From NCBI RefSeq assembly GCF_000024185.1, contig NC_013790.1:2293001-2357000 (forward strand): DNA of 64,000 bases. The letters are read 5' to 3'. This document shows, one piece after another, positions 1 through 64,000 of this stretch. The notes under the pieces are model-generated. The model was not told the origin of the DNA, searched no databases, and was given only the letters and a program-made list of their open reading frames with translations. Positions within the stretch are counted from its first letter, which is position 1. Every line of letters begins with the position of its first letter. Position numbers and translations under genes: made by a program. Origin of the DNA: Methanobrevibacter ruminantium M1. Lineage in GTDB: Archaea; Methanobacteriota; Methanobacteria; Methanobacteriales; Methanobacteriaceae.

Positions 1-241
1 CATCTATAAGAGGTCCGATGATGGACATTCTTCCCCTAACCCCTGAAGGGACTTCAATAGCTGCATACTTCAATCCGTTTATTGGGTCTTCCTCTGTAAT
101 GTTCATTGGAGGTGAATCAATCTCCGGGTCTTTTATCTTTTGTCTTATTTGTTTTTGAAGAGCTAAAGGAGCATGACCTTTTCTCTCAATCAAGTCAGCT
201 AAAATCAATGAATTTGGTGGATAAATAGCTACTTTTACCAT
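1..241 (-). CDS. mmp5: Methanogenesis marker protein 5 (partial, runs off the left edge)
   Basis: Only the first 80 codons are in the window; the gene continues past base 1. The protein opens [20 protein letters not shown] and continues with a segment rich in Pro, Asn and Gly. I match this to methanogenesis marker protein 5 from memory of the family and from its place after Mmp3 and Mmp6 on the same strand. Markers in this group are conserved in methanogens, and some belong to the machinery that modifies or activates methyl-coenzyme M reductase; the exact job of marker 5 is not fixed. The ATG is preceded by GAGGATGATATT, a good ribosome site. The gap to mmp6 is 122 bp. Confidence 0.7.
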
Positions 242-363
242 AATATCATCCTCATAATCATAATATAGAAAGTTTTTAATCGTTTTTAAATTTAAAATAA
301 TAAAGTGTTTTATCAAAATCAAACTTTAAATAATTTAAAACCATTAATAATCCCATAAACTTC

Positions 364-870
364 CTATTTGTTATCGTCCTCACTTTTTTCTTTTGAAGAA
401 CCTTCAGATTCTTCTAAAGCCTTATCTAAAACTTCTTTAAAGTAATCAACAGAAACAGGTTCTTTCTTCTCGATTTCCACATCTCTTGGATTTTTCAAGG
501 CCTCTCCAACATAGTCAAGAATTCTGAATTCCTTCTCCATTTGGTGGAATCCTTCCCTTGGCCCATACCTGTGGCCTCTGCATCTTCTTGGGTCACCTGG
601 AGCAAAACCTCTTTCCTTTGTAAAGATTCCGTAAGGATCCAATTTGCGAAGCTCTCTAATCGCTTGTCTGACATATTTGTCCTTGCCGCTGATCATTGCC
701 CCATAGCAAGTCCATTTTATTGTAAGTGGCAAGTTAAGCATATGCAGGAAGTTGACGACTTCGCTTTCGCTTACATTTGCCTTGGAACTTAAAATGATCA
801 TCCTTGTAGAAACTTCCGGATCCATGTCCTCCTTACCTAAATCTGGAGTTATACATAAATTTGCAGGCAT
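364..870 (-). CDS. mmp6: Methanogenesis marker protein 6
   Basis: A 168-aa protein found in methanogens. The N-terminal half is a compact alpha/beta region with the run LTIKWTCYGAMISG, followed by a basic segment (ERGFAPGDPRRCRGHRYGP) and a charged tail ending in Lys, Glu and Asp. This pattern and the position between Mmp3 and Mmp5 support marker protein 6. Its molecular role is not known; it may act with its neighbours on methyl-coenzyme M reductase. The start is well supported by AGGAGGAAAGATTT just before the ATG. The gene is 90 bp downstream of mmp3 and probably in the same transcript. The C-terminal 25 residues are low complexity and likely disordered. Confidence 0.8.
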   Translation of the reverse strand: MPANLCITPDLGKEDMDPEVSTRMIILSSKANVSESEVVNFLHMLNLPLTIKWTCYGAMISGKDKYVRQAIRELRKLDPYGIFTKERGFAPGDPRRCRGHRYGPREGFHQMEKEFRILDYVGEALKNPRDVEIEKKEPVSVDYFKEVLDKALEESEGSSKEKSEDDNK

Positions 871-960
871 AAATCTTTCCTCCTAATTCTCACCATAAAT
901 AATAAAGGTTTATTTCTAATTAAAACCTTAAATTAAGCATTATCTAAACCTTAAATAAGG

Positions 961-2511
961 TTATTCCTCATCGTAAACCTCATAAATATAAAGAGTGCTT
1001 CCATCCTTAAGCTTGTTCAAGCCTTCAATGTTTCCAACAACCTCACCTACAATGTTTGTAGCTGAGAATGCCTCACCAGTAGGTCCGAACTCATCAGTAT
1101 CGATTGTCCTTATACCAATAAGACCTAAGTTCTTCCTTGACATATTGGTTACAGCTATCTCACCGGCCTTTACAATATCTGTAGGGATATTCTCTGGAAT
1201 GAGTCCCTTGGATTCGTCAGTATCCCCATTGAACATGAACATGTTCATGTCGGGAACTGCAAAGTAGACCTTCAATGTGCCTACAGGCTTTTCTGCCAAT
1301 CCACTGATTTTCTCAAGATACCATCTGGTTCTTGGAGCCTTGTCAGTCAATTTGATCTTAACCAATTCATCGCTTGCAAGTCCGAAGGTGGTGACTTCCT
1401 TATTTTCCAGAATGTCAATGGTATTTTCAGGTGTCTGAATCACAACAATCGCATCGTCATCAAGGTTTCCGTCACGAACATGCTTTATTCCTAAAGATTG
1501 CATTTTTTCCTCTGCTTCCTTTTGAGTTAGCATCATAAGCATGATTCTTTCAGGATCGCTTAATACAGTAATGAAGTCTCCCTTTTTAGCGGTATCAAAG
1601 AGTTCCATACCTTGCTTGACTGTAGCAAGATTGGTATGGGTTTCAGCTCTGACCCTGTCCTCCCTATAGACATAGACTCTTCCTTTTCCGTTTCCTTCGC
1701 TTCTTAAGGTTACTGTTCCTCTCTTACGTTCACTTATCTCTTCAGCATCCTTAGTAAGACCATTTAATTCATAGAAACCTAAAAATGAGTTAGATTCAAA
1801 GTCAACCTGTATTTTGTTGTTTCTAATCAATGAGAACAGATGCTCAACTGATGCTGGAGACTTTGCATTTGGCTCTAAAAGAGCGTAGGTGAATAGCTGA
1901 TTTCCCTCTTCAAGAACTTCCTCAAGATTTGAGCCTCCTGTACTGTCGGTGACTGTGCTTCTCTCAATCACAGGCTCGATTGACAATATCTCATCATCAT
2001 CGGTAAGTGAGAACAATGTTCTTCTTCCTCCGATAATCCTTGCAAAGACTCCTCTGTCGCTGTATTTTGGAACTCCATATACATTTGAGTGATCGTCCTT
2101 TACAAAGATTATATGTGTGGCCTCCTTGGAAAAACCGGAGAGGCTTATTAAGACATCATTGTCAAAATACCTGAACTCATCATGAGACGGTTCAAAATTA
2201 GACTCTACCGGACCTATGGCCACTTCATTAGAGGTTTCCCAACGAACATTGTTGGAGCTGAAGAGAGAATAGTTTTCCTTGAAGAAATCAGTCAAAGGCT
2301 TTGATTTTTCAGAAACTTCCAATTCAATGAGAATACTTCCCTTAGGAGTCTTTATCTTATACTTAAGGACATTGCTTTGTATTTCGCTTTCTCCCTTGAT
2401 AAGGCAGACAATGCTTCCTTTCTTATAAGGCGCATTGGAAAGCTCTATAGCGTCCTTGATGGTAGATCCTTCAGGAATATCCACATCTTCTCCATTAATT
2501 TTTATTAGCAT
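961..2511 (-). CDS. mmp3: Methanogenesis marker protein 3
   Basis: About 516 aa, the usual size for marker protein 3 (also called UPF0288). It begins MLIKINGEDVDIPEGSTIKD, a ubiquitin-like or ThiS-like opening, and later has repeated beta-rich segments. Marker 3 is restricted to methanogens and methane oxidisers, and has been reported as part of the complex that activates methyl-coenzyme M reductase; that is family knowledge, not visible here. An upstream in-frame ATG at 2529 adds six residues but has no ribosome site, while the ATG at 2511 has AGAGG at the right spacing, so I chose 2511. It is the first gene of the mmp3-mmp6-mmp5 run. Confidence 0.85.
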   Translation of the reverse strand: MLIKINGEDVDIPEGSTIKDAIELSNAPYKKGSIVCLIKGESEIQSNVLKYKIKTPKGSILIELEVSEKSKPLTDFFKENYSLFSSNNVRWETSNEVAIGPVESNFEPSHDEFRYFDNDVLISLSGFSKEATHIIFVKDDHSNVYGVPKYSDRGVFARIIGGRRTLFSLTDDDEILSIEPVIERSTVTDSTGGSNLEEVLEEGNQLFTYALLEPNAKSPASVEHLFSLIRNNKIQVDFESNSFLGFYELNGLTKDAEEISERKRGTVTLRSEGNGKGRVYVYREDRVRAETHTNLATVKQGMELFDTAKKGDFITVLSDPERIMLMMLTQKEAEEKMQSLGIKHVRDGNLDDDAIVVIQTPENTIDILENKEVTTFGLASDELVKIKLTDKAPRTRWYLEKISGLAEKPVGTLKVYFAVPDMNMFMFNGDTDESKGLIPENIPTDIVKAGEIAVTNMSRKNLGLIGIRTIDTDEFGPTGEAFSATNIVGEVVGNIEGLNKLKDGSTLYIYEVYDEE

Positions 2512-2529
2512 AGGCTTGCCTCTTTTCAT

Positions 2530-3034
2530 TAATAAAATTTGTAATAATTATTATTCGATTAATCAGTAGTTTAAAAAGATTTAAAAATTGCATTTACAGT
2601 TTTAAACTACTGAAATATAAAAATAAGAATAAATGACCTTTTTAAAATAAATCTAAATAAAATAAGTTTTATTTTAATAGGCGAAAAAATATCCTTATTT
2701 ATATATATTAAATATATGTTTATTTCTAATTATATAAAATAGTTTTTAATTGATTTTGGATAATAATAAATAAATTAAAAGTATGATGCCTTAATAGGAA
2801 TTTCTTTAAGACATCCTCAAGCTTAAAAATAGATTAAAAATAATAATATTAATAAGTTTTAAAAAGAGAAATTATAAAAATAATTGCTAAATTCACAAAT
2901 ATAAAATAAGAATTGGAATAAGACTAAAAGCAATTAAAAAAAAAGCACAATTAAAAAAATAAATTAATAAATAAAAAAAAGGAATAAAACACCAAATAAA
3001 GAAAAAAATAAAAAAAAAGAATAAATCAAGAGAT
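2530..3034. other. Non-coding spacer between mmp3 and the ABC transporter
   Basis: Very AT-rich and without a credible reading frame. The part nearest the transporter (about 2935-3025) carries several A-runs on the plus strand, which are T-runs on the minus strand just after the ATPase gene and probably terminate it. The other end should hold the promoter of mmp3. Confidence 0.6.
2935..3025 (-). terminator. Oligo-T terminator cluster after the ABC transporter operon
   Basis: Read on the minus strand, this stretch directly after the ATPase stop has several runs of 6 to 9 T separated by short AT spacers. Archaeal RNA polymerase terminates on such T tracts without a hairpin. Confidence 0.5.
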
Positions 3035-3718
3035 TTATTCATAAAACTTGCCTAAGAACTCTTTCATTCTTTGATTGTCAGATGAGAATACCTCTTCAGG
3101 TGAGCCCTCTTCCACAATGACACCCTCATCCATGAAGATAATTGTATCAGAAACATTTCTAGCAAAGTTCATCTCGTGGGTAACAATCACCATAGTCATA
3201 TGCTCAGCTGCCAAGTCCTTTATTACAGCTAATATCTCTCCTGTAAGCTCAGGGTCAAGTGCAGAGGTAGGCTCGTCAAAGAACAATATATCCGGCTTCA
3301 TGCAAAGAGCCCTTGCAATGGATACTCTTTGCTGTTGACCACCAGACAATTCTGAAGGGTATGCATCTTCCTTATCAGAAAGCCCCATTTTCTTTAGAAG
3401 GTCTCTTGCATGCTCGTAAACTTCAGCCTTGTCTCTCTTTTGAACCTTTAGAGGTGCATTGGTAATATTCTTCATTACAGAATGATGTGGGAAAAGATTG
3501 AAGTTCTGGAACACCAATCCAAAGGTTCCGTCAAAATTGATCTCACCGCTGTCCTCTGTCTCAAGGTCTGTTATGCATCTTAGCAATGTGGACTTACCGG
3601 ATCCGGATGGACCTATGATTGACAATACCTCACCCTTTTCAACGGAAAAGGAGATATCCTTCAAGACCACATTGTCTCCAAAGCTTTTCTTAAGATTCTT
3701 AACTTCCAATAAACTCAT
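3035..3718 (-). CDS. Polar amino acid ABC transporter, ATP-binding protein
   Basis: 227-aa ABC ATPase of the GlnQ/HisP type, the cytoplasmic motor for the permease and binding protein encoded upstream. The Walker A motif is GPSGSGKST, the signature is [15 protein letters not shown], Walker B is [13 protein letters not shown], and the switch His lies in [10 protein letters not shown]. The length fits the family. A longer frame uses a TTG at 3727, but the ATG at 3718 (MSLLEVKNL) matches family N termini and follows GAGTTGAT, so I use it. The substrate is probably a polar or charged amino acid; the sequence does not fix which. The gap to the permease gene is 36 bp. Confidence 0.93.
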
Positions 3719-3754
3719 TAAAATCAACTCTTAATAAAATATCTGATATCTCCC

Positions 3755-4408
3755 CTATGTATCGTAATAATCCAATCTCTTTTCAAAGCGTTCCATAATA
3801 ATTGCCACAAGCGCATTGAATACATAATAGAATCCACCTGCAATCAGCAATGCTGAAATGGAAGCTTCAGCTGCTGCAATCTGCTTTGCAACTGTAAACA
3901 TCTCTGGAATTGCAAGCACAAAGGAAAGTGAAGTGTCCTTTACAAGAGTGATTACCTCATTTGTAATTGATGGAAGCACTATCTTTACCACTTGAGGCAA
4001 GATGATTATAAAGAATGTTTGAACTCTGGTATATCCCAATACCTGTGCAGCTTCATATTGTCCGTTTGGAATGGATTCGATTCCTCCACGGAAGATCTCT
4101 GCAAAGTAAGCCGCATAGTTGATGGTGAAAGCAATTATAACTGCAATCATCCTGTAATCCCTTGAAAGTGTCATTCCGAATATATAATATGGACCAAAGA
4201 ATACAACAATCAGCTGCAGCATCAATGGAGTTCCTCTCATGATAGAAATATAAGCCTTCATAAACCATTGAAGTGGCTTGAAGCTGCTCATTCTTCCAGC
4301 AGCCACTGCCAAACCAAGTGGAATGGAAAACAGCAATGTAAGAAGGAATATTTCAATGGAGGTTCCCATACCCCATAATAATTCTTCTAAAATTTTACTT
4401 AATAACAT
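3755..4408 (-). CDS. Amino acid ABC transporter permease
   Basis: 217-aa inner-membrane permease of the HisM/GlnP type with about five hydrophobic spans. The EAA loop that contacts the ATPase is visible near the middle (FRGGIESIPNGQYEAAQVLG), which is diagnostic. It probably works as a homodimer, since only one permease gene is present. The ATG follows GGGGAGAAATTAA. It lies 281 bp downstream of the binding-protein gene, and that gap holds a strong terminator hairpin, so the permease and ATPase are probably made in smaller amounts than the binding protein. Confidence 0.92.
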   Translation of the reverse strand: MLLSKILEELLWGMGTSIEIFLLTLLFSIPLGLAVAAGRMSSFKPLQWFMKAYISIMRGTPLMLQLIVVFFGPYYIFGMTLSRDYRMIAVIIAFTINYAAYFAEIFRGGIESIPNGQYEAAQVLGYTRVQTFFIIILPQVVKIVLPSITNEVITLVKDTSLSFVLAIPEMFTVAKQIAAAEASISALLIAGGFYYVFNALVAIIMERFEKRLDYYDT

Positions 4409-4454
4409 TTAATTTCTCCCCAAAAAATAAACATAAAAACAATAATTGTTTAAT

Positions 4455-4529
4455 AATAAGCCATAGGGCAAATAAGAGCCATTAGTTAAAAAAAACCCAA
4501 GATCATTAAAAAGAATGTAATGGCTTATT
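4455..4529 (-). other. Inverted repeat upstream of the permease gene
   Basis: The arms aataagccat (4455-4464) and atggcttatt (4520-4529) are perfectly complementary over 10 bp and enclose 55 nt. It lies between the terminator hairpin and the permease start, so it could be a leader structure. Function unknown. Confidence 0.35.
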
Positions 4530-4635
4530 AAATAAACTTAAATAAATCATTTAAATAGTTAAAATAATTCAAATAATTTATTTAAACTTATCTAAAAATA
4601 GAAAACACCTTAAACAAGTTAAAAGGCTTTATAAA

Positions 4636-4676
4636 ATAAAAAAAAAAGTTTATACATAATAATTATGCATAAACTT
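4636..4676 (-). terminator. Intrinsic terminator-like hairpin after the binding-protein gene
   Basis: On the minus strand, 13 nt after the stop codon, a 14-bp stem (4663-4676 with 4646-4659, one G-U pair, 3-nt loop) is followed by about ten T. This is a textbook partial terminator that can raise binding-protein mRNA over the downstream permease and ATPase. Confidence 0.75.
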
Positions 4677-4689
4677 AAATACTATTTAC

Positions 4690-5514
4690 TTATTTTTGAA
4701 TAAGAGCGCCAGGAACTCCGTAGGTGTCGTACTTTTGTGCGAGTTTTTCTACAGTTCCGTCTTCAAACATTTCGTCTAAAGTTTTTTGGACTTGATCTTT
4801 TAATTGGTCATTTCCTTTCTTGAAACCGATACCGTATTGTTCAGATGAGATTTCTTCATCTAACATTTTGTATTGGTCGCTTCCTTTTTGGCTGATTTGG
4901 TATTGAGCTACACCAATATCAATAGCTACAGCATCACATGCACCGGTTTCTAAATCCATAAATGCAGTGTTATAGTCAGCAACTTGAGTTAAGTCTTTAA
5001 AGGTGTCAGCTAAGGTTTTGTTGTCCCCTTCAAGAGCTGCTAAAGCAGATGAATCTTTTTGGGTTTCTACAATCTTACCATCTAAGTCAGCTAAACTGTT
5101 AATACCGGAATCTGTTTTTACAACAACAACTTGCTTGTTGTCAATGTATGGTTCAGACCAGGTGTAGTCGTCTTCTCTACCGTTGATGGTAAATCCGTTC
5201 CAAATACAGTCAATTGAACCAGAGTCCAATTCGCTGTCTTTAGCATCCCAGTCTATTGGCTGTTTTACTAAAGTCCAGTTGTTTCTGTCACATACTTCTT
5301 GAGCTAAGTCTAAGTCAAATCCTACATATTCCCCGTTATCGTCTTTGTATCCGTATGGAGGGAATTCTGCATCAAAACCGACAATAAAAGTATTGTCATC
5401 ATTAGTAGCAGTTCCATCGCCACCTAAAAAGTCTAAGAAACCTGCGCTGGATGCGCCGATGACTAAGAATGCTAATAATGCAATTCCTAAAATAATTGCT
5501 ATTTTTTTCTTCAT
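4690..5514 (-). CDS. Amino acid ABC transporter, substrate-binding protein
   Basis: 274-aa secreted binding protein of the type-2 periplasmic family (SBP_bac_3). An N-terminal signal or anchor of about 25 residues (MKKKIAIILGIALLAFLV) is followed by a low-complexity linker and the family opening FIVGFDAEFPPYGY with GFDLDLAQEV. No Cys lipobox is present, so it may be held by the uncleaved N-terminal helix. It captures an amino acid outside the membrane and hands it to the permease encoded downstream. A GTG at 5520 gives two more residues, but the ATG at 5514 follows GGTGTGAAT and is preferred. A palindrome and a TATA-like site lie just upstream. Confidence 0.9.
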   Translation of the reverse strand: MKKKIAIILGIALLAFLVIGASSAGFLDFLGGDGTATNDDNTFIVGFDAEFPPYGYKDDNGEYVGFDLDLAQEVCDRNNWTLVKQPIDWDAKDSELDSGSIDCIWNGFTINGREDDYTWSEPYIDNKQVVVVKTDSGINSLADLDGKIVETQKDSSALAALEGDNKTLADTFKDLTQVADYNTAFMDLETGACDAVAIDIGVAQYQISQKGSDQYKMLDEEISSEQYGIGFKKGNDQLKDQVQKTLDEMFEDGTVEKLAQKYDTYGVPGALIQK

Positions 5515-5535
5515 ATTCACACCATAAATATTTTT

Positions 5536-5557
5536 AATTTATAATATATTATAAATT
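5536..5557 (-). promoter_or_regulatory. 22-bp perfect palindrome upstream of the binding-protein gene
   Basis: Bases 5536-5557 read the same on both strands, 22 nt before the ATG and downstream of a TATA-like site. It could be an operator. It is made only of A and T, so chance is a real alternative. Confidence 0.35.
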
Positions 5558-5580
5558 AGATGAAAAGAAAAAATCTAATC

Positions 5581-5594
5581 TATATAAATATTTA
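5581..5594 (-). promoter_or_regulatory. TATA-like element of the ABC transporter operon
   Basis: Minus strand TAAATATTTATATA about 67-80 nt before the ATG at 5514. Archaeal spacing would put the transcription start near 5556, inside the palindrome. In such AT-rich DNA this is a suggestion only. Confidence 0.35.
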
Positions 5595-6045
5595 AGAAAA
5601 TCATATTATATAAAATAGTGTTATTTATTCAAAAAAATATCAGAAATCAACGCAAAAAGGCAAGTTATGAACAAAAAAAGCCAATTAAATAAATAAATAT
5701 TGTTTAAATTTTAATAAATTATAAAATCAGTTTAATTTTAAATGAAATTATAAAACAATATTATAAAAAAAATTAATAAAAATAGAAAATATAGTAAAAA
5801 TTAGTTTTATATCATTAAAACAATTTTTAATCTTTAAAAAAGTTAGATAATTAAAGAACTGTGAATCAAAATAAAAGAAAATAAAGAAAAAATAGAGGAC
5901 TTTAATAAAAATAAAGAGTTTTAAACTAATTTTTTAAAAAAAGTTTAAAAACACTAACAACATATAGGCATAAAAACTTATCTTGAAAATGAACATAACA
6001 TAAATGTTTCAATCATGAGAAAGTGTGAAATTGCCCAAATAAAAA
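5595..6045. other. Non-coding AT-rich spacer
   Basis: About 450 bp between the ABC transporter promoter and the end of mmp2. I see no reading frame, repeat or RNA in it. The part next to mmp2 has short A-runs that would be terminator T-runs for that gene. Confidence 0.5.
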
Positions 6046-7023
6046 TTAATTGCCTAAGACAAGAACAGGATTCTTCCTTTGATCAAATAGAACAGCTTCC
6101 TCATCACCTGATTTTAAAACAAGCATCTTATCCTCAATCACATCTCCAACCACTGCAACTTCAAAGGAGTAAGGACTAAGTCTATCAATAATCTCCTGAC
6201 AGTTTTCCTCCTTGGCAGTCATTACAAAGGCAGCTCCAGGATAAGCCATCAGCCATTCCTCCCAAGAGACATCAGGATTTCTAGGAATCCTCTCAAGCTC
6301 TACAAATGCTCCAACACCAGATGCCTCAAGCAACATTTCCAAAGTTCCAAGGGTTCCAGGATTGCTAATGTCCTTTCCAGCAGTTGGCAAATGAGCTTCA
6401 GCTATCTCCTGCATAACAGAAATCTGATCTTGAACCAGCTTTGCATCCTTTTCATATGTGGTGTCCCAATTCAAGACAAACTGAGGATGCTGCCTGCCGT
6501 CAGTGTCAATGGCTACAATAACCTTATCTCCTACATTAGCACCAGCGGAAGTAATTAGAGAATCCTTTTTAGCAATTCCCGCAATTGCCACATCCAATGA
6601 ATTGAATTCGGCATCAGGGTGAAGGTGCCCTCCAACCATTGGAACATTGAACTTGCGGCAGCCGTCTACAATTCCCTGAAGAACCCCATCATAGATTTCA
6701 TCATCATTAATGGATAATGTATTTACCATGGCGATAGGCCTACCTCCCATTGCAGCAATGTCGTTAACATTAACAAGAACAGAGCAGTAGCCTGCCCAAT
6801 AAGGATTGACACTCATTAACTGTCCCCAGATTCCATCGGCGGCAAGTAGAACAACCTGACCATTTCCAATATCGATTGCAGATGCATCGTCTCCAAAGTC
6901 AAGAAGAACATCTCCAGAGATATTATAAGTTTCGCTTAAAGCCTTTGTAACCTTTTCTATTGAATTTTTCCTACTTACACCAATAAACTCTTGAAGTGAT
7001 TTAACAAGCTCATTAAAATTCAT
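6046..7023 (-). CDS. mmp2: Methanogenesis marker protein 2 (AIR synthase-related)
   Basis: 325-aa protein of the PurM / selenophosphate synthetase / ThiL superfamily. The N-terminal ATP-binding half shows [19 protein letters not shown] and [13 protein letters not shown], the metal-ATP motifs of the fold, and MVGGHLHPD follows. Within that superfamily, this overall sequence and the methanogen setting point to methanogenesis marker 2, whose substrate is unknown. It could activate a carboxylate or phosphorylate a cofactor precursor. It has its own ribosome site (AAGGTGTAAGA before ATG) and stands alone, separated by about 250 bp from the upstream broken gene. Confidence 0.85.
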
Positions 7024-7275
7024 TCTTACACCTTAAAATGTCTAAAAATAATTTGGTTTTAAAAAATAAATGTTTTTGTATGTATTAATTGTAAAATAAA
7101 TAATAAATTATAATAATTATAAATTGAATAAAAATTGAATTAAATTTAATGAAAATAATTGAAATCAAAGGTCTAAAATCAAATAATAAATCTAAATTAA
7201 AAAAATTAAAACCAAATAACTTAAAACCGAATAATAAATTTAAATTAAATAATTGAAATCTTTAAATTAATTTAA

Positions 7276-9377
7276 TTATTCAGAATCATCTGATTCCTCA
7301 TCAGGATCTCCAAATTCTTCTTTAATGTATTCTGCCCATCCATCAGATTCATCTATTTCCTCTGAATCTTCAGAATCATTGGAAACAGATTCTTCAATAT
7401 CTTCAGTTAAAACTTCATCTGAAGATTCTTCATTAACTATAGGCCCTGAATATTCTTCAATATACTCCTCTTCAATATAAACTTCTTCAATAGGGGCATC
7501 TTCATAAATATCTTCTAAAGAATCATCATGTTCAACAAAAAATCTCTTCTAATGGAGCATCCTCATAAACAATCTCTTCATTAGGCTCATGCTCAACAAA
7601 AATCTCTTCTACAGGAGCATCCTCATAAACAATATTTTCATTAGGCTCATGCTCAACAATAATCTCATCTATAGAGCCGTCATCATGCTCAACAAAAATC
7701 TCCTCAACAGACTCATGCTCTACATAAATATCATCATCAGAATCATGCTCCACAAAGATCTCCTCTACAGGAACATCATCATATTCAATATAAACTTCCT
7801 CTAAAGGAACTTCACCATCCTCAATATAGACCTCTTCAACTAAAGAGCCGTCCTCATCCACATAAATCTCATTAGAGCCCTCATAGCTGCCATACTCCAG
7901 CTCTTGAATAAAGTCATCCAAGTCTTCAAATTCATAGTCCTCTTCAACGAATCCTTCATAGCTATTGACCACATTATATTCGTGGTCCTTTTCAACAAAG
8001 CTTGGAACGACTTCCTTAATGCTCTCAATGACATAAGACTTGAATACATTAAACATGATTGACTTAAAGTTCTCAGGAGAGTCTGCCTCCTCATCAAAAG
8101 GAATCTCCAAGGTGTCCTTAGAGAGGAAAAGCTTATCATGAATGTGATGGCCCAGCAATGTCATCAAAGCCTGAAGCCACTTCAATGATTGTTGACTTCT
8201 CATTTACAAATCCGTTTTCAACGACCTTATCCAAGTCTCCATCGGTTATTCCAATTATTGGAATATCAAAACGATAAAGAATATCTGAGGCCACAAGGGA
8301 AGTATCATCCCCTATTGTAACAACCAAATCAAAGTCCTTGAACTTATAGATGTCATAAGCTGCATGATCCACATAAGCAACCTTAAAGGAATAGTCATCT
8401 TCTGAAATCTCACCTGAATAGATATGCCTTTCTGTATCCTTAAGTGAAATGTCCTTATTTGATAAGACTCTCGGATTTACATCATCAGACTTTCTAAGAA
8501 GACCTGTTTTAACTATGACCCTCTCCAGATCAACAGGACCTAGCTTTTCAAGTCCGTGATACTTAATAGTTCCATTTATAATGTCGGCAATCAATCCGTC
8601 ACGGGCAACCAAGACAATGGAATCTCCATTGGAATAGCCTACAACTATGCCGTTTATGAAGATGTTCTCATCAGGGCTTACTCCATGAATCTTACGGTAG
8701 GTGTAATGGCTGATGTCATAATCATCATATGAACGTAATATTTTCTCAATGTCCTCTTCATCTTTCCTTTCCTGATTATTGGAGAAATAATTGGATACGA
8801 CTTCCTCTGGTGTGACTTCTACTAAATTTAAGGAAGTTTTTAAATGATCGAATAATTCTTCAAAGTTAAAGGATAATGATTCCACCATATTCTTCTTTCC
8901 CAATCCCAATTTGAATCTGCCTTTACGGCTTTTGCTTAGCTGCTCATTCAATTCTGTATTCCAGCTGATTATTGAGCCGTCCTCTTCTCCAGGACGTTCA
9001 ATTTGAATTACAGGAACGCTTGCATCATATAAAGGCTTATGATTGGTAGCAAGATAATCCTCATTTGAAATCTGCTTAAAGTAATGGTTGAAAACCTTAT
9101 ATCCAAAGACTCTGCCAGTTTCAGGGGACTTTCCATAATTCAATAGGAAGATTATATCAACACCTTCCCTATTGAAGAGTTCCAAAGATTGGCTAGGGAG
9201 TAATTTTAAGGATATGTCTATGGCATCCTCTAAAGCAGCGTCAATAACTGCAGTCCTGCCCATAGTTCCGCCTAAACGACAATGGACATTTCCATAATTA
9301 GATAAAATATCAATAATTTTTATAGCCCAGCCAGAATCTATGATTCCGGGGCCATGTACAACAACTCCAATTTCCAT
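7276..9377 (-). pseudogene. DUF2117 protein with long acidic repeat tail, interrupted by two frameshifts
   Basis: Residues 1 to about 410 are a DUF2117 domain (MEIGVVVHGPGIIDSGWAIK, then LGGTMGRTAVIDAALED), a methanogen family of unknown function. The frame ends early at 8136, but the neighbouring frame continues with matching sequence (HIHDKLFLSKDTLEIPF) if one base in GGGCC (8149-8153) is removed. A second extra base in the A-run 7537-7542 cuts the repeat tail; past it the acidic frame continues to a stop at 7276. Removing both bases gives exactly 700 codons. The tail is a long Glu/Asp-rich repeat array (EEIFVEHE, EIVYEDAP and variants), probably disordered. The start ATG at 9377 follows GGTGTG; a TTG at 9389 is less likely. 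Either real decay or two assembly errors. Confidence 0.75.
7540..7860 (-). repeat. Acidic peptide-coding repeats in the DUF2117 gene tail
   Basis: Degenerate units of about 8 to 20 codons encode EEIFVEHE / EEIVYEDAP / DIYVEHES variants. Two longer units near 7560-7660 are almost identical at the DNA level. Such arrays slip easily, which fits the nearby frameshift. Confidence 0.8.
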
Positions 9378-9634
9378 ATTGCACACCAAATATAGTTTAG
9401 TAGTTTTTTGAATTGATTAAATCGAAAATTCAGTCTTTTGAATGATTTAATCAAATTTTTGTCTTTTATAGTTTCTCAAAATTGAATAAAAATTCGTATT
9501 CTATAGTTATAAATGCTTAAATAAGTATAATAAAAACACAATTTTTAAAATAGCAATTAATATGCCATTGTTCTTAAAAATAAAAAATTCAACCCATTGT
9601 TCTTAAAATATAAAAAGTTCATCAATTATTTAAA

Positions 9635-10141
9635 TTAGTAAGTTTTAATTCTTCGTTTAAATACTTTAGACCCGCATATCTCACAGTCATCAAATGGATA
9701 ATCTGCAGGATACTCCTTTTTACAGCCTTCACAGGTCTTTTTCCAATTATAAACTCCTTTTATTCCTTCAGTTATAATGCTTTCATAGGGAATATCAAGG
9801 ATTTTTAAAACATTTTGCATAGAATAGTCATCAGTTAAGACCTTAATCTCTTTGCCTTCATCCAATAAAGCCAAAGCAACAGCCAATAGCTTTTTATCAG
9901 GACCTGATAACCTTAAGTCATCACCAGATTTGGCAATGGTTTCATCTAATTTATCCAAGAACTCCTTTTGGGCCTCTTGAATTATAATTTTACCATCATC
10001 TATGGCTTGATTTAATATTAGTCGTGATTTTAAGTCTTTAACCTCATCAGTTATTTCAGAAACTGTAATGTTAAAATCTGATTTCGGTTCAAATCCATTT
10101 ATAAATGCAGATGCATCTAAGACATAATATAAATCACTCAT
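9635..10141 (-). CDS. nob1: Nob1-like rRNA maturation endonuclease (PIN domain plus zinc ribbon)
   Basis: 168-aa protein with an N-terminal PIN nuclease domain and a C-terminal zinc ribbon, the archaeal Nob1 layout. The first catalytic Asp is in YYVLDASAFI (residue 9), and further acidic residues are in SGPDKKLLAVALAL and KVLTDDYSMQ. The ribbon has CEGCKKEYP and, 14 residues on, CEIC. Nob1 cuts the precursor at the 3' end of 16S rRNA during small-subunit maturation in the cytoplasm. I see no ribosome site before the ATG, and a TATA-like AT block is close, so the mRNA may be leaderless. It stands alone. Confidence 0.9.
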   Translation of the reverse strand: MSDLYYVLDASAFINGFEPKSDFNITVSEITDEVKDLKSRLILNQAIDDGKIIIQEAQKEFLDKLDETIAKSGDDLRLSGPDKKLLAVALALLDEGKEIKVLTDDYSMQNVLKILDIPYESIITEGIKGVYNWKKTCEGCKKEYPADYPFDDCEICGSKVFKRRIKTY

Positions 10142-10353
10142 AAATATATTTTAGTAAAATGAATTAATAAATTTAATTATATTTTTCTGGCCAGTAATAA
10201 AAATTAAAGTAAAACTTTGAATAAATAATAATTCTAAAAAAAAATCTCATAAATAAAAATAACAAAAAACTATTTAAAATTTAAATCTCATATGATTAAT
10301 AGTAATTATAAAAAAACAAGTTTTAGGTATTTAAAAAATAGCAGGTGATTTAG

Positions 10354-10872
10354 ATGAAAAGTGAAACAATGGAATTACATAAGAAGAAAGCTCCAATAAA
10401 GGTTTCATGTGGAATTATAACACTTAGTGACAGATTCTCAAATGACAAAGAGGGAAAGGAAAAAGACTTATCCGGAAAATACTTGATTGATGAATTAAGC
10501 AAAAAATACGATGTTGACGATTACACAATCATTCCCGATGAAAAGGACATATTAAAAGACACCATAGAATCAATGATAGATAATGGAATAGATGTAATAA
10601 TCACAACAGGTGGAACAGGCCTTGAATCAAGGGACATAACCATTGAAACTGTAGAACCTTTATTTGAAAAGGAAATGAAAGGATTTGGTGAAATATTCAG
10701 AGCAATTTCATATGAAGAATTAGGGGCGGGATCCCTTTTATCAAGGGCAACAGCAGGAGTTTATAAAAAGACACTCATATTCTGCATGCCAGGATCTCCT
10801 AATGCAGTAAAAACAGGAATGAAAATATTCTATGAAGAATTAGGGCATCTTAAAAAACATGCACAAAAATAG
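10354..10872 (+). CDS. moaB: MoaB/Mog-type molybdopterin adenylyltransferase
   Basis: 172-aa MoCF-domain protein. The diagnostic loop is VIITTGGTGLESRDITIE, and a second conserved stretch is FCMPGSPNAVKTGM. MoaB/Mog proteins bind molybdopterin and activate it with ATP before metal insertion, here for the tungsten or molybdenum enzymes of methanogenesis such as formylmethanofuran dehydrogenase. The N terminus has a 17-residue polar lead (MKSETMELHKKKAPIKV) before the core. The ATG follows AGGTGATTTAG. It is the only plus-strand gene in this part and is monocistronic, with a T-run after the stop. Confidence 0.9.
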   Translation: MKSETMELHKKKAPIKVSCGIITLSDRFSNDKEGKEKDLSGKYLIDELSKKYDVDDYTIIPDEKDILKDTIESMIDNGIDVIITTGGTGLESRDITIETVEPLFEKEMKGFGEIFRAISYEELGAGSLLSRATAGVYKKTLIFCMPGSPNAVKTGMKIFYEELGHLKKHAQK

Positions 10873-10879
10873 AATTTAA

Positions 10880-10985
10880 AAAAATTAAACCTTTTCTTTA
10901 GACAAAACCATTTCTTAGAAAAAATAGAAAAAATTAAACCTTTTCTTTAGACAAAACCATTTCTTAGAAAAAATAGAAAAAATAA
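10880..10985. repeat. 49-bp tandem repeat downstream of moaB
   Basis: Just over two copies of a 49-bp unit containing ccttttctttagacaaaacc; the motif occurs at 10890 and 10939. It lies between the converging moaB and pyrE genes and contains T-runs for moaB and A-runs, so it may serve as a terminator region. Confidence 0.8.
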
Positions 10986-11080
10986 ACCCTTTTCTAGAAA
11001 AGATAAGAAAAAAATAAAACAGTTCTTTAAAAAAGATAAGAAAAAATAAAAAAAAGAAAAAAACATTTGATATAAATCAA

Positions 11081-11605
11081 TTATTCAAAAAATTCGCTAA
11101 CGGAAATTAAAGGTTCTAATGTAATTCCCTCATTTGCAAAGGTCTCCATTGCACCTTCTTCCCTGTCTACAACAACAAAAGCTTTTTGAACTACTCCACC
11201 ATTATCAACTATTGCATTAATGGCCTTTAGTAAAGAACCTCCAGTTGTAGTAACGTCTTCAACAAGGATTACCTTATCCCCTTCATTCAAATCTCCTTCG
11301 ATTAATTTAGAAGTTCCATAGCCTTTTTTCTCTTTTCTAATCATAAGGAGCGGTTTTTTAGATTCCAAAGAAACAGCAGTTGCAATAGGAACGGCTCCTA
11401 AAGCAGGTCCTGCAATCTTATCTGTATCATCATCAATCTTTTCATTGATTAGCTTTGCAATTGTAGACAAGATTTCAGGCTCTGTTATAGCTCTTTTCAT
11501 ATTGACATAATAGTTGCTTTTCTTTCCTGAAGCAAGAGTGAATTCCCCTTGTTCAAATACTTTGTTTTCCTTAAGAATTTCAATTAAATATTCTTTAGAT
11601 ACCAT
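11081..11605 (-). CDS. pyrE: Orotate phosphoribosyltransferase
   Basis: 174-aa type I phosphoribosyltransferase that joins orotate to PRPP to give OMP in pyrimidine synthesis. The PRPP loop [18 protein letters not shown] and the substrate region [18 protein letters not shown] are clear, and the length is typical. Two upstream in-frame starts (GTG 11614, ATG 11611) overlap a GTGATG ribosome site, so I place the start at the ATG at 11605 ([11 protein letters not shown]). It is followed downstream by T-rich sequence and preceded at 49 bp by a PRC-barrel gene on the same strand. The carA-carB genes of the same pathway are about 7 kb away. Confidence 0.93.
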
Positions 11606-11653
11606 GCACATCACTGAAATTAAATAAAACAGTTAAGATTCTTATTAAACCAC

Positions 11654-11938
11654 TTATAATTGGTTTTTCAAATCTTGAATCTCATCAGCCATTTGATCTA
11701 GGTCTTCTCCGAATGCATCTTTTAAAAGAATCTTATCACCGATTTTGCTTATCATATCAAAAGGAATGACCAATTCGCTTTTAGAAATGTTTAAGCTTTC
11801 CTGAATACCTCCTTTAGAGACAATGATTGATTCAATAATATTATCCTCAACATCAATATCAACATCAACGACTTTTCCCATAACGGTTACATCAGTTCCT
11901 AAGACTTCTTTACCAATTAATTCCTTTGCAATTCTCAT
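11654..11938 (-). CDS. PRC-barrel domain protein
   Basis: 94-aa protein made almost only of one PRC-barrel fold: MRIAKELIGKEVLGTDVTVM then GKVVDVDIDVEDN, ending in a short charged helix. Small PRC-barrel proteins are common in methanogens; related domains occur in RimM and photosynthetic reaction centre subunit H, but the role of the free-standing archaeal form is unknown. An RNA-binding or protein-docking role is a guess. The start is secure (AAGGAGGCTTTTT before ATG). It is 48 bp upstream of pyrE and may be cotranscribed with it. Confidence 0.85.
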   Translation of the reverse strand: MRIAKELIGKEVLGTDVTVMGKVVDVDIDVEDNIIESIIVSKGGIQESLNISKSELVIPFDMISKIGDKILLKDAFGEDLDQMADEIQDLKNQL

Positions 11939-12453
11939 AAAAAGCCTCCTTTATATAAAATAAGTTCAAATAATCATTAATTGAAAAACTTTCTTATGGA
12001 AAGTTGTTTAAAAACTTATTGATTAATATATCTTTTATTCTAATCAATTAATAAATATTTTGTTAGAATTAAGTTAAAGAATGATAAAAAGAAAAAAAGC
12101 TTTTTGCTAGAATTAACTTAAAGAATGATAAAAAGAAAAAAGTCTTTTGTTAGAATTAAGTTAAAGAATGATAAAAAGAAAAAAAGCTTTTTGCTAGAAT
12201 TAACTTAAAGAATGATAAAAAGAAAAAAGTCTTTTGTTAGAATTAAGTTAAAGAATGATAAAAAGAAAAAAAAGTTTTTTGTTGGAATTCCATCTGAAAT
12301 TAAACATTTGGCAATAGAACATTTAATCTCAAACAGAACCCCAACAATTCTAATATGAGGTACGAATAATTAAATAAAACTAAAAAATAAAAATAGGAAT
12401 AAATAATTAAAACATATATTCCAATCAATAATAAAAAAGATATAAGGATTTAA
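11939..12453. other. Non-coding spacer with repeat array
   Basis: About 515 bp between the PRC-barrel gene and the small symporter protein gene. It holds the five-unit repeat array 12061-12280. The first 60 bp should carry the PRC-barrel/pyrE promoter. No other gene seen. Confidence 0.5.
12061..12280. repeat. Five-copy alternating tandem repeat, about 43-44 bp per unit
   Basis: Units start at 12063, 12107, 12150, 12194 and 12237. Units 1, 3 and 5 read ttagaattaagttaaag while 2 and 4 read ctagaattaacttaaag, so the true duplicated unit is an 87-bp pair. The shared core is agaatgataaaaagaaaaa. On the minus strand each unit has T-runs and could terminate transcription from the symporter operon. 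Confidence 0.85.
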
Positions 12454-12567
12454 TTAATCCTCATTATTCCAGTTTAATGCGCCGTAGGCAACACAAACCA
12501 ATGTCATTCCAATGAGTAAAACATAAACTCCCCAAATCCAAGGATCTTCTATTCCAAAAACCATCAT
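12454..12567 (-). CDS. Small symporter accessory protein (37 aa)
   Basis: A 37-codon gene that starts 10 bp after the stop codon of the symporter gene. The peptide begins MMVFGIEDPWIWGVYVL, has one hydrophobic span rich in Leu, Val and Gly, and ends ALNWNNED. This form (a short xFGIEDPWIW head, one membrane span, xNWN tail) is typical of small proteins encoded next to sodium:solute symporters and annotated as symporter small accessory proteins. It probably sits in the membrane with the transporter. AAGGTGATATC precedes the ATG; the second ATG at 12564 is also possible. Too short for ordinary gene callers. Confidence 0.8.
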   Translation of the reverse strand: MMVFGIEDPWIWGVYVLLIGMTLVCVAYGALNWNNED

Positions 12568-12576
12568 GATATCACC

Positions 12577-14226
12577 TTATTCTTCAGAAAGTCCCTCAAA
12601 TGACCTTTTAATTACTTTTTCATCCATCGGAGGTGAAAGCAAGCTTACAACAACTGTAAATATTACAGAAACAGGTATTGCAAATACCATCACATCAATT
12701 GAATACCAAGGCATTACATTAATCAGCATGTCCATACCAGTTAAGGCCTTACAGATTCCAAGGCCAACAGCAGTTTTCTTATATACAAATACAAGCAAGA
12801 AAAGACTTGTGAATGTACCGGATAAAAGACCTGCAATTGCCCCTTTTCTTGTTGCACGTTTCCAGAATAAGGCTGCACAATAGACCGGAAGGAATGCTGC
12901 TGCACATAATCCCATAAAGAGAGATGTACCAAGAGCTACAATACCTCCAGGCAAAATAAGACCAATGATTAAAGACAACACTACAGCAATCAAAATACCT
13001 AATTGGCTAACTGAAATAAATCCTATTCTAGTTTCCTCTTTTGAAGAGCCTTCCAAAATCTCCTCATCAGTATATTCGCGGGTAGTTCCTCTGTTTTTAA
13101 ATGCGTCTACAATATCGTGACCTAATGCAGTACCTTGAGTGTGATACTGTGAGGAAAGGGTTGACATTGCCGCTGCAAGCAAGGACAAGAGGAATATGTA
13201 TACAAACCATTCAGGAAGTGCAGTTGAGATGAATGTAGGGATGATTGAATCCATATTTCCACCTACATAGTCAATTGCAATCTGACCGAAGTTCTGATAG
13301 AAGTATACGTTACATAATGAACCTACGATATAAGCGGTACCGGTCATAACAGCAATGAAGACAGCTCCAATCAAGAGGGACCTGTGCAATTCCTTATTGG
13401 ATTTTACAGTCATGAACCTTACTGCAAGCTGTGGCTGAGCTAATGCTCCAATACCTACACCCATGATGATAGTGGTTACGAGAGTCCACCAGAATGGGCT
13501 TCCCAGTTTAGGGAAGCTTGTCCAGCCTGTACCACCTTCTGCCAAGGCATCAGGAGGATATAGGTGAGCCATGTTTGTAAGTGCAGTGTTTGCTTCAGTA
13601 ACACCGCCCAATACCCAATAGATGAATACAAGAAGAATCAACATTCCGATAAACATGATTGTTCCTTGCAATGCGTCAGTATACATAACACCCTTCAAAC
13701 CGCCGAAAAGCACATATCCACAAATTACGACAGCCAATATGAAAAGGGCCAGATTAAAGTCAAGCATTAAAGAACTTTCCATAAATCTTGCTGCACCGAT
13801 AAGAACCACTGCCGCATAAATCGGCATAGCACAGAAGATTAAAACTCCACTAAAGTATTGTATGAATTTACTATCGAATCTGCGGCCTAAAAACTCAGGG
13901 AAGGTTAGGGAGTTAAGATTCTTACCCATCTTACGAGTTCTTTTACCGAAGAATACAAATGCAATGAATATCCCTACAAGAATATTTAAGAATGCAAGCC
14001 ATAGTATACCCATACCATATTTACCTGCCACTCCTCCAAAACCGACAATAGCTGCCGTAGAGATAAAAGTAGCCCCGTAACTTAATGCCATAATGTATGG
14101 GTGAGTTTCTCTACCTGCAACCAAAAAGTCTTCAGAGGAATTTGTTCTTTTCCATGCTAGGTAACCTACGTAACCTACCATAAGGAAGTAAACGATAAAA
14201 ACAATTCCTAGTAAAAAGTAATTCAT
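12577..14226 (-). CDS. Sodium:solute symporter family protein
   Basis: 549-aa membrane protein with about 13 predicted spans, of the SSS (proline, pantothenate, acetate) family. The N-terminal segment has SEDFLVAGRETHPYIMALSY and a Gly-rich FISTAAIVGFGGVAGKYGMG region. The sodium-site span LLAAAMSTLSSQYHTQG matches the family. It imports a solute with Na+; the solute cannot be read from sequence. The divergent neighbour is a PaaK-type acyl-CoA ligase with an ACT protein, which suggests an aryl or short-chain acid. A 37-aa accessory protein gene follows it directly. There is only a weak ribosome site before the ATG (GAGGTCATTGA). Confidence 0.9.
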   Translation of the reverse strand: MNYFLLGIVFIVYFLMVGYVGYLAWKRTNSSEDFLVAGRETHPYIMALSYGATFISTAAIVGFGGVAGKYGMGILWLAFLNILVGIFIAFVFFGKRTRKMGKNLNSLTFPEFLGRRFDSKFIQYFSGVLIFCAMPIYAAVVLIGAARFMESSLMLDFNLALFILAVVICGYVLFGGLKGVMYTDALQGTIMFIGMLILLVFIYWVLGGVTEANTALTNMAHLYPPDALAEGGTGWTSFPKLGSPFWWTLVTTIIMGVGIGALAQPQLAVRFMTVKSNKELHRSLLIGAVFIAVMTGTAYIVGSLCNVYFYQNFGQIAIDYVGGNMDSIIPTFISTALPEWFVYIFLLSLLAAAMSTLSSQYHTQGTALGHDIVDAFKNRGTTREYTDEEILEGSSKEETRIGFISVSQLGILIAVVLSLIIGLILPGGIVALGTSLFMGLCAAAFLPVYCAALFWKRATRKGAIAGLLSGTFTSLFLLVFVYKKTAVGLGICKALTGMDMLINVMPWYSIDVMVFAIPVSVIFTVVVSLLSPPMDEKVIKRSFEGLSEE

Positions 14227-14792
14227 TCAATGACCTCTAAATAAAAATTTAAATAAAAATATATTGTGAAAGAAATGATAAAATTATAAACCGGAACATT
14301 ATATTCTCTTTAAAAAATTGAGAAAGTATAAACCGGATAATTTATAATTTCACTTTAAAAAAATGATAAAATTATAAACCTAATTAACTATAATTTCACT
14401 TTAAAAAAATGATAAAATTATAAGTTTAGTAATAATAATTTTACAAATTAATTTTTAATTAATATTATATATAAATTTTTTTAGAAAATTAAAAATTATC
14501 TAATTAAAAAATAACATAAAACTTAATCAAGTCTTAATTAGGTTAATAGAATAATAAAAAAGAATATTTTGAAAAAATAAAAATAAAATATGCAGAAATG
14601 AATAAAAAATGTACATTTTAGACAATATTAAGAAATTTTAAACTAGTAAATTTATTAATGATTAGTAATAAAGTTAATAGTGTTATAAAAATATAAAAGT
14701 TTTTTTAAAATAATAAAAATTATGTAAAATCAAAACTTTTTTTAAAAATAATAAAATTATACTTATAATAAGAAAAATCATGGAGAAATTAT
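14227..14792. other. Divergent intergenic region between symporter and acyl-CoA ligase
   Basis: 566 bp between two genes that point away from each other, so both promoters are here. The symporter side (14265-14427) is a four-unit repeat; the rest is AT-rich with many TATA-like strings and no reading frame. A good place for shared control of uptake and activation, but no clear operator stands out. Confidence 0.5.
14265..14427. repeat. Degenerate tandem repeat, about 45 bp per unit, four units
   Basis: Units contain aatgataaaattataaacc followed by an AT stretch and ctttaaaaaa; they begin near 14269, 14313, 14356 and 14402. They lie 40-200 bp upstream of the symporter gene. Confidence 0.75.
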
Positions 14793-16094
14793 ATGATTTG
14801 GAATCAGAATGCAGAATGTATGGATAAGGAAGAAAAAGAAGAAATGCAACTTGCCTTACTCCAAAAACAAGTAAAGAGAGTTTATGAAAAGGTACCCTTC
14901 TATAGGGAAAAGTTTGATAAAGCAGGATTTCATCCAGATGACTTAAAAACCCTTGATGACATTACCAAAATACCATTTACAACCAAAGCGGATTTAAGAG
15001 AAGCATATCCATTTGGATTATTCGCAGTAAGCGATGATGAGATTATAGAAATTCACAGTACCTCAGGAACAACCGGAACACCTGTCGTCTCCGGATACAC
15101 ACAAAAGGATATTGACATTTGGGGAGAGTGCACTGCAAGGGCCATTGCAATGGCTGGCGGAGATAAAAACTCAAAAATCCAAAATTCCTATGGATACGGA
15201 TTGTTTACCGGAGGATTCGGTATAGACCACGGTGCTAAAGTAATGGGAGCCACTGTAATACCAATGTCTTCTGGAAACACTGCAAGACAATTGAAGATCA
15301 TGGAAGACTTCCAAAGCGACATTCTCACCTGCACTCCATCCTATGCAATGTATTTGGCAGAATCCCTTGAAAAGGAAGGATACACTGCAGATGACATCAG
15401 CTTGCACGGAGGAATCTTCGGAGCTGAAATGTGGACTGAAGAGATGAGGCGTAGCCTAGAGGAAAAATTAGGAATCACTGCACATAACATTTACGGACTT
15501 ACTGAATTGATGGGTCCAGGAGTTGCTGCAGAGTGCAAATATCAGACAGGGCTTCATATTCAAGAGGATCATTTCTATCCAGAAATCATTGACCCTGAAA
15601 CCGAAGAAATATTAGAAGACGGCAAAAGAGGAGAATTGGTCTTGACCAACCTTACAAGAGAAGGAATGCCGGTCATCAGATTCAGGACAAAGGATATGAC
15701 CGCACTTAGAAGGGATGAATGTCCTTGCGGAAGAACCACTGTAAGAATGGATAGAATCACTGGAAGAAGCGACGACATGCTAAAAATCAAAGGAGTCATG
15801 GTTTACCCATCACAAATCGAAACAGCTATCCTACAGATTGAAGGATTGACTGCAAACTATCAGATTCATGTATCAAGACCTCATACCCTTGATGAGATAG
15901 AGGTAAAAGTGGAAACCTCACCTGAAGTATTCTCAGATGAGATGAAAAAGATAGAAGAATTTGAAAGAAGAATTGCCAAAAAGATTCAAAGCGCTATTGG
16001 CATAAGCGTGGATGTGACTTTAGTAGAGCCTGAATCCTTGCCAAGAAGCGAAGGAAAAGCAATTAGAGTAATTGATGAGAGGAACTTTGATTAA
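14793..16094 (+). CDS. Phenylacetate-CoA ligase family protein (AMP-forming)
   Basis: 433-aa adenylate-forming enzyme of the PaaK family. The ATP loop is [15 protein letters not shown], the aryl-acid region has [11 protein letters not shown], the adenine motif is [13 protein letters not shown], and the C-terminal hinge is [25 protein letters not shown] segment matches a PaaK feature. It turns an organic acid, ATP and CoA into acyl-CoA. In methanogens such ligases feed phenylacetate, indoleacetate or similar acids into amino acid synthesis by reductive carboxylation; the true substrate is not known here. The ATG follows GGAGAAATTAT. An ACT-domain gene follows 78 bp later, a widely seen pair. 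Confidence 0.9.
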
Positions 16095-16172
16095 ACTATT
16101 AAATTAATTTGATTAATAATTAGAATTTTAATAATTGATAAATAAACAAATATTAGTATTTAGGATGATATT

Positions 16173-16604
16173 ATGAGCGTAAAACAACTTTCCGTATTTC
16201 TTGAAAACAAAGAGGGAAAATTAAAAAAAGCAGTTAATGCAATGTCCCAGGCTGGAGTTAACATCAGAGCCCTTTCCATTGCAGACAGCTCCAAATATGG
16301 AATTTTAAGATTAATCGTTTCAGACAACGAATTAGCTATAAAAGCCTTAAAGGAAGAAAACTTTACAGTTAAAGAAACTGAAGTTATTGTTGTAGGAGTA
16401 AAGGACGAACCAAACGGATTGAACACAATGCTTGAAATCCTTGAAAAAGAGCATATTAATGTGGAATACCTTTATGCATTCGTCAGCTCCAAGACTGATG
16501 AAGCTATTGTTGTTGTTAAGATTGGAAACTATGAAGACGGTTTAAAAGCACTTGAAAATGCTAATGCAAACCTCTTATCCAAAGAAGATTTAGCTGAATT
16601 ATAA
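16173..16604 (+). CDS. ACT domain protein (two ACT modules)
   Basis: 143-aa protein with two ACT domains in a row: the first begins VKQLSVFLENKEGKLKKAV and the second near residue 70 with EPNGLNTMLEILEKEHINVE. ACT domains bind amino acids and act as regulators. Its place directly after the PaaK-type ligase, seen in many genomes, suggests it senses an aromatic or branched amino acid and controls the ligase or partner ketoacid ferredoxin oxidoreductase. GGATGATATT precedes the ATG. A T-rich terminator follows the stop. Confidence 0.88.
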   Translation: MSVKQLSVFLENKEGKLKKAVNAMSQAGVNIRALSIADSSKYGILRLIVSDNELAIKALKEENFTVKETEVIVVGVKDEPNGLNTMLEILEKEHINVEYLYAFVSSKTDEAIVVVKIGNYEDGLKALENANANLLSKEDLAEL

Positions 16605-16609
16605 ATCTT

Positions 16610-16650
16610 CTTACTTTTCTTTTTTTATTTTATTTAACATTTAAAACTTT
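16610..16650 (+). terminator. T-rich terminator after the ACT gene
   Basis: Runs of T (acttttctttttttattttattt) begin a few bases after the stop codon on the plus strand. Confidence 0.5.
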
Positions 16651-16825
16651 TTTAACTATTTTTAAACTTAATAAGAATTTTTAAACTTATTTAACCATTT
16701 TTACTTAGAAATTTAAGCAGAAATATCCTCCCACATCTATTTTTATAAACGTAACCAAATTAATTAAAAAAGATTAAATTACTTTACTAACATACATAAT
16801 ATTAAGAAACATAACGGAGAATAAA

Positions 16826-18103
16826 ATGTTAGATAGATTAAAAAGCATTAGTCTTGGAAATTGGATACTCATCGGAATGGTTTTAGGCCTAATAACAGGC
16901 GTAATATTAAACTTGTATGTTCACAGCCAATTTATTGACATAATACTCATAGATAACGTTTTCTACTTAGGAGGAAACATATTTATCAAGCTAATGAAGA
17001 TGCTGGTTGTTCCTCTTGTCTTCTGTTCGATTGTGGTAGGGGTGGCCTCAATTTCAGACATTAGAAAGATTGGTACAATCGGTGGGCGAACCATCCTCAT
17101 CTACCTTATTACAACTGCCCTTGCAGTTTCAATAGCTCTTCTGATTGCAAGCTTCATCCATCCAGGTGCAGGACTGCATATGGCTGGCCTTGCAACTGCC
17201 TCAAACGTTTCAACCAATGTTACAATAACCAATACAATCTTAGGAATGGTTCCAGACAACCCAATCAACTCATTGGCAAATGGAGACATGCTCCCAGTAA
17301 TCATTTTTGGAGTACTGGTAGGAATCATTCTAGCTAAGCTAAAGGAAGAGACAGAAACCATAAACAAGGTCTTTGAGGAAGGCAACACAATCATGATGGA
17401 AATGACTTCAATAGTCATGAAATTTGCCCCAATAGGTGTTTTCTGTCTTATGGCTAAGACATTTGCAACCTTAGGATTCGATGGTCTTATGCCGCTGAGC
17501 AAATATGTAATATGTGTGCTCATAGGCCTTGCAGTGCAGGCATTCATTGTCTATCCGTCACTTATGGTCATATTTACAAGATTGAATCCGATCAAGTTCT
17601 TTAAGAAATTCTATTCTGTAATGCTATTTGCATTTTCATCTTCAACATCAAATGCAACAATTCCATTGAACCTAGAAAAATTAAGCGAACTTGGAGTCTC
17701 AAGGGAAGTCTCATCATTTACAATCCCTCTTGGAGCCACCATCAATATGGATGGAACCGCTATAATGCAAGGGGTTGCAGTAATGTTTGCTGCACAGGCT
17801 TATGGAATGGATTTAGGAGCAAGTGCGCTACTTACAGTAATTTTCACTGCAGTGATGGCCTCTATAGGAACTGCTGGAGTTCCTTCAGTAGGATTGATTA
17901 CCTTAAATATGGTATTCACTTCAATAGGATTGCCTGTAGATGCAATAGGAATCATTATGGGAATAGATCATATCTTAGACATGTTTAGAACTGCTGTAAA
18001 TGTAACAGGTGATGCAATATGTACTATAATTGTATCATTTAAGAACAAGTCTATAGATTTGGATGTTTTTAATGGTAAAAAACAAGCCGAGGGAAGTTCA
18101 TAA
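16826..18103 (+). CDS. Dicarboxylate/amino acid:cation symporter
   Basis: 425-aa membrane transporter of the DAACS (glutamate transporter, GltP/GltT/GltPh) family. Key motifs are the Ser-rich re-entrant loop SSSTSNATIPLN, the sodium/substrate motif TIPLGATINMDGTAIMQG, and the second re-entrant segment ASIGTAGVPSVG. About eight spans and two hairpin loops are expected, working as a trimer. It imports aspartate, glutamate or a C4-dicarboxylate with Na+ or H+. The NMDGT motif favours Na+ coupling. AACGGAGAATAAA precedes the ATG. Monocistronic, with strong terminators after it. Confidence 0.93.
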   Translation: MLDRLKSISLGNWILIGMVLGLITGVILNLYVHSQFIDIILIDNVFYLGGNIFIKLMKMLVVPLVFCSIVVGVASISDIRKIGTIGGRTILIYLITTALAVSIALLIASFIHPGAGLHMAGLATASNVSTNVTITNTILGMVPDNPINSLANGDMLPVIIFGVLVGIILAKLKEETETINKVFEEGNTIMMEMTSIVMKFAPIGVFCLMAKTFATLGFDGLMPLSKYVICVLIGLAVQAFIVYPSLMVIFTRLNPIKFFKKFYSVMLFAFSSSTSNATIPLNLEKLSELGVSREVSSFTIPLGATINMDGTAIMQGVAVMFAAQAYGMDLGASALLTVIFTAVMASIGTAGVPSVGLITLNMVFTSIGLPVDAIGIIMGIDHILDMFRTAVNVTGDAICTIIVSFKNKSIDLDVFNGKKQAEGSS

Positions 18104-18125
18104 CAAAAGGAACTTCCTAAACAGT

Positions 18126-18160
18126 TTCCAGTTTGATAACTGGAACCTATTCTTTTTTTT
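18126..18160 (+). terminator. Intrinsic terminator of the DAACS gene (first)
   Basis: Perfect 8-bp stem ttccagtt/aactggaa (18126-18133 with 18138-18145), 4-nt loop, then a run of eight T at 18153-18160. Confidence 0.8.
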
Positions 18161-18191
18161 AAAAATATTAGAAAAATAGTTTATATATAAT

Positions 18192-18225
18192 TTCCAGCCC
18201 AATAAGCTGGAATCTATTCTTTTTT
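18192..18225 (+). terminator. Intrinsic terminator of the DAACS gene (second)
   Basis: Perfect 7-bp stem ttccagc/gctggaa (18192-18198 with 18206-18212) followed by tctattcttttttaag. The stem and tail closely copy the first terminator 66 bp upstream, so it looks like a duplicated terminator. Confidence 0.75.
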
Positions 18226-18506
18226 AAGTATGTCATTTTAAATGAGAATTAAACTTTACTCCTTTTTATCATTCTAAATGACAATTACAGATTTACTCTT
18301 TTTTATTTTTAGAATATCTCATTTTAAGAGCATTAAATAGAGAATAAGTATAAATAAAACTAATTAAAAATATTTGAAGATATTTGAATAAAGAAAATTA
18401 TAAAATAATAAAAAAAGCAAAAATATGAAAAACAAAAAAATAGTATAAATTAAAAAGCTAAAAAGAATGTTAAAAGTTTAAAAAAAAGTAAAAATTAGTT
18501 AAAATA

Positions 18507-18785
18507 TTAAAATTCCTTTAACATTTCAACTATTTCTTCTTTACCATATCCTAATTTAACTAAAAGGGATTTAAGACTGTCTCCACCTTCCCATTTTACA
18601 TCTTTCCATGCTTTAAAGTCATTTCTTAAAATAGCATTTATTATAAGTTGTACAGTAATGAAATCATCACTATTAATGACCATTAAAGCATCCGCTTGTG
18701 AGAATTTTCCTTCAGGATCCACCAAATCATATTTGCCGGAGTCCATATCTTTTTTAACAATAGCACTATCGATTTTAAAAGGCAT
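18507..18785 (-). CDS. Hypothetical protein, 92 aa
   Basis: I do not recognise this protein. It opens MPFKIDSAIVKKDMDSGKYD, is acidic overall, has no membrane span, and ends with a helix-like charged segment (GYGKEEIVEMLKEF). A longer frame begins at 18818, but the ATG at 18785 follows GGTGTTAAA and is chosen. It lies 170 bp after carB on the same strand with an AT-rich gap, so it is probably a separate gene or a weakly coupled third gene. Codon use resembles the neighbours. Confidence 0.7.
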   Translation of the reverse strand: MPFKIDSAIVKKDMDSGKYDLVDPEGKFSQADALMVINSDDFITVQLIINAILRNDFKAWKDVKWEGGDSLKSLLVKLGYGKEEIVEMLKEF

Positions 18786-18955
18786 TTTAACACCAAACCA
18801 AATTTGTAAATTTATCAAGAAATGAAAATAAATAAAAATTTAAAAATTAATCAAATAATTAAATTTTATAAAACAATTAAAATAATTAGAATAATTAAAA
18901 AACTATAAAAAATTAAAAATGAATGATTAAAAAGTTATTAAGAGCAATTAGCTAG

Positions 18956-21900
18956 TTAAATATTAGCAATGTGCTCATTTAATGACTTAACTTTTAAATC
19001 ATTTTCCTTAACAGCTGCAATTGCATTTAAAGCAGCTCTTGCTCCTGCTAAGGTAGTCACATAAGGAATTCCAAGCTCTACAGCTAAACGTCTGATTGTA
19101 TAGCCGTCCTTAGAAGCCTGTTCACCATGAGGAGTGTTAATAATCATATCAACCTTTCCATCTAAAATTGCTTCCTTAATGTTAGGCTGTCCTTGGGAAA
19201 CCTTCTTGACCCTTGTAATAGGAACATCAAATATTGAATTGGCTGTACCCTTGGTAGCCATTATATTAAATCCTAAAGCATGAGCCTTCTCTGCAATCGG
19301 CTGAATCTTAGGCTGATCCTGTTCCCTTACACTGATGAAGAGGTTTCCTTCCTTAGGCAAGTCCATTCCCGCTGAAAGCTGTGACTTATAGAAAGCAAGG
19401 CCGAAGTTTTCATCAATACCAATACTTTCTCCTGTGGATTTCATTTCAGGACCTAAGACACTGTCAGATTCTGTAAGCTTTAAGAATGGGAAAACAGATT
19501 CCTTAACAGCTACGTGATTGATCTTGATTTCCTTGGTTAAATTAAAGTCCTTAAGGGTCTTGCCCATCATCAAGGAGGTTGCAACCTTTGCAAGAGGAAC
19601 ACCAATTGCCTTACTTACAAATGGAACGGTTCTGCTCGCCCTTGGGTTAGCTTCAATGATGTAAACTCTTTCCTCATCCAATTTAACAGCATATTGAATG
19701 TTCATGAGCCCAATGACATCTAATTCCAAAGCCAATTTTCTTGTATTTTCTCTGATTACTTCAAGCAAATGCTCTGGAATGGTTTGAGGAGGTATTACAC
19801 AAGCAGAGTCTCCTGAGTGGACACCAGCCTCTTCAATGTGCTCCATAATACCTGCAATGAATACGTCTTCCCCGTCGCATAAAAGGTCTACATCAAGCTC
19901 TACAGCATCTTCAAGGAACTTGTCCACAAGAATAGGATGCTCTGGAGAGACCTTTACAGCCTCTTTCATATATTCCTCAAGCTCATCTACACCATAGACG
20001 ATTTCCATCGCCCTTCCGCCGATAACATAGGACGGACGAACAAGAACTGGGAAGCCTATTCTTTCTGCTGCCTCTTTTGCCTCATCAAATGAATTGGCCA
20101 ATCCATAAGGGGCCTGATGAATATGCAAGTCATTCAATACTTCAGTGAATCTTTCCCTGTCTTCAACCCTATCAATGCTTTCATATGGAGTACCTAATAT
20201 CTTGACTCCAGCCTTTGCAAGAGGAACAGAGAGATTGATTGATGTTTGACCTCCGAACTGAACGATGACACCCTCTGGCTCTACCTGTTCAATGATTCCC
20301 ATAATATCCTCATAGGTTAAAGGTTCGAAGAACAAGTCATCTGAAACGTCATAGTCAGTACTTACAGTTTCAGGGTTGTTGTTTACAAGAATTGTTTCTA
20401 TTCCTTGGTCCTTTAAGGCAAGGGAAGAATGTACACAACAGTAATCGAACTCAATTCCCTGACCGATTCTGATTGGACCTGCGCCGATAATCAAAATCTT
20501 TCTATTGTCAGACTTTACAAGCTCATTTCCTTTGTCATAGCTGCTGTAATAATAAGGGGTTTTAGCTTCAAACTCAGCAGCACAGGTATCTACCATCTTA
20601 TAGGATGGCTTAATATCAAATTTATCAAGAAGTGCTTTAACATCCTCTTCTTCAATTCCTGCAAGCTTTGCAAGTGTGAAATTGGAGAATCCTAATTTTT
20701 TAGCCTTAAGCAAGAATTCTTCATCTTCAAGAGCCTCTTTTGTAACCTGATTTTCAAACTCAACTATGTTTTCAATCTTGTATAGGAAGAATGCATCCAT
20801 CTTAGAGAGCTCTGCAAGCTCCTCTACGCTTCTTCCGTCCTTGATTGCAGAGTACATATGGAAGAGCCTTTCATCGGTAGGGTTTGCAAGGTTGTCTTCA
20901 GTGTATTCAAGATACTCGAATCCATGAAGGCCGATATCCAATGAACGGATAGCCTTTTGAATGGCCTCTTCATAGGTTCTTCCTATAGCCATTACCTCTC
21001 CTGTTGCCTTCATCTGAACTCCAATCTTTCTGTCGATTCCTTTGAACTTGTCAAACGGCCATCTTGGGATTTTTACAACGATATAATCAATGGATGGCTC
21101 AAAGGAAGCAGGAGTCTCTTTTGTAATGTCGTTTTGAATCTCATCCAATGTAAGTCCAAGTGCAACCTTGGAGGAGATCTTTGCAATAGGATAACCGGTA
21201 GCCTTGGATGCTAGCGCACTACTTCGGCTTACACGTGGGTTAACTTCAATAATCTTGTATTCGTTGGTTTCAGGGTTCAATGCAAATTGGATATTACATC
21301 CACCATTGATTCCAAGGTTTCTGATAATCTTAATGGAAGCGTCTCTTAGGCGCTGACAGACCTCATCATTCAGGTTTTGAATAGGAGCAACCACTATACT
21401 GTCTCCAGTGTGAATTCCCATAGGGTCCACATTTTCCATGTTACATACGATAATACAGGTGTCGTTCTTGTCTCTCATTACCTCAAATTCGATTTCCTTC
21501 CATCCTAAAACGGATTCGTCAATCAATACTTGGTTGATGTAACTCATGTCAAGACCGTGGGTGGTTACCTCAATAAGCTCTTCCTTATTGTGGGCTATTC
21601 CTCCACCGGTACCTCCTAAAGTGAATGCAGGACGTACGATGACAGGGTATCCGATTTCTTCGACAGCTTCTAAAGCCCCTTCAACAGATTCCACTGCATG
21701 ACATTTAGGAATAGGCTCATCTAGCCTATCCATAAAGTTAGCAAAGAGGTCTCTGTCTTCCACATCTGCAATTGTTTGAACGTCAGAACCTATGACCTTT
21801 ATTCCTTCCAAAAGACCTAATTTTCCAAGTTCAGTTGCAATGTTTAAACCGGTCTGTCCTCCCATGGTAGGTAGTATCGCATCAATATTCTCTTTTTCAA

Positions 21901-22132
21901 TAATTTGAGCTACTAGCTCTGCAGTTAAAGGCTCTGTATAAACTGTATCGGCCATATCCATATCAGTTTGAATGGTAGCTGGATTGCTGTTAACTAGAAC
22001 AGTTTCCAAACCCTCTTCCCTAAGTGATTTACAAGCTTGTGAACCGGAGTAGTCAAACTCAGCAGCTTGTCCAATCTGAATAGGCCCAGAACCAATTATA
22101 AGCACTTTATTAATATCCTTATCAACAGGCAT
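18956..22132 (-). CDS. carB: Carbamoyl-phosphate synthase large subunit
   Basis: 1058-aa synthetase, full length and not split as in some archaea. Two homologous ATP-grasp halves are seen: the first starts KVLIIGSGPIQIGQAAEFDY and the second, near residue 547, ILIIGAGPIRIGQGIEFDY. The C-terminal 130 residues form the MGS-like allosteric domain (NLFISVREQDQPK). It makes carbamoyl phosphate from bicarbonate, ATP and ammonia supplied by CarA, feeding pyrimidine and arginine synthesis. GAGAGGATAAG precedes the ATG. carA is 107 bp upstream on the same strand, so they form an operon. Confidence 0.97.
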   Translation of the reverse strand: MPVDKDINKVLIIGSGPIQIGQAAEFDYSGSQACKSLREEGLETVLVNSNPATIQTDMDMADTVYTEPLTAELVAQIIEKENIDAILPTMGGQTGLNIATELGKLGLLEGIKVIGSDVQTIADVEDRDLFANFMDRLDEPIPKCHAVESVEGALEAVEEIGYPVIVRPAFTLGGTGGGIAHNKEELIEVTTHGLDMSYINQVLIDESVLGWKEIEFEVMRDKNDTCIIVCNMENVDPMGIHTGDSIVVAPIQNLNDEVCQRLRDASIKIIRNLGINGGCNIQFALNPETNEYKIIEVNPRVSRSSALASKATGYPIAKISSKVALGLTLDEIQNDITKETPASFEPSIDYIVVKIPRWPFDKFKGIDRKIGVQMKATGEVMAIGRTYEEAIQKAIRSLDIGLHGFEYLEYTEDNLANPTDERLFHMYSAIKDGRSVEELAELSKMDAFFLYKIENIVEFENQVTKEALEDEEFLLKAKKLGFSNFTLAKLAGIEEEDVKALLDKFDIKPSYKMVDTCAAEFEAKTPYYYSSYDKGNELVKSDNRKILIIGAGPIRIGQGIEFDYCCVHSSLALKDQGIETILVNNNPETVSTDYDVSDDLFFEPLTYEDIMGIIEQVEPEGVIVQFGGQTSINLSVPLAKAGVKILGTPYESIDRVEDRERFTEVLNDLHIHQAPYGLANSFDEAKEAAERIGFPVLVRPSYVIGGRAMEIVYGVDELEEYMKEAVKVSPEHPILVDKFLEDAVELDVDLLCDGEDVFIAGIMEHIEEAGVHSGDSACVIPPQTIPEHLLEVIRENTRKLALELDVIGLMNIQYAVKLDEERVYIIEANPRASRTVPFVSKAIGVPLAKVATSLMMGKTLKDFNLTKEIKINHVAVKESVFPFLKLTESDSVLGPEMKSTGESIGIDENFGLAFYKSQLSAGMDLPKEGNLFISVREQDQPKIQPIAEKAHALGFNIMATKGTANSIFDVPITRVKKVSQGQPNIKEAILDGKVDMIINTPHGEQASKDGYTIRRLAVELGIPYVTTLAGARAALNAIAAVKENDLKVKSLNEHIANI

Positions 22133-22239
22133 CTTATCCTCTCTTAAATAATCTTAATTAGTTTAATAATACAATGAATGTTTATTTAGAATGATTCAAG
22201 TTTTTTCCCTCAAAATGACTCAATTTGTTTTCCCAATAT

Positions 22240-23319
22240 CTAGTACTCCCTAATCATTTGGCCAAACTCTTCAAACAAGACCTTAGTATCATTAGGTCCA
22301 GGACCGGATTCCGGGTGATACTGAATGGTCCTTAAAGGCAATTCCTTATGCAAAAATCCTTCAGGAGTGCCGTCATTTAAGTTTATTTGATTGAGTTCCA
22401 AGTCACTTCCAGCTAAAGATTCAGGATCAATACAGAATCCATGGTTTTGTGAAGTGATAAACACTTTTCCAGTGTTTAAGTCCTTAACTGGCTGATTTGC
22501 TCCTCTGTGACCAAATTTCATTTTATATGTTGTTGCGCCAAATGCCTTAGCGATTACTTGCTGACCCATGCAAATTCCGAATACAGGGAATCTGTTAAGC
22601 AATTTTTCCACATTTTCAATTGTGCTGGTTAATCTCTCAGGGTTTCCAGGGCCTGAAGAGACCATAAGCCCATCAACTCCATAATCAAGAATTGTTTGAT
22701 AATCTGTATCATATGGGAAAAGGGCAACGCCAATATTGTTTTCAAGGAAACATTTAATGATATTCCTTTTAACTCCACAGTCAATAATAGCTACAGTCTT
22801 GTCAAAGTCTCCAAAAGCCTTAATCTCTGGAGTTGAAACCAATGGAACCAAATCCAATTCAGTGATGCTTGTATGTTCACGTGCCTTTGCAACAAGTTCA
22901 TCATCATCAATCTCTTCAGTGGCAAGGGCTGCCTTTAATGAACCTTTCTCACGGATTTTTAAAGTCAAGTCCCTTGTATCAATATCTTCGATTCCAGATA
23001 CTTTGAATTCCTTTAAAAAGTCATCCAAGGTCTTTTTAGTTCCGAAATTGGATAATTTCTTACATGCTTCCCTTACTACAAATCCTTCTACATGAACACT
23101 GTCAGATTGATACCAATCTTCGCTTACACCATAATTTCCTTCCAAAGGATATGTGCTCATTAATATTTGTCCCTTAAAGGAAGGGTCTGTTAGGCTTTCT
23201 GTATAACCGGACATGCCAGTTGAAAAAGCAAGCTCACCTACAGTCGTAGTTTCATAACCAAAGGCTTTACCTTTTAGGACAGTTCCATCTTCCAAAGCTA
23301 ATTTTGCTTCATTTCCCAT
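22240..23319 (-). CDS. carA: Carbamoyl-phosphate synthase small subunit (glutaminase)
   Basis: 359-aa subunit with the N-terminal CPSase_sm domain (AKLALEDGTVLKGKAFG) and a C-terminal class I glutaminase. The nucleophile Cys lies in FGICMGQQVIAKAFGA (many relatives have GxCLGHQ; here Met and Gln). The catalytic His and Glu are in IQYHPESGPGPND, with SQNHGFCID before them. It frees ammonia from glutamine and passes it to CarB. GGTGATTAA precedes the ATG. First gene of the carA-carB operon. Confidence 0.97.
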   Translation of the reverse strand: MGNEAKLALEDGTVLKGKAFGYETTTVGELAFSTGMSGYTESLTDPSFKGQILMSTYPLEGNYGVSEDWYQSDSVHVEGFVVREACKKLSNFGTKKTLDDFLKEFKVSGIEDIDTRDLTLKIREKGSLKAALATEEIDDDELVAKAREHTSITELDLVPLVSTPEIKAFGDFDKTVAIIDCGVKRNIIKCFLENNIGVALFPYDTDYQTILDYGVDGLMVSSGPGNPERLTSTIENVEKLLNRFPVFGICMGQQVIAKAFGATTYKMKFGHRGANQPVKDLNTGKVFITSQNHGFCIDPESLAGSDLELNQINLNDGTPEGFLHKELPLRTIQYHPESGPGPNDTKVLFEEFGQMIREY

Positions 23320-23726
23320 TTAATCACCAAATAATTCATTGTATTTTGTTGAATTTCTATAGTTAGTTAAATAATAAAAATAAAATTTAAAATTCCTATA
23401 AAACCATAAGAATCTTCAATAAAAACTATTAAGTTTCCTTAATTATTTATGTAATTTATTTAATTTAAATGATTCTATAAGTCCTTTTGAATAATAAAAA
23501 TCAATAGTTTTTTATTAATTTTTTAATCAATAATTATAGAAATAAATCTTTCATTACAAAATTTACATTAAGGAGACTATAATTTATTATAATAATATAT
23601 TTGAAATTTGAAATATTTTAAGTTAACTATTAAAAAAAGAATATTTTAAAAATTGAATTAATGCTAAACTATTAAAAGAAAAATGGAAAAAAAAACAAGT
23701 GAAATATTATCAAAAAAAAGAAAAGA
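23320..23726. other. Non-coding spacer upstream of carA
   Basis: 407 bp, AT-rich. The carA promoter must lie at its left end. The right end has A-runs (23640-23720) that act as T-runs for the minus-strand gene ending at 23727. No gene or repeat seen. Confidence 0.5.
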
Positions 23727-24476
23727 TTAGTATTCTCCGCTAGAACATCTCTCAAATTTCATTTTCTTTTTTAAGCTTCTAGTTTCTTCCTCTGAAAGCT
23801 CCTTATTCATTTGAGAGACAAAATCAGACAATTTAGACTGTTTAGAAGAAAGAGAATTATGAGATTCATCGCCAGAATTGGAGCCATTAGAATTATTCAA
23901 ATCATCTTCTTTAATAGAAGAATCATTTAAATCATTAGAATTAGTTAAATCACCAGATAAACTAGTATTTTTATTAGATTCATTCGCTTCTATCCAATCA
24001 GACTCATTTGAATTAAAATCATACTTTTTATCCAAACCAGACTTGACATAGGAATACTTCACAACCAAGGCATCATAAAACCACCTTACAGCAAATCCAT
24101 CAGAACTGCTTAAAGACAAGACCCTCTTAGAATATCCGTTTTTAGAATAAACTATCCTTATGGAACTATATAAAGATGATAGAGTGGACTTAATCAAGTC
24201 CAATTCAAGAATTTCCCTATAATAAATCTTTTGAGAGCCTAAAGACTTTCGCTTAAGCAAGGATTTCTTTTTTAAAAGAATGCAATCTTCTTCAAGAGTG
24301 GTTTCAGAGATTATACTAGAAGACATTGCAAGATTAGAGAAATTAGGATCATTATGAGAGATTGAAAAATTAAGTGAATATTTGCCATTGAATGCTTTAT
24401 CATTGCCTTTTACTGGATCATATTGATTATTCACATCTAAATCCTTATTAAAATCAGAGTTATCAAAATGAGACAT
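23727..24476 (-). CDS. Hypothetical protein, possibly PH-like, with a polar tail
   Basis: 249 aa, not recognised with certainty. Residues about 55-140 look like a compact beta-rich unit (TLEEDCILLKKKSLLKRKS, then KIYYREILELDLIKS and a Trp near the end), which recalls bacterial PH-like domains; this is a guess. Residues about 150-215 are a Ser/Asn/Asp-rich stretch without structure, and the end is a charged helix (EEETRSLKKKMKF). No membrane span. GGTGAATTG precedes the ATG. The start overlaps the end of the upstream membrane-protein gene by 14 bp, so the two are translated from one mRNA. Confidence 0.75.
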   Translation of the reverse strand: MSHFDNSDFNKDLDVNNQYDPVKGNDKAFNGKYSLNFSISHNDPNFSNLAMSSSIISETTLEEDCILLKKKSLLKRKSLGSQKIYYREILELDLIKSTLSSLYSSIRIVYSKNGYSKRVLSLSSSDGFAVRWFYDALVVKYSYVKSGLDKKYDFNSNESDWIEANESNKNTSLSGDLTNSNDLNDSSIKEDDLNNSNGSNSGDESHNSLSSKQSKLSDFVSQMNKELSEEETRSLKKKMKFERCSSGEY

Positions 24477-24852
24477 TCAATTCACCTTCAAAAGCATAAA
24501 TCAAAATTAAATAAATCACCATAGATAGAAAATAAGCCAAAATATCCAAATAATCAAATACAGAGCCTGGCTTAATGAATAAAGCAACATATTCCCAAAA
24601 GAATGCTGCAAATATTGTTATGATTACAATTATCCAGAAATTGTCTATCTTATATGGAAAAACAAGATTTAAAAAGCTGAACAATACCATAATTGCAAAT
24701 AAATCGTCAAAATAAAATTTAAAGAAATCTCCAAAGGAACTTAAAAAATAAATATTCAATAAATACAAAAGCAAAGAAGCAATTAGGATTGCTAAATTAT
24801 ATTTTCTAAAGTTCAAATCATTTCTTTCTAATGAAAACCTATCTAAGAACAT
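24463..24852 (-). CDS. Small integral membrane protein, 129 aa
   Basis: Four strongly hydrophobic spans at about residues 20-40, 47-65, 70-92 and 103-122, with a short N-terminal charged head (MFLDRFSLERNDLNFRK). The segment FFWEYVALF followed by DYLDILAYFLSMVIY recalls small VanZ-like or DUF2238-type membrane proteins, but I do not assign it. No clear ribosome site is seen. It overlaps the downstream gene by 14 bp, and the tail-anchored 75-aa gene lies 78 bp upstream on the same strand, so all three may be one operon at the membrane. Confidence 0.75.
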   Translation of the reverse strand: MFLDRFSLERNDLNFRKYNLAILIASLLLYLLNIYFLSSFGDFFKFYFDDLFAIMVLFSFLNLVFPYKIDNFWIIVIITIFAAFFWEYVALFIKPGSVFDYLDILAYFLSMVIYLILIYAFEGELNVSF

Positions 24853-24930
24853 TTAAATCATAAAAAGAATTTTAAAATCAAACATATAAATTAGTTTTAG
24901 CCGTTTGGCAAATATTAATTAAAACAGATA

Positions 24931-25158
24931 TTAACAAAATGTCAATAAGAATATTGCAATGAGAACAATTGCCACTAAAGCAAGTATAATTAACTTTTCA
25001 TTGGATAAGCTAATGGTTGCAGTTCTAAATGTAGTGTTGGATGTGTAATTATTATCATTTGAACTTTTAGAGTAATCATTATCCTCTTCATCATCGCTAA
25101 CTACTATTGCTGTTTCCTTAACTTCATAATCTTCAACATCTATTACTTCATCTTCCAT
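24931..25158 (-). CDS. Small acidic protein with C-terminal membrane anchor
   Basis: 75 aa. The first 45 residues are very acidic and Asn/Ser-rich (MEDEVIDVEDYEVKETAIVV then DDEEDND), and the last 20 are one membrane span (IILALVAIVLIAIFLLTFC). This is a tail-anchored layout with the acidic part probably in the cytoplasm. Not recognised; related only in layout to other small anchors. AAGGAATGTTCTT precedes the ATG. First of three minus-strand genes of unknown function. Confidence 0.7.
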   Translation of the reverse strand: MEDEVIDVEDYEVKETAIVVSDDEEDNDYSKSSNDNNYTSNTTFRTATISLSNEKLIILALVAIVLIAIFLLTFC

Positions 25159-25431
25159 AAGAACATTCCTTTAATTTTTTTTATCATTTTTCAATTTGCA
25201 TATATACTTTATATTTCATCTATAAAAAAATTTTAGATAGTTGTAAAAATTTAAACCAAAAAAAGAAAAATAAAGGGTAGTGAAAAAAATCAAATTAAAT
25301 AACCCCAATGGCTAAAAATTAGATATCTATAAAAACAACAATTTACAATAAAATAATATAGACAATTAATTAAAATTATCTATCAAATTTATCAATAGAT
25401 TGCATTATTAAAAAAGAGAGAAGGTGGAAAA

Positions 25432-25662
25432 ATGAATCAATTTTGTCCAAAATGTGGTGCAAAGCTTTTAGACCCTTATGCAAAGTTTTGTAGTCAATGC
25501 GGCACTAATCTTACTGAAAAGAAAGAAATAAACATTGATGAATTGCCTGAAGAAAGAATTGACTTAAGAGAAGGGATGACAAACACCAATAAAGGAATGT
25601 ACAGATACACAAAATGGGGAAGACGAAAGAAAAAACCTGTAAATTGGGATATGGAAAAGTAA
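25432..25662 (+). CDS. Zinc-ribbon protein, 76 aa
   Basis: An N-terminal zinc ribbon, FCPKCGAKLLDPYAKFCSQC, with two CxxC knuckles 15 residues apart, of the zinc_ribbon_2 type. The remainder is polar and ends in a basic segment with GRRKKKP. In larger proteins this ribbon is a small module of unknown partner; here it is nearly the whole protein, so nucleic-acid or protein binding is possible but unproven. AGAAGGTGGAAAA precedes the ATG. A short T-run and a stem (ctcttttt/aaaaagag) follow the stop. Confidence 0.85.
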   Translation: MNQFCPKCGAKLLDPYAKFCSQCGTNLTEKKEINIDELPEERIDLREGMTNTNKGMYRYTKWGRRKKKPVNWDMEK

Positions 25663-25756
25663 TTTACCTCTTTTTAAAAAAAGAGTTAAATTAACAGATT
25701 TATTGAATAAATAATTTTTAATAAGAAATGACTATTAAATATTTTGGAGATTAAAC

Positions 25757-26107
25757 ATGAGATCATTAGAGGAAATTGGAGCTAAAATAGAAGAATTAAA
25801 TGATAAAATTGCAGGAATCAGAGCAGAAGATGAGGAAAATCTAACAAATGAACTTAAAGTCATTCTTGCAGGTTCCGAATTGCAGTCAATCATATTAACA
25901 AGCACATTAACAAGCAAAGAACAGCAAGTTCGAGACTTGCTTGATAAATTTGTACAAAGAGGGGATGAGCTTAACGAAAGATACGAAGAGGCATCTATAG
26001 AAGATGATGCAGCTGCAAAAAATCAATTGCATGCTATGATTTGGACCAATGACATAAGAATTGACACCCTCAAATGGGTTCTTGAAGAAGAAGATGTTGG
26101 AATTTAA
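25757..26107 (+). CDS. Hypothetical helical protein, 116 aa
   Basis: Not recognised. Almost entirely predicted helix: residues 3-30 (LEEIGAKIEELNDKIAG) and 55-85 have heptad-like spacing and probably form a coiled coil. Acidic overall, no Cys, no signal peptide, no membrane span. GGAGATTAAAC gives a good start. It lies 94 bp after the zinc-ribbon gene on the same strand and could be cotranscribed with it. Confidence 0.75.
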   Translation: MRSLEEIGAKIEELNDKIAGIRAEDEENLTNELKVILAGSELQSIILTSTLTSKEQQVRDLLDKFVQRGDELNERYEEASIEDDAAAKNQLHAMIWTNDIRIDTLKWVLEEEDVGI

Positions 26108-26373
26108 TTATTCCAACAGAAACTTTTTAAAACAATCCCCCACCATCAAGAACATATAAAAACACAGCACCACTTTTTAAGTAATATTTTTTTATAAAAA
26201 ATTCCTATTTTACAAGCTTATTTTTTCAAATTCGAAAATTAAACTAAAAAGTTTAAATAATAAAAAGTTTAATAAAAAGAATATAAAATATAATTAGTAA
26301 CTATAAAACCTATTTAAAAAATTTAAAGGGATTGAAAAATACCTATTTTAAAAAAACAATTAAAGGGATTGAA

Positions 26374-27829
26374 ATGAAAAGGATTATTTCCATTTATTCC
26401 ATTATAAGCATTGGTTCTTATTTGCCCTATCCTTGCTGAAGAGGCACATGCAACAACTGTCTTTCTAACATCAGACAACGTTTTAGGCCACGATGAGGAC
26501 ATGCAAATGCTAAATGATATCAAACAGCAGATTGAGACCAAATCAAATGGGCAAATTACAGTCATAGTTGATGAGAATGCCTCAAACCCTGGAGAAGGGA
26601 CTCGGGCAATGAATGCTGATTGCGACATAGCTGTAACAATTGCCTATGCCTGTGCCGGAAACCTGGTGGACCTTGGAAGCTATTCAGTACAATCCACCAA
26701 AAAGATAATCTATGTGAATGCAGGCTCACTTGACCTTACAAGCATAAACTTCTTAAGAAGGTCTTATGACGACAATTGGTCTTCATCCAGCTTTGCATCC
26801 CTTCAAAACCCTGGACAATATCTATATGATTCTGGAATAACCTTATTGCAGCCTGGACAAAAGTTCTATGGGGAAACAGACAATGGAAACCTGGACCATT
26901 GCAGCTCTGAAATAGACGGATACATTGCAGATGAAGTGATGAAGCAAGTCTATTCAAATGGAGTAATCAGAAAACTGGACTCAGATTATATAAACAGACA
27001 CAAGCTGGATCCAAAATACTTAGCAGAAGATTCCAAAAAGATTGTTGACGGATTTGGAACTCCAATGGCAGATTCCTATGGCTCATACACCACACAGCAA
27101 TTATTGTATATGAGCGCATCCTATTTGGTAGGATATAGTCTAGATGTTCCACAACAATTTGCCCCTCCAGAGAATCCTGCAGAATACTCTGCATTTACAA
27201 AGGGAACATATTCATTCAATGAATACTGTGAAATGGCAGATATTGTAGTGGATTATATGAATGAGCATGGAAAGGCTCCAGATTCAATAAGCTATAAGGG
27301 AGCTACAATCAGTTATTATGACTTGGTCTATAACTTTGCGCTCCTTACTCAAGATGATTTCGATGCAGCTCATATGAACTTCCCTCAAAATGCCGACTTC
27401 CAAAAATACAATTCAAATATCCTATTGGACATTCTTCCAATAGCAATTATTATAGTTGTCATTATTGCAGTGGCAATTATAATAAGAAAATTAATTAAAA
27501 AAGGAAGAAGAGGAATTAAGAGAATCAAAAACAGAGGCAAGGACAATAATTATTATAGAAATCAGGCAAGTGGAAACAGATCTAGAAAATCAAGAGGAGG
27601 TTCTAGAGACAATTATTCTAGAAACAGTGCCAGATATAATAATTCAAGAGGAAATCAATCCTCTAGAAAATCTAGAAATAGCGGAAGACCTAGAAACTCT
27701 AGAAACAGCAGAGACTCTAGAAACAGCAAAAATAAAAGGTCAACTAAACTTTTCCACAAAAATGTAGACCTTGACCAATATGATAATTCTAGATCAAAAG
27801 AGCCAAAAAGATTGAATAAGAAAAGATAA
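26374..27829 (+). pseudogene. Membrane-anchored surface protein with pseudomurein-binding-like repeat; frameshift in signal peptide
   Basis: The long frame opens only at a TTG at 26411 without a ribosome site. A proper start lies upstream: ATG 26374 after GGGATTGAA, reading MKRIISIYSIISI, the start of a signal peptide, but in another frame. Removing one G at 26413-26414 joins them into a signal peptide continuing VLICPILAEEAHA and gives exactly 485 codons. The outer part (about 330 residues) ends in a segment like a pseudomurein-binding repeat (FNEYCEMADIVVDYMNEHG, then APDSISYKGATISYYDL). A membrane span (PIAIIIVVIIAVAIIIRK) is followed by a cytoplasmic tail of about 110 residues very rich in Arg, Ser and Asn. 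Likely cell-wall associated; if the extra G is an error, the gene is intact. Confidence 0.7.
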
Positions 27830-27893
27830 ATGATTAATTTAAAAAAATTAGATAGCTATATTATTTCAATTAAAAACAAGCAGGAGGAATAAG

Positions 27894-28823
27894 ATGACTT
27901 CTCAAACTAGCGAAAAAGAAAATCAAGAGTTAATAGATAGTTTAAACAATGAAATAGACTATCTGAAAGAGATTCTAACTAGCAAGATCTTTGAAGAAGA
28001 GCATCTTTTAAACTTCACCTGCCGTGACATTGAAACAGATTATGCCTTGAAATTTGGAGTTTATAAATACAAAATAAAAGGATATAAACTTAAAATTAAA
28101 AAAACAAAAAGAACAATTGAATTAATCAAAAAAATGGTCAATAGACAAGAGATAAATCTATTCAATAAAAAACTAGAGGAAATGCAGCCAAATCAAGCAA
28201 AAATCAATGAAACCAAGATAAATAAACCTCGATTGAATATGAAGGAAATCGAAGACCATATTGAAAATGAATTCAAAGAAGAGGACATTGAACTCGAAAC
28301 AGAGACTGCAAGAACAAACATCCTTATCGAAGAGCATAGAAATAATCTGGATAGAAGAGTGCCTGTTAGAGAAATAGATGCTCTTTATAAGGAATGCATT
28401 AGAAAAATGCATCCTGATTTATTATTCAATCCAACAGAATATGAGGAAAGCCTATTTTTCAATGCAAAGGAAGCTTATGAGGATAGAGATTTCGAGGAAT
28501 TGGAAGCAACATACAACCTTATACACACCCATAAGATTGAAGAGACTCCTCAAACAGTTGAAGAGATGGAAAGATTCATAGAACATTTGGAAATCCATAT
28601 AAAACTAGAAGAAAGAGAGATTTCCAATATAATCAACTCCAAACCATATACTCAACAGAAATTCCTTCTAAACCAAAAAAAGGTAAATGATTATAGAGAA
28701 GGATTAGTCAAATCCCTTTTAGAGGTTGAAAAAGAGTATATTAAATGTAAAAGAGAGTTAACTGATTTGAAATCAAAAAATAACTTAAGCTACAAATTAG
28801 ATTTAACTAAAAAGGACAATTAA
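27894..28823 (+). CDS. Coiled-coil protein with a J-domain-like segment
   Basis: 309 aa, strongly helical and charged. The N-terminal 130 residues and the C-terminal 85 look like coiled coils (LIDSLNNEIDYLKEILTSK and ERFIEHLEIHIKLEEREIS). Between them, residues 160-205 read LYKECIRKMHPDLLFNP, then FFNAKEAYEDRD: an HPD motif at 173-175 preceded by a basic helix and followed by an AY-containing helix, as in J-domains that stimulate Hsp70. The first J helix is not obvious, so this is a partial or divergent match. GCAGGAGGAATAAG precedes the ATG. It lies 64 bp after the surface-protein gene and probably shares its mRNA; the basic tail of that protein may be its partner (inference). Confidence 0.75.
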   Translation: MTSQTSEKENQELIDSLNNEIDYLKEILTSKIFEEEHLLNFTCRDIETDYALKFGVYKYKIKGYKLKIKKTKRTIELIKKMVNRQEINLFNKKLEEMQPNQAKINETKINKPRLNMKEIEDHIENEFKEEDIELETETARTNILIEEHRNNLDRRVPVREIDALYKECIRKMHPDLLFNPTEYEESLFFNAKEAYEDRDFEELEATYNLIHTHKIEETPQTVEEMERFIEHLEIHIKLEEREISNIINSKPYTQQKFLLNQKKVNDYREGLVKSLLEVEKEYIKCKRELTDLKSKNNLSYKLDLTKKDN

Positions 28824-28910
28824 AGTCAAAGAAAAAAAATTAGTTAAATCCTTTTTTTAAATTTAAAGAAATAGCAAAATTAATTCAACAGACAGATGTC
28901 AAAGGACAAA

Positions 28911-29357
28911 CTAATTTTTAATGGAATCTGTATAAAAGTACATCACATAGGCATCAGATCCATCTTCATAGTAATTTGGAACTTTCCTCTCTATTTTAAA
29001 GCCGAATTTTTCATAGAAGCTAATTGCAGGAGTATTTTGAGCCTTAACCTCCAAGGTAATTTTAGGAACGCTACAATTTCTAAGAACAGTAACAGCCATC
29101 ATAAGCAACCTAGTTGCTATATGTTGACCCCTAAACTTTCTATCTACAGCTAAAGCGATAATATGACCTAAGTTTTCCTCTTTAAGCCAGAAAATAATAT
29201 AAGCAACAACCTGACCATTTTCAGTTGCTACAAGAAATCCTGCACCAATATCATATAATTGCTTAAGAATAGGAATATCATAAGGTGTTGAAAAGGATTC
29301 TACCTCAATTTGATAAACTCTAGCCAGATCAGATGGAAGAAATTCGCGAATAAGCAT
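28911..29357 (-). CDS. rimI: Ribosomal-protein-alanine N-acetyltransferase family (GNAT)
   Basis: 148-aa GNAT acetyltransferase. The acetyl-CoA site is seen in HIIALAVDRKFRGQHIATRL (R/Q-x-x-G-x-A), with LEVKAQNTPAISFYEKFGF typical of RimI and of archaeal N-terminal acetyltransferases. It transfers acetyl from acetyl-CoA to protein N termini. The archaeal enzyme acts on many proteins and not only S18. AGGGTATTC precedes the ATG. Single gene, converging with the coiled-coil gene. Confidence 0.87.
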   Translation of the reverse strand: MLIREFLPSDLARVYQIEVESFSTPYDIPILKQLYDIGAGFLVATENGQVVAYIIFWLKEENLGHIIALAVDRKFRGQHIATRLLMMAVTVLRNCSVPKITLEVKAQNTPAISFYEKFGFKIERKVPNYYEDGSDAYVMYFYTDSIKN

Positions 29358-29577
29358 ATGAATACCCTAAAAATAAAATCAATAAAACTTTTAAAACATT
29401 TTATATATAGTTTTATATAGTAAATATTGATTAATATATTATATAAACTTAATTTAAATTTTAATGCCTTATTTTTAAAATAGGACTTAAATGACCAAAT
29501 TAATCAAATGAAAAAAAATAAATAAATAAATAAAAGAATAAATTAATCCAAAAAAACAAAATCAAGGAAACTATAAA

Positions 29578-29991
29578 ATGTGGGATGACTTAGAAGAATA
29601 CATTGAGAATCTATCTAATGATTATAGCTCAAAGAACAATAGAAAAACAAAGATTGTAGAGATTGGAGTTGGAAAATTCCAAACAATATCTGACCATTTA
29701 AGGGAAAATGAAAACATAGAGCTTATAATGACCGACATAGACCCTGCAAATGAGAATGTCGTTAAAGATGATGTGTTTAATCCAAATATGGACATCTACA
29801 AAGGTGCAGACATAATATTTTCAATCAGACCTCCAGGCGAAATACAAGAAGCCATTATGAAAATCAGAGATGAAATAGATTGCACTTTAATAATTAAACC
29901 TTTATTTAATGAAGATTTAAATATAAAAGCCAAAGGAATGAAATTGAAAAATTATAATAGGGCTTCATTTTACATTTATCAAAAGGAATAA
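29578..29991 (+). CDS. UPF0146 family protein
   Basis: 137-aa protein of UPF0146, an archaeal family with a Rossmann-like, SAM-methyltransferase-like fold. The glycine motif is IVEIGVGKFQTISDHL, followed by IMTDIDPANENVVKDDVF, and ADIIFSIRPPGEIQEA. The second half of the usual methyltransferase fold is reduced, and no substrate is known. AAGGAAACTATAAA precedes the ATG. The next plus-strand gene is the P-type ATPase, 305 bp away with repeats between, so it is probably separate. Confidence 0.85.
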   Translation: MWDDLEEYIENLSNDYSSKNNRKTKIVEIGVGKFQTISDHLRENENIELIMTDIDPANENVVKDDVFNPNMDIYKGADIIFSIRPPGEIQEAIMKIRDEIDCTLIIKPLFNEDLNIKAKGMKLKNYNRASFYIYQKE

Positions 29992-30176
29992 GCACAATAA
30001 ATAAGAAAAAGAAAGAATAATTCCTAAAAGAATAAAAACCATATCCAAAAAAATTAATAAAAAATACCTTAATATTTATTATTAAATAATAATTAAATAT
30101 TTATATAATCAAATCAAACATAATAATACTAAAATTTATCAATACAAATATAATTAAATCCTTAAAATAAAGATTT

Positions 30177-30275
30177 AAGACTATTTTTAACTCAATTAGA
30201 GACTAAAAATAGAAAAATTCAAGACTATTTTTAACTCAATTAGAGACTAAAAATAGAAAAATTCAAGACTGTTTT
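30177..30275 (+). repeat. 44-bp direct repeats, each with a hairpin, upstream of the P-type ATPase
   Basis: Copies begin at 30177, 30221 and 30265 (the third is cut short). Each full copy holds a 9-bp inverted repeat ctattttta/taaaaatag (30181-30189 with 30204-30212). The last copy ends just before the ribosome site of the ATPase gene. Confidence 0.8.
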
Positions 30276-30296
30276 TAATCAATCAGGAGATATAAA

Positions 30297-33017
30297 TTGA
30301 TAGAGGAAATCTTAAAAACCTACAATACCACAATTGAAGGTTTAACCAATCATGAGGCTAAAGAAAGATTAGAAAAATACGGCCCTAATAAGATTCAAGA
30401 GCAGGAAAGCGACGGGCTGTTAAAACTTTTTTTATCACAATTTGCCGATGCATTAATCTTTCTTCTTATAATTGCAGCGATAATCAGCTATCTAATTGGT
30501 AACCATTTAGATGCTGTTGTAATAGTTATTGTTGTAATAATTAACTCAATAATTGGATTTATTCAAGAGTATCGTGCAGAAAATGCCATGCAGGAACTAA
30601 AAAGCCTAGTGAGCAAGGAAGCCCATGTAAGAAGGGAGGGCAAGACAAAAATCATCCCTGCTGAAAAGCTTACAATTGGAGATATAGTCCTGATTGAAGA
30701 GGGAAACAAAGTCCCTGCAGATCTGCTTCTCGTTGAAAGCTATGACCTTACAATAGATGAATCTCTGCTAACTGGAGAGTCTGAAGAGGTTAGAAAAAAT
30801 GCTGATTATTCCAATATGGGCAATCTTGAGGAAAAGATAAGAAATATTTCAAGCCATTACCAAGAGGAGGAATTAAGAGAAAAGATTGTCTCAATGAATT
30901 CCAATGTATTATCCGGTAGAGGCACTGGTGTTGTGATTGCAGTTGGAATGGACACTACAATCGGAAAGATTGCCACTATGATTCAAGAAGAAGATGAGGA
31001 GACTCCTTTGGCTAAAAAAGTGGACAAGCTTGGAAAAAGAATTGGAGCTTTATCCATTGCAGTCTGTATTGGAGTATTCTTTATAGATTTCTTCCAGGAT
31101 TATAATATCATAGAAGGATTTATGACTGCAGTTTCCTTGGCTGTAGCTGCAATTCCTGAAGGATTACCTGCCGTTTTAACATTGACTTTGGCTTTAGGAA
31201 TGCAAAAGATGGCTAAATCAAATGCAATAGTTAAAAAACTTTCTTCAGTCGAAACCTTAGGTTCATGTACATTCATCTGTACAGATAAGACTGGAACATT
31301 AACAGAAAATAGAATGACTGTTAGGGAAGACTTCTTATTGGATAATGACAAATCAGTATTAATTTCAGGCCTTTGTAATAATGCAAAATATGAAACTGTA
31401 GACGAAGGAGAGTATGAATCTCTAGAAAAAGATAATAATAGGGCTAGAAATAGTAGTGAAGAAGACAGCAAAAAGACTGAAAACAGCAAAGAAGAAAGCC
31501 AATTAATCGGAAACCCTACAGATATAGCAGCATATAACTTTGCAAAAGGCCATGGATTTGACAAATTAGACCCTGAACACTCCTACACACGTCTTGATGA
31601 GATTCCTTTTGACAGCAACAGAAAGAGAATGAGCGTTATCTATAAAAAGGAAACTCAGAATGAAACAGAATATTACATATTTACTAAAGGAGCTCCTGAA
31701 TTGATTTTAAACCTATCCGATAGGATAGAAAAAGATGGAAATATCAAAGAAATCGATTCTGAAACCATATCCAAAATAAACCGCAAGATTGATGAGATGA
31801 CCAATAAAACATTAAGGGTCATTGGGCTTTCCTATAAGCAAATAGATGAGGAAGACTACAATAAGATAAAAAATAGCCATAATGATAATAAAATACATGA
31901 TATCCAAGAGGAATTGGAAAGAAACCTAATCTTCACAGGACTTCTTGGAATAATGGATCCTCCAAGAGCCGAAGCGATAGATGCAGTGGCAAGCTGTCAA
32001 AAAGCAGGAATTGAAGTCGTAATGATAACTGGAGACCATAAGGACACTGCTACAGCCATTGCCCGAGAAATCGGAATATTATCAAAAGAGGATTGTGAGA
32101 GCCTTAGCAAGCATGTGCTGACCGGTGAGGAACTGGACAGATTGAATGATGATGAATATAGAAATATCGTAGAGGAAATCAAGGTTTATGCCAGAGTATA
32201 TCCAGAGCAAAAAAGAAGAATCATTGATATCCTGCAAAGCAAAGACCATATCGTTTCAATGACAGGTGACGGAGTCAACGACGCTCCGGCCCTTAAAAAA
32301 GCAGCCATAGGAGTTGCAATGGGAAGCGGAACAGAGGTCACCAAAGAGTCTGCTGATATGATTATTCAAGACGACAACTTTGCAACAATAGTCTCATCAA
32401 TCAAAGAGGGAAGGACAATATATGACAATCTTAAGAGATTCCTTAAATTCCAGCTCTCAACAAATATAGGAGCTATATTAACAATCACTATAGGCTCATT
32501 GCTTCCTATACCAACTCCATTTACTCCAATCCAGCTTCTTTGGATTAATATTATAATGGATGGCCCTCCAGCACAGTCATTAGGATTGGAGGCCTCTGAA
32601 GACAATATTATGGAAAGGCCACCTGAAAGAGGAGAGCTTTTAGATAAGAAGACATTGATTAAGATTACAATTTCAGGAATTGTAATGACAATTGGAACCT
32701 TATCCTTATTCATTTATGAATTGGGACTAAATTCACCATATGGTAAAACAAAGGCAATTACCATGGCATTTACAGTATTCGTGTTATACCAATTGTTCAA
32801 TGCATTAAATTACAGGTCAAAATCAAATGTGAAAAATAAGATGCTTATATTTTCACTTATTGGAACATTCATACTCCAAGTGCTGGTTATCTATGTGCCA
32901 TACTTGCAAATAATATTCAAAACATGCCCAATAGAGCCATTCGATTGGATCTTGGTAATTATATTATCTGCAATCATTTTAGTCACTGATAAAATAGCTA
33001 ATAGGCTAATCAACTAA
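30297..33017 (+). CDS. Cation-translocating P-type ATPase (Ca2+ type, P2)
   Basis: 906-aa membrane pump of the P2 group, closest in layout to SERCA/PMR1 Ca2+ pumps. Cation_ATPase_N is at the start, the TGES motif is LLTGESEEV, the phosphorylated Asp is D330 in ICTDKTGTLTEN, and the hinge is MTGDGVNDAPAL. About ten spans; PEGLPAVLTL in span 4 fits Ca2+ or Na+/K+ types. A Ser/Glu-rich insert of about 30 residues lies in the nucleotide domain near residue 385. The start is TTG at 30297 after AGGAGA with 7-nt spacing. Probably exports Ca2+ or Mn2+. A 40-aa membrane protein gene follows. Confidence 0.93.
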   Translation: MIEEILKTYNTTIEGLTNHEAKERLEKYGPNKIQEQESDGLLKLFLSQFADALIFLLIIAAIISYLIGNHLDAVVIVIVVIINSIIGFIQEYRAENAMQELKSLVSKEAHVRREGKTKIIPAEKLTIGDIVLIEEGNKVPADLLLVESYDLTIDESLLTGESEEVRKNADYSNMGNLEEKIRNISSHYQEEELREKIVSMNSNVLSGRGTGVVIAVGMDTTIGKIATMIQEEDEETPLAKKVDKLGKRIGALSIAVCIGVFFIDFFQDYNIIEGFMTAVSLAVAAIPEGLPAVLTLTLALGMQKMAKSNAIVKKLSSVETLGSCTFICTDKTGTLTENRMTVREDFLLDNDKSVLISGLCNNAKYETVDEGEYESLEKDNNRARNSSEEDSKKTENSKEESQLIGNPTDIAAYNFAKGHGFDKLDPEHSYTRLDEIPFDSNRKRMSVIYKKETQNETEYYIFTKGAPELILNLSDRIEKDGNIKEIDSETISKINRKIDEMTNKTLRVIGLSYKQIDEEDYNKIKNSHNDNKIHDIQEELERNLIFTGLLGIMDPPRAEAIDAVASCQKAGIEVVMITGDHKDTATAIAREIGILSKEDCESLSKHVLTGEELDRLNDDEYRNIVEEIKVYARVYPEQKRRIIDILQSKDHIVSMTGDGVNDAPALKKAAIGVAMGSGTEVTKESADMIIQDDNFATIVSSIKEGRTIYDNLKRFLKFQLSTNIGAILTITIGSLLPIPTPFTPIQLLWINIIMDGPPAQSLGLEASEDNIMERPPERGELLDKKTLIKITISGIVMTIGTLSLFIYELGLNSPYGKTKAITMAFTVFVLYQLFNALNYRSKSNVKNKMLIFSLIGTFILQVLVIYVPYLQIIFKTCPIEPFDWILVIILSAIILVTDKIANRLIN

Positions 33018-33187
33018 GAGGAAAATATTAAAATAAAAAAACTTGACTAAACAACAAAAAACAAAATGAGTTAGGAAAAAAGATTAAATTTTAAATACTA
33101 TATTAAATAAAACTACTATTAAGTAAAAATTAATTTTATAATTATTTTATAATTATTAATTAAATTAATGATTTAAGGAGGAAGATT

Positions 33188-33310
33188 ATGAATTTAATAG
33201 CAGATATTGCAAGTGGTCTCTTTTGGATGAGTTTAGTTATGATTGGAGGATTTATTGTTGTTATTGCATTAATGACTTTAATTGGAAAAGGCTCTTCTGC
33301 AGATTTCTAA
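33188..33310 (+). CDS. Small single-span membrane protein, 40 aa
   Basis: A 40-codon gene with a strong ribosome site (AAGGAGGAAGATT before ATG). The peptide starts MNLIADIASGLFWMSLVMIG, has a hydrophobic span through residue 31, and ends KGSSADF. Not recognised. It lies 170 bp downstream of the P-type ATPase on the same strand and is followed by several T-runs, so it may be cotranscribed or have its own promoter in the gap. Small single-span proteins regulate P-type ATPases in eukaryotes (phospholamban, sarcolipin); a similar role here is only a hypothesis. Confidence 0.7.
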   Translation: MNLIADIASGLFWMSLVMIGGFIVVIALMTLIGKGSSADF

Positions 33311-33339
33311 ATTTAACTTTTAATATTGGTTTTTTAATC

Positions 33340-33545
33340 AATATTAATTAACCACCATTTATTCTTTTTTTTAATAAATTTTAATTAATTATTCTTTAAA
33401 CCCTTTTTTTAAGTGCTTATTTTTTTATAATTATTATTTATACCCTTTTTAACTGCTTATTTTTTTAAAATCCTTATTTAAACTCTTTTTTAAGTGATTA
33501 TTTTTTTAAAACTAATTATTTAAACTATTTAGACTCTTTTTTCTA
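33340..33545 (+). terminator. Serial T-run terminators
   Basis: At least seven runs of 6 to 8 T, with near-repeated units such as aagtgcttattttttt, aactgcttattttttt and aagtgattattttttt. They follow the small membrane protein gene and look like amplified archaeal terminators. Confidence 0.65.
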
Positions 33546-33598
33546 AAATTTCAATCGAGTTTCTCTTTTTTAAATAGTTTATCTGTGAAAATTCATTT

Positions 33599-33692
33599 TT
33601 GCACAAAAACACAAAAATGATCTATCACAAAAACACAACACCACAAAAAATAAAAATCATTTTTACAAAAATGCACAAAAACACAAAAATAA
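33599..33692. repeat. Direct repeats with CACAAAAA units
   Basis: gcacaaaaacacaaaaat occurs at 33601 and again at 33673; between them are further cacaaaaacacaaca units. Simple A-rich repeats of unknown role. Confidence 0.7.
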
Positions 33693-34041
33693 AACTGTGT
33701 TATCTACATACTGTTTAATTAAAAAAATAATCAAAATATATGAATCAATTAAAATTAAAATACAACTAATTAAAACATCATAAATTGAATTAACCATTAA
33801 TTTTAAAATAAGCTAAATTTAATTAAAATTAATAGGAAAATTGTTCAAAAATTTCAAACCCATAGAAAAATAGAATCATTTAAAGAAATTAATTAAATCT
33901 ATTCAAAAAATGATAAAATTTTAAAAACTAAATAAAAATCAGAATAATAAAAAAAATAGTCTTTAAAAGTGAAATAAAAAATATTTAAAAAAAATAGTTG
34001 AAAGTAAAATAAAAGCATATAAAAAAAGAATTTAGAAAAAA

Positions 34042-34124
34042 CGCCGAGACTGGGATTTGAACCCAGGCGGGGGGTACCCACGGGATTTCAAGTCCCGCGC
34101 CTTACCAGGCTAGACTATCTCGGC
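34042..34124 (-). tRNA. tRNA-Ser (anticodon TGA)
   Basis: Cloverleaf on the minus strand with acceptor GCCGAGA/TCTCGGC, anticodon stem CGGGA/TCCCG with loop CTTGAAA (anticodon TGA), T arm TGGGTTCAAATCCCA, and a long variable arm (GGGTACCCCC region) as required for tRNA-Ser. No intron. CCA is not encoded. Confidence 0.95.
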
Positions 34125-34254
34125 ATATGAAAATAATAAATAATATAATCTTAAAATAAAATAAAATGAATTTAATGAACTGAAAATAATATTTCAGATC
34201 AATTTCATAATATGCTTAAATAAAATATTAAGTTAAAAAACAAAACTTAATTAA

Positions 34255-34563
34255 TTAGTTTTTAAGTTCAATTTCAATACTTACGTTATCTGGAACGTTA
34301 ACTTTCATAACTTGTCTCATAGCTCTTTCGTCAGCACCAATACCGACTAAACGTTTGTGAATACGGAGCTCCCATTTTTCCCAAGTAGCTTTTCCTTCTC
34401 CATCTGGAGATTTTCTAGTAGGAACAACTAATTTTTTGGTAGGTAATGGAATAGGACCGGAAATATCTACACCAGTTCTTTCAGAGATTTTCTTTAATTG
34501 GTCACAAACATAGTTAAGTTTTTCAGGATCAGTTCCAGTAAGCTTAATTCTTGCTTGATTCAT
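34255..34563 (-). CDS. rpsJ: 30S ribosomal protein S10 (uS10)
   Basis: 102-aa uS10, a small-subunit head protein. It begins [20 protein letters not shown] and has the conserved loop [11 protein letters not shown], then a basic C-terminal half. In archaea rpsJ follows the EF-1alpha gene, as here. GGGAGGATTAAAAC precedes the ATG. The 325-bp gap to tuf contains a perfect hairpin, so S10 may also be expressed separately from tuf. Confidence 0.96.
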
Positions 34564-34888
34564 GTTTTAATCCTCCCTATCCTAGGCAAAAATAATAATC
34601 TAGTTTTAATCTTTAAGAGATCTAAACTAGATTAAAATTAATTAACCTAAGAATAGAACCATACTAAAGATTAAAAACTTATAAAATTATTTAAAACCTA
34701 ACAATAAATTTTTATAAGAAAAATTTAAAGTAAATTAAATCTTTCAAAACAAAATACAAAGTTACTATTTAAAAATAGCCTAATGATAATTTTTATATAA
34801 AAAAATTATGAAAAAATAATTAAAACTTAATTAATGGAAAAAAACCCAATAATTAAGTTAATTTATAATTTAAGTTAAATCACTAAAC
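34564..34888. other. Spacer between tuf and rpsJ
   Basis: 325 bp, unusually long for this gene pair. It holds the hairpin 34596-34634 close to rpsJ; the rest is AT-rich without a reading frame. Confidence 0.55.
34596..34634 (-). terminator. Hairpin in the rpsJ leader, terminator- or attenuator-like
   Basis: Perfect 11-bp stem taatctagttt/aaactagatta (34596-34606 with 34624-34634), 17-nt loop, followed on the minus strand by TTATTTTTG. It sits 33-71 nt before the rpsJ ATG, so it could end the tuf transcript or control rpsJ. Confidence 0.55.
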
Positions 34889-36130
34889 TTATTTTTTGTC
34901 AGTAACTTTAAGACATAAACCAGCAGCTACGGTTTGACCCATATCTCTGATAGCGAATCTTCCCATAGGTGGGATGTTAGCAGCTTCTTCCATAACCATA
35001 GGTTTGGTTGGTTTGATTTGTACGATAGCTGCGTCACCAGTCTTAATGAAGTCTGGTTTGGTTGCTTCAGGTTGACCGGTAGCAGGGTCAAGTTTGGAAG
35101 TTAAGTCTAAGAAAGTACATGCAGTTTGTGAGGTGTGACAGTGGAATACAGGGGTGTATCCAACGGTGATTACGCCAGGGTGTTGTAATACAACAACTTG
35201 TGCAGTAAATTCTTTAGCTACAGTTGGAGCGTCAGCAGTGTGTCCAGCTACGTCTCCTCTTCTGATATCGTTTTTACCTACACCTCTTACGTTGAATCCG
35301 ATGTTGTCACCAGGTTCAGCTTCAGGGAAAGTTTCGTGGTGCATTTCGATAGATTTTACTTCTCCGGAAACTCCAGCAGGTTCGAAGATAACGTTGTCTC
35401 CTTGTTTCATGATACCAGTTTCTACTCTTCCTACAGGTACGGTACCTACACCAGTGATGGAGTATACGTCTTGAATAGGAATTCTTAATGGTAAGTCTAC
35501 AGGTTTTTCAGGTGGTACTAATTTGTCTAAAGCAGTCATTAAAGCGTCACCTTTGTACCATGACATGTTGCCAGAGAGTTCTTTGATGTTGTCTCCTTCA
35601 AATGCAGACATAGGGATGAAAGGAGTGGAAGCAGGGTCTCTACCGATGGATCTGAGTAAGTCGGATACTTCGTCTTTTACTTCGTTGTATCTGTCTTCGC
35701 TGTAGTCAACCATGTCCATTTTGTTGATTGCGATGATTAATTGTTTAATACCTAAAGTCATGGATAAGAACATGTGTTCTTTGGTTTGTGGCATTACACC
35801 GTCGTTAGCAGCTACTACTAATACAGCTGCGTCAGCTTGGGAAGCACCAGTAATCATGTTTTTAACGAAGTCTCTGTGTCCAGGACAGTCTACTACAGTG
35901 TAGTCGTATTTGTTGGTGGAGAATTTTTGGTGAGCTAAGTCAATGGTTACTCCTCTTTCTCTTTCTTCTCCTAATTTGTCCATAACAAATCTGAATTTGT
36001 CTTCACCTTCATCTAATTGTTGTTCAGCGATAGCACCAGCTTTTAATAATAAGTGTCCTACTAAAGTGGATTTACCGTGGTCAACGTGTCCAATAAATGC
36101 TAAATTTAAATGTTCTTTTTCTTTTGCCAT
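34889..36130 (-). CDS. tuf: Elongation factor 1-alpha
   Basis: 413-aa archaeal EF-1alpha, the GTPase that brings aminoacyl-tRNA to the ribosome. The P loop is [15 protein letters not shown], switch II is [12 protein letters not shown], and NKMD gives guanine specificity. Domains 2 and 3 follow with the usual archaeal sequence. The length is normal for methanogens. GAGGTTTTAAA precedes the ATG. A TATA-like stretch at about 36359-36368 on the minus strand suggests its own promoter with a leader of roughly 200 nt, and another TATA-like site is near 36190. Confidence 0.98.
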
Positions 36131-36768
36131 TTTAAAACCTCATTTATAAGTTTATTAATAATTTCATAAGTTAAGAATAAATAATTACAGTATATAATAT
36201 TCTGCAATAATTAAGAATTAAATTCTAAAAATATTGAATTCGTAATTCTATGAAATCTTTATGAATTGATAAAATAAATAATAATTATCATTTTCATTAC
36301 AGTAATATAATACAGTAATATAGAATACTCAACTATATGTATTTAATTATATATCTTATAATATATAAACTATATGTTTTTTCCACCGTATTTTTGAAAA
36401 AAATTCCAATATATGATAGAAAAAGATCATATGAAAAAAATTGATTATAAAAAAATCATAACATCCAGGTAAAATAATATTAGAATAATATTAATTTATA
36501 TAATAGGAAGTCAGTGAAAATATAAAAAAATTAAAAATTATAAAAAAAGTAGAAAAGAAAATTAATGAATTTTGAATTTTAATTACTAAAACTATTAGAA
36601 ATAAATGATTAGAAATAAAAAATTTAAATCTAAATCAAAAATTTAGAATTTGAAAAATTCAAAAATTCAAAGTCTAAATAAAAATAATTATTAATAAAAT
36701 AATATTTTATAAAAAATATTAAATTAAAACATTATTTATTATTTAGAAAATGGATTATAGGATAAGAA
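36131..36768. other. Spacer between fusA and tuf
   Basis: 638 bp, AT-rich. It holds TATA-like sequences for tuf near 36190 and 36359-36368 and short aattcaaa repeats near 36650-36680 just after fusA. No reading frame. Its size suggests that tuf is transcribed separately from fusA. Confidence 0.5.
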
Positions 36769-38964
36769 TTATCCTAAGTAGTGGTCCGGACCGAATGGTT
36801 CAGGAGCCAATCCTTTTCTTTGTCTAATTTCTCTTACAATTTGACCTTGCAATTCTCTTGGTAATCTTTCGAATCCAGAGTTTTCAGTAGACCATAAACA
36901 TCTGCCTTGAGTTGCAGATCTGATCTCACCAGCAAAACCAAACATTTCAGCTACAGGTACTTTAGCTTCAACATTTACCATATCACCTTCAGTTGGCATG
37001 TCGATGATTTGACCTCTTCTGTTTAGGATTTCCTTAGTAACAGATCCCATATAGTCAGTTGGGGTGTTAATGAATACCTTTTGAACAGGTTCAAGTAATG
37101 TTGGGTCAGCCATCATCATACCACCCTTAATAGCGTTACGGATAGCAGGCAAGATTTGAGCAGGTCCTCTGTGAACTGCGTCTTCGTGAAGCTTTGCATC
37201 TACAAGAGTGAATTTCATTCCCATTGCAATCTCGTTTGCAACTGGACCTTCTTCAAGTGCAGATTCGAAACCTTCAATGACAAGCTCCTTGATCTCATCT
37301 AAGTATTGGATACCACGGGTCATGTTGATGAATAAGGACTTGTTGTAAACATCCCATACTCTTCTAGCTTCTTCCTTGTCAAGGCCGTGGTCAATGAATT
37401 GTTGAGCTTCTTCTTTAGCTTTGATTTTACCTTCCTTGATGTCACCGTTTTGCAATGCTTCAAATATTGAATCGTCTAAAGGTGAAACTTCAAGGTATAA
37501 TCTGTTATGCTTGTTTGGAGATTTACCTTCTACAGGGTTTGGAGTTTTTCCTGCAACAGTTTCTCTGTATACAACAATAGGTTCGGAAGTGAGGATGTCT
37601 ACACCCTTATTGTTGATTCTTACACCAATAACTTCCAAGTGAAGCTCTCCCATACCTGAAACTAAGTGTTCACCGGTTTCTTCGTTAATGTTAACGTGAA
37701 TGGTTGGGTCTTCTTTTGCAGTTTGTCTTAACACTTCAATAAGCTTAGGTAAGTCCTTAGTGTTTTTAGCTTCTACAGCAACGGTAACTACAGGTTCGGA
37801 GATGTGTTCGATTCCTTCAAACTCTACAATCTTGTTTTCAGGAGAACAGATGGTTTCCCCAGCGGTAGCTCCTTTTGCACCGGTAATGTAAACAATGTTA
37901 CCAGCTGGAACCTTTTCAGTAGGAACTCTTTCAGGACCGAAGAAAACACCTACTTGCTGTACTCTGGATCTTGCTTGACCTCCTACTAAGTAGACTTCAC
38001 TACCTTGTTCTACAGTACCTCCGTATACTCTACCGGTAGCAACTTCACCAGCGTGCTTATCTACAGATACGTTGGTTACCATTACAGCTAAAGGTCCGTC
38101 AGGGCTGGTATTAATCATAGTTTGACCAGCTTCGCTTTCAATGTCTCCATCCCAAATGTTAGGACATCTGTATTGTTGGGAAACTTCAGGGGATGGCAAG
38201 TGTTCTACTACCATACCTAATAATACATCAGCTAAAGGTACTTTCTTAGCTAATTCTTTTTGATTTTCATCATTACAGTAATCGATAATGTCTTTGAAGT
38301 TGATTCCGGTTTCTTGCATCATAGGAATGTTGATAGCCCAGTTGTGGTATGCTGAACCGAATGCTACACTACCGTCATCCACTTTTACAAGCCATTCGTC
38401 TTTCTTATCTTTAGGAGCCATTTTAGTGATTAACTTGTTAGCTTCATTGATAATTCCAATGAACTTGTTTGCTAACTCTTCAGGTCCTAATTTTACTTCG
38501 TTGATTAATCTGTCAACTTTGTTAATGAATAATACTGGTTTAACCTTTTCTCTTAAAGCTTGTCTGAGTACGGTTTCAGTTTGAGGCATGATACCTTCAA
38601 CCGCACATACAACTACTACTGCACCGTCTACAGCTCTCATTGCACGAGTTACGTCTCCACCGAAGTCAACGTGACCTGGAGTGTCGATTAAGTTAATAAG
38701 ATATTCATCGCCATGGTATTCGTGTACCATGGATACGTTTGCAGCGTCAATGGTAATACCACGAGCTTGTTCTTGTTCGTCGAAATCCAAGAATCTTTGA
38801 TCTCCTGCAAGCTCTTCGGAAATCATTCCAGCACCTGCCAAGAGGTTGTCGGATAATGTGGTCTTACCGTGGTCAATGTGTGCACAGATACCTATGTTTC
38901 TGATATTTTTAGGTTGGTACATCAATTCTTTGATTTTTGCAATCATTTTGTCTCGTCTACTCAA
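36769..38964 (-). CDS. fusA: Elongation factor 2
   Basis: 731-aa archaeal EF-2, the translocation GTPase. The P loop is [15 protein letters not shown], switch [18 protein letters not shown] for guanine. The diphthamide His is in [16 protein letters not shown]. The longest frame begins at 38976 (MVMIL), but relatives start [14 protein letters not shown]. That corresponds to a TTG at 38964 which follows GGTGAT at the right distance, so I use it. Follows rpsG in the usual archaeal order rpsL-rpsG-fusA-tuf-rpsJ. Confidence 0.97.
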
Positions 38965-39096
38965 AATCATCACCATATAAACATATGTTTAATTGAAATC
39001 CATTATATTGTCATTCTTAAATGAAATTTTTTAAAAAAATAATAAAAAATTAAAAAAAATAATTAATTAATTTTGAACTGATTCTAAAATAAAACC

Positions 39097-39190
39097 ATTT
39101 AGAAAAGTCTAAAAAATTAAAAGATTTAGAAAAGTCTAAAGAATTAAAAGATTTAGAAAAGTCTAAAAAATTAAAAGATTTAGAAATAAA
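39097..39190. repeat. 27-bp tandem repeat between fusA and rpsG
   Basis: Copies of atttagaaaagtctaaa... begin at 39097, 39124, 39151 and 39178. The unit is itself partly palindromic (ttagaaaagtctaa). The array lies between rpsG and fusA and has no coding role that I can support. Confidence 0.8.
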
Positions 39191-39230
39191 AGTTTCAAAA
39201 TTAATTTTATGATTATAAAAAGCACTAAAA

Positions 39231-39791
39231 TTAGTGTGCTGCTTTTGCAACTCTTTCTTTTTCTTCTTTTTTCTGTAAAGCGAAACTTCTAGTATCTTCT
39301 TCAGAAGCAAAGATGATTTCACTTGCTAAACATTCAGCAACAGATCTTTTGTTTTTGAATGCGGATTGTAAAGTTCCTCTTGTTAAGAATCCTAAAGAAA
39401 GGTCCACTCTTCTTTGTGGAGAAATGTCTACAGCAACTTGGTATCCGATACCACCGTATTTGATACGGGTAGTTTCTTCACGTGGAGAGGTGTTTTCAAT
39501 AGCCTTTACTAAAACTTGAACAGGGTTTTGTTTAGTTCTTCTATTGATAATTTCTAAAGCTTCCTTTACGATATTGTAAGCTTTGTTCTTTTTACCGGAG
39601 TTTCTTTCGGTTCTCATGATTTTGTTCATTAATCTTTCTACGATAGAAACATTGGATTTTGCAAATTGTCTTTTTACGTGTCTTCCTAAGGTATGAGGAA
39701 CAATGGTTTCATCAAGGCAAATGTATCTCTTTAAACCTAAGTCTTCCACTTCCACTTCATCAAGGTCCCATTTGTTAAATAATTTAGCCAT
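39231..39791 (-). CDS. rpsG: 30S ribosomal protein S7 (uS7)
   Basis: 186-aa uS7, a primary 16S rRNA binding protein. Typical segments are RHVKRQFAKSNVSIVERLMN and ARKKxNPVQVLVKAIEN-like sequence (here TKQNPVQVLVKAIENTSPRE), and KYGGIGYQVAVDISPQRRV. GAGGTAATATTT precedes the ATG. It is 14 bp downstream of rpsL, clearly cotranscribed. The last residues (EEKERVAKAAH) are the normal archaeal tail. Confidence 0.97.
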   Translation of the reverse strand: MAKLFNKWDLDEVEVEDLGLKRYICLDETIVPHTLGRHVKRQFAKSNVSIVERLMNKIMRTERNSGKKNKAYNIVKEALEIINRRTKQNPVQVLVKAIENTSPREETTRIKYGGIGYQVAVDISPQRRVDLSLGFLTRGTLQSAFKNKRSVAECLASEIIFASEEDTRSFALQKKEEKERVAKAAH

Positions 39792-39805
39792 AAATATTAC
39801 CTCAC

Positions 39806-40231
39806 TTATCTTACAGGTTTATCAATCTTTCCACTTACCATTTCAGATAAGGCAACGTTGTTGACTTTACTTACTTTCCAACGAACTCCAGGAATGTCTC
39901 CCATGGATCTTCCGGATGGTCCGCCGATACCTTCAATCATTACTTCATCGTGCTCATCGATAAAACCGATTGCACCGTCACCTGGTGCGAATGCAGTAAT
40001 TTGCTTACCGTTTTTGATTAATTGTACACGAATACATTTACGGATAGCGGAGTTAGGTTGCTTAGCTTCTACTCCCACTTTTTCAATAACGATTCCTCTT
40101 GCTTGAGGAGCCCCTTCGAGAGGGTCTGCTTTTACATCTAAACGTAATGCTCTTCTTTTATAATCTACGTCTTTCCATTTAAAATTTTGTCTATTCTTTT
40201 TAAGCTTTTTTGCAGCAAAAAGTCCTGGCAT
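39806..40231 (-). CDS. rpsL: 30S ribosomal protein S12 (uS12)
   Basis: 141-aa uS12 of the decoding centre. The conserved core [20 protein letters not shown] and [17 protein letters not shown] are present. The N terminus is the archaeal form ([19 protein letters not shown]). AAGGAGAATAA precedes the ATG. First gene of the rpsL-rpsG-fusA run. In most methanogens nusA lies close upstream, but here a 1.17-kb spacer with structured elements separates them. Confidence 0.97.
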
Positions 40232-40315
40232 ATTTATTCTCCTTTAAAATTTATAGGGCAAAGTCCCATTAAAGTTTTTTGAATAAATTATAAGATTAAA
40301 ATAAATATTCTAAGC

Positions 40316-40504
40316 AAATAGAAATCCACCGCTGCGATTTACTATTATACAATGAATTAATTTAACTGAATATTCTTATTATCGCCACTGGCTGATTAGA
40401 CCAGATTTTTAATATTCTTATCACTGATACTGGCTGATTTAAGCCAATATCCTTAAAATACACAAATAATGAAAATTGTATAATAGCAATCTAAACTTCT
40501 ATTT
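40316..40504 (-). ncRNA. Candidate structured RNA or leader upstream of rpsL
   Basis: Three nested helices pair the ends of a 189-nt stretch: aaatagaa with ttctattt (40316-40323, 40497-40504), gatt with aatc (40336-40339, 40488-40491), and ctattatacaat with attgtataatag (40342-40353, 40475-40486; 12 bp perfect). Inside are two related 30-bp units at 40369 and 40411 sharing aatattctta and actggctgatt, each able to form a small hairpin around the TGGC/GCCA bases. This is a multibranch shape. It lies 85-273 nt before the rpsL ATG on that strand, so a regulatory leader or a separate RNA are both possible. It does not match any RNA family I know. The strand is inferred. Confidence 0.5.
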
Positions 40505-40842
40505 AAGATTAGAATGAAATATAGAATCTAAATAAATAATAAAAAACTAATTGAATTTATTAAATAAATTAAAAAACATACAAATATTATCTTTAATAAA
40601 TACCAATAGTTCTAACTTGAATTAGCATATAAACAAATCTGCTAATTAATTGAAAAATAATATTGTTAAATCTTATTTAAATAAGAGATAAATTACTCAT
40701 AGGTGTCAAAATAAGTTATTTAAGATATATAATAACTAAAATAATGAATCAATTCCTATAAAATATTAGATTTAAAATATAACAATTGCACACACGTTAT
40801 ATTCAAATCAATATGAATTTATCTGTAAAAATGATAGGTAAA

Positions 40843-40913
40843 CTATAAACTGAAAACCATAGCCAAAATGCACACGAAAGCTATTGGTTTTTTAATAATA
40901 AAAAGATTATAGT
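40843..40913. other. Second structured element in the nusA-rpsL spacer
   Basis: aaaaccatagc (40853-40863) pairs with gctattggtttt (40880-40891) with one bulged base; actataa (40842-40848) pairs with ttatagt (40907-40913) outside it. The right arm ends in TTTTTT on the plus strand. Role and strand unknown. Confidence 0.4.
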
Positions 40914-41397
40914 CAAATATTATATAAAAAATCACTAAAAAAGATATAAAAATCTTGTCTTGATATAATATTACCTATTATAACAATATATTAGAATAAC
41001 TTTATTAATAAATGTTTGGTTTTTCCACATTTTTAATAAGCTAGTTAAAAAAAGTTTGTAAAAAATATTATAAAAATTATAAATATTATAAAATATTATT
41101 AATTAGAACTCAGACCTTGAGATCAAATTAAAATAAATTAAAAATTAATCCATAAGATTAATCAGATTCGGATTTTCTTAAATCGAATTTTTAAAAAAAA
41201 ATAATAAAATCAAATTATATTTAAAAATAACTAGCAATTAATTTCCAAATAGGAAAATAGAATTAAACCAATTAGATTTAAATAAATAATTGATTTTATA
41301 AAACTTTATTCATAAACAATAATGCAAAAAAAGACAATTCTTTAGCAATAATAATTAAGTCCTTAAATAATGATTAATCATCAAATAAGGAAAAGAC

Positions 41398-41829
41398 TTA
41401 TTTTAAAACAATATTGCTAATGTTGTGTTGTCTTTTAGCTAATAATTTTGCTCTTTCAATGTTGATTCCGCCTTTACCAATTGCTATTCTTTTGTTTGAA
41501 GAATCGGTATTAACAAAAGCTATCTTTTCATCATTGTTTTTAGTAACAATCTTAATAGACTTCAATTCAGCTGGAGATAAGATGTTCTTAATGAACTGTT
41601 CTGGGTCCTCATTATACTCAATGATTTCCACACCTCTTCCAACTGCCTTTTTAACTTTAGTTACGGTAGTTCCGCCTTTAGCAATAGCTAAACCCATATC
41701 TCCGTTTTTAACAACAAAGGTAACCTTGGAATTTTCATCGTCAATAATGCAATCCTTAACCATTGCACCAGTCATACTCTCAAAAAGAGCAATGAATCTC
41801 ATATCATTTGCATTAAATTTAATAGACAC
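41398..41829 (-). CDS. nusA: NusA-like transcription termination/antitermination factor
   Basis: 143-aa archaeal NusA, which consists of two KH RNA-binding domains without the bacterial N- and C-terminal parts. KH motifs are visible at GLAIAKGGTTVTKVKKAVG and KRIAIGKGGINIERAKLLAK. It starts with GTG at 41829 (MSIKFNANDMRFIAL), the family N terminus, preceded by GGGGTAGATT. It is 6 bp after rpl30e, as in the conserved archaeal order. Probably binds nascent or ribosomal RNA and RNA polymerase. Confidence 0.93.
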   Translation of the reverse strand: MSIKFNANDMRFIALFESMTGAMVKDCIIDDENSKVTFVVKNGDMGLAIAKGGTTVTKVKKAVGRGVEIIEYNEDPEQFIKNILSPAELKSIKIVTKNNDEKIAFVNTDSSNKRIAIGKGGINIERAKLLAKRQHNISNIVLK

Positions 41830-41835
41830 AAAAAT

Positions 41836-42135
41836 CTACCCCATTGCTTCTAAGATAGTAGAATCTCCTGGATCGTTTATGATTAAAGTAGCTACAGTGA
41901 AAGGTTTACCACAAACAGAACCTAAGTCTACACTAGTACCTTCATATACAATGAAAGGAATTTCAGAGAGATTTGCATAATATTCAACGTCTTCTAAAAT
42001 TTCTTTAGGACTGTTAGCTGCAACAACTGCAAGTTTACCTTTACCTAATTTTAAAGATTGAATAGATTTTTCAGAGCCGAGGGTCACATCTCCTGTGTCT
42101 ACAGCGACTCTTATTCCTCTTTCTACGTCCATCAT
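41836..42135 (-). CDS. rpl30e: 50S ribosomal protein L30e (eL30)
   Basis: 99-aa eL30 of the L7Ae/L30e RNA-binding family. It has VDTGDVTLGSEKSIQSLKLG, then KLAVVAANSPKEILEDVEYY and IPFIVYEGTSVDLGSVCGKP. In archaea this gene follows rpoA2 directly; here 6.5 kb of other sequence lies between. GGAGGCAG precedes ATG ATG; the second ATG (42132) is also possible. Overlaps no gene; nusA follows after 6 bp. Confidence 0.95.
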   Translation of the reverse strand: MMDVERGIRVAVDTGDVTLGSEKSIQSLKLGKGKLAVVAANSPKEILEDVEYYANLSEIPFIVYEGTSVDLGSVCGKPFTVATLIINDPGDSTILEAMG

Positions 42136-42582
42136 CTGCCTCCTAAATTTTGATTTAAAAAATTACTTTAAATAGGAATTTAAAAACCTAATAAGTAATG
42201 GTATAGATTAATTTAAAGTGCTATTAATTAAATTAAATAAAAAATTAAATAACAATTAAAAATTAAACTAACATTATTAAATATAACACTTATTATATAT
42301 AAATATTCGGACTGTTTCATTATAAATTATAAATTTTTAAAATATTAAATTTTATTAAGGAAACATATGAAACACTTATAAAAATACTACTATTGAATGA
42401 AGAATCTTTTTAAATTCCTATAAAATAGTAGCATCTTTTCAGTGAAATGATTTTAGAAAAATTAATTATATCTTAAAATAAAAAAAATATTTTAAATAAT
42501 AAAATTAAATATAATAATAAAGCTTTAAATTATAAAGAAGTATACAATTTAATTTTGAATAAAACACAGAGGGGGATAAATA
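42136..42582. other. Divergent spacer between rpl30e and the HEPN-like gene
   Basis: 447 bp holding the promoters of both flanking genes. It contains a stem actactat/atagtag (about 42388 and 42426) and tgtttcat/atgaaaca arms further left. No gene seen. Confidence 0.5.
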
Positions 42583-43827
42583 ATGGCAAAATATGACATT
42601 TCAATGATTAAAGATAATAACTATTATAAAGAACAATGTGAACATGCTGAAGAATCTCTAAACAAAAAATGGTATTCTGAATCAATTTTAACAATGGCAA
42701 TAACTCTTGAAGAATTAACTGAAGAATTAATCAAATATACCAAAAATATTTCCGATGGAAAATTAAGTCAAAGAGATAAGATATGGATATTAAAAGATAA
42801 TGGAATCACCAATTACAATATATATAACTATTTACGTGAAGCAAACATCTCAAGAAACAAATTAGTACATGGAGAAATACCTAGAAATTATAGCAATACT
42901 TTTTCAATGTATAAAAACTTTTTAAAAATTGTATTTTGGTATGATGAAAATTATGTAATTGGAAAACTTAATACTAAAAGTAAACTAAAACAATATTTAA
43001 ATAAAGTTTGTGATGATTCACATATCCTCAATATCATAGAACAAGAAATTAATGATGGAGCAATAACTGAAAATCATCAAATAATTAAAAGACATAACAA
43101 AGAGTTAATTGATTATGTTGAATCTTTAAATATAGAATTAGAAATTAAAGAAAAATTAATAAAAGACATATATTCTGGAGTTACAAAAAATAGGTCCCAA
43201 ATAGAAGAAAAAATTAAGAGAGAAAAGAAAGATCCTATAATAGGTGTTGTAAACATAGTAAATACAGAAAACATGATGAAATACACAATCCAATCAACAG
43301 ATATTGACAAAGAAGTAAAAGAAAACATGGAAAAACTAGAAAACAACACACACGAAAACAAACAACTACAAGAAGACTACAACAAATACGGGCCGGAATC
43401 ATTCACTACAGAAACAGTAAACATATGCAAAAACGAAGAACTTAGCAAAATAACAAAAGAAGACGAAATAATATTCAATGCAAACAAATCATATAATAAT
43501 CGAAAAAAAGATATTAATCCTAAAATAGGCATTGCAAACATAATTAATACAGAAACCCTAATGAAATACACAATCCAATCAACAGACCTTGACAAAGAAA
43601 TCGAAGAAAATATAGGAAAACTAGAAAACAACACCCACGAAAATAAACAACTACAAGAGGATTACAACAAATACGGGCCGGAATCATTCACTATAGAAAC
43701 AGTAAACATATGCAAAAACGAAGAACTTAGCAAAATATTAAAAGAAGACGAAATAATATTCAATGCAAACAAATCCTATAATAACAATAAAAAAGAAGAA
43801 ACCGGAGAAAAAAATCATACCCTGTAA
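42583..43827 (+). CDS. HEPN-like domain protein with two degenerate GIY-YIG-like modules
   Basis: 414 aa. Residues 1-125 are helical with ISRNKLVHGE at 89-98, an R-N-x3-H motif (R91, H96) typical of HEPN domains, many of which are RNases. Residues 220-306 and 315-401 are two close copies of one module. Each reads like a GIY-YIG nuclease: a GVVNIVNTE strand where GIY would be, YTIQST where YIG would be, then LENNTHENKQLQEDYNKYG and SF, the familiar NxxH-N-LQ-NKYG-F signature. The catalytic Tyr, Gly and Arg positions are changed (GVV/GIA, TIQ, DKE), so both look inactive and may bind DNA or RNA. GAGGGGGATAAATA precedes the ATG. It converges on the hsp70/TPR genes. Assignment is by motif reading only. 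Confidence 0.75.
   Translation: MAKYDISMIKDNNYYKEQCEHAEESLNKKWYSESILTMAITLEELTEELIKYTKNISDGKLSQRDKIWILKDNGITNYNIYNYLREANISRNKLVHGEIPRNYSNTFSMYKNFLKIVFWYDENYVIGKLNTKSKLKQYLNKVCDDSHILNIIEQEINDGAITENHQIIKRHNKELIDYVESLNIELEIKEKLIKDIYSGVTKNRSQIEEKIKREKKDPIIGVVNIVNTENMMKYTIQSTDIDKEVKENMEKLENNTHENKQLQEDYNKYGPESFTTETVNICKNEELSKITKEDEIIFNANKSYNNRKKDINPKIGIANIINTETLMKYTIQSTDLDKEIEENIGKLENNTHENKQLQEDYNKYGPESFTIETVNICKNEELSKILKEDEIIFNANKSYNNNKKEETGEKNHTL
43240..43785 (+). repeat. Intragenic duplication of a 261-bp module
   Basis: 43240-43500 and 43525-43785 match along their length with mostly silent differences, 285 bp apart. The 3' halves are nearly identical (e.g. aaatacgggccggaatcatt in both), so the duplication or a gene conversion is recent. 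Confidence 0.9.
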
Positions 43828-43999
43828 AAAATCATAGCCCATAAAATCAATCTAACTTTTTTGCAATAGAGGAAAATAATCATTAAAAAAAAAACTAGAC
43901 AAGAAATTAGAAAACTAATTTAAAAAAAAATGTAAAAATTTAGTTATATAAAAAAATAATAAAATAGGACTCAAACATCCTATTTTTAATAGAAATTAA

Positions 44000-45736
44000 T
44001 TAATAATAAAAATCTTCAGATTCAATTTTTTCAATTAAATTTCGAAGATCTTTAGTAATTAATTTAATTAATTCAAAATTTTTTGGAATAACTAACAAAC
44101 CTTCAAGTTTTTCAATATTCTCGTTAACTCTATTTTTATCAGATATTAACATATGGCCACTATAGTTCTCGATTAGTTTTTTTCCTTCGAAAATAACTTC
44201 CTCAGCATCGTTAATAATATTTCTTTGTTTAATCTTTTCTTCATAATCACTTAAAAGATTCTCATTATCTAAACCTGCCTTCTTAATTTCTTCACTAGAC
44301 ATACGGTTACTTGAATCGAATGTCGCGGATAATTTTTTATTAGTGCTTAGTTCTTTTGCAGACAATCCCATTATTCCATTTTTATCAACTTTTAATTTAA
44401 CTTGGATTGCGACTTCGCCCTTAGGCCTTGGAGGAAGTCCCCTTAAAGTAAAAGAGTGAAGTGTATGATTTTCTTTTGCAAGAATAGATTCTCCCTCAAC
44501 GATTTGAATATTTGCACTTGTTTGATTATCACGCATAGTATGATATTCTTTAGTAACTTCTGCTGGAAGAGGAGTGTTTTTTGGAATAAGTGGATCAGAC
44601 TCTTTTTCATTAATTACAACACTCAATGTTAAAGAATTAATAGTGCCTACTGTAATTGGACCCCCTTTATATATGGATGCCCCTTGAGCAACGCATACCA
44701 TTGGATCAATACCTTCTGCAGCAGATTTGCCTAAAAGTTTTTCAATGCTTTCCCTAATAAGAGGCATTTTAGTAGGGCCTCCAACAAAAACCAAAAAGTC
44801 AATATCGTCTTTTGTTAATTTAGCATCCTTAAGTGCCTCAAGAACTTTTTCTTTACTTCCTTTTACAACTTCATCAGATAACTTATTTAAATCAGACCGG
44901 TTTACATTTTTATCCAAATTAATACGTTGCCCTTTATCAGTCATTACAATAGAATCTATATGAACATTAGTAGTTTTGGTGCTGGATAATTCTATCTTAG
45001 CGATTTCAGTAGCATTATACAAATCAATAAGAGGATCATATTCAGGAGTTATATAATCTTCTAGCTTTAATCCATTTTGTTCTTCAAAGTCTCTTTGAAG
45101 ATAATCCCGCAAAGCCATAGTAATATTCCGACCACCAAATCTAGCTCCAGTAGTGACTTTTGGAACAAGTTCAGAACCATCAAAGGCTCCAATGATAATG
45201 TCTAAAGTGCCCCCTCCCATATCGAATACTAAAATATTGCCTAAAAAATTTTTTGTGAGACTATAAGTCAAACATGCGGCTGTAGGTTCATCAACAAGAG
45301 CTTCGACTTCAAAACCAGCAATTTCCCCAGCTTCCATAGTTGCATTTCTAGCATCATTATCAAAACTAGCAGGTACGCTAATAACTGCTTTATTAATAGG
45401 TTTACCTAAATAAGCTTCAGCATCTCTTTTTATACGACCTAAAACATAAGAAGTAATCTCTTGAGGAAGTTTATCTTCACCATTAAATTTAATAGTTTCA
45501 TTTTCACCCATTTTTAATTTAAATTCTGCAACAGAATTACTAGCATTACTTGCCATTTGCTTTTTTGCATGATGTCCCACTAGCAATTCACCATTTTCAT
45601 TTACTGCAACAACACTAGGGAAATAATCATAACCCATAGCACTAGGAATTATTTGAAATTTTTCATCTTTATAAATACAAGCTGCAGAATTTGTAGTTCC
45701 AAAATCAATACCAATTATAATATCTTCATTATTCAA
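44000..45736 (-). CDS. Hsp70 family protein (DnaK-like)
   Basis: 578-aa Hsp70. The nucleotide-binding domain shows phosphate 1 GIDFGTTNSAACIY, phosphate 2 VLVFDMGGGTLDIIIGAF, and adenosine motif FLVFVGGPTKMPLIRESIEK. The substrate domain has MRDNQTSANIQIVEGE and HTLHSFTLRGLPPRPKG; the C-terminal lid is somewhat short. An ATP-driven chaperone, but its context (a TPR protein, no GrpE or DnaJ beside it) and its divergent sequence suggest a specialised Hsp70, not the housekeeping dnaK. The frame opens at 45754, but GGGGGT lies 6 nt before a TTG at 45736, which I choose. The TPR gene is 129 bp upstream. Confidence 0.9.
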   Translation of the reverse strand: MNNEDIIIGIDFGTTNSAACIYKDEKFQIIPSAMGYDYFPSVVAVNENGELLVGHHAKKQMASNASNSVAEFKLKMGENETIKFNGEDKLPQEITSYVLGRIKRDAEAYLGKPINKAVISVPASFDNDARNATMEAGEIAGFEVEALVDEPTAACLTYSLTKNFLGNILVFDMGGGTLDIIIGAFDGSELVPKVTTGARFGGRNITMALRDYLQRDFEEQNGLKLEDYITPEYDPLIDLYNATEIAKIELSSTKTTNVHIDSIVMTDKGQRINLDKNVNRSDLNKLSDEVVKGSKEKVLEALKDAKLTKDDIDFLVFVGGPTKMPLIRESIEKLLGKSAAEGIDPMVCVAQGASIYKGGPITVGTINSLTLSVVINEKESDPLIPKNTPLPAEVTKEYHTMRDNQTSANIQIVEGESILAKENHTLHSFTLRGLPPRPKGEVAIQVKLKVDKNGIMGLSAKELSTNKKLSATFDSSNRMSSEEIKKAGLDNENLLSDYEEKIKQRNIINDAEEVIFEGKKLIENYSGHMLISDKNRVNENIEKLEGLLVIPKNFELIKLITKDLRNLIEKIESEDFYY

Positions 45737-45865
45737 ATTAATACCCCCTAACAATTATTATATGATAATAACTATTAATCATTATCTAATCTTATTTATG
45801 GTTAGAATTCTTTAATTTTGACAAATTTCCTTACTTTTCGTTGAAATATATCAAATTCTCCTAAA

Positions 45866-47917
45866 TCACCAATTAAATTTTCCTTGTAATTTATCCAATT
45901 TTTTTAATTCGCCCTTAATTTCTTGTTGCAAAATCTTAATTTCACAATTAGAAATCATCCTCACAACATTGTTTTTAAATTCTTGTTCGTTTTTTGTGTC
46001 CTTAAAATTAAACTCATACTTTGAGTTTTCTTCCTGATTAGAAATACTATCCTCGGCACATTTATAACAAAAATATGCTAACTCATAAGCATCCATAGCA
46101 TTGTTTCCTGCTTTTACAGTAGTTTTAACAGATTGTGAATTCGCATAATCAAAGCAAATATTGCCCAAATTAAACCATCCTATAGGATATTTTTCTTTTT
46201 TAAGTTTTTTTCCTTTATTAATTTTCTTTTCTTTTTCATTTTTATAATCTTTTAACTTTAAATTTTTAATAATAAGCCAATTAAAGTCTTCTTCTTCAAG
46301 TATCTTTTCACGAGACTTTGAAGTTAATTTTAAAAAATACCTATATTTTTTGAGTTCAGATGTTTTTCCAATTGTTTTTCTTAGACGTTCAAGACTGAAA
46401 TTATAAGAAGCAGATCCAAACTTACCATTATAAAAGTCTTTAAAAGCAGATTTTAAAGTTTTAAGATCAACATCGGAAATACCACATTCATTTTTAATAT
46501 ATTCCAAATCATCTTGATAACACTGATTATTAATACCTGAAAGAATATTCATAGAACTTACATCTTGACACTCATTCAAATAAGATTCCATATCTTCCAA
46601 ATATGAATCCATTGATTCTTTTAAACCAGAAAAAGAAGATTTAATCTCCTTAGTTGAAAAATCATAATTATCAAAACGATGTTCTGGTTGATTTATATTT
46701 TCATCAGATAATAATTCATAATTATTTCTCAACTTATCTTCTATTTTTTGATTCACTTCCTCTTTATCATTTAAATTTTCATTTAACTTTTCAATCACTT
46801 CATCCTTTTCAATTAAATTATCATTTAACTTTTCAATCACTTCATCCTTTTCAATTAAATTATCATTTAACCTTTTATTAATTGCAATTTGGTTTTTTAA
46901 CTCAGTATTTACTCTTTTTTCAACATTCCTTTCATATTCAGAATTATTTTTTTTAATACGATTTTTAACTATATATTCCCTATTTTCATAAAAGTCATCG
47001 AGAGACATATCCTCGTCTAAAACATTTTCACGAATTAAATCATTAATATCATTGAAACTTAATTGTGAACTTTTAGAATAATCCATAAGTTCATTCAACA
47101 TTTTTTTATCATCAATAGACATCATTCCAAGTTTAAAGGATAAACCCTCAATTAAATCCTCTTCAAAACCTGCAGATTCAAATTTGTCTTCAATATTTTT
47201 ATCTTCATGGAATTTATCAATTTTATCTGCTAAAGGAGTATCATTTTCAAATAATCTAAAAATATCAAATTGCTTGTCCAAACCCTCTTCATCAAAACAA
47301 TACAATCTTTTATAGTCATTAGAAAAGTTTAAAAATTCATCAAGAATCCCTTTATCCAGAGATTGTTCAATTATACGAAATAGGCTATTGCATTTATAGT
47401 AATCATGCAATTCTTCCCAAGATAAATTATCAAAGGGTTTACTAAAATACTTGGGATCATTAATATATGATTCTTTTGATTTTTGATAATTTTTATATCT
47501 AATTTTTGCAACGTTAAGATCATACTTAGGATAAAATGGATTACCATAAATTATAGCAGAGTAGTACCAAGCATCTGCATGTTCTTCATCAAGTTCATTA
47601 ACTTTTTCAAAATACTTTAAAGCATCACCCAACTTATTTAAGCCAATGTAAGAAATACCAATACCAAATAAACTGCTAACATAATTTTCATCACTATTTA
47701 AAAGATTTCTAAATTTATCAATAGCATCTTGATATTTACCCATCCTATTCAAAAGATGGCCATGGTCATCAAGAACAAGAGAATTAGGAGAAAGAGAATG
47801 ATTTAACTCAGCCTCAAAACGTATATCTGCTTCAGTAAAATTACCCTTACGGGCAAAAATACGGCCAAGCTCCCAATTATTACAATTAAAATCATCATTA
47901 GAACCTTTATTTACCAC
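45866..47917 (-). CDS. Tetratricopeptide-repeat and coiled-coil protein
   Basis: 683 aa, not a known named protein. TPR-like helix pairs at about residues 10-115 (ELGRIFARKGNFTEADIRFE, then LLNRMGKYQDAIDKFRNLL and YFEKVNELDEEHADAWYY). The middle holds a coiled coil with three 14-residue units (LIEKDEVIEKLNDN type) near residues 345-390, and the C-terminal third is Lys-rich and helical with another TPR-like segment (GWFNLGNICFDYANS). Probably a cytoplasmic scaffold or co-chaperone for the Hsp70 encoded downstream. The frame begins at TTG 47935, but AGAGGTG stands 5 nt before a GTG at 47917, which I take as the start. Confidence 0.8.
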   Translation of the reverse strand: MVNKGSNDDFNCNNWELGRIFARKGNFTEADIRFEAELNHSLSPNSLVLDDHGHLLNRMGKYQDAIDKFRNLLNSDENYVSSLFGIGISYIGLNKLGDALKYFEKVNELDEEHADAWYYSAIIYGNPFYPKYDLNVAKIRYKNYQKSKESYINDPKYFSKPFDNLSWEELHDYYKCNSLFRIIEQSLDKGILDEFLNFSNDYKRLYCFDEEGLDKQFDIFRLFENDTPLADKIDKFHEDKNIEDKFESAGFEEDLIEGLSFKLGMMSIDDKKMLNELMDYSKSSQLSFNDINDLIRENVLDEDMSLDDFYENREYIVKNRIKKNNSEYERNVEKRVNTELKNQIAINKRLNDNLIEKDEVIEKLNDNLIEKDEVIEKLNENLNDKEEVNQKIEDKLRNNYELLSDENINQPEHRFDNYDFSTKEIKSSFSGLKESMDSYLEDMESYLNECQDVSSMNILSGINNQCYQDDLEYIKNECGISDVDLKTLKSAFKDFYNGKFGSASYNFSLERLRKTIGKTSELKKYRYFLKLTSKSREKILEEEDFNWLIIKNLKLKDYKNEKEKKINKGKKLKKEKYPIGWFNLGNICFDYANSQSVKTTVKAGNNAMDAYELAYFCYKCAEDSISNQEENSKYEFNFKDTKNEQEFKNNVVRMISNCEIKILQQEIKGELKKLDKLQGKFNW
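46779..46876 (-). repeat. 42-bp in-frame repeats in the TPR protein gene
   Basis: Units begin at 46779, 46821 and 46863 on the plus strand. The first two are near identical at the DNA level and encode 14-residue (two-heptad) coiled-coil units. Confidence 0.85.
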
Positions 47918-47987
47918 AACTACACCTCTCGACAAAAAACTAAAAAGAAAAAATTAAAAATAATAGTAATTATTATTTTATTAAAAA

Positions 47988-48000
47988 AATATATAAAATT
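47988..48000 (-). promoter_or_regulatory. TATA-like element of the TPR-hsp70 genes
   Basis: Minus strand AATTTTATATATT, about 70-80 nt before the GTG start of the TPR gene. A likely promoter for an operon separate from the RNA polymerase genes. Confidence 0.4.
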
Positions 48001-48638
48001 TTTTATAAAATCTAAAAAATCGGAAAAAATAGACCTTGAAAATAGATAAAATAATAAAAAATAATAAAAAAAGTATAAAAGTATAAAAAAATGAAAATAA
48101 AAATAATTGAGGATAATATCAATAGGAAATTCTAAAATATGAAAAAGTAAATAAATTAAAAATTATTTTTAAATTATGTTTTTCAACATTATGTGACATT
48201 TTAGCCAATAATTTCCTTTTCAATAAAATAACTTTTTACAATTTCTATCTTTTTGTTAGAAAAATCAGTAATAAGAAAAGCAATTTAATTTTTGCATTCC
48301 TTATGAACTAATTAATTAATTCTGCGGAGTGAAATGTTTTTGAATATTGTTCAGAAATGTCATAAATAAAAGATTTCAAAACATTATCTCTTTTAACTTC
48401 AGCAACAATACTTCCACATTTATCAAAAGAAAGATTTATATCTCTCCTTTATAACAAAATTATTTTATTGTTATTGTCACCAATATGTAAATTAATAATT
48501 ATTTATCAAAATCATTAAAAATTAAATAGATAATAACAATTATTTTTAATATTTAACATCATAATAAATAAATAAATAAATAAGGCAATATGATAATTAA
48601 AACTAAATTAAGGATTATTGTACCATTTATTAGTACTT
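48001..48638. other. Spacer between rpoA2 and the TPR gene, with a gene remnant
   Basis: About 640 bp. The part 48201-48448 contains two broken coding pieces (see that entry). The part next to rpoA2 (48450-48630) is AT-rich and probably terminates the polymerase operon. Confidence 0.5.
48201..48448 (-). pseudogene. Remnant of a small protein gene
   Basis: On the minus strand one open piece (48448 to 48308) reads INLSFDKCGSIVAEVKRDNV then LKSFIYDISEQYSK, with a ribosome-like GGAGAGAT at its head but no start codon. About 24 bp further, in another frame, 28 codons (48284 to 48201) read IAFLITDFSNKKIEIVKSYF, IEKEIIG and stop. Their balanced composition differs from the surrounding AT-rich noise, so I read this as one decayed gene of about 80 codons with a lost start, a frameshift and a stop. 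Parent family not recognised. Confidence 0.45.
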
Positions 48639-50276
48639 TCAGGGAGTAATACCACTATTAACCTCCTTAGATTCAGAAGCACTACCACCAGACTTACCTT
48701 TACCGCCTTTAGCAATACCACTATTAACCTCCTTAGATTCAGAAGCACTACCACCAGACTTACCTTTACCGCCTTTAGCAATACCACTATTAACCTCCTT
48801 AGATTCAGAAGCACTACCACCAGACTTACCTTTACCACGTTTAGTTATACCTGCAGTAATAGGATATGCATCTGGTTTCATTGTAACACTTACAGAACCT
48901 GTACCAAGAGGTATAGGTTGACCTATAATAATGTTTTCAATGATTCCAGTGAGATCATCAACTTCTCCTCTGATACTTGCGTGAAGCAAGTGCTTACCGG
49001 TTTCTTCGAATGCAGCACGAGCAAGAACACTTGATTTCTCACCACTGATACCATGTCTACCAATGGACTTGACAGTTCCTTCGGAAGTCATCATGTCTGC
49101 AACCAACATGATGTGCCTGATGTCTACAGTCAAACCTTGGTCAGATAGGGTACGGTTAAGCTCATAGACAATAGCATTACGAGCTGCTTCAATACCTAAA
49201 ACAACTTCTATCTCGTGAATGTCGTTTGTAGTGGATCTTACCTTGTCAATACCTTCAATCTTAAAGATTGCGCCAAGGTTGGAACCTTCGGTATGAAGAA
49301 CCCATTCAGCATCGTCCTTACGAATAATAACTTTACCGATACCTTTGGTACCACTAATCTGCAAGTCACGGACCTTATCACCGAGAAGTCTAAGTTCTCT
49401 GATGGTTCTTTTGCTAGGTTCAAAGATTAATGTAATGTTTTCATCTGATTTTTTAAGATTGATGTTGGAAGGCTCTTGGACTTCTTCATCTGAAACTTGA
49501 ATAGTTTCACTATCTTCTTCAGAATCAGCTTTAGCCATACCAGTTTCCTCAGCATCAGAATCCGCTTTAGCCATACCAGTTTCATCCACTTTATCGACCT
49601 TAGCAATGTCGGTTTCTTCAACATCAGAATCGACATCTTCAATATCTTTAGCCTCTTCTTCAATAAGCTCATCGTCACCATAATTAATGATTTCGAGCTT
49701 TTTGAATGTCTTTTGAACACGACTAATAATATCATCTATATCAAGTCTTCTAGACTCGATTTTCTCATTGTCAAGTACAGTGACAATCTTATAATTGAAG
49801 TAGTCAATGTCATAATCAGCTAAAATATCATTGATTGTGCTTTTACCGATTTGGTTTGCTAACTTTCTGACGAATTCCTCGTCGTTCTTGTACTCATCTT
49901 CGAAGTAAATGTCCATTGTAGGAGTGGAAATCTTTTTCCTTGCATCTACAATTTCAATAAGCCTAGGTAACCCTAATGTTACGTTTAATTCCGCTACCCC
50001 TGCGTAGTGAAAAGTACGCATGGTCATCTGAGTACCAGGTTCACCTACAGATTGAGCTGCAACAGTTCCTACAGCTTCACCTGCTTCAATATGAGCACGT
50101 TCATAAGCTTCTTCGACCTTAAGAACTAAAGTGTTCAATTCCTTATCAGTCAAATCTCTTCTGATATAAGCACTTGCCAATTCATCAATATAACTTTGAG
50201 GAAAGTCAATTTTATTCTTTTTAAGTACTTTTTCAACCTTTTTAATTGCATCAAGTTTTGCTTCAGCATCTACCAT
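48639..50276 (-). CDS. rpoA2: DNA-directed RNA polymerase subunit A''
   Basis: 545 aa, the C-terminal part of the split large subunit, carrying the trigger-loop region ([20 protein letters not shown]) and bridging parts of the jaw. Archaeal A'' is usually near 380-450 aa; this one has two additions. One is an acidic insert at about residues 205-260 with [20 protein letters not shown]-like repeats. The other is a C-terminal tail with three copies of a 22-residue unit ([20 protein letters not shown]). AAGGAGGCAATTTT precedes the ATG, and rpoA1 ends 12 bp upstream. The conserved domains look intact, so the enzyme should work. Confidence 0.97.
48655..48845 (-). repeat. 66-bp tandem repeats at the 3' end of rpoA2
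   Basis: Three nearly identical units (starts at 48655, 48721 and 48787 on the plus strand) encode a 22-residue Gly/Ser/Lys unit. The last unit in transcription order runs straight into the stop codon. Confidence 0.9.
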
Positions 50277-50288
50277 AAAATTGCCTCC

Positions 50289-53114
50289 TTATTTACCCTC
50301 ATCTTTAATTCTCATTTCGTCAATAAGCTTGTCTAAGTTAGCCACTTTACCAAAGTCACTTTTTGCTGGGTCTATTCCATCCTCACCAAATACGGTTTGG
50401 ATAACCTGATTCTTATTGTCTGTAACCAATCCGTCTGATCTTACATTCAAGTCTTCAAGTGCGTTTACAAGTCTTCTTTGCATATAACCGGATTGTGCTG
50501 TACGAATCGCTGTATCTACAAGACCTTCCCTTCCACCCATAGCGTGGAAGAAGAATTCTACAGGGTCAAGACCTTCTTTGTAGCTGGAATGTACAAATCC
50601 TTTAGCTCTAGCCCCTAATTCGTGCTTTCTAAAGTGAGGAAGCGGTCTTGCAAGATATCCTCTTGTAATACGTCCACCACGAACAGATTGCTGCCCTACA
50701 CAAGCGGTAATCTGAGCAAGGTTCAACATGGATGCCCTTGCACCGGTCTTTGCCATAACTACAGAGTGGTTTTCCACAGCCATCACATGGTCATAGGAAT
50801 CGTCTGGGGATTGCTTACCCATAGTGAGGTAACCTGCAGCAATGTCCCCTGCTGCGTCCCTAGCTTCCCCTAGAACTTGCACAATACGCATTTCCAGGGT
50901 TTCCTCTGCACTACGTCCAGGCAATGGTTGAAGCTCGCCCATCTCATAGGTTTCAATCAATTTATCTACCTTTTGTTCAGCATTATCCAAGTGAGCGTCA
51001 ATTACCTCAATAGCCTCTTCAGGGATTTCCTCATCGTTGGTACTTGTGGTAATACCTGTTTTCATGATTCCACAGATAGCAAGGTCAGTGGAACGGTCAA
51101 GGAATTCCTTAGCGTATGCCGGACCATATTCCTTAACGATATTATCCAAGATTTTACCTGAGAAAGAACCATATGCAGCTTCGTCTATTGCACCGTGGGT
51201 CAATTGACCGTCCTTAATAACCACATAAGAATCGTATTCACAAGCTTCTGCCATACATTCCTCACATTTTCTACAGATTTCAGCTCTGTAATTCATGTTA
51301 AGGGTGCTTGGAAGTAGTAAGCTGAATAATTCTTTTCCAGTCCAATCTCTGTGTTTACGTTTGAGCTTTTCATTGTATTCCTTGATTTGCTGTTTATATT
51401 CCTTCTCATCAAGATCCCTTTTAAGATATTCATCATAAGGGCATTTCAATAAGTGGGATTTTCTTATCATTTGGAAAGCGTCATCTTCAGGTACGGTGAA
51501 TCCGTCACGGGTTAAAAGATATGCTCCACTAATGTGGTCGTGAATAGCACCGATAATAGGTCCTCCGAAACGAGGAGATAAAATGTGTTCCTGTACTCTC
51601 ATAAGGGATTTAGCTTCTGCACGGGACTCGTCAGTCTGGAATACGTGCATGTTCATTTCGTCTCCGTCAAAGTCTGCATTGTATGGAGGACATACACAAA
51701 GGTTAAGTCTAAAGGTCTTGTATGGAAGAACCCTTACTTCGTGGGCCATCATACTCATACGGTGAAGGGAAGGCTGACGGTTGAATAAAACAATGTCTCC
51801 ATCCTTAAGATGTCTCATTACAATGTCACCGCAAGTTAACATTTCAGCTACGGTTTCCTTATTGGAATCCAATACTCTGACCTTATTGTAATCTTTGATT
51901 CTGTCATTGTATTTTCTTACATAATTTGCACCAGGATGAGCATCAGGACCATTTAGGATAGCTTCCCTTAAATCTTCAATGTTCCATTCGTTTACATAGG
52001 TAGGTACAGTTACCTCTTTTGCAATCATTTCAGGAACACCTACTTCGTTAATACTGATGTTAGGGTCAGGGGAGATTACAGTACGTGCTGAGAAGTTTAC
52101 ACGCTTACCGGAAAGGTTGCTTCTGAATCTTCCTTCCTTACCTTTGAGCCTTTGAGCCAAGGTCTTAAGTGGCCTTCCGCTTCTGTGCCTTGCAGGAGGT
52201 ACTCCGCTTGCCTCATTGTCGAAGTAGGTTGTTACATGGTATTGCAATAACTGCCAGAGGTCCTCTACAATAAGCTGTGGAGCTCCAGCGTCCATGTTTT
52301 CAATAAGCCTTTGATTGATTCTTAAAATATCTACAAGCTTATGGGTTAAATCGTCTTCGGAACGTTCTCCAGTATCAAGGGTAATACTAGGCCTTACAGT
52401 TACAGGAGGAACTGGAAGAACAGTAAGAACCATCCATTCAGGACGTGCAACTTCAGGGTTTACTCCCAATACATAAGCGTCTTCATCTGGAATGCGCTCT
52501 AACTTTTCTCTTACTTCAGATGCTGTTAAATCATAATCTGTTGTTACAGGATTTCCATTTGCATCTGTAAGCAATTCTCCGTTTTCATCGTATTCCTTAC
52601 GTACTTCAATAATGCCGATTGGCTTAACGATTTTAATGTCTTCCTGTTCAGCACCACAATGAGGGCAGACATCCTTTGCCTTTTTAGCCTTACAGATTTT
52701 GTAAACTTCTTTTATGAGATCTTCTGTGCTTTCTCCAGCTTCTTGAAGCTCATTTAACTTTTCAGTATACTCTTCAATCTCTTCTTCATCCAATAGGACA
52801 CGTCCACATTCATTACAGGTAGAACGTAATATCTTATGAATGTCATCACCGAAACCTACATGAATTACAGGTCTTGCAAGGTCAATCATACCAAAGTGGC
52901 CTTGGCACTCTCCTCCTTTCTCACCGCAAGTTCTGCATTTTAAACTTGGGTCAATAACTCCTAAGCGAGAGTCCATCAAACCATTTTCAATTGGATATCC
53001 GTCTTCATCATAGGTATCCGGTCTGGTGATGTTTACAACAGACATTTCCCTAATTTGATCTGGTGACATTAATCCAAAATTAATTTGATCAATTTTTTTA
53101 ATAATTCCTTTCAA
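50289..53114 (-). CDS. rpoA1: DNA-directed RNA polymerase subunit A'
   Basis: 941 aa, the N-terminal part of the largest polymerase subunit. It holds the clamp zinc site (LKCRTCGEKGGECQGHFG), a second one (CPHCGAEQED), and the catalytic Mg site PPYNADFDGDEMNMH. Starts with TTG at 53114 after AGGAGT at 7 nt. Order rpoH-rpoB2-rpoB1-rpoA1-rpoA2 is the standard archaeal operon; the gaps to rpoB1 (62 bp) and rpoA2 (12 bp) show cotranscription. Confidence 0.98.
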   Translation of the reverse strand: MKGIIKKIDQINFGLMSPDQIREMSVVNITRPDTYDEDGYPIENGLMDSRLGVIDPSLKCRTCGEKGGECQGHFGMIDLARPVIHVGFGDDIHKILRSTCNECGRVLLDEEEIEEYTEKLNELQEAGESTEDLIKEVYKICKAKKAKDVCPHCGAEQEDIKIVKPIGIIEVRKEYDENGELLTDANGNPVTTDYDLTASEVREKLERIPDEDAYVLGVNPEVARPEWMVLTVLPVPPVTVRPSITLDTGERSEDDLTHKLVDILRINQRLIENMDAGAPQLIVEDLWQLLQYHVTTYFDNEASGVPPARHRSGRPLKTLAQRLKGKEGRFRSNLSGKRVNFSARTVISPDPNISINEVGVPEMIAKEVTVPTYVNEWNIEDLREAILNGPDAHPGANYVRKYNDRIKDYNKVRVLDSNKETVAEMLTCGDIVMRHLKDGDIVLFNRQPSLHRMSMMAHEVRVLPYKTFRLNLCVCPPYNADFDGDEMNMHVFQTDESRAEAKSLMRVQEHILSPRFGGPIIGAIHDHISGAYLLTRDGFTVPEDDAFQMIRKSHLLKCPYDEYLKRDLDEKEYKQQIKEYNEKLKRKHRDWTGKELFSLLLPSTLNMNYRAEICRKCEECMAEACEYDSYVVIKDGQLTHGAIDEAAYGSFSGKILDNIVKEYGPAYAKEFLDRSTDLAICGIMKTGITTSTNDEEIPEEAIEVIDAHLDNAEQKVDKLIETYEMGELQPLPGRSAEETLEMRIVQVLGEARDAAGDIAAGYLTMGKQSPDDSYDHVMAVENHSVVMAKTGARASMLNLAQITACVGQQSVRGGRITRGYLARPLPHFRKHELGARAKGFVHSSYKEGLDPVEFFFHAMGGREGLVDTAIRTAQSGYMQRRLVNALEDLNVRSDGLVTDNKNQVIQTVFGEDGIDPAKSDFGKVANLDKLIDEMRIKDEGK

Positions 53115-53176
53115 AATATTGACTCCTAATAAACATTATAAGTTAAAATCTAATATTCTTAGTTTAACCTCAATTC

Positions 53177-54988
53177 TTAAGCTTTGTCCCCAAGAATTAA
53201 TTTAGGGAAAATACATAAACTTTTAAGTTCATCTAACAACAATTTAAATGCATATGAAATCTCAACAGGATAAGTTTCACTGTCTCCACATATAGGACAG
53301 TACATCTTGTTCTTATTCTTATCATATACTGCTAACATTCCACATTCATTACATACAACTGCCTCATACTTGTCAGACTCATCCAAGAGCCTTTCCTTAA
53401 GTGCAAGAGCTGCACCGTGTGCAATAAGACAGTCTCTTTCCATCTCACCAAACCTGAGACCACCTTCACGAGCTCTACCTTCAGTAGGCTGACGTGTAAG
53501 CACTTGAACAGGTCCGGTTGAACGGGCATAAACCTTATCGGTTGTCATGTGGTGCAATTTTTGGTAATATGCAACGCCGACGAAGATTTCAGCTTCGATA
53601 CGTTCTCCGGTTACACCATTGTATAATGATTCACAGCCTGCAGATTCGAATCCGTTGTCATGAAGGGCTCTCTTGATTTCTCCTTCAACATTGTCATTGA
53701 ATGGAGTACCGTCCATACGGTGACCTTCCATACAACCGGCCTTACCTGCAACCATTTCCAATACCTGTCCTACAGACATCCTTGATGGAATAGCGTGAGG
53801 ATTTACAATGATATCCGGAACGACTCCGTCTTCTGTAAATGGAATGTCATCTTGAGATAATATGAGACCTACAACCCCTTTCTGACCGTGTCTTGATGCG
53901 AACTTGTCACCGAATTCAGGTTGTCTTGTGTCTCTTACTCTTATTTTAGTTAATTTGCTCCCTTCAACGGTTTCGGTAAGGAGAACTGCATCTACAATAC
54001 CCTTTTCACCATGCCTTACAGTGACAGAAGTCTCTCTTCTTTTCTCTGCAACGGTACCGAACTCGTCAATTTCACCAAGGAACCTTGGAGGTGAAGTCTT
54101 ACCGATTAATACATCACCTGATTCAACATGGGATTCAGGGTTTACGATTCCGTCTTCGTCAAGGTTTTTATAAGCTTCTTCGGATCTGTAACCTTTAACT
54201 CCTTTTTCAGGTCTTTCAAACTTGTCCTCTTGTCCACCAGGATACCTTCTTTCAGATGCCTCATAGGACCTGAAGAAGCTGGATCTTCCCATTCCCCTTT
54301 CGAGAGAGGATTTGTTGAGAATCATTGCGTCTTCCATGTTATATCCTTCGTAAGACATAAGAGCTACAACCAGGTTCTGTCCGGATGGCCTGTCATCATA
54401 ATTGATTGCATCAATGATTCTTGTCTTTACCAGTGGAGTTTGAGGGTGGTGCAATAAGTGACCACGGGTATCGGTACGCAATGCGTAGTTGGATACGTAT
54501 AATCCTAATGCCTGTTTTGTCATCCCTGCTTCCATTGTGTTCCTAGGAGATGAGTTGTGGTCTGAAAATGGAATAATTCCAGCACATATACCGAGCATGG
54601 TAGATGGGTCAATCTCCAAGTGGGTGTGGTCTTCATTCAATTGGCTTAAGTTCATTGCAATATATGAATTCTCTTCCTCTTCAGCATCCAAATATTCCAA
54701 AAGACCTAATTCAAACAGATTGTCCCATTTCAATTCTCCCTTTGTAATTGCTTCAATGTGTTCATCTTTAAGCAATGGCTCACCTTTTTCAACAAGAATC
54801 AAAGGTCTTCTTGCCCTTCCAGGGTCAGTGAAAATATAAATCTCATGGTTTTCATCATAATAGGTAATGTTCATTTCATTGTGAATCTCGCCAGATCTTC
54901 TTCTAGCGCGCATTTCCTTAACAAACTCTTCAGGTTCATCACAAGTTCCTGTAAGTTTACCGTTAATATAAATTTTAGCCTTAACCAT
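53177..54988 (-). CDS. rpoB1: DNA-directed RNA polymerase subunit B'
   Basis: 603 aa, the C-terminal half of the split second-largest subunit, as in methanogens. Landmarks are [40 protein letters not shown], and [20 protein letters not shown] near the end, with a zinc site ([11 protein letters not shown] and CPIC). Together with B'' it forms the wall and hybrid-binding part of the polymerase. AGGTGATTGT precedes the ATG; 12 bp after rpoB2. Confidence 0.98.
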
Positions 54989-55000
54989 ACAATCACCTGC

Positions 55001-56563
55001 TTAATCTATCATATCCACATTGTCCATAGTGCTTATGATGTTGACTATGTCTTCCGGATCGAATCCTTCTGAAATCTTACACATAAGGGCCAAGTTCTTT
55101 ACCAAACCACAGTTAGGTCCCTCTGGAGTTTCGTTAGGGCAAATCTTACCGAACTGGGTTGGGTGCAAGTCCCTTGCTTCAAAGTGAGGTTGGCTTCTTG
55201 TAAGAGGAGATACAACCCTTCTAAGGTGGGAAAGTGTTGCCATGTAACTTACCCTATCCAATAGCTGGCTTACACCTGCTCTTCCGCCGACCCAATTACC
55301 TGTAGCAATTGCGTGCTTGATGTTTTCAGTCAATACGTCTGAACGAACAGCCTGTTTGATTGAAAGCTCTTTTCCTCTGGAGAGGCTTCTTTCAAGCCGA
55401 TAGCTCATGTCTCTTGTAAGGGAGGAGAATGCTACCCTGAACAAGTCTTCCGTCAAGTCACCGGAGACCCTTAACCTTTTGTTGGTATAGTGGTCCTTGT
55501 CGTGAGGCTCTCTTTGTCCTTCAATTACTTGAAGCAACATTTCAGTCATTTCAGCTAAGTATATAGCCTTGTCATAACGTTTGTCAGATTCGATTCCCAT
55601 ATGTGGGAGCAAGTATCTGTCAATTACGTCTTCTGCACGTTTTATTCTGTATTCTTCAGTCATTCCTTTAGCTACCCTATTACCTATGTATTTGATAGCT
55701 GCCTTTTGAAGATATTCGTCTCTTTCTTCGTTGGATAAGCTTAATAATAAATCTGAATCCAATTTCAAGTCCTTCTCTGAAACCTGCAAGTCGTCTGCAA
55801 TGTACATTTGGAAGTTGAAGTCATCGGATATTTTAGAGATAATCTCTCCGTCTGTGGATAATCCCAATGCCCTAAGCAAGATTACAAGTGGAATTTCTCC
55901 TGGAACATATGGGAATGAGATTCTTAAAAATACGCCGCTTTTACGTGGCTTTTTGTATTCGAGAGTGATTCTTGCTCTAAAACCGCTTTTGATAGAGGTT
56001 ACGATTGCCTTTGCATGTCTATCTTCAATCTCATCGATTCTCTCAAGGATGATCTTGTTTGGAGCAATCTCTTCCATTGTTACGACAGCCCTTTCGGAAC
56101 CGTTTACAATGAAGTATCCTCCTGGATCCTTAGGGTCTTCCCCTCTTTTTACAAGCTCCTCATCGCTAAGGCCATGCAAGTGGCAGATGCTGGACTTGAG
56201 CATGAGAGGCAATTCGCCAATGTAGACGTTTTCAAGCTCTTCCTCTTCATCGCTGTTATTGTCATGCAATGCCATTTCCAAATACATGTGAGCAGAGTAG
56301 TTTAAGTTTCTAAGTCTTGCTTCAGTAGGGTAAATCATGCTTTTAGAACCGTCCGCTTCCTTGGTGAATGGCTTTTCAATGGTAAGCTTGCCGGTTCTAA
56401 GAGTATAGTTTCCCTTTTCGTTTTCAATAGTGATAGGTTCAGTTATGTCAATAATATTCTGTATACGATTTTCGACAAAATCGTTATATGATTTGATATG
56501 ATGATCTACGATATCATACTTATCAAAGAATGAGTCTACCAAACCCCATGTCTCATTATTCAT
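55001..56563 (-). CDS. rpoB2: DNA-directed RNA polymerase subunit B''
   Basis: 520 aa, the N-terminal half of the split second-largest subunit. It has GYFIVNGSERAVVTMEEIAP and, near the end, THLRRVVSPLTRSQPHFEAR then LHPTQFGKICPNETPEGPNC, where the fork loop region closes before the split. GGAGAAATTAG precedes the ATG. rpoH lies 123 bp upstream and rpoB1 12 bp downstream. Confidence 0.98.
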   Translation of the reverse strand: MNNETWGLVDSFFDKYDIVDHHIKSYNDFVENRIQNIIDITEPITIENEKGNYTLRTGKLTIEKPFTKEADGSKSMIYPTEARLRNLNYSAHMYLEMALHDNNSDEEEELENVYIGELPLMLKSSICHLHGLSDEELVKRGEDPKDPGGYFIVNGSERAVVTMEEIAPNKIILERIDEIEDRHAKAIVTSIKSGFRARITLEYKKPRKSGVFLRISFPYVPGEIPLVILLRALGLSTDGEIISKISDDFNFQMYIADDLQVSEKDLKLDSDLLLSLSNEERDEYLQKAAIKYIGNRVAKGMTEEYRIKRAEDVIDRYLLPHMGIESDKRYDKAIYLAEMTEMLLQVIEGQREPHDKDHYTNKRLRVSGDLTEDLFRVAFSSLTRDMSYRLERSLSRGKELSIKQAVRSDVLTENIKHAIATGNWVGGRAGVSQLLDRVSYMATLSHLRRVVSPLTRSQPHFEARDLHPTQFGKICPNETPEGPNCGLVKNLALMCKISEGFDPEDIVNIISTMDNVDMID

Positions 56564-56686
56564 CTAATTTCTCCAAAATAAATATAATCTTAATTAAAAT
56601 AATTTAAAGTTTATAGTTTAATAGTTTAATAATTAATAATTTAAAATAACTATAATAGTTTAACAAATCTCGCTAATGACAATAAT

Positions 56687-56935
56687 CTATTTATTAGCAG
56701 TAAAGCCATCAACTAACCTATAGGTAATAAAAGTACCTGCGGTTTGACTTTCACGAGTAATTTTTAAAACGTCCCCTTCTTTAGCTCCAATGGCCTTAGA
56801 TACAGGATCATCTATTTTAATTTTTGGAAGTTGACTAACATCATAATCTAATTTACTAAAAATCTTTTTAATTTCAGATTTTGTTAAAATTTCATGCTTT
56901 GGAACAGCATTATGTTCTAAAATATCAAATTTCAA
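56687..56935 (-). CDS. rpoH: DNA-directed RNA polymerase subunit H
   Basis: 82-aa RpoH, the archaeal homologue of the C-terminal part of eukaryotic RPB5. It reads LEHNAVPKHEILTKSEIKKI, then KIKIDDPVSKAIGAKEGDVL and ITRESQTAGTFITYRLV. A longer frame starts at 56980, but TTG at 56935 follows TGGAGGAATATT and gives the family N terminus MKFDILEHN, so I choose it. First gene of the polymerase operon, as usual. Confidence 0.93.
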   Translation of the reverse strand: MKFDILEHNAVPKHEILTKSEIKKIFSKLDYDVSQLPKIKIDDPVSKAIGAKEGDVLKITRESQTAGTFITYRLVDGFTANK

Positions 56936-57519
56936 AATATTCCTCCAGTAAATAAATTTTAATTCAATATTAATTTTCAATTGAGTTAAATAAACTAAAA
57001 TAATAATATATTTATTTCCATAATTTTAAATTTGCAAATTTCATTATTTTTACCACTTTTATCATCCTAGGAACTTCATAAAACCAATCATTGGGGATTA
57101 AAGTGAATTAGAATTCTTACATAGCCCTATCTACAATCATTAAAATCTAAAAAAATAGATAGAGTTGTCTATGGAATAATAACTATCTAAAGATCCCCCT
57201 TTAAAATAATAATTCTTCAAAGATTAATTCTCCTTTAAAAGAAATTTTTCCTTAAAATAAAAAAATTCTTAGTTTAAATTAAAATTCTCCTTAAATTAAA
57301 GATTTATGAATAAATTCTAGTAGAACCCTTGTTCTATTTTAACGCAATACACAAAATTATTAAAATACGATTTAAATAGTGTATAAATTCAAAGATATAA
57401 AATCCAAAGATAAAATTTATAGAAAATAAACTATGCAGAATGAAAAAAAATTAAAATCAATAAAATAGTTTATAAAAATATCTAAATCTTAGTTTAATAA
57501 ATAAATAAAAAAATCAGAG
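56936..57519. other. Spacer between tRNA-Lys and rpoH
   Basis: 584 bp. It holds the rpoH promoter region (57000-57020 has TATA-like strings on the minus strand). A loose stem ctatcta/tagatag (about 57124 and 57160) is visible. No gene seen. Confidence 0.5.
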
Positions 57520-57594
<75 letters not shown>

Positions 57595-57645
57595 GATTAA
57601 ACAAATGAAAATTTATATGGCTATCAACTTAACATAAAAGTTAAG

Positions 57646-57717
57646 CGCCCTGGCCGGGATTTGAACCCGAGTCGCGGGCTCGACAGGCCCACATGATAGC
57701 CCCTACACCACCAGGGC
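57646..57717 (-). tRNA. tRNA-Asp (anticodon GTC)
   Basis: Acceptor GCCCTGG/CCAGGGC, anticodon loop CTGTCGA between GGGC and GCCC (anticodon GTC), T arm CTCGGGTTCAAATCCCG. No intron. It is the first gene of the Asp-Lys pair, with a TATA-like site about 50-60 bp upstream. Confidence 0.95.
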
Positions 57718-57764
57718 AAAACTTATGAGAGTAAATTATACTCATTAAAATAATATGATTATTA

Positions 57765-57780
57765 TTATATATAAATGTTT
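57765..57780 (-). promoter_or_regulatory. TATA box region of tRNA-Asp/tRNA-Lys
   Basis: Minus strand AAACATTTATATATAA, the same AAACATTTATATA string as found before tRNA-Pro. Agreement between the two sites is good evidence for a BRE/TATA promoter. Confidence 0.65.
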
Positions 57781-57910
57781 GTATTCTTCGAGACTCTTAA
57801 GAGAAAAAATAAAAATATTAAAAAAAGATCTTGATAAAAATCAGTCCAATCTTATTTAAATAAATAATTTTTCTCAAAAATCGAAAAATAAAGAATATAT
57901 AATAATAAAA

Positions 57911-57984
57911 TCCCGACTGCCGGACTTGAACCAGCAACATTTGGATCTACAGTCCAACGCTCTGCCAAATTGAGCTAAGTCGGG
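57911..57984 (-). tRNA. tRNA-Tyr (anticodon GTA)
   Basis: Acceptor CCCGACT/AGTCGGG with the archaeal C1-G72 pair, anticodon stem TTGGA/TCCAA with loop CTGTAGA (anticodon GTA), T arm GCTGGTTCAAGTCCGGC, discriminator A. No intron. 12 bp after tRNA-Pro, so cotranscribed. Confidence 0.95.
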
Positions 57985-57996
57985 ATAGATACAAAG

Positions 57997-58073
<77 letters not shown>

Positions 58074-58097
58074 TATACTAATATATTGTAAACAACT

Positions 58098-58113
58098 AGT
58101 ATATAAATGTTTG
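58098..58113 (-). promoter_or_regulatory. TATA box region of tRNA-Pro/tRNA-Tyr
   Basis: Minus strand CAAACATTTATATACT about 27-42 bp upstream of tRNA-Pro. Spacing to the mature 5' end fits an archaeal promoter, and the string matches that before tRNA-Asp. Confidence 0.7.
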
Positions 58114-58180
58114 CTTACTTTAGACTTAAAATAAAAATTTCTTTAAAAATCACTTATTTTAAGTTATAATAGAATATAAA

Positions 58181-58254
<74 letters not shown>

Positions 58255-58523
58255 AAAATAATTATAAAATGATTATGAAATTATTAAAAAATAATTATTA
58301 ATAATCATAAAAATTATTCTAAAAAAGAATATTAAACTCTCAAATATTAGCATCTGCAAAAATATTCAAGAAAAATGTTCAACAATATTAATTTATTAAA
58401 TACTAGCATATAAAGTTTACTATAAAAATAAATTATAATGAATAATCATGACAAATTAAGAAAACTATATATGCATTGAAAAGAAAAAATAAAAAGTGAA
58501 AAAATTTTTAAAAAAGGTAAACT

Positions 58524-59438
58524 ATGACTAACGAAATCATTAAAGAAAATACAGAAAAGATTGAAGAAATCTTAAACGGTATCGAAGAAGCAATGGAAAA
58601 CGTTAAGGCAAAAAGCCCACTTACCCACTGTATCACAAATTTTGTGACTATAAATGATTGTGCCAATGCGGCATTGGCAATTGGCGGATCACCTATCATG
58701 ACAAATGACAGTCAGGAAGTTGCTGAAATTGGAAATATAGCAAGCGCTATTGTAATAAACATTGGACAAGTCAGCCAACTTCAGATCAATTCAATCAAAA
58801 AAAGCTGCGAACATGCAAATAAAACAAATACCCCTATTGTCTTTGACCCTGTAGGAGCTGGAGTAAGCAATATCAGAAATACCATCACAAAGGAAATGGT
58901 AGAGTTCTATGAACTTACAGCAATCAGAGGAAACATGTCTGAAATCAAGGCAATAGTTAATCTTATTGACCTTGAAATTAAAGACAATGAAAAGAAAGAC
59001 TCTGCTGGAAAAGGTGTTGATGTAGCAGAAAGCGATATAATTACAAGAGACAACCTTTACACAAACGGACTGATTGTAAGAGAACTTGCAAAGGAACTGG
59101 AAACAGTTGTTATGGCAAGCGGACCAATCGACATCATCTCAGATGGAGAATATACCTTCGCACTTGAAAACGGAGATGCAATGATGCCTCTTATTACAGG
59201 CAGCGGATGTATGTTAAGCACAATCATTGGAACATATATAGGTGCAAATGAGCCATTGATTGGAGCAATAACAGCAAGCGCTTTAATGGCAATTGCAGGA
59301 GAAAACGCCGCAGAAGCAGTCAAAAAAGACAATTTAGGTCCAGGAAGCTTTAGAAATTTCTTGATTGATAACTTATACAAAGTAACAGCAGATGACATTT
59401 CTAAAAGAGCTAATTTGTTTGAAATCGATTTAAACTAA
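58524..59438 (+). CDS. thiM: Hydroxyethylthiazole kinase
   Basis: 304-aa ThiM, which phosphorylates hydroxyethylthiazole in thiamine salvage. Family marks are SPLTHCITNFVTINDCANAA near the N terminus, VFDPVGAGVSNIRN, and the active-site loop PLITGSGCMLSTIIG with its Cys. It is longer than the usual 260-270 aa: an extra N-terminal helix of about 30 residues and a charged insert (KDNEKKDSAGKGVDVAE) after residue 150. AAAAGGTAAACT precedes the ATG. thiE follows after 35 bp. I find no TPP riboswitch signature upstream. Confidence 0.95.
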   Translation: MTNEIIKENTEKIEEILNGIEEAMENVKAKSPLTHCITNFVTINDCANAALAIGGSPIMTNDSQEVAEIGNIASAIVINIGQVSQLQINSIKKSCEHANKTNTPIVFDPVGAGVSNIRNTITKEMVEFYELTAIRGNMSEIKAIVNLIDLEIKDNEKKDSAGKGVDVAESDIITRDNLYTNGLIVRELAKELETVVMASGPIDIISDGEYTFALENGDAMMPLITGSGCMLSTIIGTYIGANEPLIGAITASALMAIAGENAAEAVKKDNLGPGSFRNFLIDNLYKVTADDISKRANLFEIDLN

Positions 59439-59473
59439 TTAAAATGTTTAAAGCAATGAAAAAAGAGGATAAA

Positions 59474-60103
59474 ATGAACAAAAGCAGTATTGATTATTCA
59501 GTTTATTTAGTTACAGACCACAGAGGTAAAACCGATGAGGAAATACTAAATATAATTGAACAAGCAATAAAAGGAGGAACAAGTGTTGTCCAAATTCGTG
59601 AAAAGACTGCCTCCACTAAAGATTTCTACAATCTAGCACTGAAGGCAAAGGAAATAACAGAAAAATACAATGTTCCTTTAATAGTCAACGACAGAATCGA
59701 CATAGCCCTTGCAGTTAAAAGCGATGGCGTTCATATAGGACAAGACGACATGCCTGCAAAGGTAGCAAGAGAAATAATTGGAGAAGAGATGATTTTAGGT
59801 GTTTCAGCTTCTACAGTAGAAGAAGCAATGAAAGCAGAATCTGATGGGGCTGATTATATTGGCTCTGGAGCAGTTTTCCCAACTGCAACAAAAGATGATG
59901 CTGATTCCGTTTCAAAAGAAGAATTAAAAGAGATTGTTAATTCAACCAGCATACCTGTAGTTGCAATAGGCGGAATAACAATAGAAAATGCAGAATCATT
60001 AAAGGACGCTGAAATAGATGGATTTTCTGTAGTCAGTGCAATAATGAATGCAGATGACCCTAAAAAAGCATCTGAAATACTAAAAGAGATTTATAATAGA
60101 TAA
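59474..60103 (+). CDS. thiE: Thiamine-phosphate synthase
   Basis: 209-aa TIM-barrel enzyme that joins HMP-PP and hydroxyethylthiazole phosphate to give thiamine phosphate. Key segments are SVVQIREKTASTKDFYNL, VPLIVNDRIDIALAVKSDG and HIGQDDMPAKVAR, with IPVVAIGGITIENA near the end. The frame opens at 59444, but GAGGATAAA lies just before the ATG at 59474, so I use that. It follows thiM in the same operon and probably uses the thiazole phosphate made by ThiM. Confidence 0.95.
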   Translation: MNKSSIDYSVYLVTDHRGKTDEEILNIIEQAIKGGTSVVQIREKTASTKDFYNLALKAKEITEKYNVPLIVNDRIDIALAVKSDGVHIGQDDMPAKVAREIIGEEMILGVSASTVEEAMKAESDGADYIGSGAVFPTATKDDADSVSKEELKEIVNSTSIPVVAIGGITIENAESLKDAEIDGFSVVSAIMNADDPKKASEILKEIYNR

Positions 60104-60125
60104 ATCTCTTATTTTTTTTTATTAA
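60104..60125 (+). terminator. T-run terminator of thiM-thiE
   Basis: tctcttattttttttatt immediately after the thiE stop, an eight-T run. Confidence 0.6.
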
Positions 60126-60388
60126 AAATTTAATTAGTTCGGATAGATAGAAACTTTTTTTAATTTAATAATTGTGGCTTAAAATATGAAAATAATAATA
60201 AACATCTATTAAAAGAATAAATAAGCAGTGATTAAAAAGTTATTAAATAATAAGTAAAAATTAGATAATAAATAACTAAGAAACAACTAGAAAATAAGTA
60301 AAGAATAAGTAAGTAATAAATAAAATATTAATAAATAATAAGTAAAAAATAAGTAAAAACTAATTAAAAAAAGAAAAAATAAGCAGAA

Positions 60389-61621
60389 TTATTCTTTATT
60401 ATTAAATAACTCTGCAGAAGCTTCTAAAGCTTGAACAGCAGCTAACGGCTTACCTGCTAACATATTAATAGAAGCACCTCCACCACTACTAATATGATCC
60501 ATCTTATCGCCATAGCCTAAATTAACACAAGCTGCTGCAATATGTCCTCCACCAATTATTGAAAATCCTTCGGAAGATGCTATTGCATTAATAATATCCT
60601 CTGTACCGATTGCAAACTTAGGATCTTCAAATACACCAGCAGGACCATTTGCAAATATTGTTTTAGCTTCTCTAATAATCTTAGAATATTCAATCAATGA
60701 TTGTCTGCCAATATCAAAAATAGAAGCGTCTGGAATGTTTTCAATGGTTACATCAGCCCTATCTCCTAAAACGCTAACTGCAACGTCTTGAGGATAAATG
60801 ATCTTGCCTGGGAACCTTTTAATAAGATCCCTGCACTTATCAACCATATCCAAGTATCCTCTAGCCTCAATGAAGTTTTCATTAGTGGATTTGATGTCAT
60901 AGCCTGCTGCCCAAATAAATATGTTTGCAACAAGCCCTGAAACAAGAACATAATCTGCAGTGCCGTTTTCCAATACATTCTCTGTAACCATAATGGAATC
61001 GTCAGCTTTCATTCCCCCCAATGCAAAGACACAAGGGTGCTGCACATTCTCTAAAGCATTTCCAATTACAGTTAGCTCCTTCTCCATGACTCTGCCTGCC
61101 GCAGAAGGAACTACAGTTGTAAACCCAACCAAAGAGGTTTGAGACCTATGGGCCGCTGCAAATGCATCGTTTATGAAATAATCAATCAAAGGACTTAAGG
61201 ACTTGACAAGAACAGATGTGGCTTCCTCCTCTGGAGAACGCTTCAATTGCTCTTCAGAATAGAATCTTACATTTTCCAAAAGCAATATCTGTCCAGGCTC
61301 CAAAGCCAAGATAGCTTCTTTTGCAGTGGATGAGAAGATAGAATCCACATATTTTACATCCATTCCCACCGCTTTGGATAAAACTTCAGCATGTTGCTTG
61401 AATGTAGTAAAGTCATTTTTACCTGGACGACTTTGATGAGCCAATAGAACTGTTTTAGCCCCTTTCAAGGATAATTCCTTAATGGTCTCAGCATGGATCT
61501 TCATACGAGTGTCATCTAAAATAATCCCAGAATTAGGGTCTACAGGAGAATTAATGTCAATTCTCATTAGGACAGTCTTTCCATTTACATCAAAATCATC
61601 AATAGTATTGAACTTAGCCAT
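60389..61621 (-). CDS. pgk: Phosphoglycerate kinase
   Basis: 410-aa Pgk, converting 3-phosphoglycerate and 1,3-bisphosphoglycerate in gluconeogenesis. The substrate-binding N-terminal half has VLMRIDINSPVDPNSG (a DINSPVD form of the usual DFNVP), LLAHQSRPGKND, LLENVRFYSEEQLKRSPEE and INDAFAAAHRSQTSLVGF; the ATP half ends with SIIGGGHIAAACVNLGYGDK and HISSGGGASINMLAGKPLAA. AGAGTGAAACT precedes the ATG. tpiA is 108 bp upstream on the same strand, a known archaeal pair. Confidence 0.97.
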   Translation of the reverse strand: MAKFNTIDDFDVNGKTVLMRIDINSPVDPNSGIILDDTRMKIHAETIKELSLKGAKTVLLAHQSRPGKNDFTTFKQHAEVLSKAVGMDVKYVDSIFSSTAKEAILALEPGQILLLENVRFYSEEQLKRSPEEEATSVLVKSLSPLIDYFINDAFAAAHRSQTSLVGFTTVVPSAAGRVMEKELTVIGNALENVQHPCVFALGGMKADDSIMVTENVLENGTADYVLVSGLVANIFIWAAGYDIKSTNENFIEARGYLDMVDKCRDLIKRFPGKIIYPQDVAVSVLGDRADVTIENIPDASIFDIGRQSLIEYSKIIREAKTIFANGPAGVFEDPKFAIGTEDIINAIASSEGFSIIGGGHIAAACVNLGYGDKMDHISSGGGASINMLAGKPLAAVQALEASAELFNNKE

Positions 61622-61729
61622 AGTTTCACTCTATAATAATTTTAACACAATTAAATCATTAGCACTTATAATCCGTGCAAAAAAATTGTTCAACTTTATA
61701 ATATTTTAAGCATAAAATAGCGTAAAAAC

Positions 61730-62404
61730 CTAAATCTTACTTACCAAATCCAATAAGGCATCTTTAGGATTTTCCGCTTTTATAATTCCAGAAGCCAATA
61801 GCACACCTTCAGCACCTAAATCAATAGCTGCAGCCATATCCTCACCAGTGGAGATTCCAGCACCGCATAAGACCTGAACATCCTTATTAATAGCCTTTAC
61901 TTTAGATACGCTTCCTTCTACAACTTCAGGGTCTGCCTTAGAAACAGGTATTCCAGTTCCAATAAGTTCAGGTGGCTCTACAGCAACAAAATCTGGAGCA
62001 AGAGTTGCAGCTGCCATACTTGTTTCAATATTGTTTGTGCAAACACATGAGATTAAATCAGCTCCCTTTGTTTTTTGAACGACCTCTGCAATATCTGCAA
62101 GAGTCATTCTGCATTCAGAGTGATTCAATAAGGTTCCGTCAACACCATTTGCCACAAAGCTTTCGAATAAGTTGCTTCCAGTATGGCCTCCAGGGGAAAC
62201 TGCATCAATATGTTGAGCTAAAACAGGAATGCTTGTTTCCTCTTTAATCCTATAGATATCAATGGCCTGTGGTACAGCAACCATAGTAATTCCAGATTCT
62301 TCTCCAGCGCTTTCTAAAGCATTTGCCAAATCCAATGCCTTTTGACCGCTGGATTCCAAATAAGTTTTAAAATTTAATATAACAACAGGTGTCTTAAGAC
62401 TCAA
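61730..62404 (-). CDS. tpiA: Triosephosphate isomerase (archaeal type)
   Basis: 224-aa archaeal TIM, shorter than the bacterial 250 aa as usual. The catalytic Lys is in VILNFKTYLES, the His in LLNHSECRMTLAD, the Glu in FVAVEPPELIGTG, and the phosphate loop is CGAGISTGEDMAAA. It starts with TTG at 62404, where AAGGAGGATTTGAT gives an excellent ribosome site; no in-frame ATG fits. First gene of the tpiA-pgk pair for gluconeogenesis. Confidence 0.96.
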   Translation of the reverse strand: MSLKTPVVILNFKTYLESSGQKALDLANALESAGEESGITMVAVPQAIDIYRIKEETSIPVLAQHIDAVSPGGHTGSNLFESFVANGVDGTLLNHSECRMTLADIAEVVQKTKGADLISCVCTNNIETSMAAATLAPDFVAVEPPELIGTGIPVSKADPEVVEGSVSKVKAINKDVQVLCGAGISTGEDMAAAIDLGAEGVLLASGIIKAENPKDALLDLVSKI

Positions 62405-62629
62405 ATCAAATCCTCCTTAAAATTATAAAATATCAGTAGATAATTCTTTTTTTATGATAAATAATAAATAGAATAATTATAAAAATTATTACTATATTAA
62501 TAAAATATATATTCTTAATTATATTTAAATTATTTTAAATTTTAAAAATCTAAATTTAAAGAAATAAAAATATTAAATTATTTTAATTATTTTAAATTAT
62601 TTTTCTAACAAAACTTTAAAAGGATTATC

Positions 62630-63544
62630 ATGACATTTACTAAAGAAGAACAAGCAAAACTAGAATACAGTGGATACAGATTCGTCGGTGAGCACGGGCA
62701 TGCTGCGGCTAAAACCTGTCATTGGACTAGAAAAAGCATAAAAAATGAAGGAGTGTGCTATAAGGAACAATTCTATGGAGTAAAATCACATAGATGCCTT
62801 CAAATGTCTCCTGCCGTACCATTCTGCCACCAAAAATGTTCCTTCTGTTGGAGAGACCTATCCCAAACCCGTACAGAATGGGAAGGAGAATATGATGATC
62901 CTAAAACAATCATAGAAGGTGCAATTAAGGCACAGAACAATCTCTTATGTGGTTTTGGAGGAAACAAGAAAGCAGATAGGAAAAAGCTTGAAGAAAGCAA
63001 AAGGCCTACAAATGCAGCAATCTCACTTGCAGGAGAGCCTACGCTATACCCTGAAATAGACGAACTTATAGGAGAGTTCCACAGACAGGACTTTACCACT
63101 TTCCTTGTAAGCAATGGAATGTACTGGGAAAAGTTGGGAAGCCTTGAAAACGAACCTACACAGCTATATGTTTCATTGGACGCACCTAATGAGAAAGTCT
63201 ATAATGAGCTTTGCAACCCTCAAATAGATGATGGTTGGGGCAAACTAAACAAAACACTAGAACTGATGCCTAGCTTTAAGAACAATACAGCAATTAGAAT
63301 CACCTCAGTCAAGGGCAAAAACATGTTCAATACCGATGAATATGCCGAACTCATCAATAAGGCAGACCCTACCTATGTTGAAGTAAAGGCTTATATGTTT
63401 GTAGGGTCTTCCAGAAAACGATTAAGTATGGACAATATGCCTAGATTCCATGAGGTCAATGATTTTGCTAAAGAGATAGCTGATAAGACAGGTAGGGAAT
63501 TAACCAAATATTCTGAAGCCAGCAGAGTTGTTTTATTGGAATAA
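62630..63544 (+). CDS. taw1: 4-demethylwyosine synthase (Taw1, radical SAM)
   Basis: 304-aa archaeal TYW1, which builds the tricyclic ring of wyosine on tRNA-Phe G37 from N1-methylguanosine and pyruvate. The radical SAM cluster is FCHQKCSFCW (Cys 66, 70, 73), and the second cluster uses Cys 30, 43 and 56, the same spacing as in the structurally known Methanocaldococcus enzyme. SLAGEPTLYPEIDEL follows. The usual long flavodoxin part of eukaryotes is absent, as in archaea. AAAGGATTATC precedes the ATG. Single gene. Confidence 0.95.
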   Translation: MTFTKEEQAKLEYSGYRFVGEHGHAAAKTCHWTRKSIKNEGVCYKEQFYGVKSHRCLQMSPAVPFCHQKCSFCWRDLSQTRTEWEGEYDDPKTIIEGAIKAQNNLLCGFGGNKKADRKKLEESKRPTNAAISLAGEPTLYPEIDELIGEFHRQDFTTFLVSNGMYWEKLGSLENEPTQLYVSLDAPNEKVYNELCNPQIDDGWGKLNKTLELMPSFKNNTAIRITSVKGKNMFNTDEYAELINKADPTYVEVKAYMFVGSSRKRLSMDNMPRFHEVNDFAKEIADKTGRELTKYSEASRVVLLE

Positions 63545-63631
63545 ATTGTCTTTAATAATGTAAAAATAGTAAGAATAGAAAATTAATAAAAAAATAGCAT
63601 TTAAAGGCTTAAAAAAAGAAAAATAAAGAAG

Positions 63632-64000
63632 CTATTTGCCAGCTTCTTTTGCTTTTATCTCATTGCACATTTCAACTGCCTTTTTAGCAGCTTCTTCCAA
63701 TGAGATCTCATAAGGAATGCCTGCCTCATCAAAGAGTCTTTGACCTTCCTCTTCATTAGTACCAGTAAGTCTGATTACAATATTTACATCCCACTTATTA
63801 GCTTCCAATGCTGCAATTACGCCTCTTGCAACATCATCTGCTCTAGTAATACCTCCTAAAACATTTAAGAACACTACTTTTACAGGAGGATAGTTTAAAA
63901 CCAAACTTAAAGCCTTATTGATAGTCTCTTCAGATGCTCCACCACCGATATCCAAGAAAGTTGCTGGCTTTCCTCCGAATAAGGTAACCATATCCATACC
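63632..64000 (-). CDS. sucC: Succinyl-CoA synthetase beta subunit (partial, runs off the right edge)
   Basis: Only the C-terminal 122 or so residues are present; the start is beyond base 64000. The conserved ligase segment GGKPATFLDIGGGASEETIN and VVFLNVLGGITRADDVARGV, then VIRLTGTNEEEGQRLFDEAG, identify the beta subunit of ADP-forming succinyl-CoA synthetase (or the related acyl-CoA synthetases). In Methanobrevibacter-type methanogens it serves an incomplete reductive citric acid cycle. No partner gene is in the window. Confidence 0.92.
   Translation of the reverse strand, partial: GMDMVTLFGGKPATFLDIGGGASEETINKALSLVLNYPPVKVVFLNVLGGITRADDVARGVIAALEANKWDVNIVIRLTGTNEEEGQRLFDEAGIPYEISLEEAAKKAVEMCNEIKAKEAGK

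Follow-up and report, generated by a model that had tools for sequence, protein, structure and literature searches.

The locus upstream of rpsL in Methanobrevibacter ruminantium M1 raises the question of what a strongly base-paired stretch of 189 nt does in front of genes for ribosomal proteins and elongation factors, and whether it acts as an RNA at all. In the window, by which we mean the whole 64,000-nt stretch of DNA that was analysed, the element is followed on its own strand by the genes listed in Table 1, and nusA and L30e are located upstream of it on the same strand. As judged from sequence comparison, the best reading of the element is that it represents a new, lineage-specific archaeal ribosomal-protein leader.

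Table 1. Coordinates in the window of the paired element, its parts and the genes that follow it.
Feature	Position	Strand	Basis or remark
Paired element, Methanobrevibacter ruminantium M1	40316-40504	minus (sense of rpsL)	
P1 helix, 5' strand (AAAUAGAAGU)	40495-40504	minus	pairing; P1 covaries
Internal loop, 5' side (UUA)	40492-40494	minus	A, U or G precedes GAUU in relatives
P2 helix, 5' strand (GAUU, then GCUAUUAUACAAU)	40475-40491	minus	pairing
Apical hairpin 1, AAUCA in loop, genus-specific insert	40426-40451	minus	fold -12.4 kcal/mol
Apical hairpin 2, relative of hairpin 1 (duplicate unit)	40388-40404	minus	unit alignment
P2 helix, 3' strand (AUUGUAUAAUAGU, bulged A at 40340, AAUC)	40336-40353	minus	pairing, covariation
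Internal loop, 3' side (GCAGCGGUGG)	40326-40335	minus	near-invariant in 48 leaders
P1 helix, 3' strand (AUUUCUAUUU)	40316-40325	minus	pairing, covariation
Leader remainder, with GGAG ribosome-binding sequence right before the start codon	40232-40315	minus	sequence
rpsL, ribosomal protein S12 (uS12)	39806-40231	minus	TIGR00982, E 1.2e-78
rpsG, ribosomal protein S7 (uS7)	39231-39791	minus	TIGR01028, E 8.3e-91
fusA, elongation factor EF-2	36769-38976	minus	TIGR00490
tuf, elongation factor 1-alpha	34889-36130	minus	TIGR00483
rpsJ, ribosomal protein S10	34255-34563	minus	TIGR01046

Pairing, strand and conserved core of the element

The unusually strong pairing claimed in the original prediction was borne out on both strands, and by a larger margin on the minus strand. 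The minus strand folded at -45.8 kcal/mol against a mean of -30.3 kcal/mol for shuffled sequences (z = -4.14), and the plus strand at -30.7 kcal/mol (z = -3.17), none of 200 shuffles being as good in either case. Identical leaders were counted once in the fold, G-U and box counts, which left 47 distinct leaders out of 48; their helices contained 90 G-U pairs, half of which (45) fall at a single junction pair, versus only 5 A-C pairs. Because G-U is common and A-C is rare in the helices, the rpsL strand was taken as the RNA, and an RNA of the plus strand was ruled out by its weaker fold together with this asymmetry. The 12-bp perfect helix that had been predicted is present in the minus strand (CUAUUAUACAAU/AUUGUAUAAUAG, within 40341-40353 and 40475-40487), as are the further pairing beyond it, which corresponds to P1, and the two related hairpins inside it, whose units can be aligned with each other.

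Among the relatives, two end blocks of the element are kept and the middle drifts, after which rpsL follows. The conserved core consists of helix P1, an asymmetric internal loop of 3 x 10 nt and helix P2, in which one A is bulged; this A is located four pairs into P2 in the genera g5, g6 and g7. In these three genera, the element measures 63-78 nt as cut for alignment and comprises P1, the loop, P2 and a short tip, and all of the short leaders folded into the core without constraint (35 of 35). In the window's genus (g1), a larger domain caps P2 and holds both hairpin units, so that a domain of 80 to 147 nt stands in the place of a tip of 16 to 31 nt (two misplaced anchors were left out of these lengths). 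The sequence AAUCA is found at the loop of a hairpin with at least five pairs in all 12 leaders from the window's genus, on stems of differing sequence, and two such hairpins occur in tandem in the window. The apical part is perhaps an addition to the core. The 189-nt extent originally proposed is therefore correct as regards the pairing, which is real, but the conserved part is smaller and is confined to the base of the structure (P1, loop and P2); similarly, both hairpin units exist as described but belong to a genus-specific insert outside the conserved part.

The loop is conserved in sequence, whereas the helices are conserved mainly in pairing. Its 5' side has the consensus UU followed by A, U or G, and its 3' side the consensus GCAGCGGUGG, which is identical in 46 of the 48 leaders. 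Throughout the 3' side AAAUCGCAGCGGUGGA, the 48 leaders showed two kinds of exception, namely a change of the first loop base from G to A in two leaders of g7 and a single C to U change, which is matched by a G to A change in the partner base. The 3' side of the loop, GCAGCGGUGG, is the probable recognition site, given this degree of sequence conservation.

Compensatory changes, the absence of which had been set beforehand as grounds for rejecting the element, were found in the relatives. In alignment A1, which contains 35 of the 36 short leaders (L148 was omitted as a near copy of L147), 91.8% of the cells were paired and 14 of 22 pairs had two-sided changes, a level reached by none of 500 shuffles, and structures slid by 1-3 columns were paired in at most 48.7%. 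Nine of the 11 pairs of P1 had two-sided changes in this alignment. A tree-based null, in which the substitutions are re-placed on the tree, was also applied; it used the 42 joined arms, out of 48, that are distinct. The mean covariation of the structural pairs was 10.6, as opposed to a maximum of 2.3 in 200 such null alignments, and the top five pairs in the table of listed pairs were all structural, as is pair 23-26, which scored still higher but was kept out of that table by its distance limit. Individually, only 4 of the 22 pairs were significant under the tree-based null, and the pairs adjacent to the loop are nearly invariant and hence barely tested by covariation. A different pairing, AUUGCU:AGCGGU, was proposed by RNAalifold from the 12 long leaders alone. 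It was set aside, since the 35 short leaders and a joint change of GAUU:AAUC to AAUU:AAUU in genome G013 support GAUU:AAUC, and it may exist as an alternative fold in g1 alone, where those pairs do not vary. We conclude that the pairing is genuine and that the element functions as RNA, on the minus strand and in the sense of rpsL-rpsG-fusA-tuf. The functional leader probably extends to the rpsL start at 40231.

Two further stretches near the core were observed. On the minus strand of the window at 40255-40315, and also in the g1 relatives, a common AT-rich and partly self-complementary stretch lies between P1 and rpsL and could form a further hairpin. In g5 (L061, L067 and others), a possible hairpin AGAUAA...UUAUCU with a varying loop is located some 30-60 nt upstream of P1.

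Distribution and linkage to rpsL

The element is present as a single copy in its own genome, all other matches scoring at most 32.8 bits. A search for the pattern TAAATCGCAGCGGTGGA that allowed up to two mismatches gave matches in 68 of the 140 genomes searched from the order; the 64 genomes with zero or one mismatch all belong to g1, g5, g6 and g7, and 11 places with two mismatches look like chance matches. The leader position before the S12, S7 and EF-2 genes that had been assigned to the element was found to be general, as it precedes rpsL in all 63 genomes of these four Methanobrevibacter-type genera in which an rpsL start was found; it is also present in G008, where rpsL is cut by the contig end. 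When 84,980 species genomes were scanned, 45 stretches were obtained, in 44 of which an rpsL start lies within 300 nt downstream, the sequence of the 45th ending before the rpsL start. The named contigs with the motif are mostly labelled Methanobrevibacter. Two contigs, L185 and L224, are labelled Clostridia bacterium and Treponema sp.; they look misbinned, because the leader is followed in both by an archaeal-type rpsL start.

The motif was absent from all 43 fetched upstream regions of other genera, one of which comprised 22 nt only; together they represent all but four (G084, G046, G038 and G039) of the 47 rpsL-bearing genomes from other genera. A covariance model likewise gave nothing convincing on the other-genus upstream regions (best E 1.5). 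Of 151 genomes from the phylum, 60 were matched by a short-form covariance model, once each and in 4 of 20 genera; the long apical domain of g1 caused the model to miss most genomes of that genus, that of the window included. When the window's genus was withheld from model building, the window was nevertheless detected (E 0.0062). No match to the element was observed in viral contigs. The search of the window against Rfam 15 gave only tRNAs above the gathering cut-off and, at a lax threshold, four weak matches, all far below the gathering score, in agreement with the earlier statement that no known family could be recognised. The distribution of the leader is very narrow. With its conserved, covarying structure and its constant place before ribosomal-protein genes on the same strand, the element shows two features of a ribosomal leader.

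A second element was observed in the spacer between nusA and rpsL, where a hairpin with a GUGUGC loop occurs twice in the window (40788-40793 and 40870-40875, minus strand). Each of the 48 examined leaders that have the core contains GUGUGC ahead of rpsL, and among the genera that lack the core it occurred in g10 (2 of 2), g15 (1 of 1), g16 (3 of 4), g2 (1 of 1), g8 (1 of 2) and g4 (1 of 6). It was not found upstream of rpsL in g3 (0 of 11), g18 (0 of 6), g19 (0 of 3) and g17 (0 of 3), nor in the single upstream regions of g9, g11 (22 nt only), g12 and g13. The sequence around GUGUGC folds into a hairpin in many examples, not in all. The hairpin loop GUGUGUGCAA is complementary to UUGCACACAC of 16S rRNA; in its long form the loop complements 16S UUGCACACA(C), a match equalled by 0.4-0.5% of shuffles in a post hoc comparison, and the complementarity of the loop form common in g1 was not above chance (26%). 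In g3, the rpsL upstream regions (L118-L121, L123-L126, L128, L131 and L132) are devoid of the core and instead share a block conserved among them, AACUCAGUUAAUACUA... and ...ACUUUGAAUAGA, which is perhaps another leader.

Candidate ligand and competing explanations

Our preferred reading, to which we assign a probability of roughly 0.5 on the analyses presented here, is that the element is a cis-acting feedback leader with S7 as its likeliest ligand. The mRNA of rpsL-rpsG-fusA-tuf would have the element as its 5' leader, and a protein of the operon, most likely S7 (uS7), would bind the internal loop when present in excess over 16S rRNA. Binding would then lower the translation, and hence the output, of the whole operon, conceivably because ribosomes could no longer enter at the nearby GGAG or because the mRNA would decay. 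S7 is preferred because of the precedent of the bacterial str operon, of which it is the autogenous repressor, binding the mRNA through its determinants for 16S rRNA according to the accessible part of PMC10931766. The operon of E. coli contains the same genes, and we propose the same repressor and the same logic, in which excess S7 binds its own mRNA. However, the E. coli site lies between rpsL and rpsG and the present element lies before rpsL. No site of the E. coli type was found between rpsL and rpsG here; as this gap measures about 14 nt, compared with 96 nt in E. coli K-12, there is no room for one, and a site in the leader would serve instead.

The loop strand was compared in two blocks with 16S rRNA (that of G022), and its best match, AAUCGC...GCGGUGAAU, falls in the part containing the S7 site, where, by the numbering that we assume, it presumably adjoins C1378. 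This nucleotide is cross-linked to K75 of S7, as reported in the available text of PMC3548175. Over the whole 16S rRNA, 138 of 1000 shuffles matched as well, and within a 245-nt S7 region, picked after the match had been seen, 2.3% did so. The contiguous identity of the core with 16S rRNA was not above that of shuffles. Against the E. coli S12-S7 intercistronic region, the loop showed no significant resemblance (52% of shuffles were as good), and the 5' strand has 8 letters in common with the intercistronic S7 site (3.2% of shuffles as good), a similarity that we do not count in favour of S7. The likeness between the leader and the S7 site in 16S rRNA is thus only suggestive.

A ribosomal leader of this kind might have another product of the operon as its ligand, either S12 (uS12) or one of EF-2, EF-1-alpha and S10. 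The core scored 13 against the S7 region of 16S rRNA and 12 against other parts, a difference that leaves room for a ligand other than S7, and rpsL is the first gene and directly behind the element in all cases, as would suit S12. To our knowledge, no control of the str operon by S12 has been described, and S12 is not known to us as a primary rRNA binder. Control by S12 is also absent from the account of this operon in the accessible part of PMC10931766, and we consider a ligand other than S7 a tentative option, well behind S7. A riboswitch that senses a metabolite or an ion and controls the translation-factor operon is less probable still. Its attraction is the small, near-invariant, purine-rich loop between covarying helices, which is as much aptamer-like as protein-site-like; however, riboswitches usually precede several metabolic genes, whereas this element was seen only before one ribosomal-protein gene, with one match per genome, and no Rfam riboswitch matched it. 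Slightly below this we place a site for something other than a ribosomal protein, with the GCAGCGGUGG loop serving as a small-molecule aptamer or with the leader and the upstream GUGUGC hairpin reading free 16S rRNA by base pairing, so that the output of S12, S7 and the elongation factors would be matched to rRNA.

We consider it equally doubtful that the element is a ligand-free, constitutive stability hairpin at the 5' end or a translation enhancer. By eye, an AT-rich conserved block with a TATA-like stretch is seen in g1 shortly upstream of the 5' edge of P1, and because of it P1 may lie near the 5' end of the mRNA, although this is only suggestive and concerns g1. Such a hairpin would leave unexplained why the loop hardly changes, being identical in 46 of 48 leaders, when both helices drift. 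Runs of 5-6 U follow P1 in 22 of 30 distinct g5 leaders and do not exceed 4 U in other genera, and we therefore did not adopt transcription attenuation. The independent RNA that the original prediction had offered beside the autoregulatory leader and a riboswitch-like element, for example a modification guide located before rpsL by chance, would agree with the compact, highly structured and conserved nature of the element. It is nevertheless very improbable: no Rfam match was obtained and no break of the linkage to rpsL was seen, and a C/D box guide RNA was rejected, as none of the 47 distinct leaders has a C box TGATGA, let alone one followed by a D box CTGA. A cis-acting leader is favoured over an independent RNA because of the compensatory changes and the constant place before rpsL, and within the three options originally offered the autoregulatory one fits best. 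The terminal inverted repeats look MITE-like at first sight; nevertheless, a DNA repeat, mobile element or chance palindrome is refuted by the single copy, the fixed place across genera, the covariation and the G-U asymmetry, and has a negligible probability.

Relation to known leaders and significance

The element most likely is a new ribosomal leader by its overall look, having a structure tied to one operon and a near-invariant loop between covarying helices. Archaeal ribosomal leaders have been reported by Eckert and Weinberg (2020) for S15 in Halobacteria and Methanomicrobia, for eL15 in Euryarchaeota and for L4 in Archaeoglobi, and some of their leaders imitate rRNA (PMC7247131, accessible text). 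As in the present case, these are covarying RNAs directly before ribosomal-protein genes, mostly in narrow lineages; they differ in operon and ligand, a distinction that we draw from the published description. None of the 20 leaders in the accessible table of PMC7247131 stands before an archaeal rpsL-rpsG, and this leader was not found in the available published text, including PMC7247131 and PMC2864571, although it may be listed in supplementary material. The L1 leader of the archaeal and bacterial L11/L1 operons offers another parallel, since the archaeal mRNA site imitates the rRNA site according to the available part of PMC10931766; it concerns a different protein and operon, and the likeness is one of description. 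The L7Ae leader of archaea, as presented in the accessible text of PMC5539422 and PMC6298567, is similar in that the protein binds a k-turn in the leader of the mRNA that encodes it. Inspection by eye revealed no k-turn in the core of the present element.

Before four archaeal additions, only a handful of archaeal cis-regulatory RNAs had been confirmed or predicted, as stated in the available text of PMC7247131. The throttling by a ribosomal protein of its own synthesis through its own leader would be a type of control with few known archaeal examples, and the core described here is a small RNA suited to structural work on RNA-protein recognition. A separate origin of str-operon feedback in archaea and bacteria becomes testable with this element. 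In the methanogens of the rumen and gut, a leader acting on S12, S7 and both elongation factors would show how the parts of the ribosome are kept in balance.

Follow-up and report, generated by a model that had tools for sequence, protein, structure and literature searches.

The active site of GIY-YIG nucleases has been dissected by mutagenesis (PMC1952068). In the homing endonuclease I-TevI the substitutions Y6A and E75A abolish cleavage, and changes of R27 or N90 strongly reduce it with residual activity left. In R.Eco29kI the mutations Y49A, R104A and E142A, at the counterparts of I-TevI Y6, R27 and E75, affect mostly catalysis and reduce DNA binding slightly, and H108, the counterpart of H31, matters for binding. 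GIY-YIG domains are also found in multi-domain proteins such as the anti-phage membrane nuclease SNIPE, in which the domain is joined to DUF4041, is catalytic and is required (PMC13190303). A HEPN domain is one N-terminal addition of DndF, where it was interpreted as a back-up suicide effector (PMC10853773). For HEPN domains of the DUF4145 type, a HEPN survey gives a motif that is ~80% conserved and lists restriction enzymes, zinc ribbons and transmembrane segments as fusion partners (PMC3710099). A fusion of HEPN and GIY-YIG domains is not mentioned in the accessible portions of that survey, which lists HEPN fusions to many nucleases, nor in those of a GIY-YIG survey, which lists fusions to many partners (PMC1564403).

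The window analyzed here is a stretch of 64,000 nucleotides from a rumen methanogen of the genus Methanobrevibacter, whose genome is a single contig of 2,937,203 bases (2.94 Mb). Its gene P0001 codes for a protein in which a HEPN domain precedes two tandem GIY-YIG modules. The combination is real and so far unique: its parts are known and their arrangement is new. The features are, in window coordinates:

42136..48638, strand not assigned: 6.5-kb insertion with P0001, an HSP70-like gene and a TPR gene, between rpl30e and rpoA'' (locus comparison)
42569..42575, plus strand: Shine-Dalgarno-like GAGGGGG, 7 nt 5' of the P0001 ATG (read in the sequence)
42583..43827, plus strand: gene P0001, HEPN and double GIY-YIG, 414 aa (open reading frame with ATG; coding constraint from module comparison)
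42619..42972, plus strand: HEPN domain of DUF4145 type, residues 13-130, five helices (held-out profile, AF2, Foldseek)
42853..42870, plus strand: motif R91-N92-K93-L94-V95-H96 at the end of helix 78-95 (alignment, AF2)
42973..43227, plus strand: helical linker (residues 131-215), in which a single long predicted helix spans 161-214 (AF2)
43243..43500, plus strand: degenerate GIY-YIG module 1, residues 221-306 (profiles, AF2, Foldseek, alignment)
43528..43785, plus strand: degenerate GIY-YIG module 2, residues 316-401 (profiles, alignment; lower AF2 confidence)

The open reading frame, its coordinates and its length are as first proposed. The original prediction knew of no described protein with this layout, and none with a HEPN domain and two GIY-YIG modules was found elsewhere in the genomes, viral contigs and plasmids searched. 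Full-length relatives are absent from viral_contigs, genome_contigs, plasmids, 139 genomes of the family and 152 of the phylum, and the architecture is found so far in one genome only. Among ~145 GIY-YIG frames collected, no other carries a second module or a HEPN domain. P0001 may well be a HEPN-headed effector or adaptor whose former homing-endonuclease modules bind protein or regulate the HEPN domain, a reading that is preferred here with middling confidence.

The assignment of residues ~13-130 to a HEPN domain is supported by profiles, AlphaFold and Foldseek, as had been expected from the sequence. A HEPN profile rebuilt without P0001, to avoid circularity, recovers the protein with 49 bits (E=5.1e-13), and none of 1000 shuffled sequences was reported by the held-out HEPN and GIY-YIG profiles. 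The N-terminal block is modeled as a confident helical bundle (pLDDT mostly 88-96). The leading Foldseek matches of this model are HEPN proteins, among them AF_0298 (probability 1.00, TMt 0.71) and SO_3166/HepT (probability up to 1.00); no E value is below 0.001, the best being 0.09. Pfam, NCBIfam and PHROGs gave no usable match with the N-terminal part alone, and PF13643 (DUF4145) does not match P0001. Membership in the DUF4145 type follows from the profile shared with relatives that match PF13643 just under the cut-off (E 0.0002-0.08). The R91-N92-x3-H96 motif noticed earlier in a helical N-terminal domain is present, at the end of the modeled helix 78-95.

The same head is found on other proteins. 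Two weak matches were obtained, one to the DndF/DptF of the same genome (L006, identified by TIGR03238 and PADLOC; E=0.013) and one to a frame of 181 aa (L052/L060, E=0.0017) that lies immediately 5' of a DndF-like frame in a relative from the genus. When 139 family genomes were searched with a profile of these two leads and the P0001 head (A4, three sequences), the head was detected in 42, and the other 18 members of the genus are all among them. Three further proteins of the P0001 genome carry it, one of them of a genus-wide type; no match to the P0001 N-terminal part was found in phages and viral_contigs. HEPN-headed proteins, which occur in each of the 18 further genomes of the genus that were searched, form a set with testable functions in Methanobrevibacter. 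The head of P0001 resembles the DndF/DptF amino terminus (TIGR03238, PF13643) in its five-helix bundle, E43, R91-N92...H96 and N-terminal position. P0001 differs from these proteins by lacking the ATPase core, by the GIY-YIG modules in its C-terminal part and by the lack of a Pfam model match; neither TIGR03238 nor PADLOC DndF, whose P-loop core follows the head, matches it. Like P0001, the proteins L120 (G000:C1:1363500-1368500, 622 aa) and L119 (G000:C1:1649000-1653500, frame of 1569 aa) have a HEPN head, a linker and repeated small modules, but their ~50-aa repeats, of type YEGVFYEDGLFMWSAEVDGKHLGLFSSEKEAYEKREEYI, are not GIY-YIG. An AP2 identity of these repeats was suggested by eye and dropped, PF00847 finding none in the genome. 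L071-L083 of the genus are also HEPN-headed, and the L120-type family is widespread in Methanobrevibacter. In L069 (G011:C18) the head is combined with an apparent transmembrane segment and a C-terminal Ada_Zn_binding match (E=1e-5).

RNase activity is a candidate function of the P0001 HEPN domain, with the chances about even judging from its sequence. The original prediction named conservation of R91/H96 in relatives as a check. It holds for the histidine, kept in 22 of 23 HEPN relatives, and in part for the arginine, present in 16 and replaced in seven (Gly in 5, Ala in 1, Ser in 1). Because R91 is absent from those seven, the head of P0001 may be structural, and the protein a structural adaptor without enzyme activity in which the HEPN head acts as a dimerization scaffold only. 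This alternative is a possible one, put forward tentatively. E43, invariant among the relatives aligned, fits it together with the substitutions at R91, as does the presence of one head type on very different C-terminal parts. It is opposed by the retention of both R91 and H96 in P0001 and most genus members, and by the description of the DUF4145 motif as mostly conserved (PMC3710099).

Residues 221-306 and 316-401 are supported as GIY-YIG domains both by sequence and by structure models, and the N...H.N..LQ..NKYG..F pattern read earlier in the two modules was borne out. A GIY-YIG profile built with the window left out matches module 1 with E=3.5e-12 and module 2 with E=4.9e-11. The modules also match phrog_7168 in PHROGs (2e-11), HEase in PADLOC (7e-12) and phage homing endonucleases (35% identity, 6e-6); the match with I-TevI is 0.02 with phmmer and 2e-26 with a profile that includes relatives. 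Module 1 is modeled with the beta-beta-alpha-alpha-beta-alpha order of the GIY-YIG fold at pLDDT >90 over most of its length, and its top Foldseek matches are the I-TevI catalytic domain (E 0.001-0.003, probability 1.00, TMt 0.64-0.76). The lower confidence for module 2 is explained by the alignment, in which all relatives lined up with copy 1. Fold and element order are thus shared with I-TevI and with phage and archaeal GIY-YIG homing endonucleases (phrog_7168, PADLOC HEase, 1mk0/1ln0), as are N10, Y17, H40, Q46, NKYG, F and N90. P0001 differs from I-TevI-type enzymes by lacking Y6, G19, R27 and H31, by its acidity and by its two tandem copies, and from homing endonucleases also by having no DNA-binding domain after the modules: no known domain was found at the C-terminus, which lies 13 residues past module 2. 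In the linker, a weak, sub-threshold 'Paratox' match at residues 152-179 was set aside. A likeness of the linker to the helical repeats of L049 was only suggestive, 48 of 1993 shuffles scoring equally high.

The active sites were compared, in I-TevI numbering, with those of 102 other GIY-YIG modules. Four columns are substituted in modules 1 and 2, respectively: Y6 (Y in 96/102) by V223 and A318, G19 (G in 100/102) by I236 and I331, R27 (R in 96/102) by E244 and E339, and H31 (H in 96/102) by N248 and N343. Y17 is retained as Y234/Y329, H40 as H257/H352 and N90 as N305/N400, and E75 is plausibly E293/E388, in a region where the alignment is uncertain. Both modules also preserve N10, Q46, K51, G53 and F, which are residues of the fold. 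The replacement of GIY by GVV or GIA and the glutamate at the usual arginine position had been recognized before. The reported change of YIG to TIQ was one residue out of register: every alignment gives Y-T-I, with the tyrosine kept and the glycine lost. The loss of H31 and the retention of H40, N90 and probably E75 come in addition to the earlier observations, as do the tandem duplication and strong acidity of the modules and the assignment of the head to the DUF4145 type known from DndF. Since Y6 and R27 are both missing, loss of cleavage is very likely in both modules, to judge from these substitutions and the published mutagenesis (PMC1952068), and their description as catalytically dead is well supported at that level. 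With Y17, H40, N90 and probably E75 in place, a residual or altered chemistry may be conceivable.

The Methanobacteriaceae proteins L049, L051 and L053 also have GIY-YIG modules in which the R27 column lacks Arg. Unlike those of P0001, they keep G19 along with Y17, have Phe at Y6, occur as a single module without HEPN and have charges of -3 to +8; zinc ribbons are present in L049/L058 and L051. L049/L058 (G107:C63) has helical repeats and zinc ribbons (L058), L051 (G106:C21) transmembrane-like and zinc-ribbon parts, and L053 (G120:C8) stands alone. P0001 resembles SNIPE by the presence of GIY-YIG in a multi-domain protein, which in SNIPE is anti-phage, and differs from it by its substituted active sites, the SNIPE domain being catalytic and required, and by its HEPN domain, which SNIPE lacks (PMC13190303). 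A coiled-coil frame followed by a T5orf172/MUG113-like GIY-YIG frame in L039 (G004:C20:45900-50100, ~2645-4166 of the locus) is reminiscent of SNIPE by eye.

The net charge of the modules is -7 and -8, below that of every one of 99 relatives (mean +1.3, SD 2.8, minimum -5), and the segment of the active-site helix has -3 and -4 against a mean of +3.8 in relatives. The original prediction had the dead modules kept as nucleic-acid binders that guide the HEPN RNase to a target. This acidity, the charge inversion of the active-site-helix segment and the loss of H31, which corresponds to the R.Eco29kI binding residue H108, speak against that role and make it unlikely, as does the lack of a NUMOD-like DNA-binding domain of the sort that follows many homing-endonuclease modules. 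What speaks for it is the descent of the modules from homing endonucleases, the retained fold and several former active-site residues, the slight effect of Y49A, R104A and E142A on DNA binding by R.Eco29kI (PMC1952068) and the suitability of tandem copies for avidity. The charge is more in line with protein binding or with a nucleic-acid-mimic role, and it is moderately likely that the modules bind protein rather than nucleic acid. Net charge is an indirect measure, however, since local contacts with nucleic acid can be made even by an acidic domain.

Modules 1 and 2 arose by tandem duplication and form direct repeats of 280 nt, with 90% identity in DNA and 85% in protein. The copies differ by 28 nucleotides and 13 residues, where ~20 residue differences are expected by random change (P=0.001, simulation), and dN/dS between them is ~0.25-0.3. 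This pattern of purifying selection indicates that the protein-coding sequence of the modules was maintained since duplication. It argues, with the open 414-aa frame and its good ribosome site, against P0001 being a functionless, decaying homing-endonuclease remnant fused by chance, which is quite improbable in spite of its occurrence in one genome only, its missing catalytic residues and its location in an inserted segment. A further, improbable proposal takes the acidic dead modules as nucleic-acid mimics. They would sit in cis in the RNase site of the HEPN domain and keep it inactive until a virus or mobile element came in and one of its factors, GIY-YIG-binding or DNA-processing, removed them and freed the RNase. 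If true, P0001 would unite a HEPN effector with its own antitoxin and sensor, derived from a homing endonuclease.

Under the preferred reading, an effector or adaptor with protein-binding or regulatory modules, P0001 would be a young chimera. It would have originated by fusion of a DUF4145-type HEPN head, of the kind also used in Methanobrevibacter on DndF and other multi-domain proteins, with a GIY-YIG domain of the type seen in phage homing endonucleases. A long helix connects the two, and tandem duplication of the GIY-YIG domain followed. Both copies retain the fold. Their catalysis has very likely gone and the segment of the active-site helix is no longer basic, so that they most likely serve as protein-binding or regulatory modules that could, for example, sense a partner or restrain the HEPN domain. 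The HEPN domain, probably dimeric, would act as RNase effector or scaffold. With its charge inverted and its catalysis lost, and with duplication under selection thereafter, the GIY-YIG domain would be a clear example of how a selfish DNA nuclease can be turned to regulatory or binding use.

A role of P0001 in conflict or defense is plausible. The survey of its gene neighborhood in Methanobrevibacter, suggested with the original prediction, found rpoA'' and rpl30e side by side in seven genus relatives, while three genes intervene in the P0001 genome. P0001 is the sole gene on its own strand at the insertion. The opposite strand and convergent orientation of the HSP70-like and TPR genes rule out one operon of the three. 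No partner, antitoxin or defense operon was found among the adjoining genes, and an adjacent MNT antitoxin gene, as in HEPN/MNT toxin-antitoxin pairs, is absent, P0001 being flanked by rpl30e and the HSP70-like gene. The end of the rpoA'' gene carries three 66-nt tandem repeats (window 48645-48851) that are lacking in rpoA'' of L157 and L158. The rpoA''-rpl30e junction resembles an insertion hotspot (window 42136-48638; L149 and L158, G009:C9:217200-243000). In G009 the same junction holds HSP70-like, coiled-coil, TPR-like, ClpA/B-like (by eye) and zinc-ribbon genes, together with another rpoA''-like frame, the second there, which is diverged and 422 aa long.
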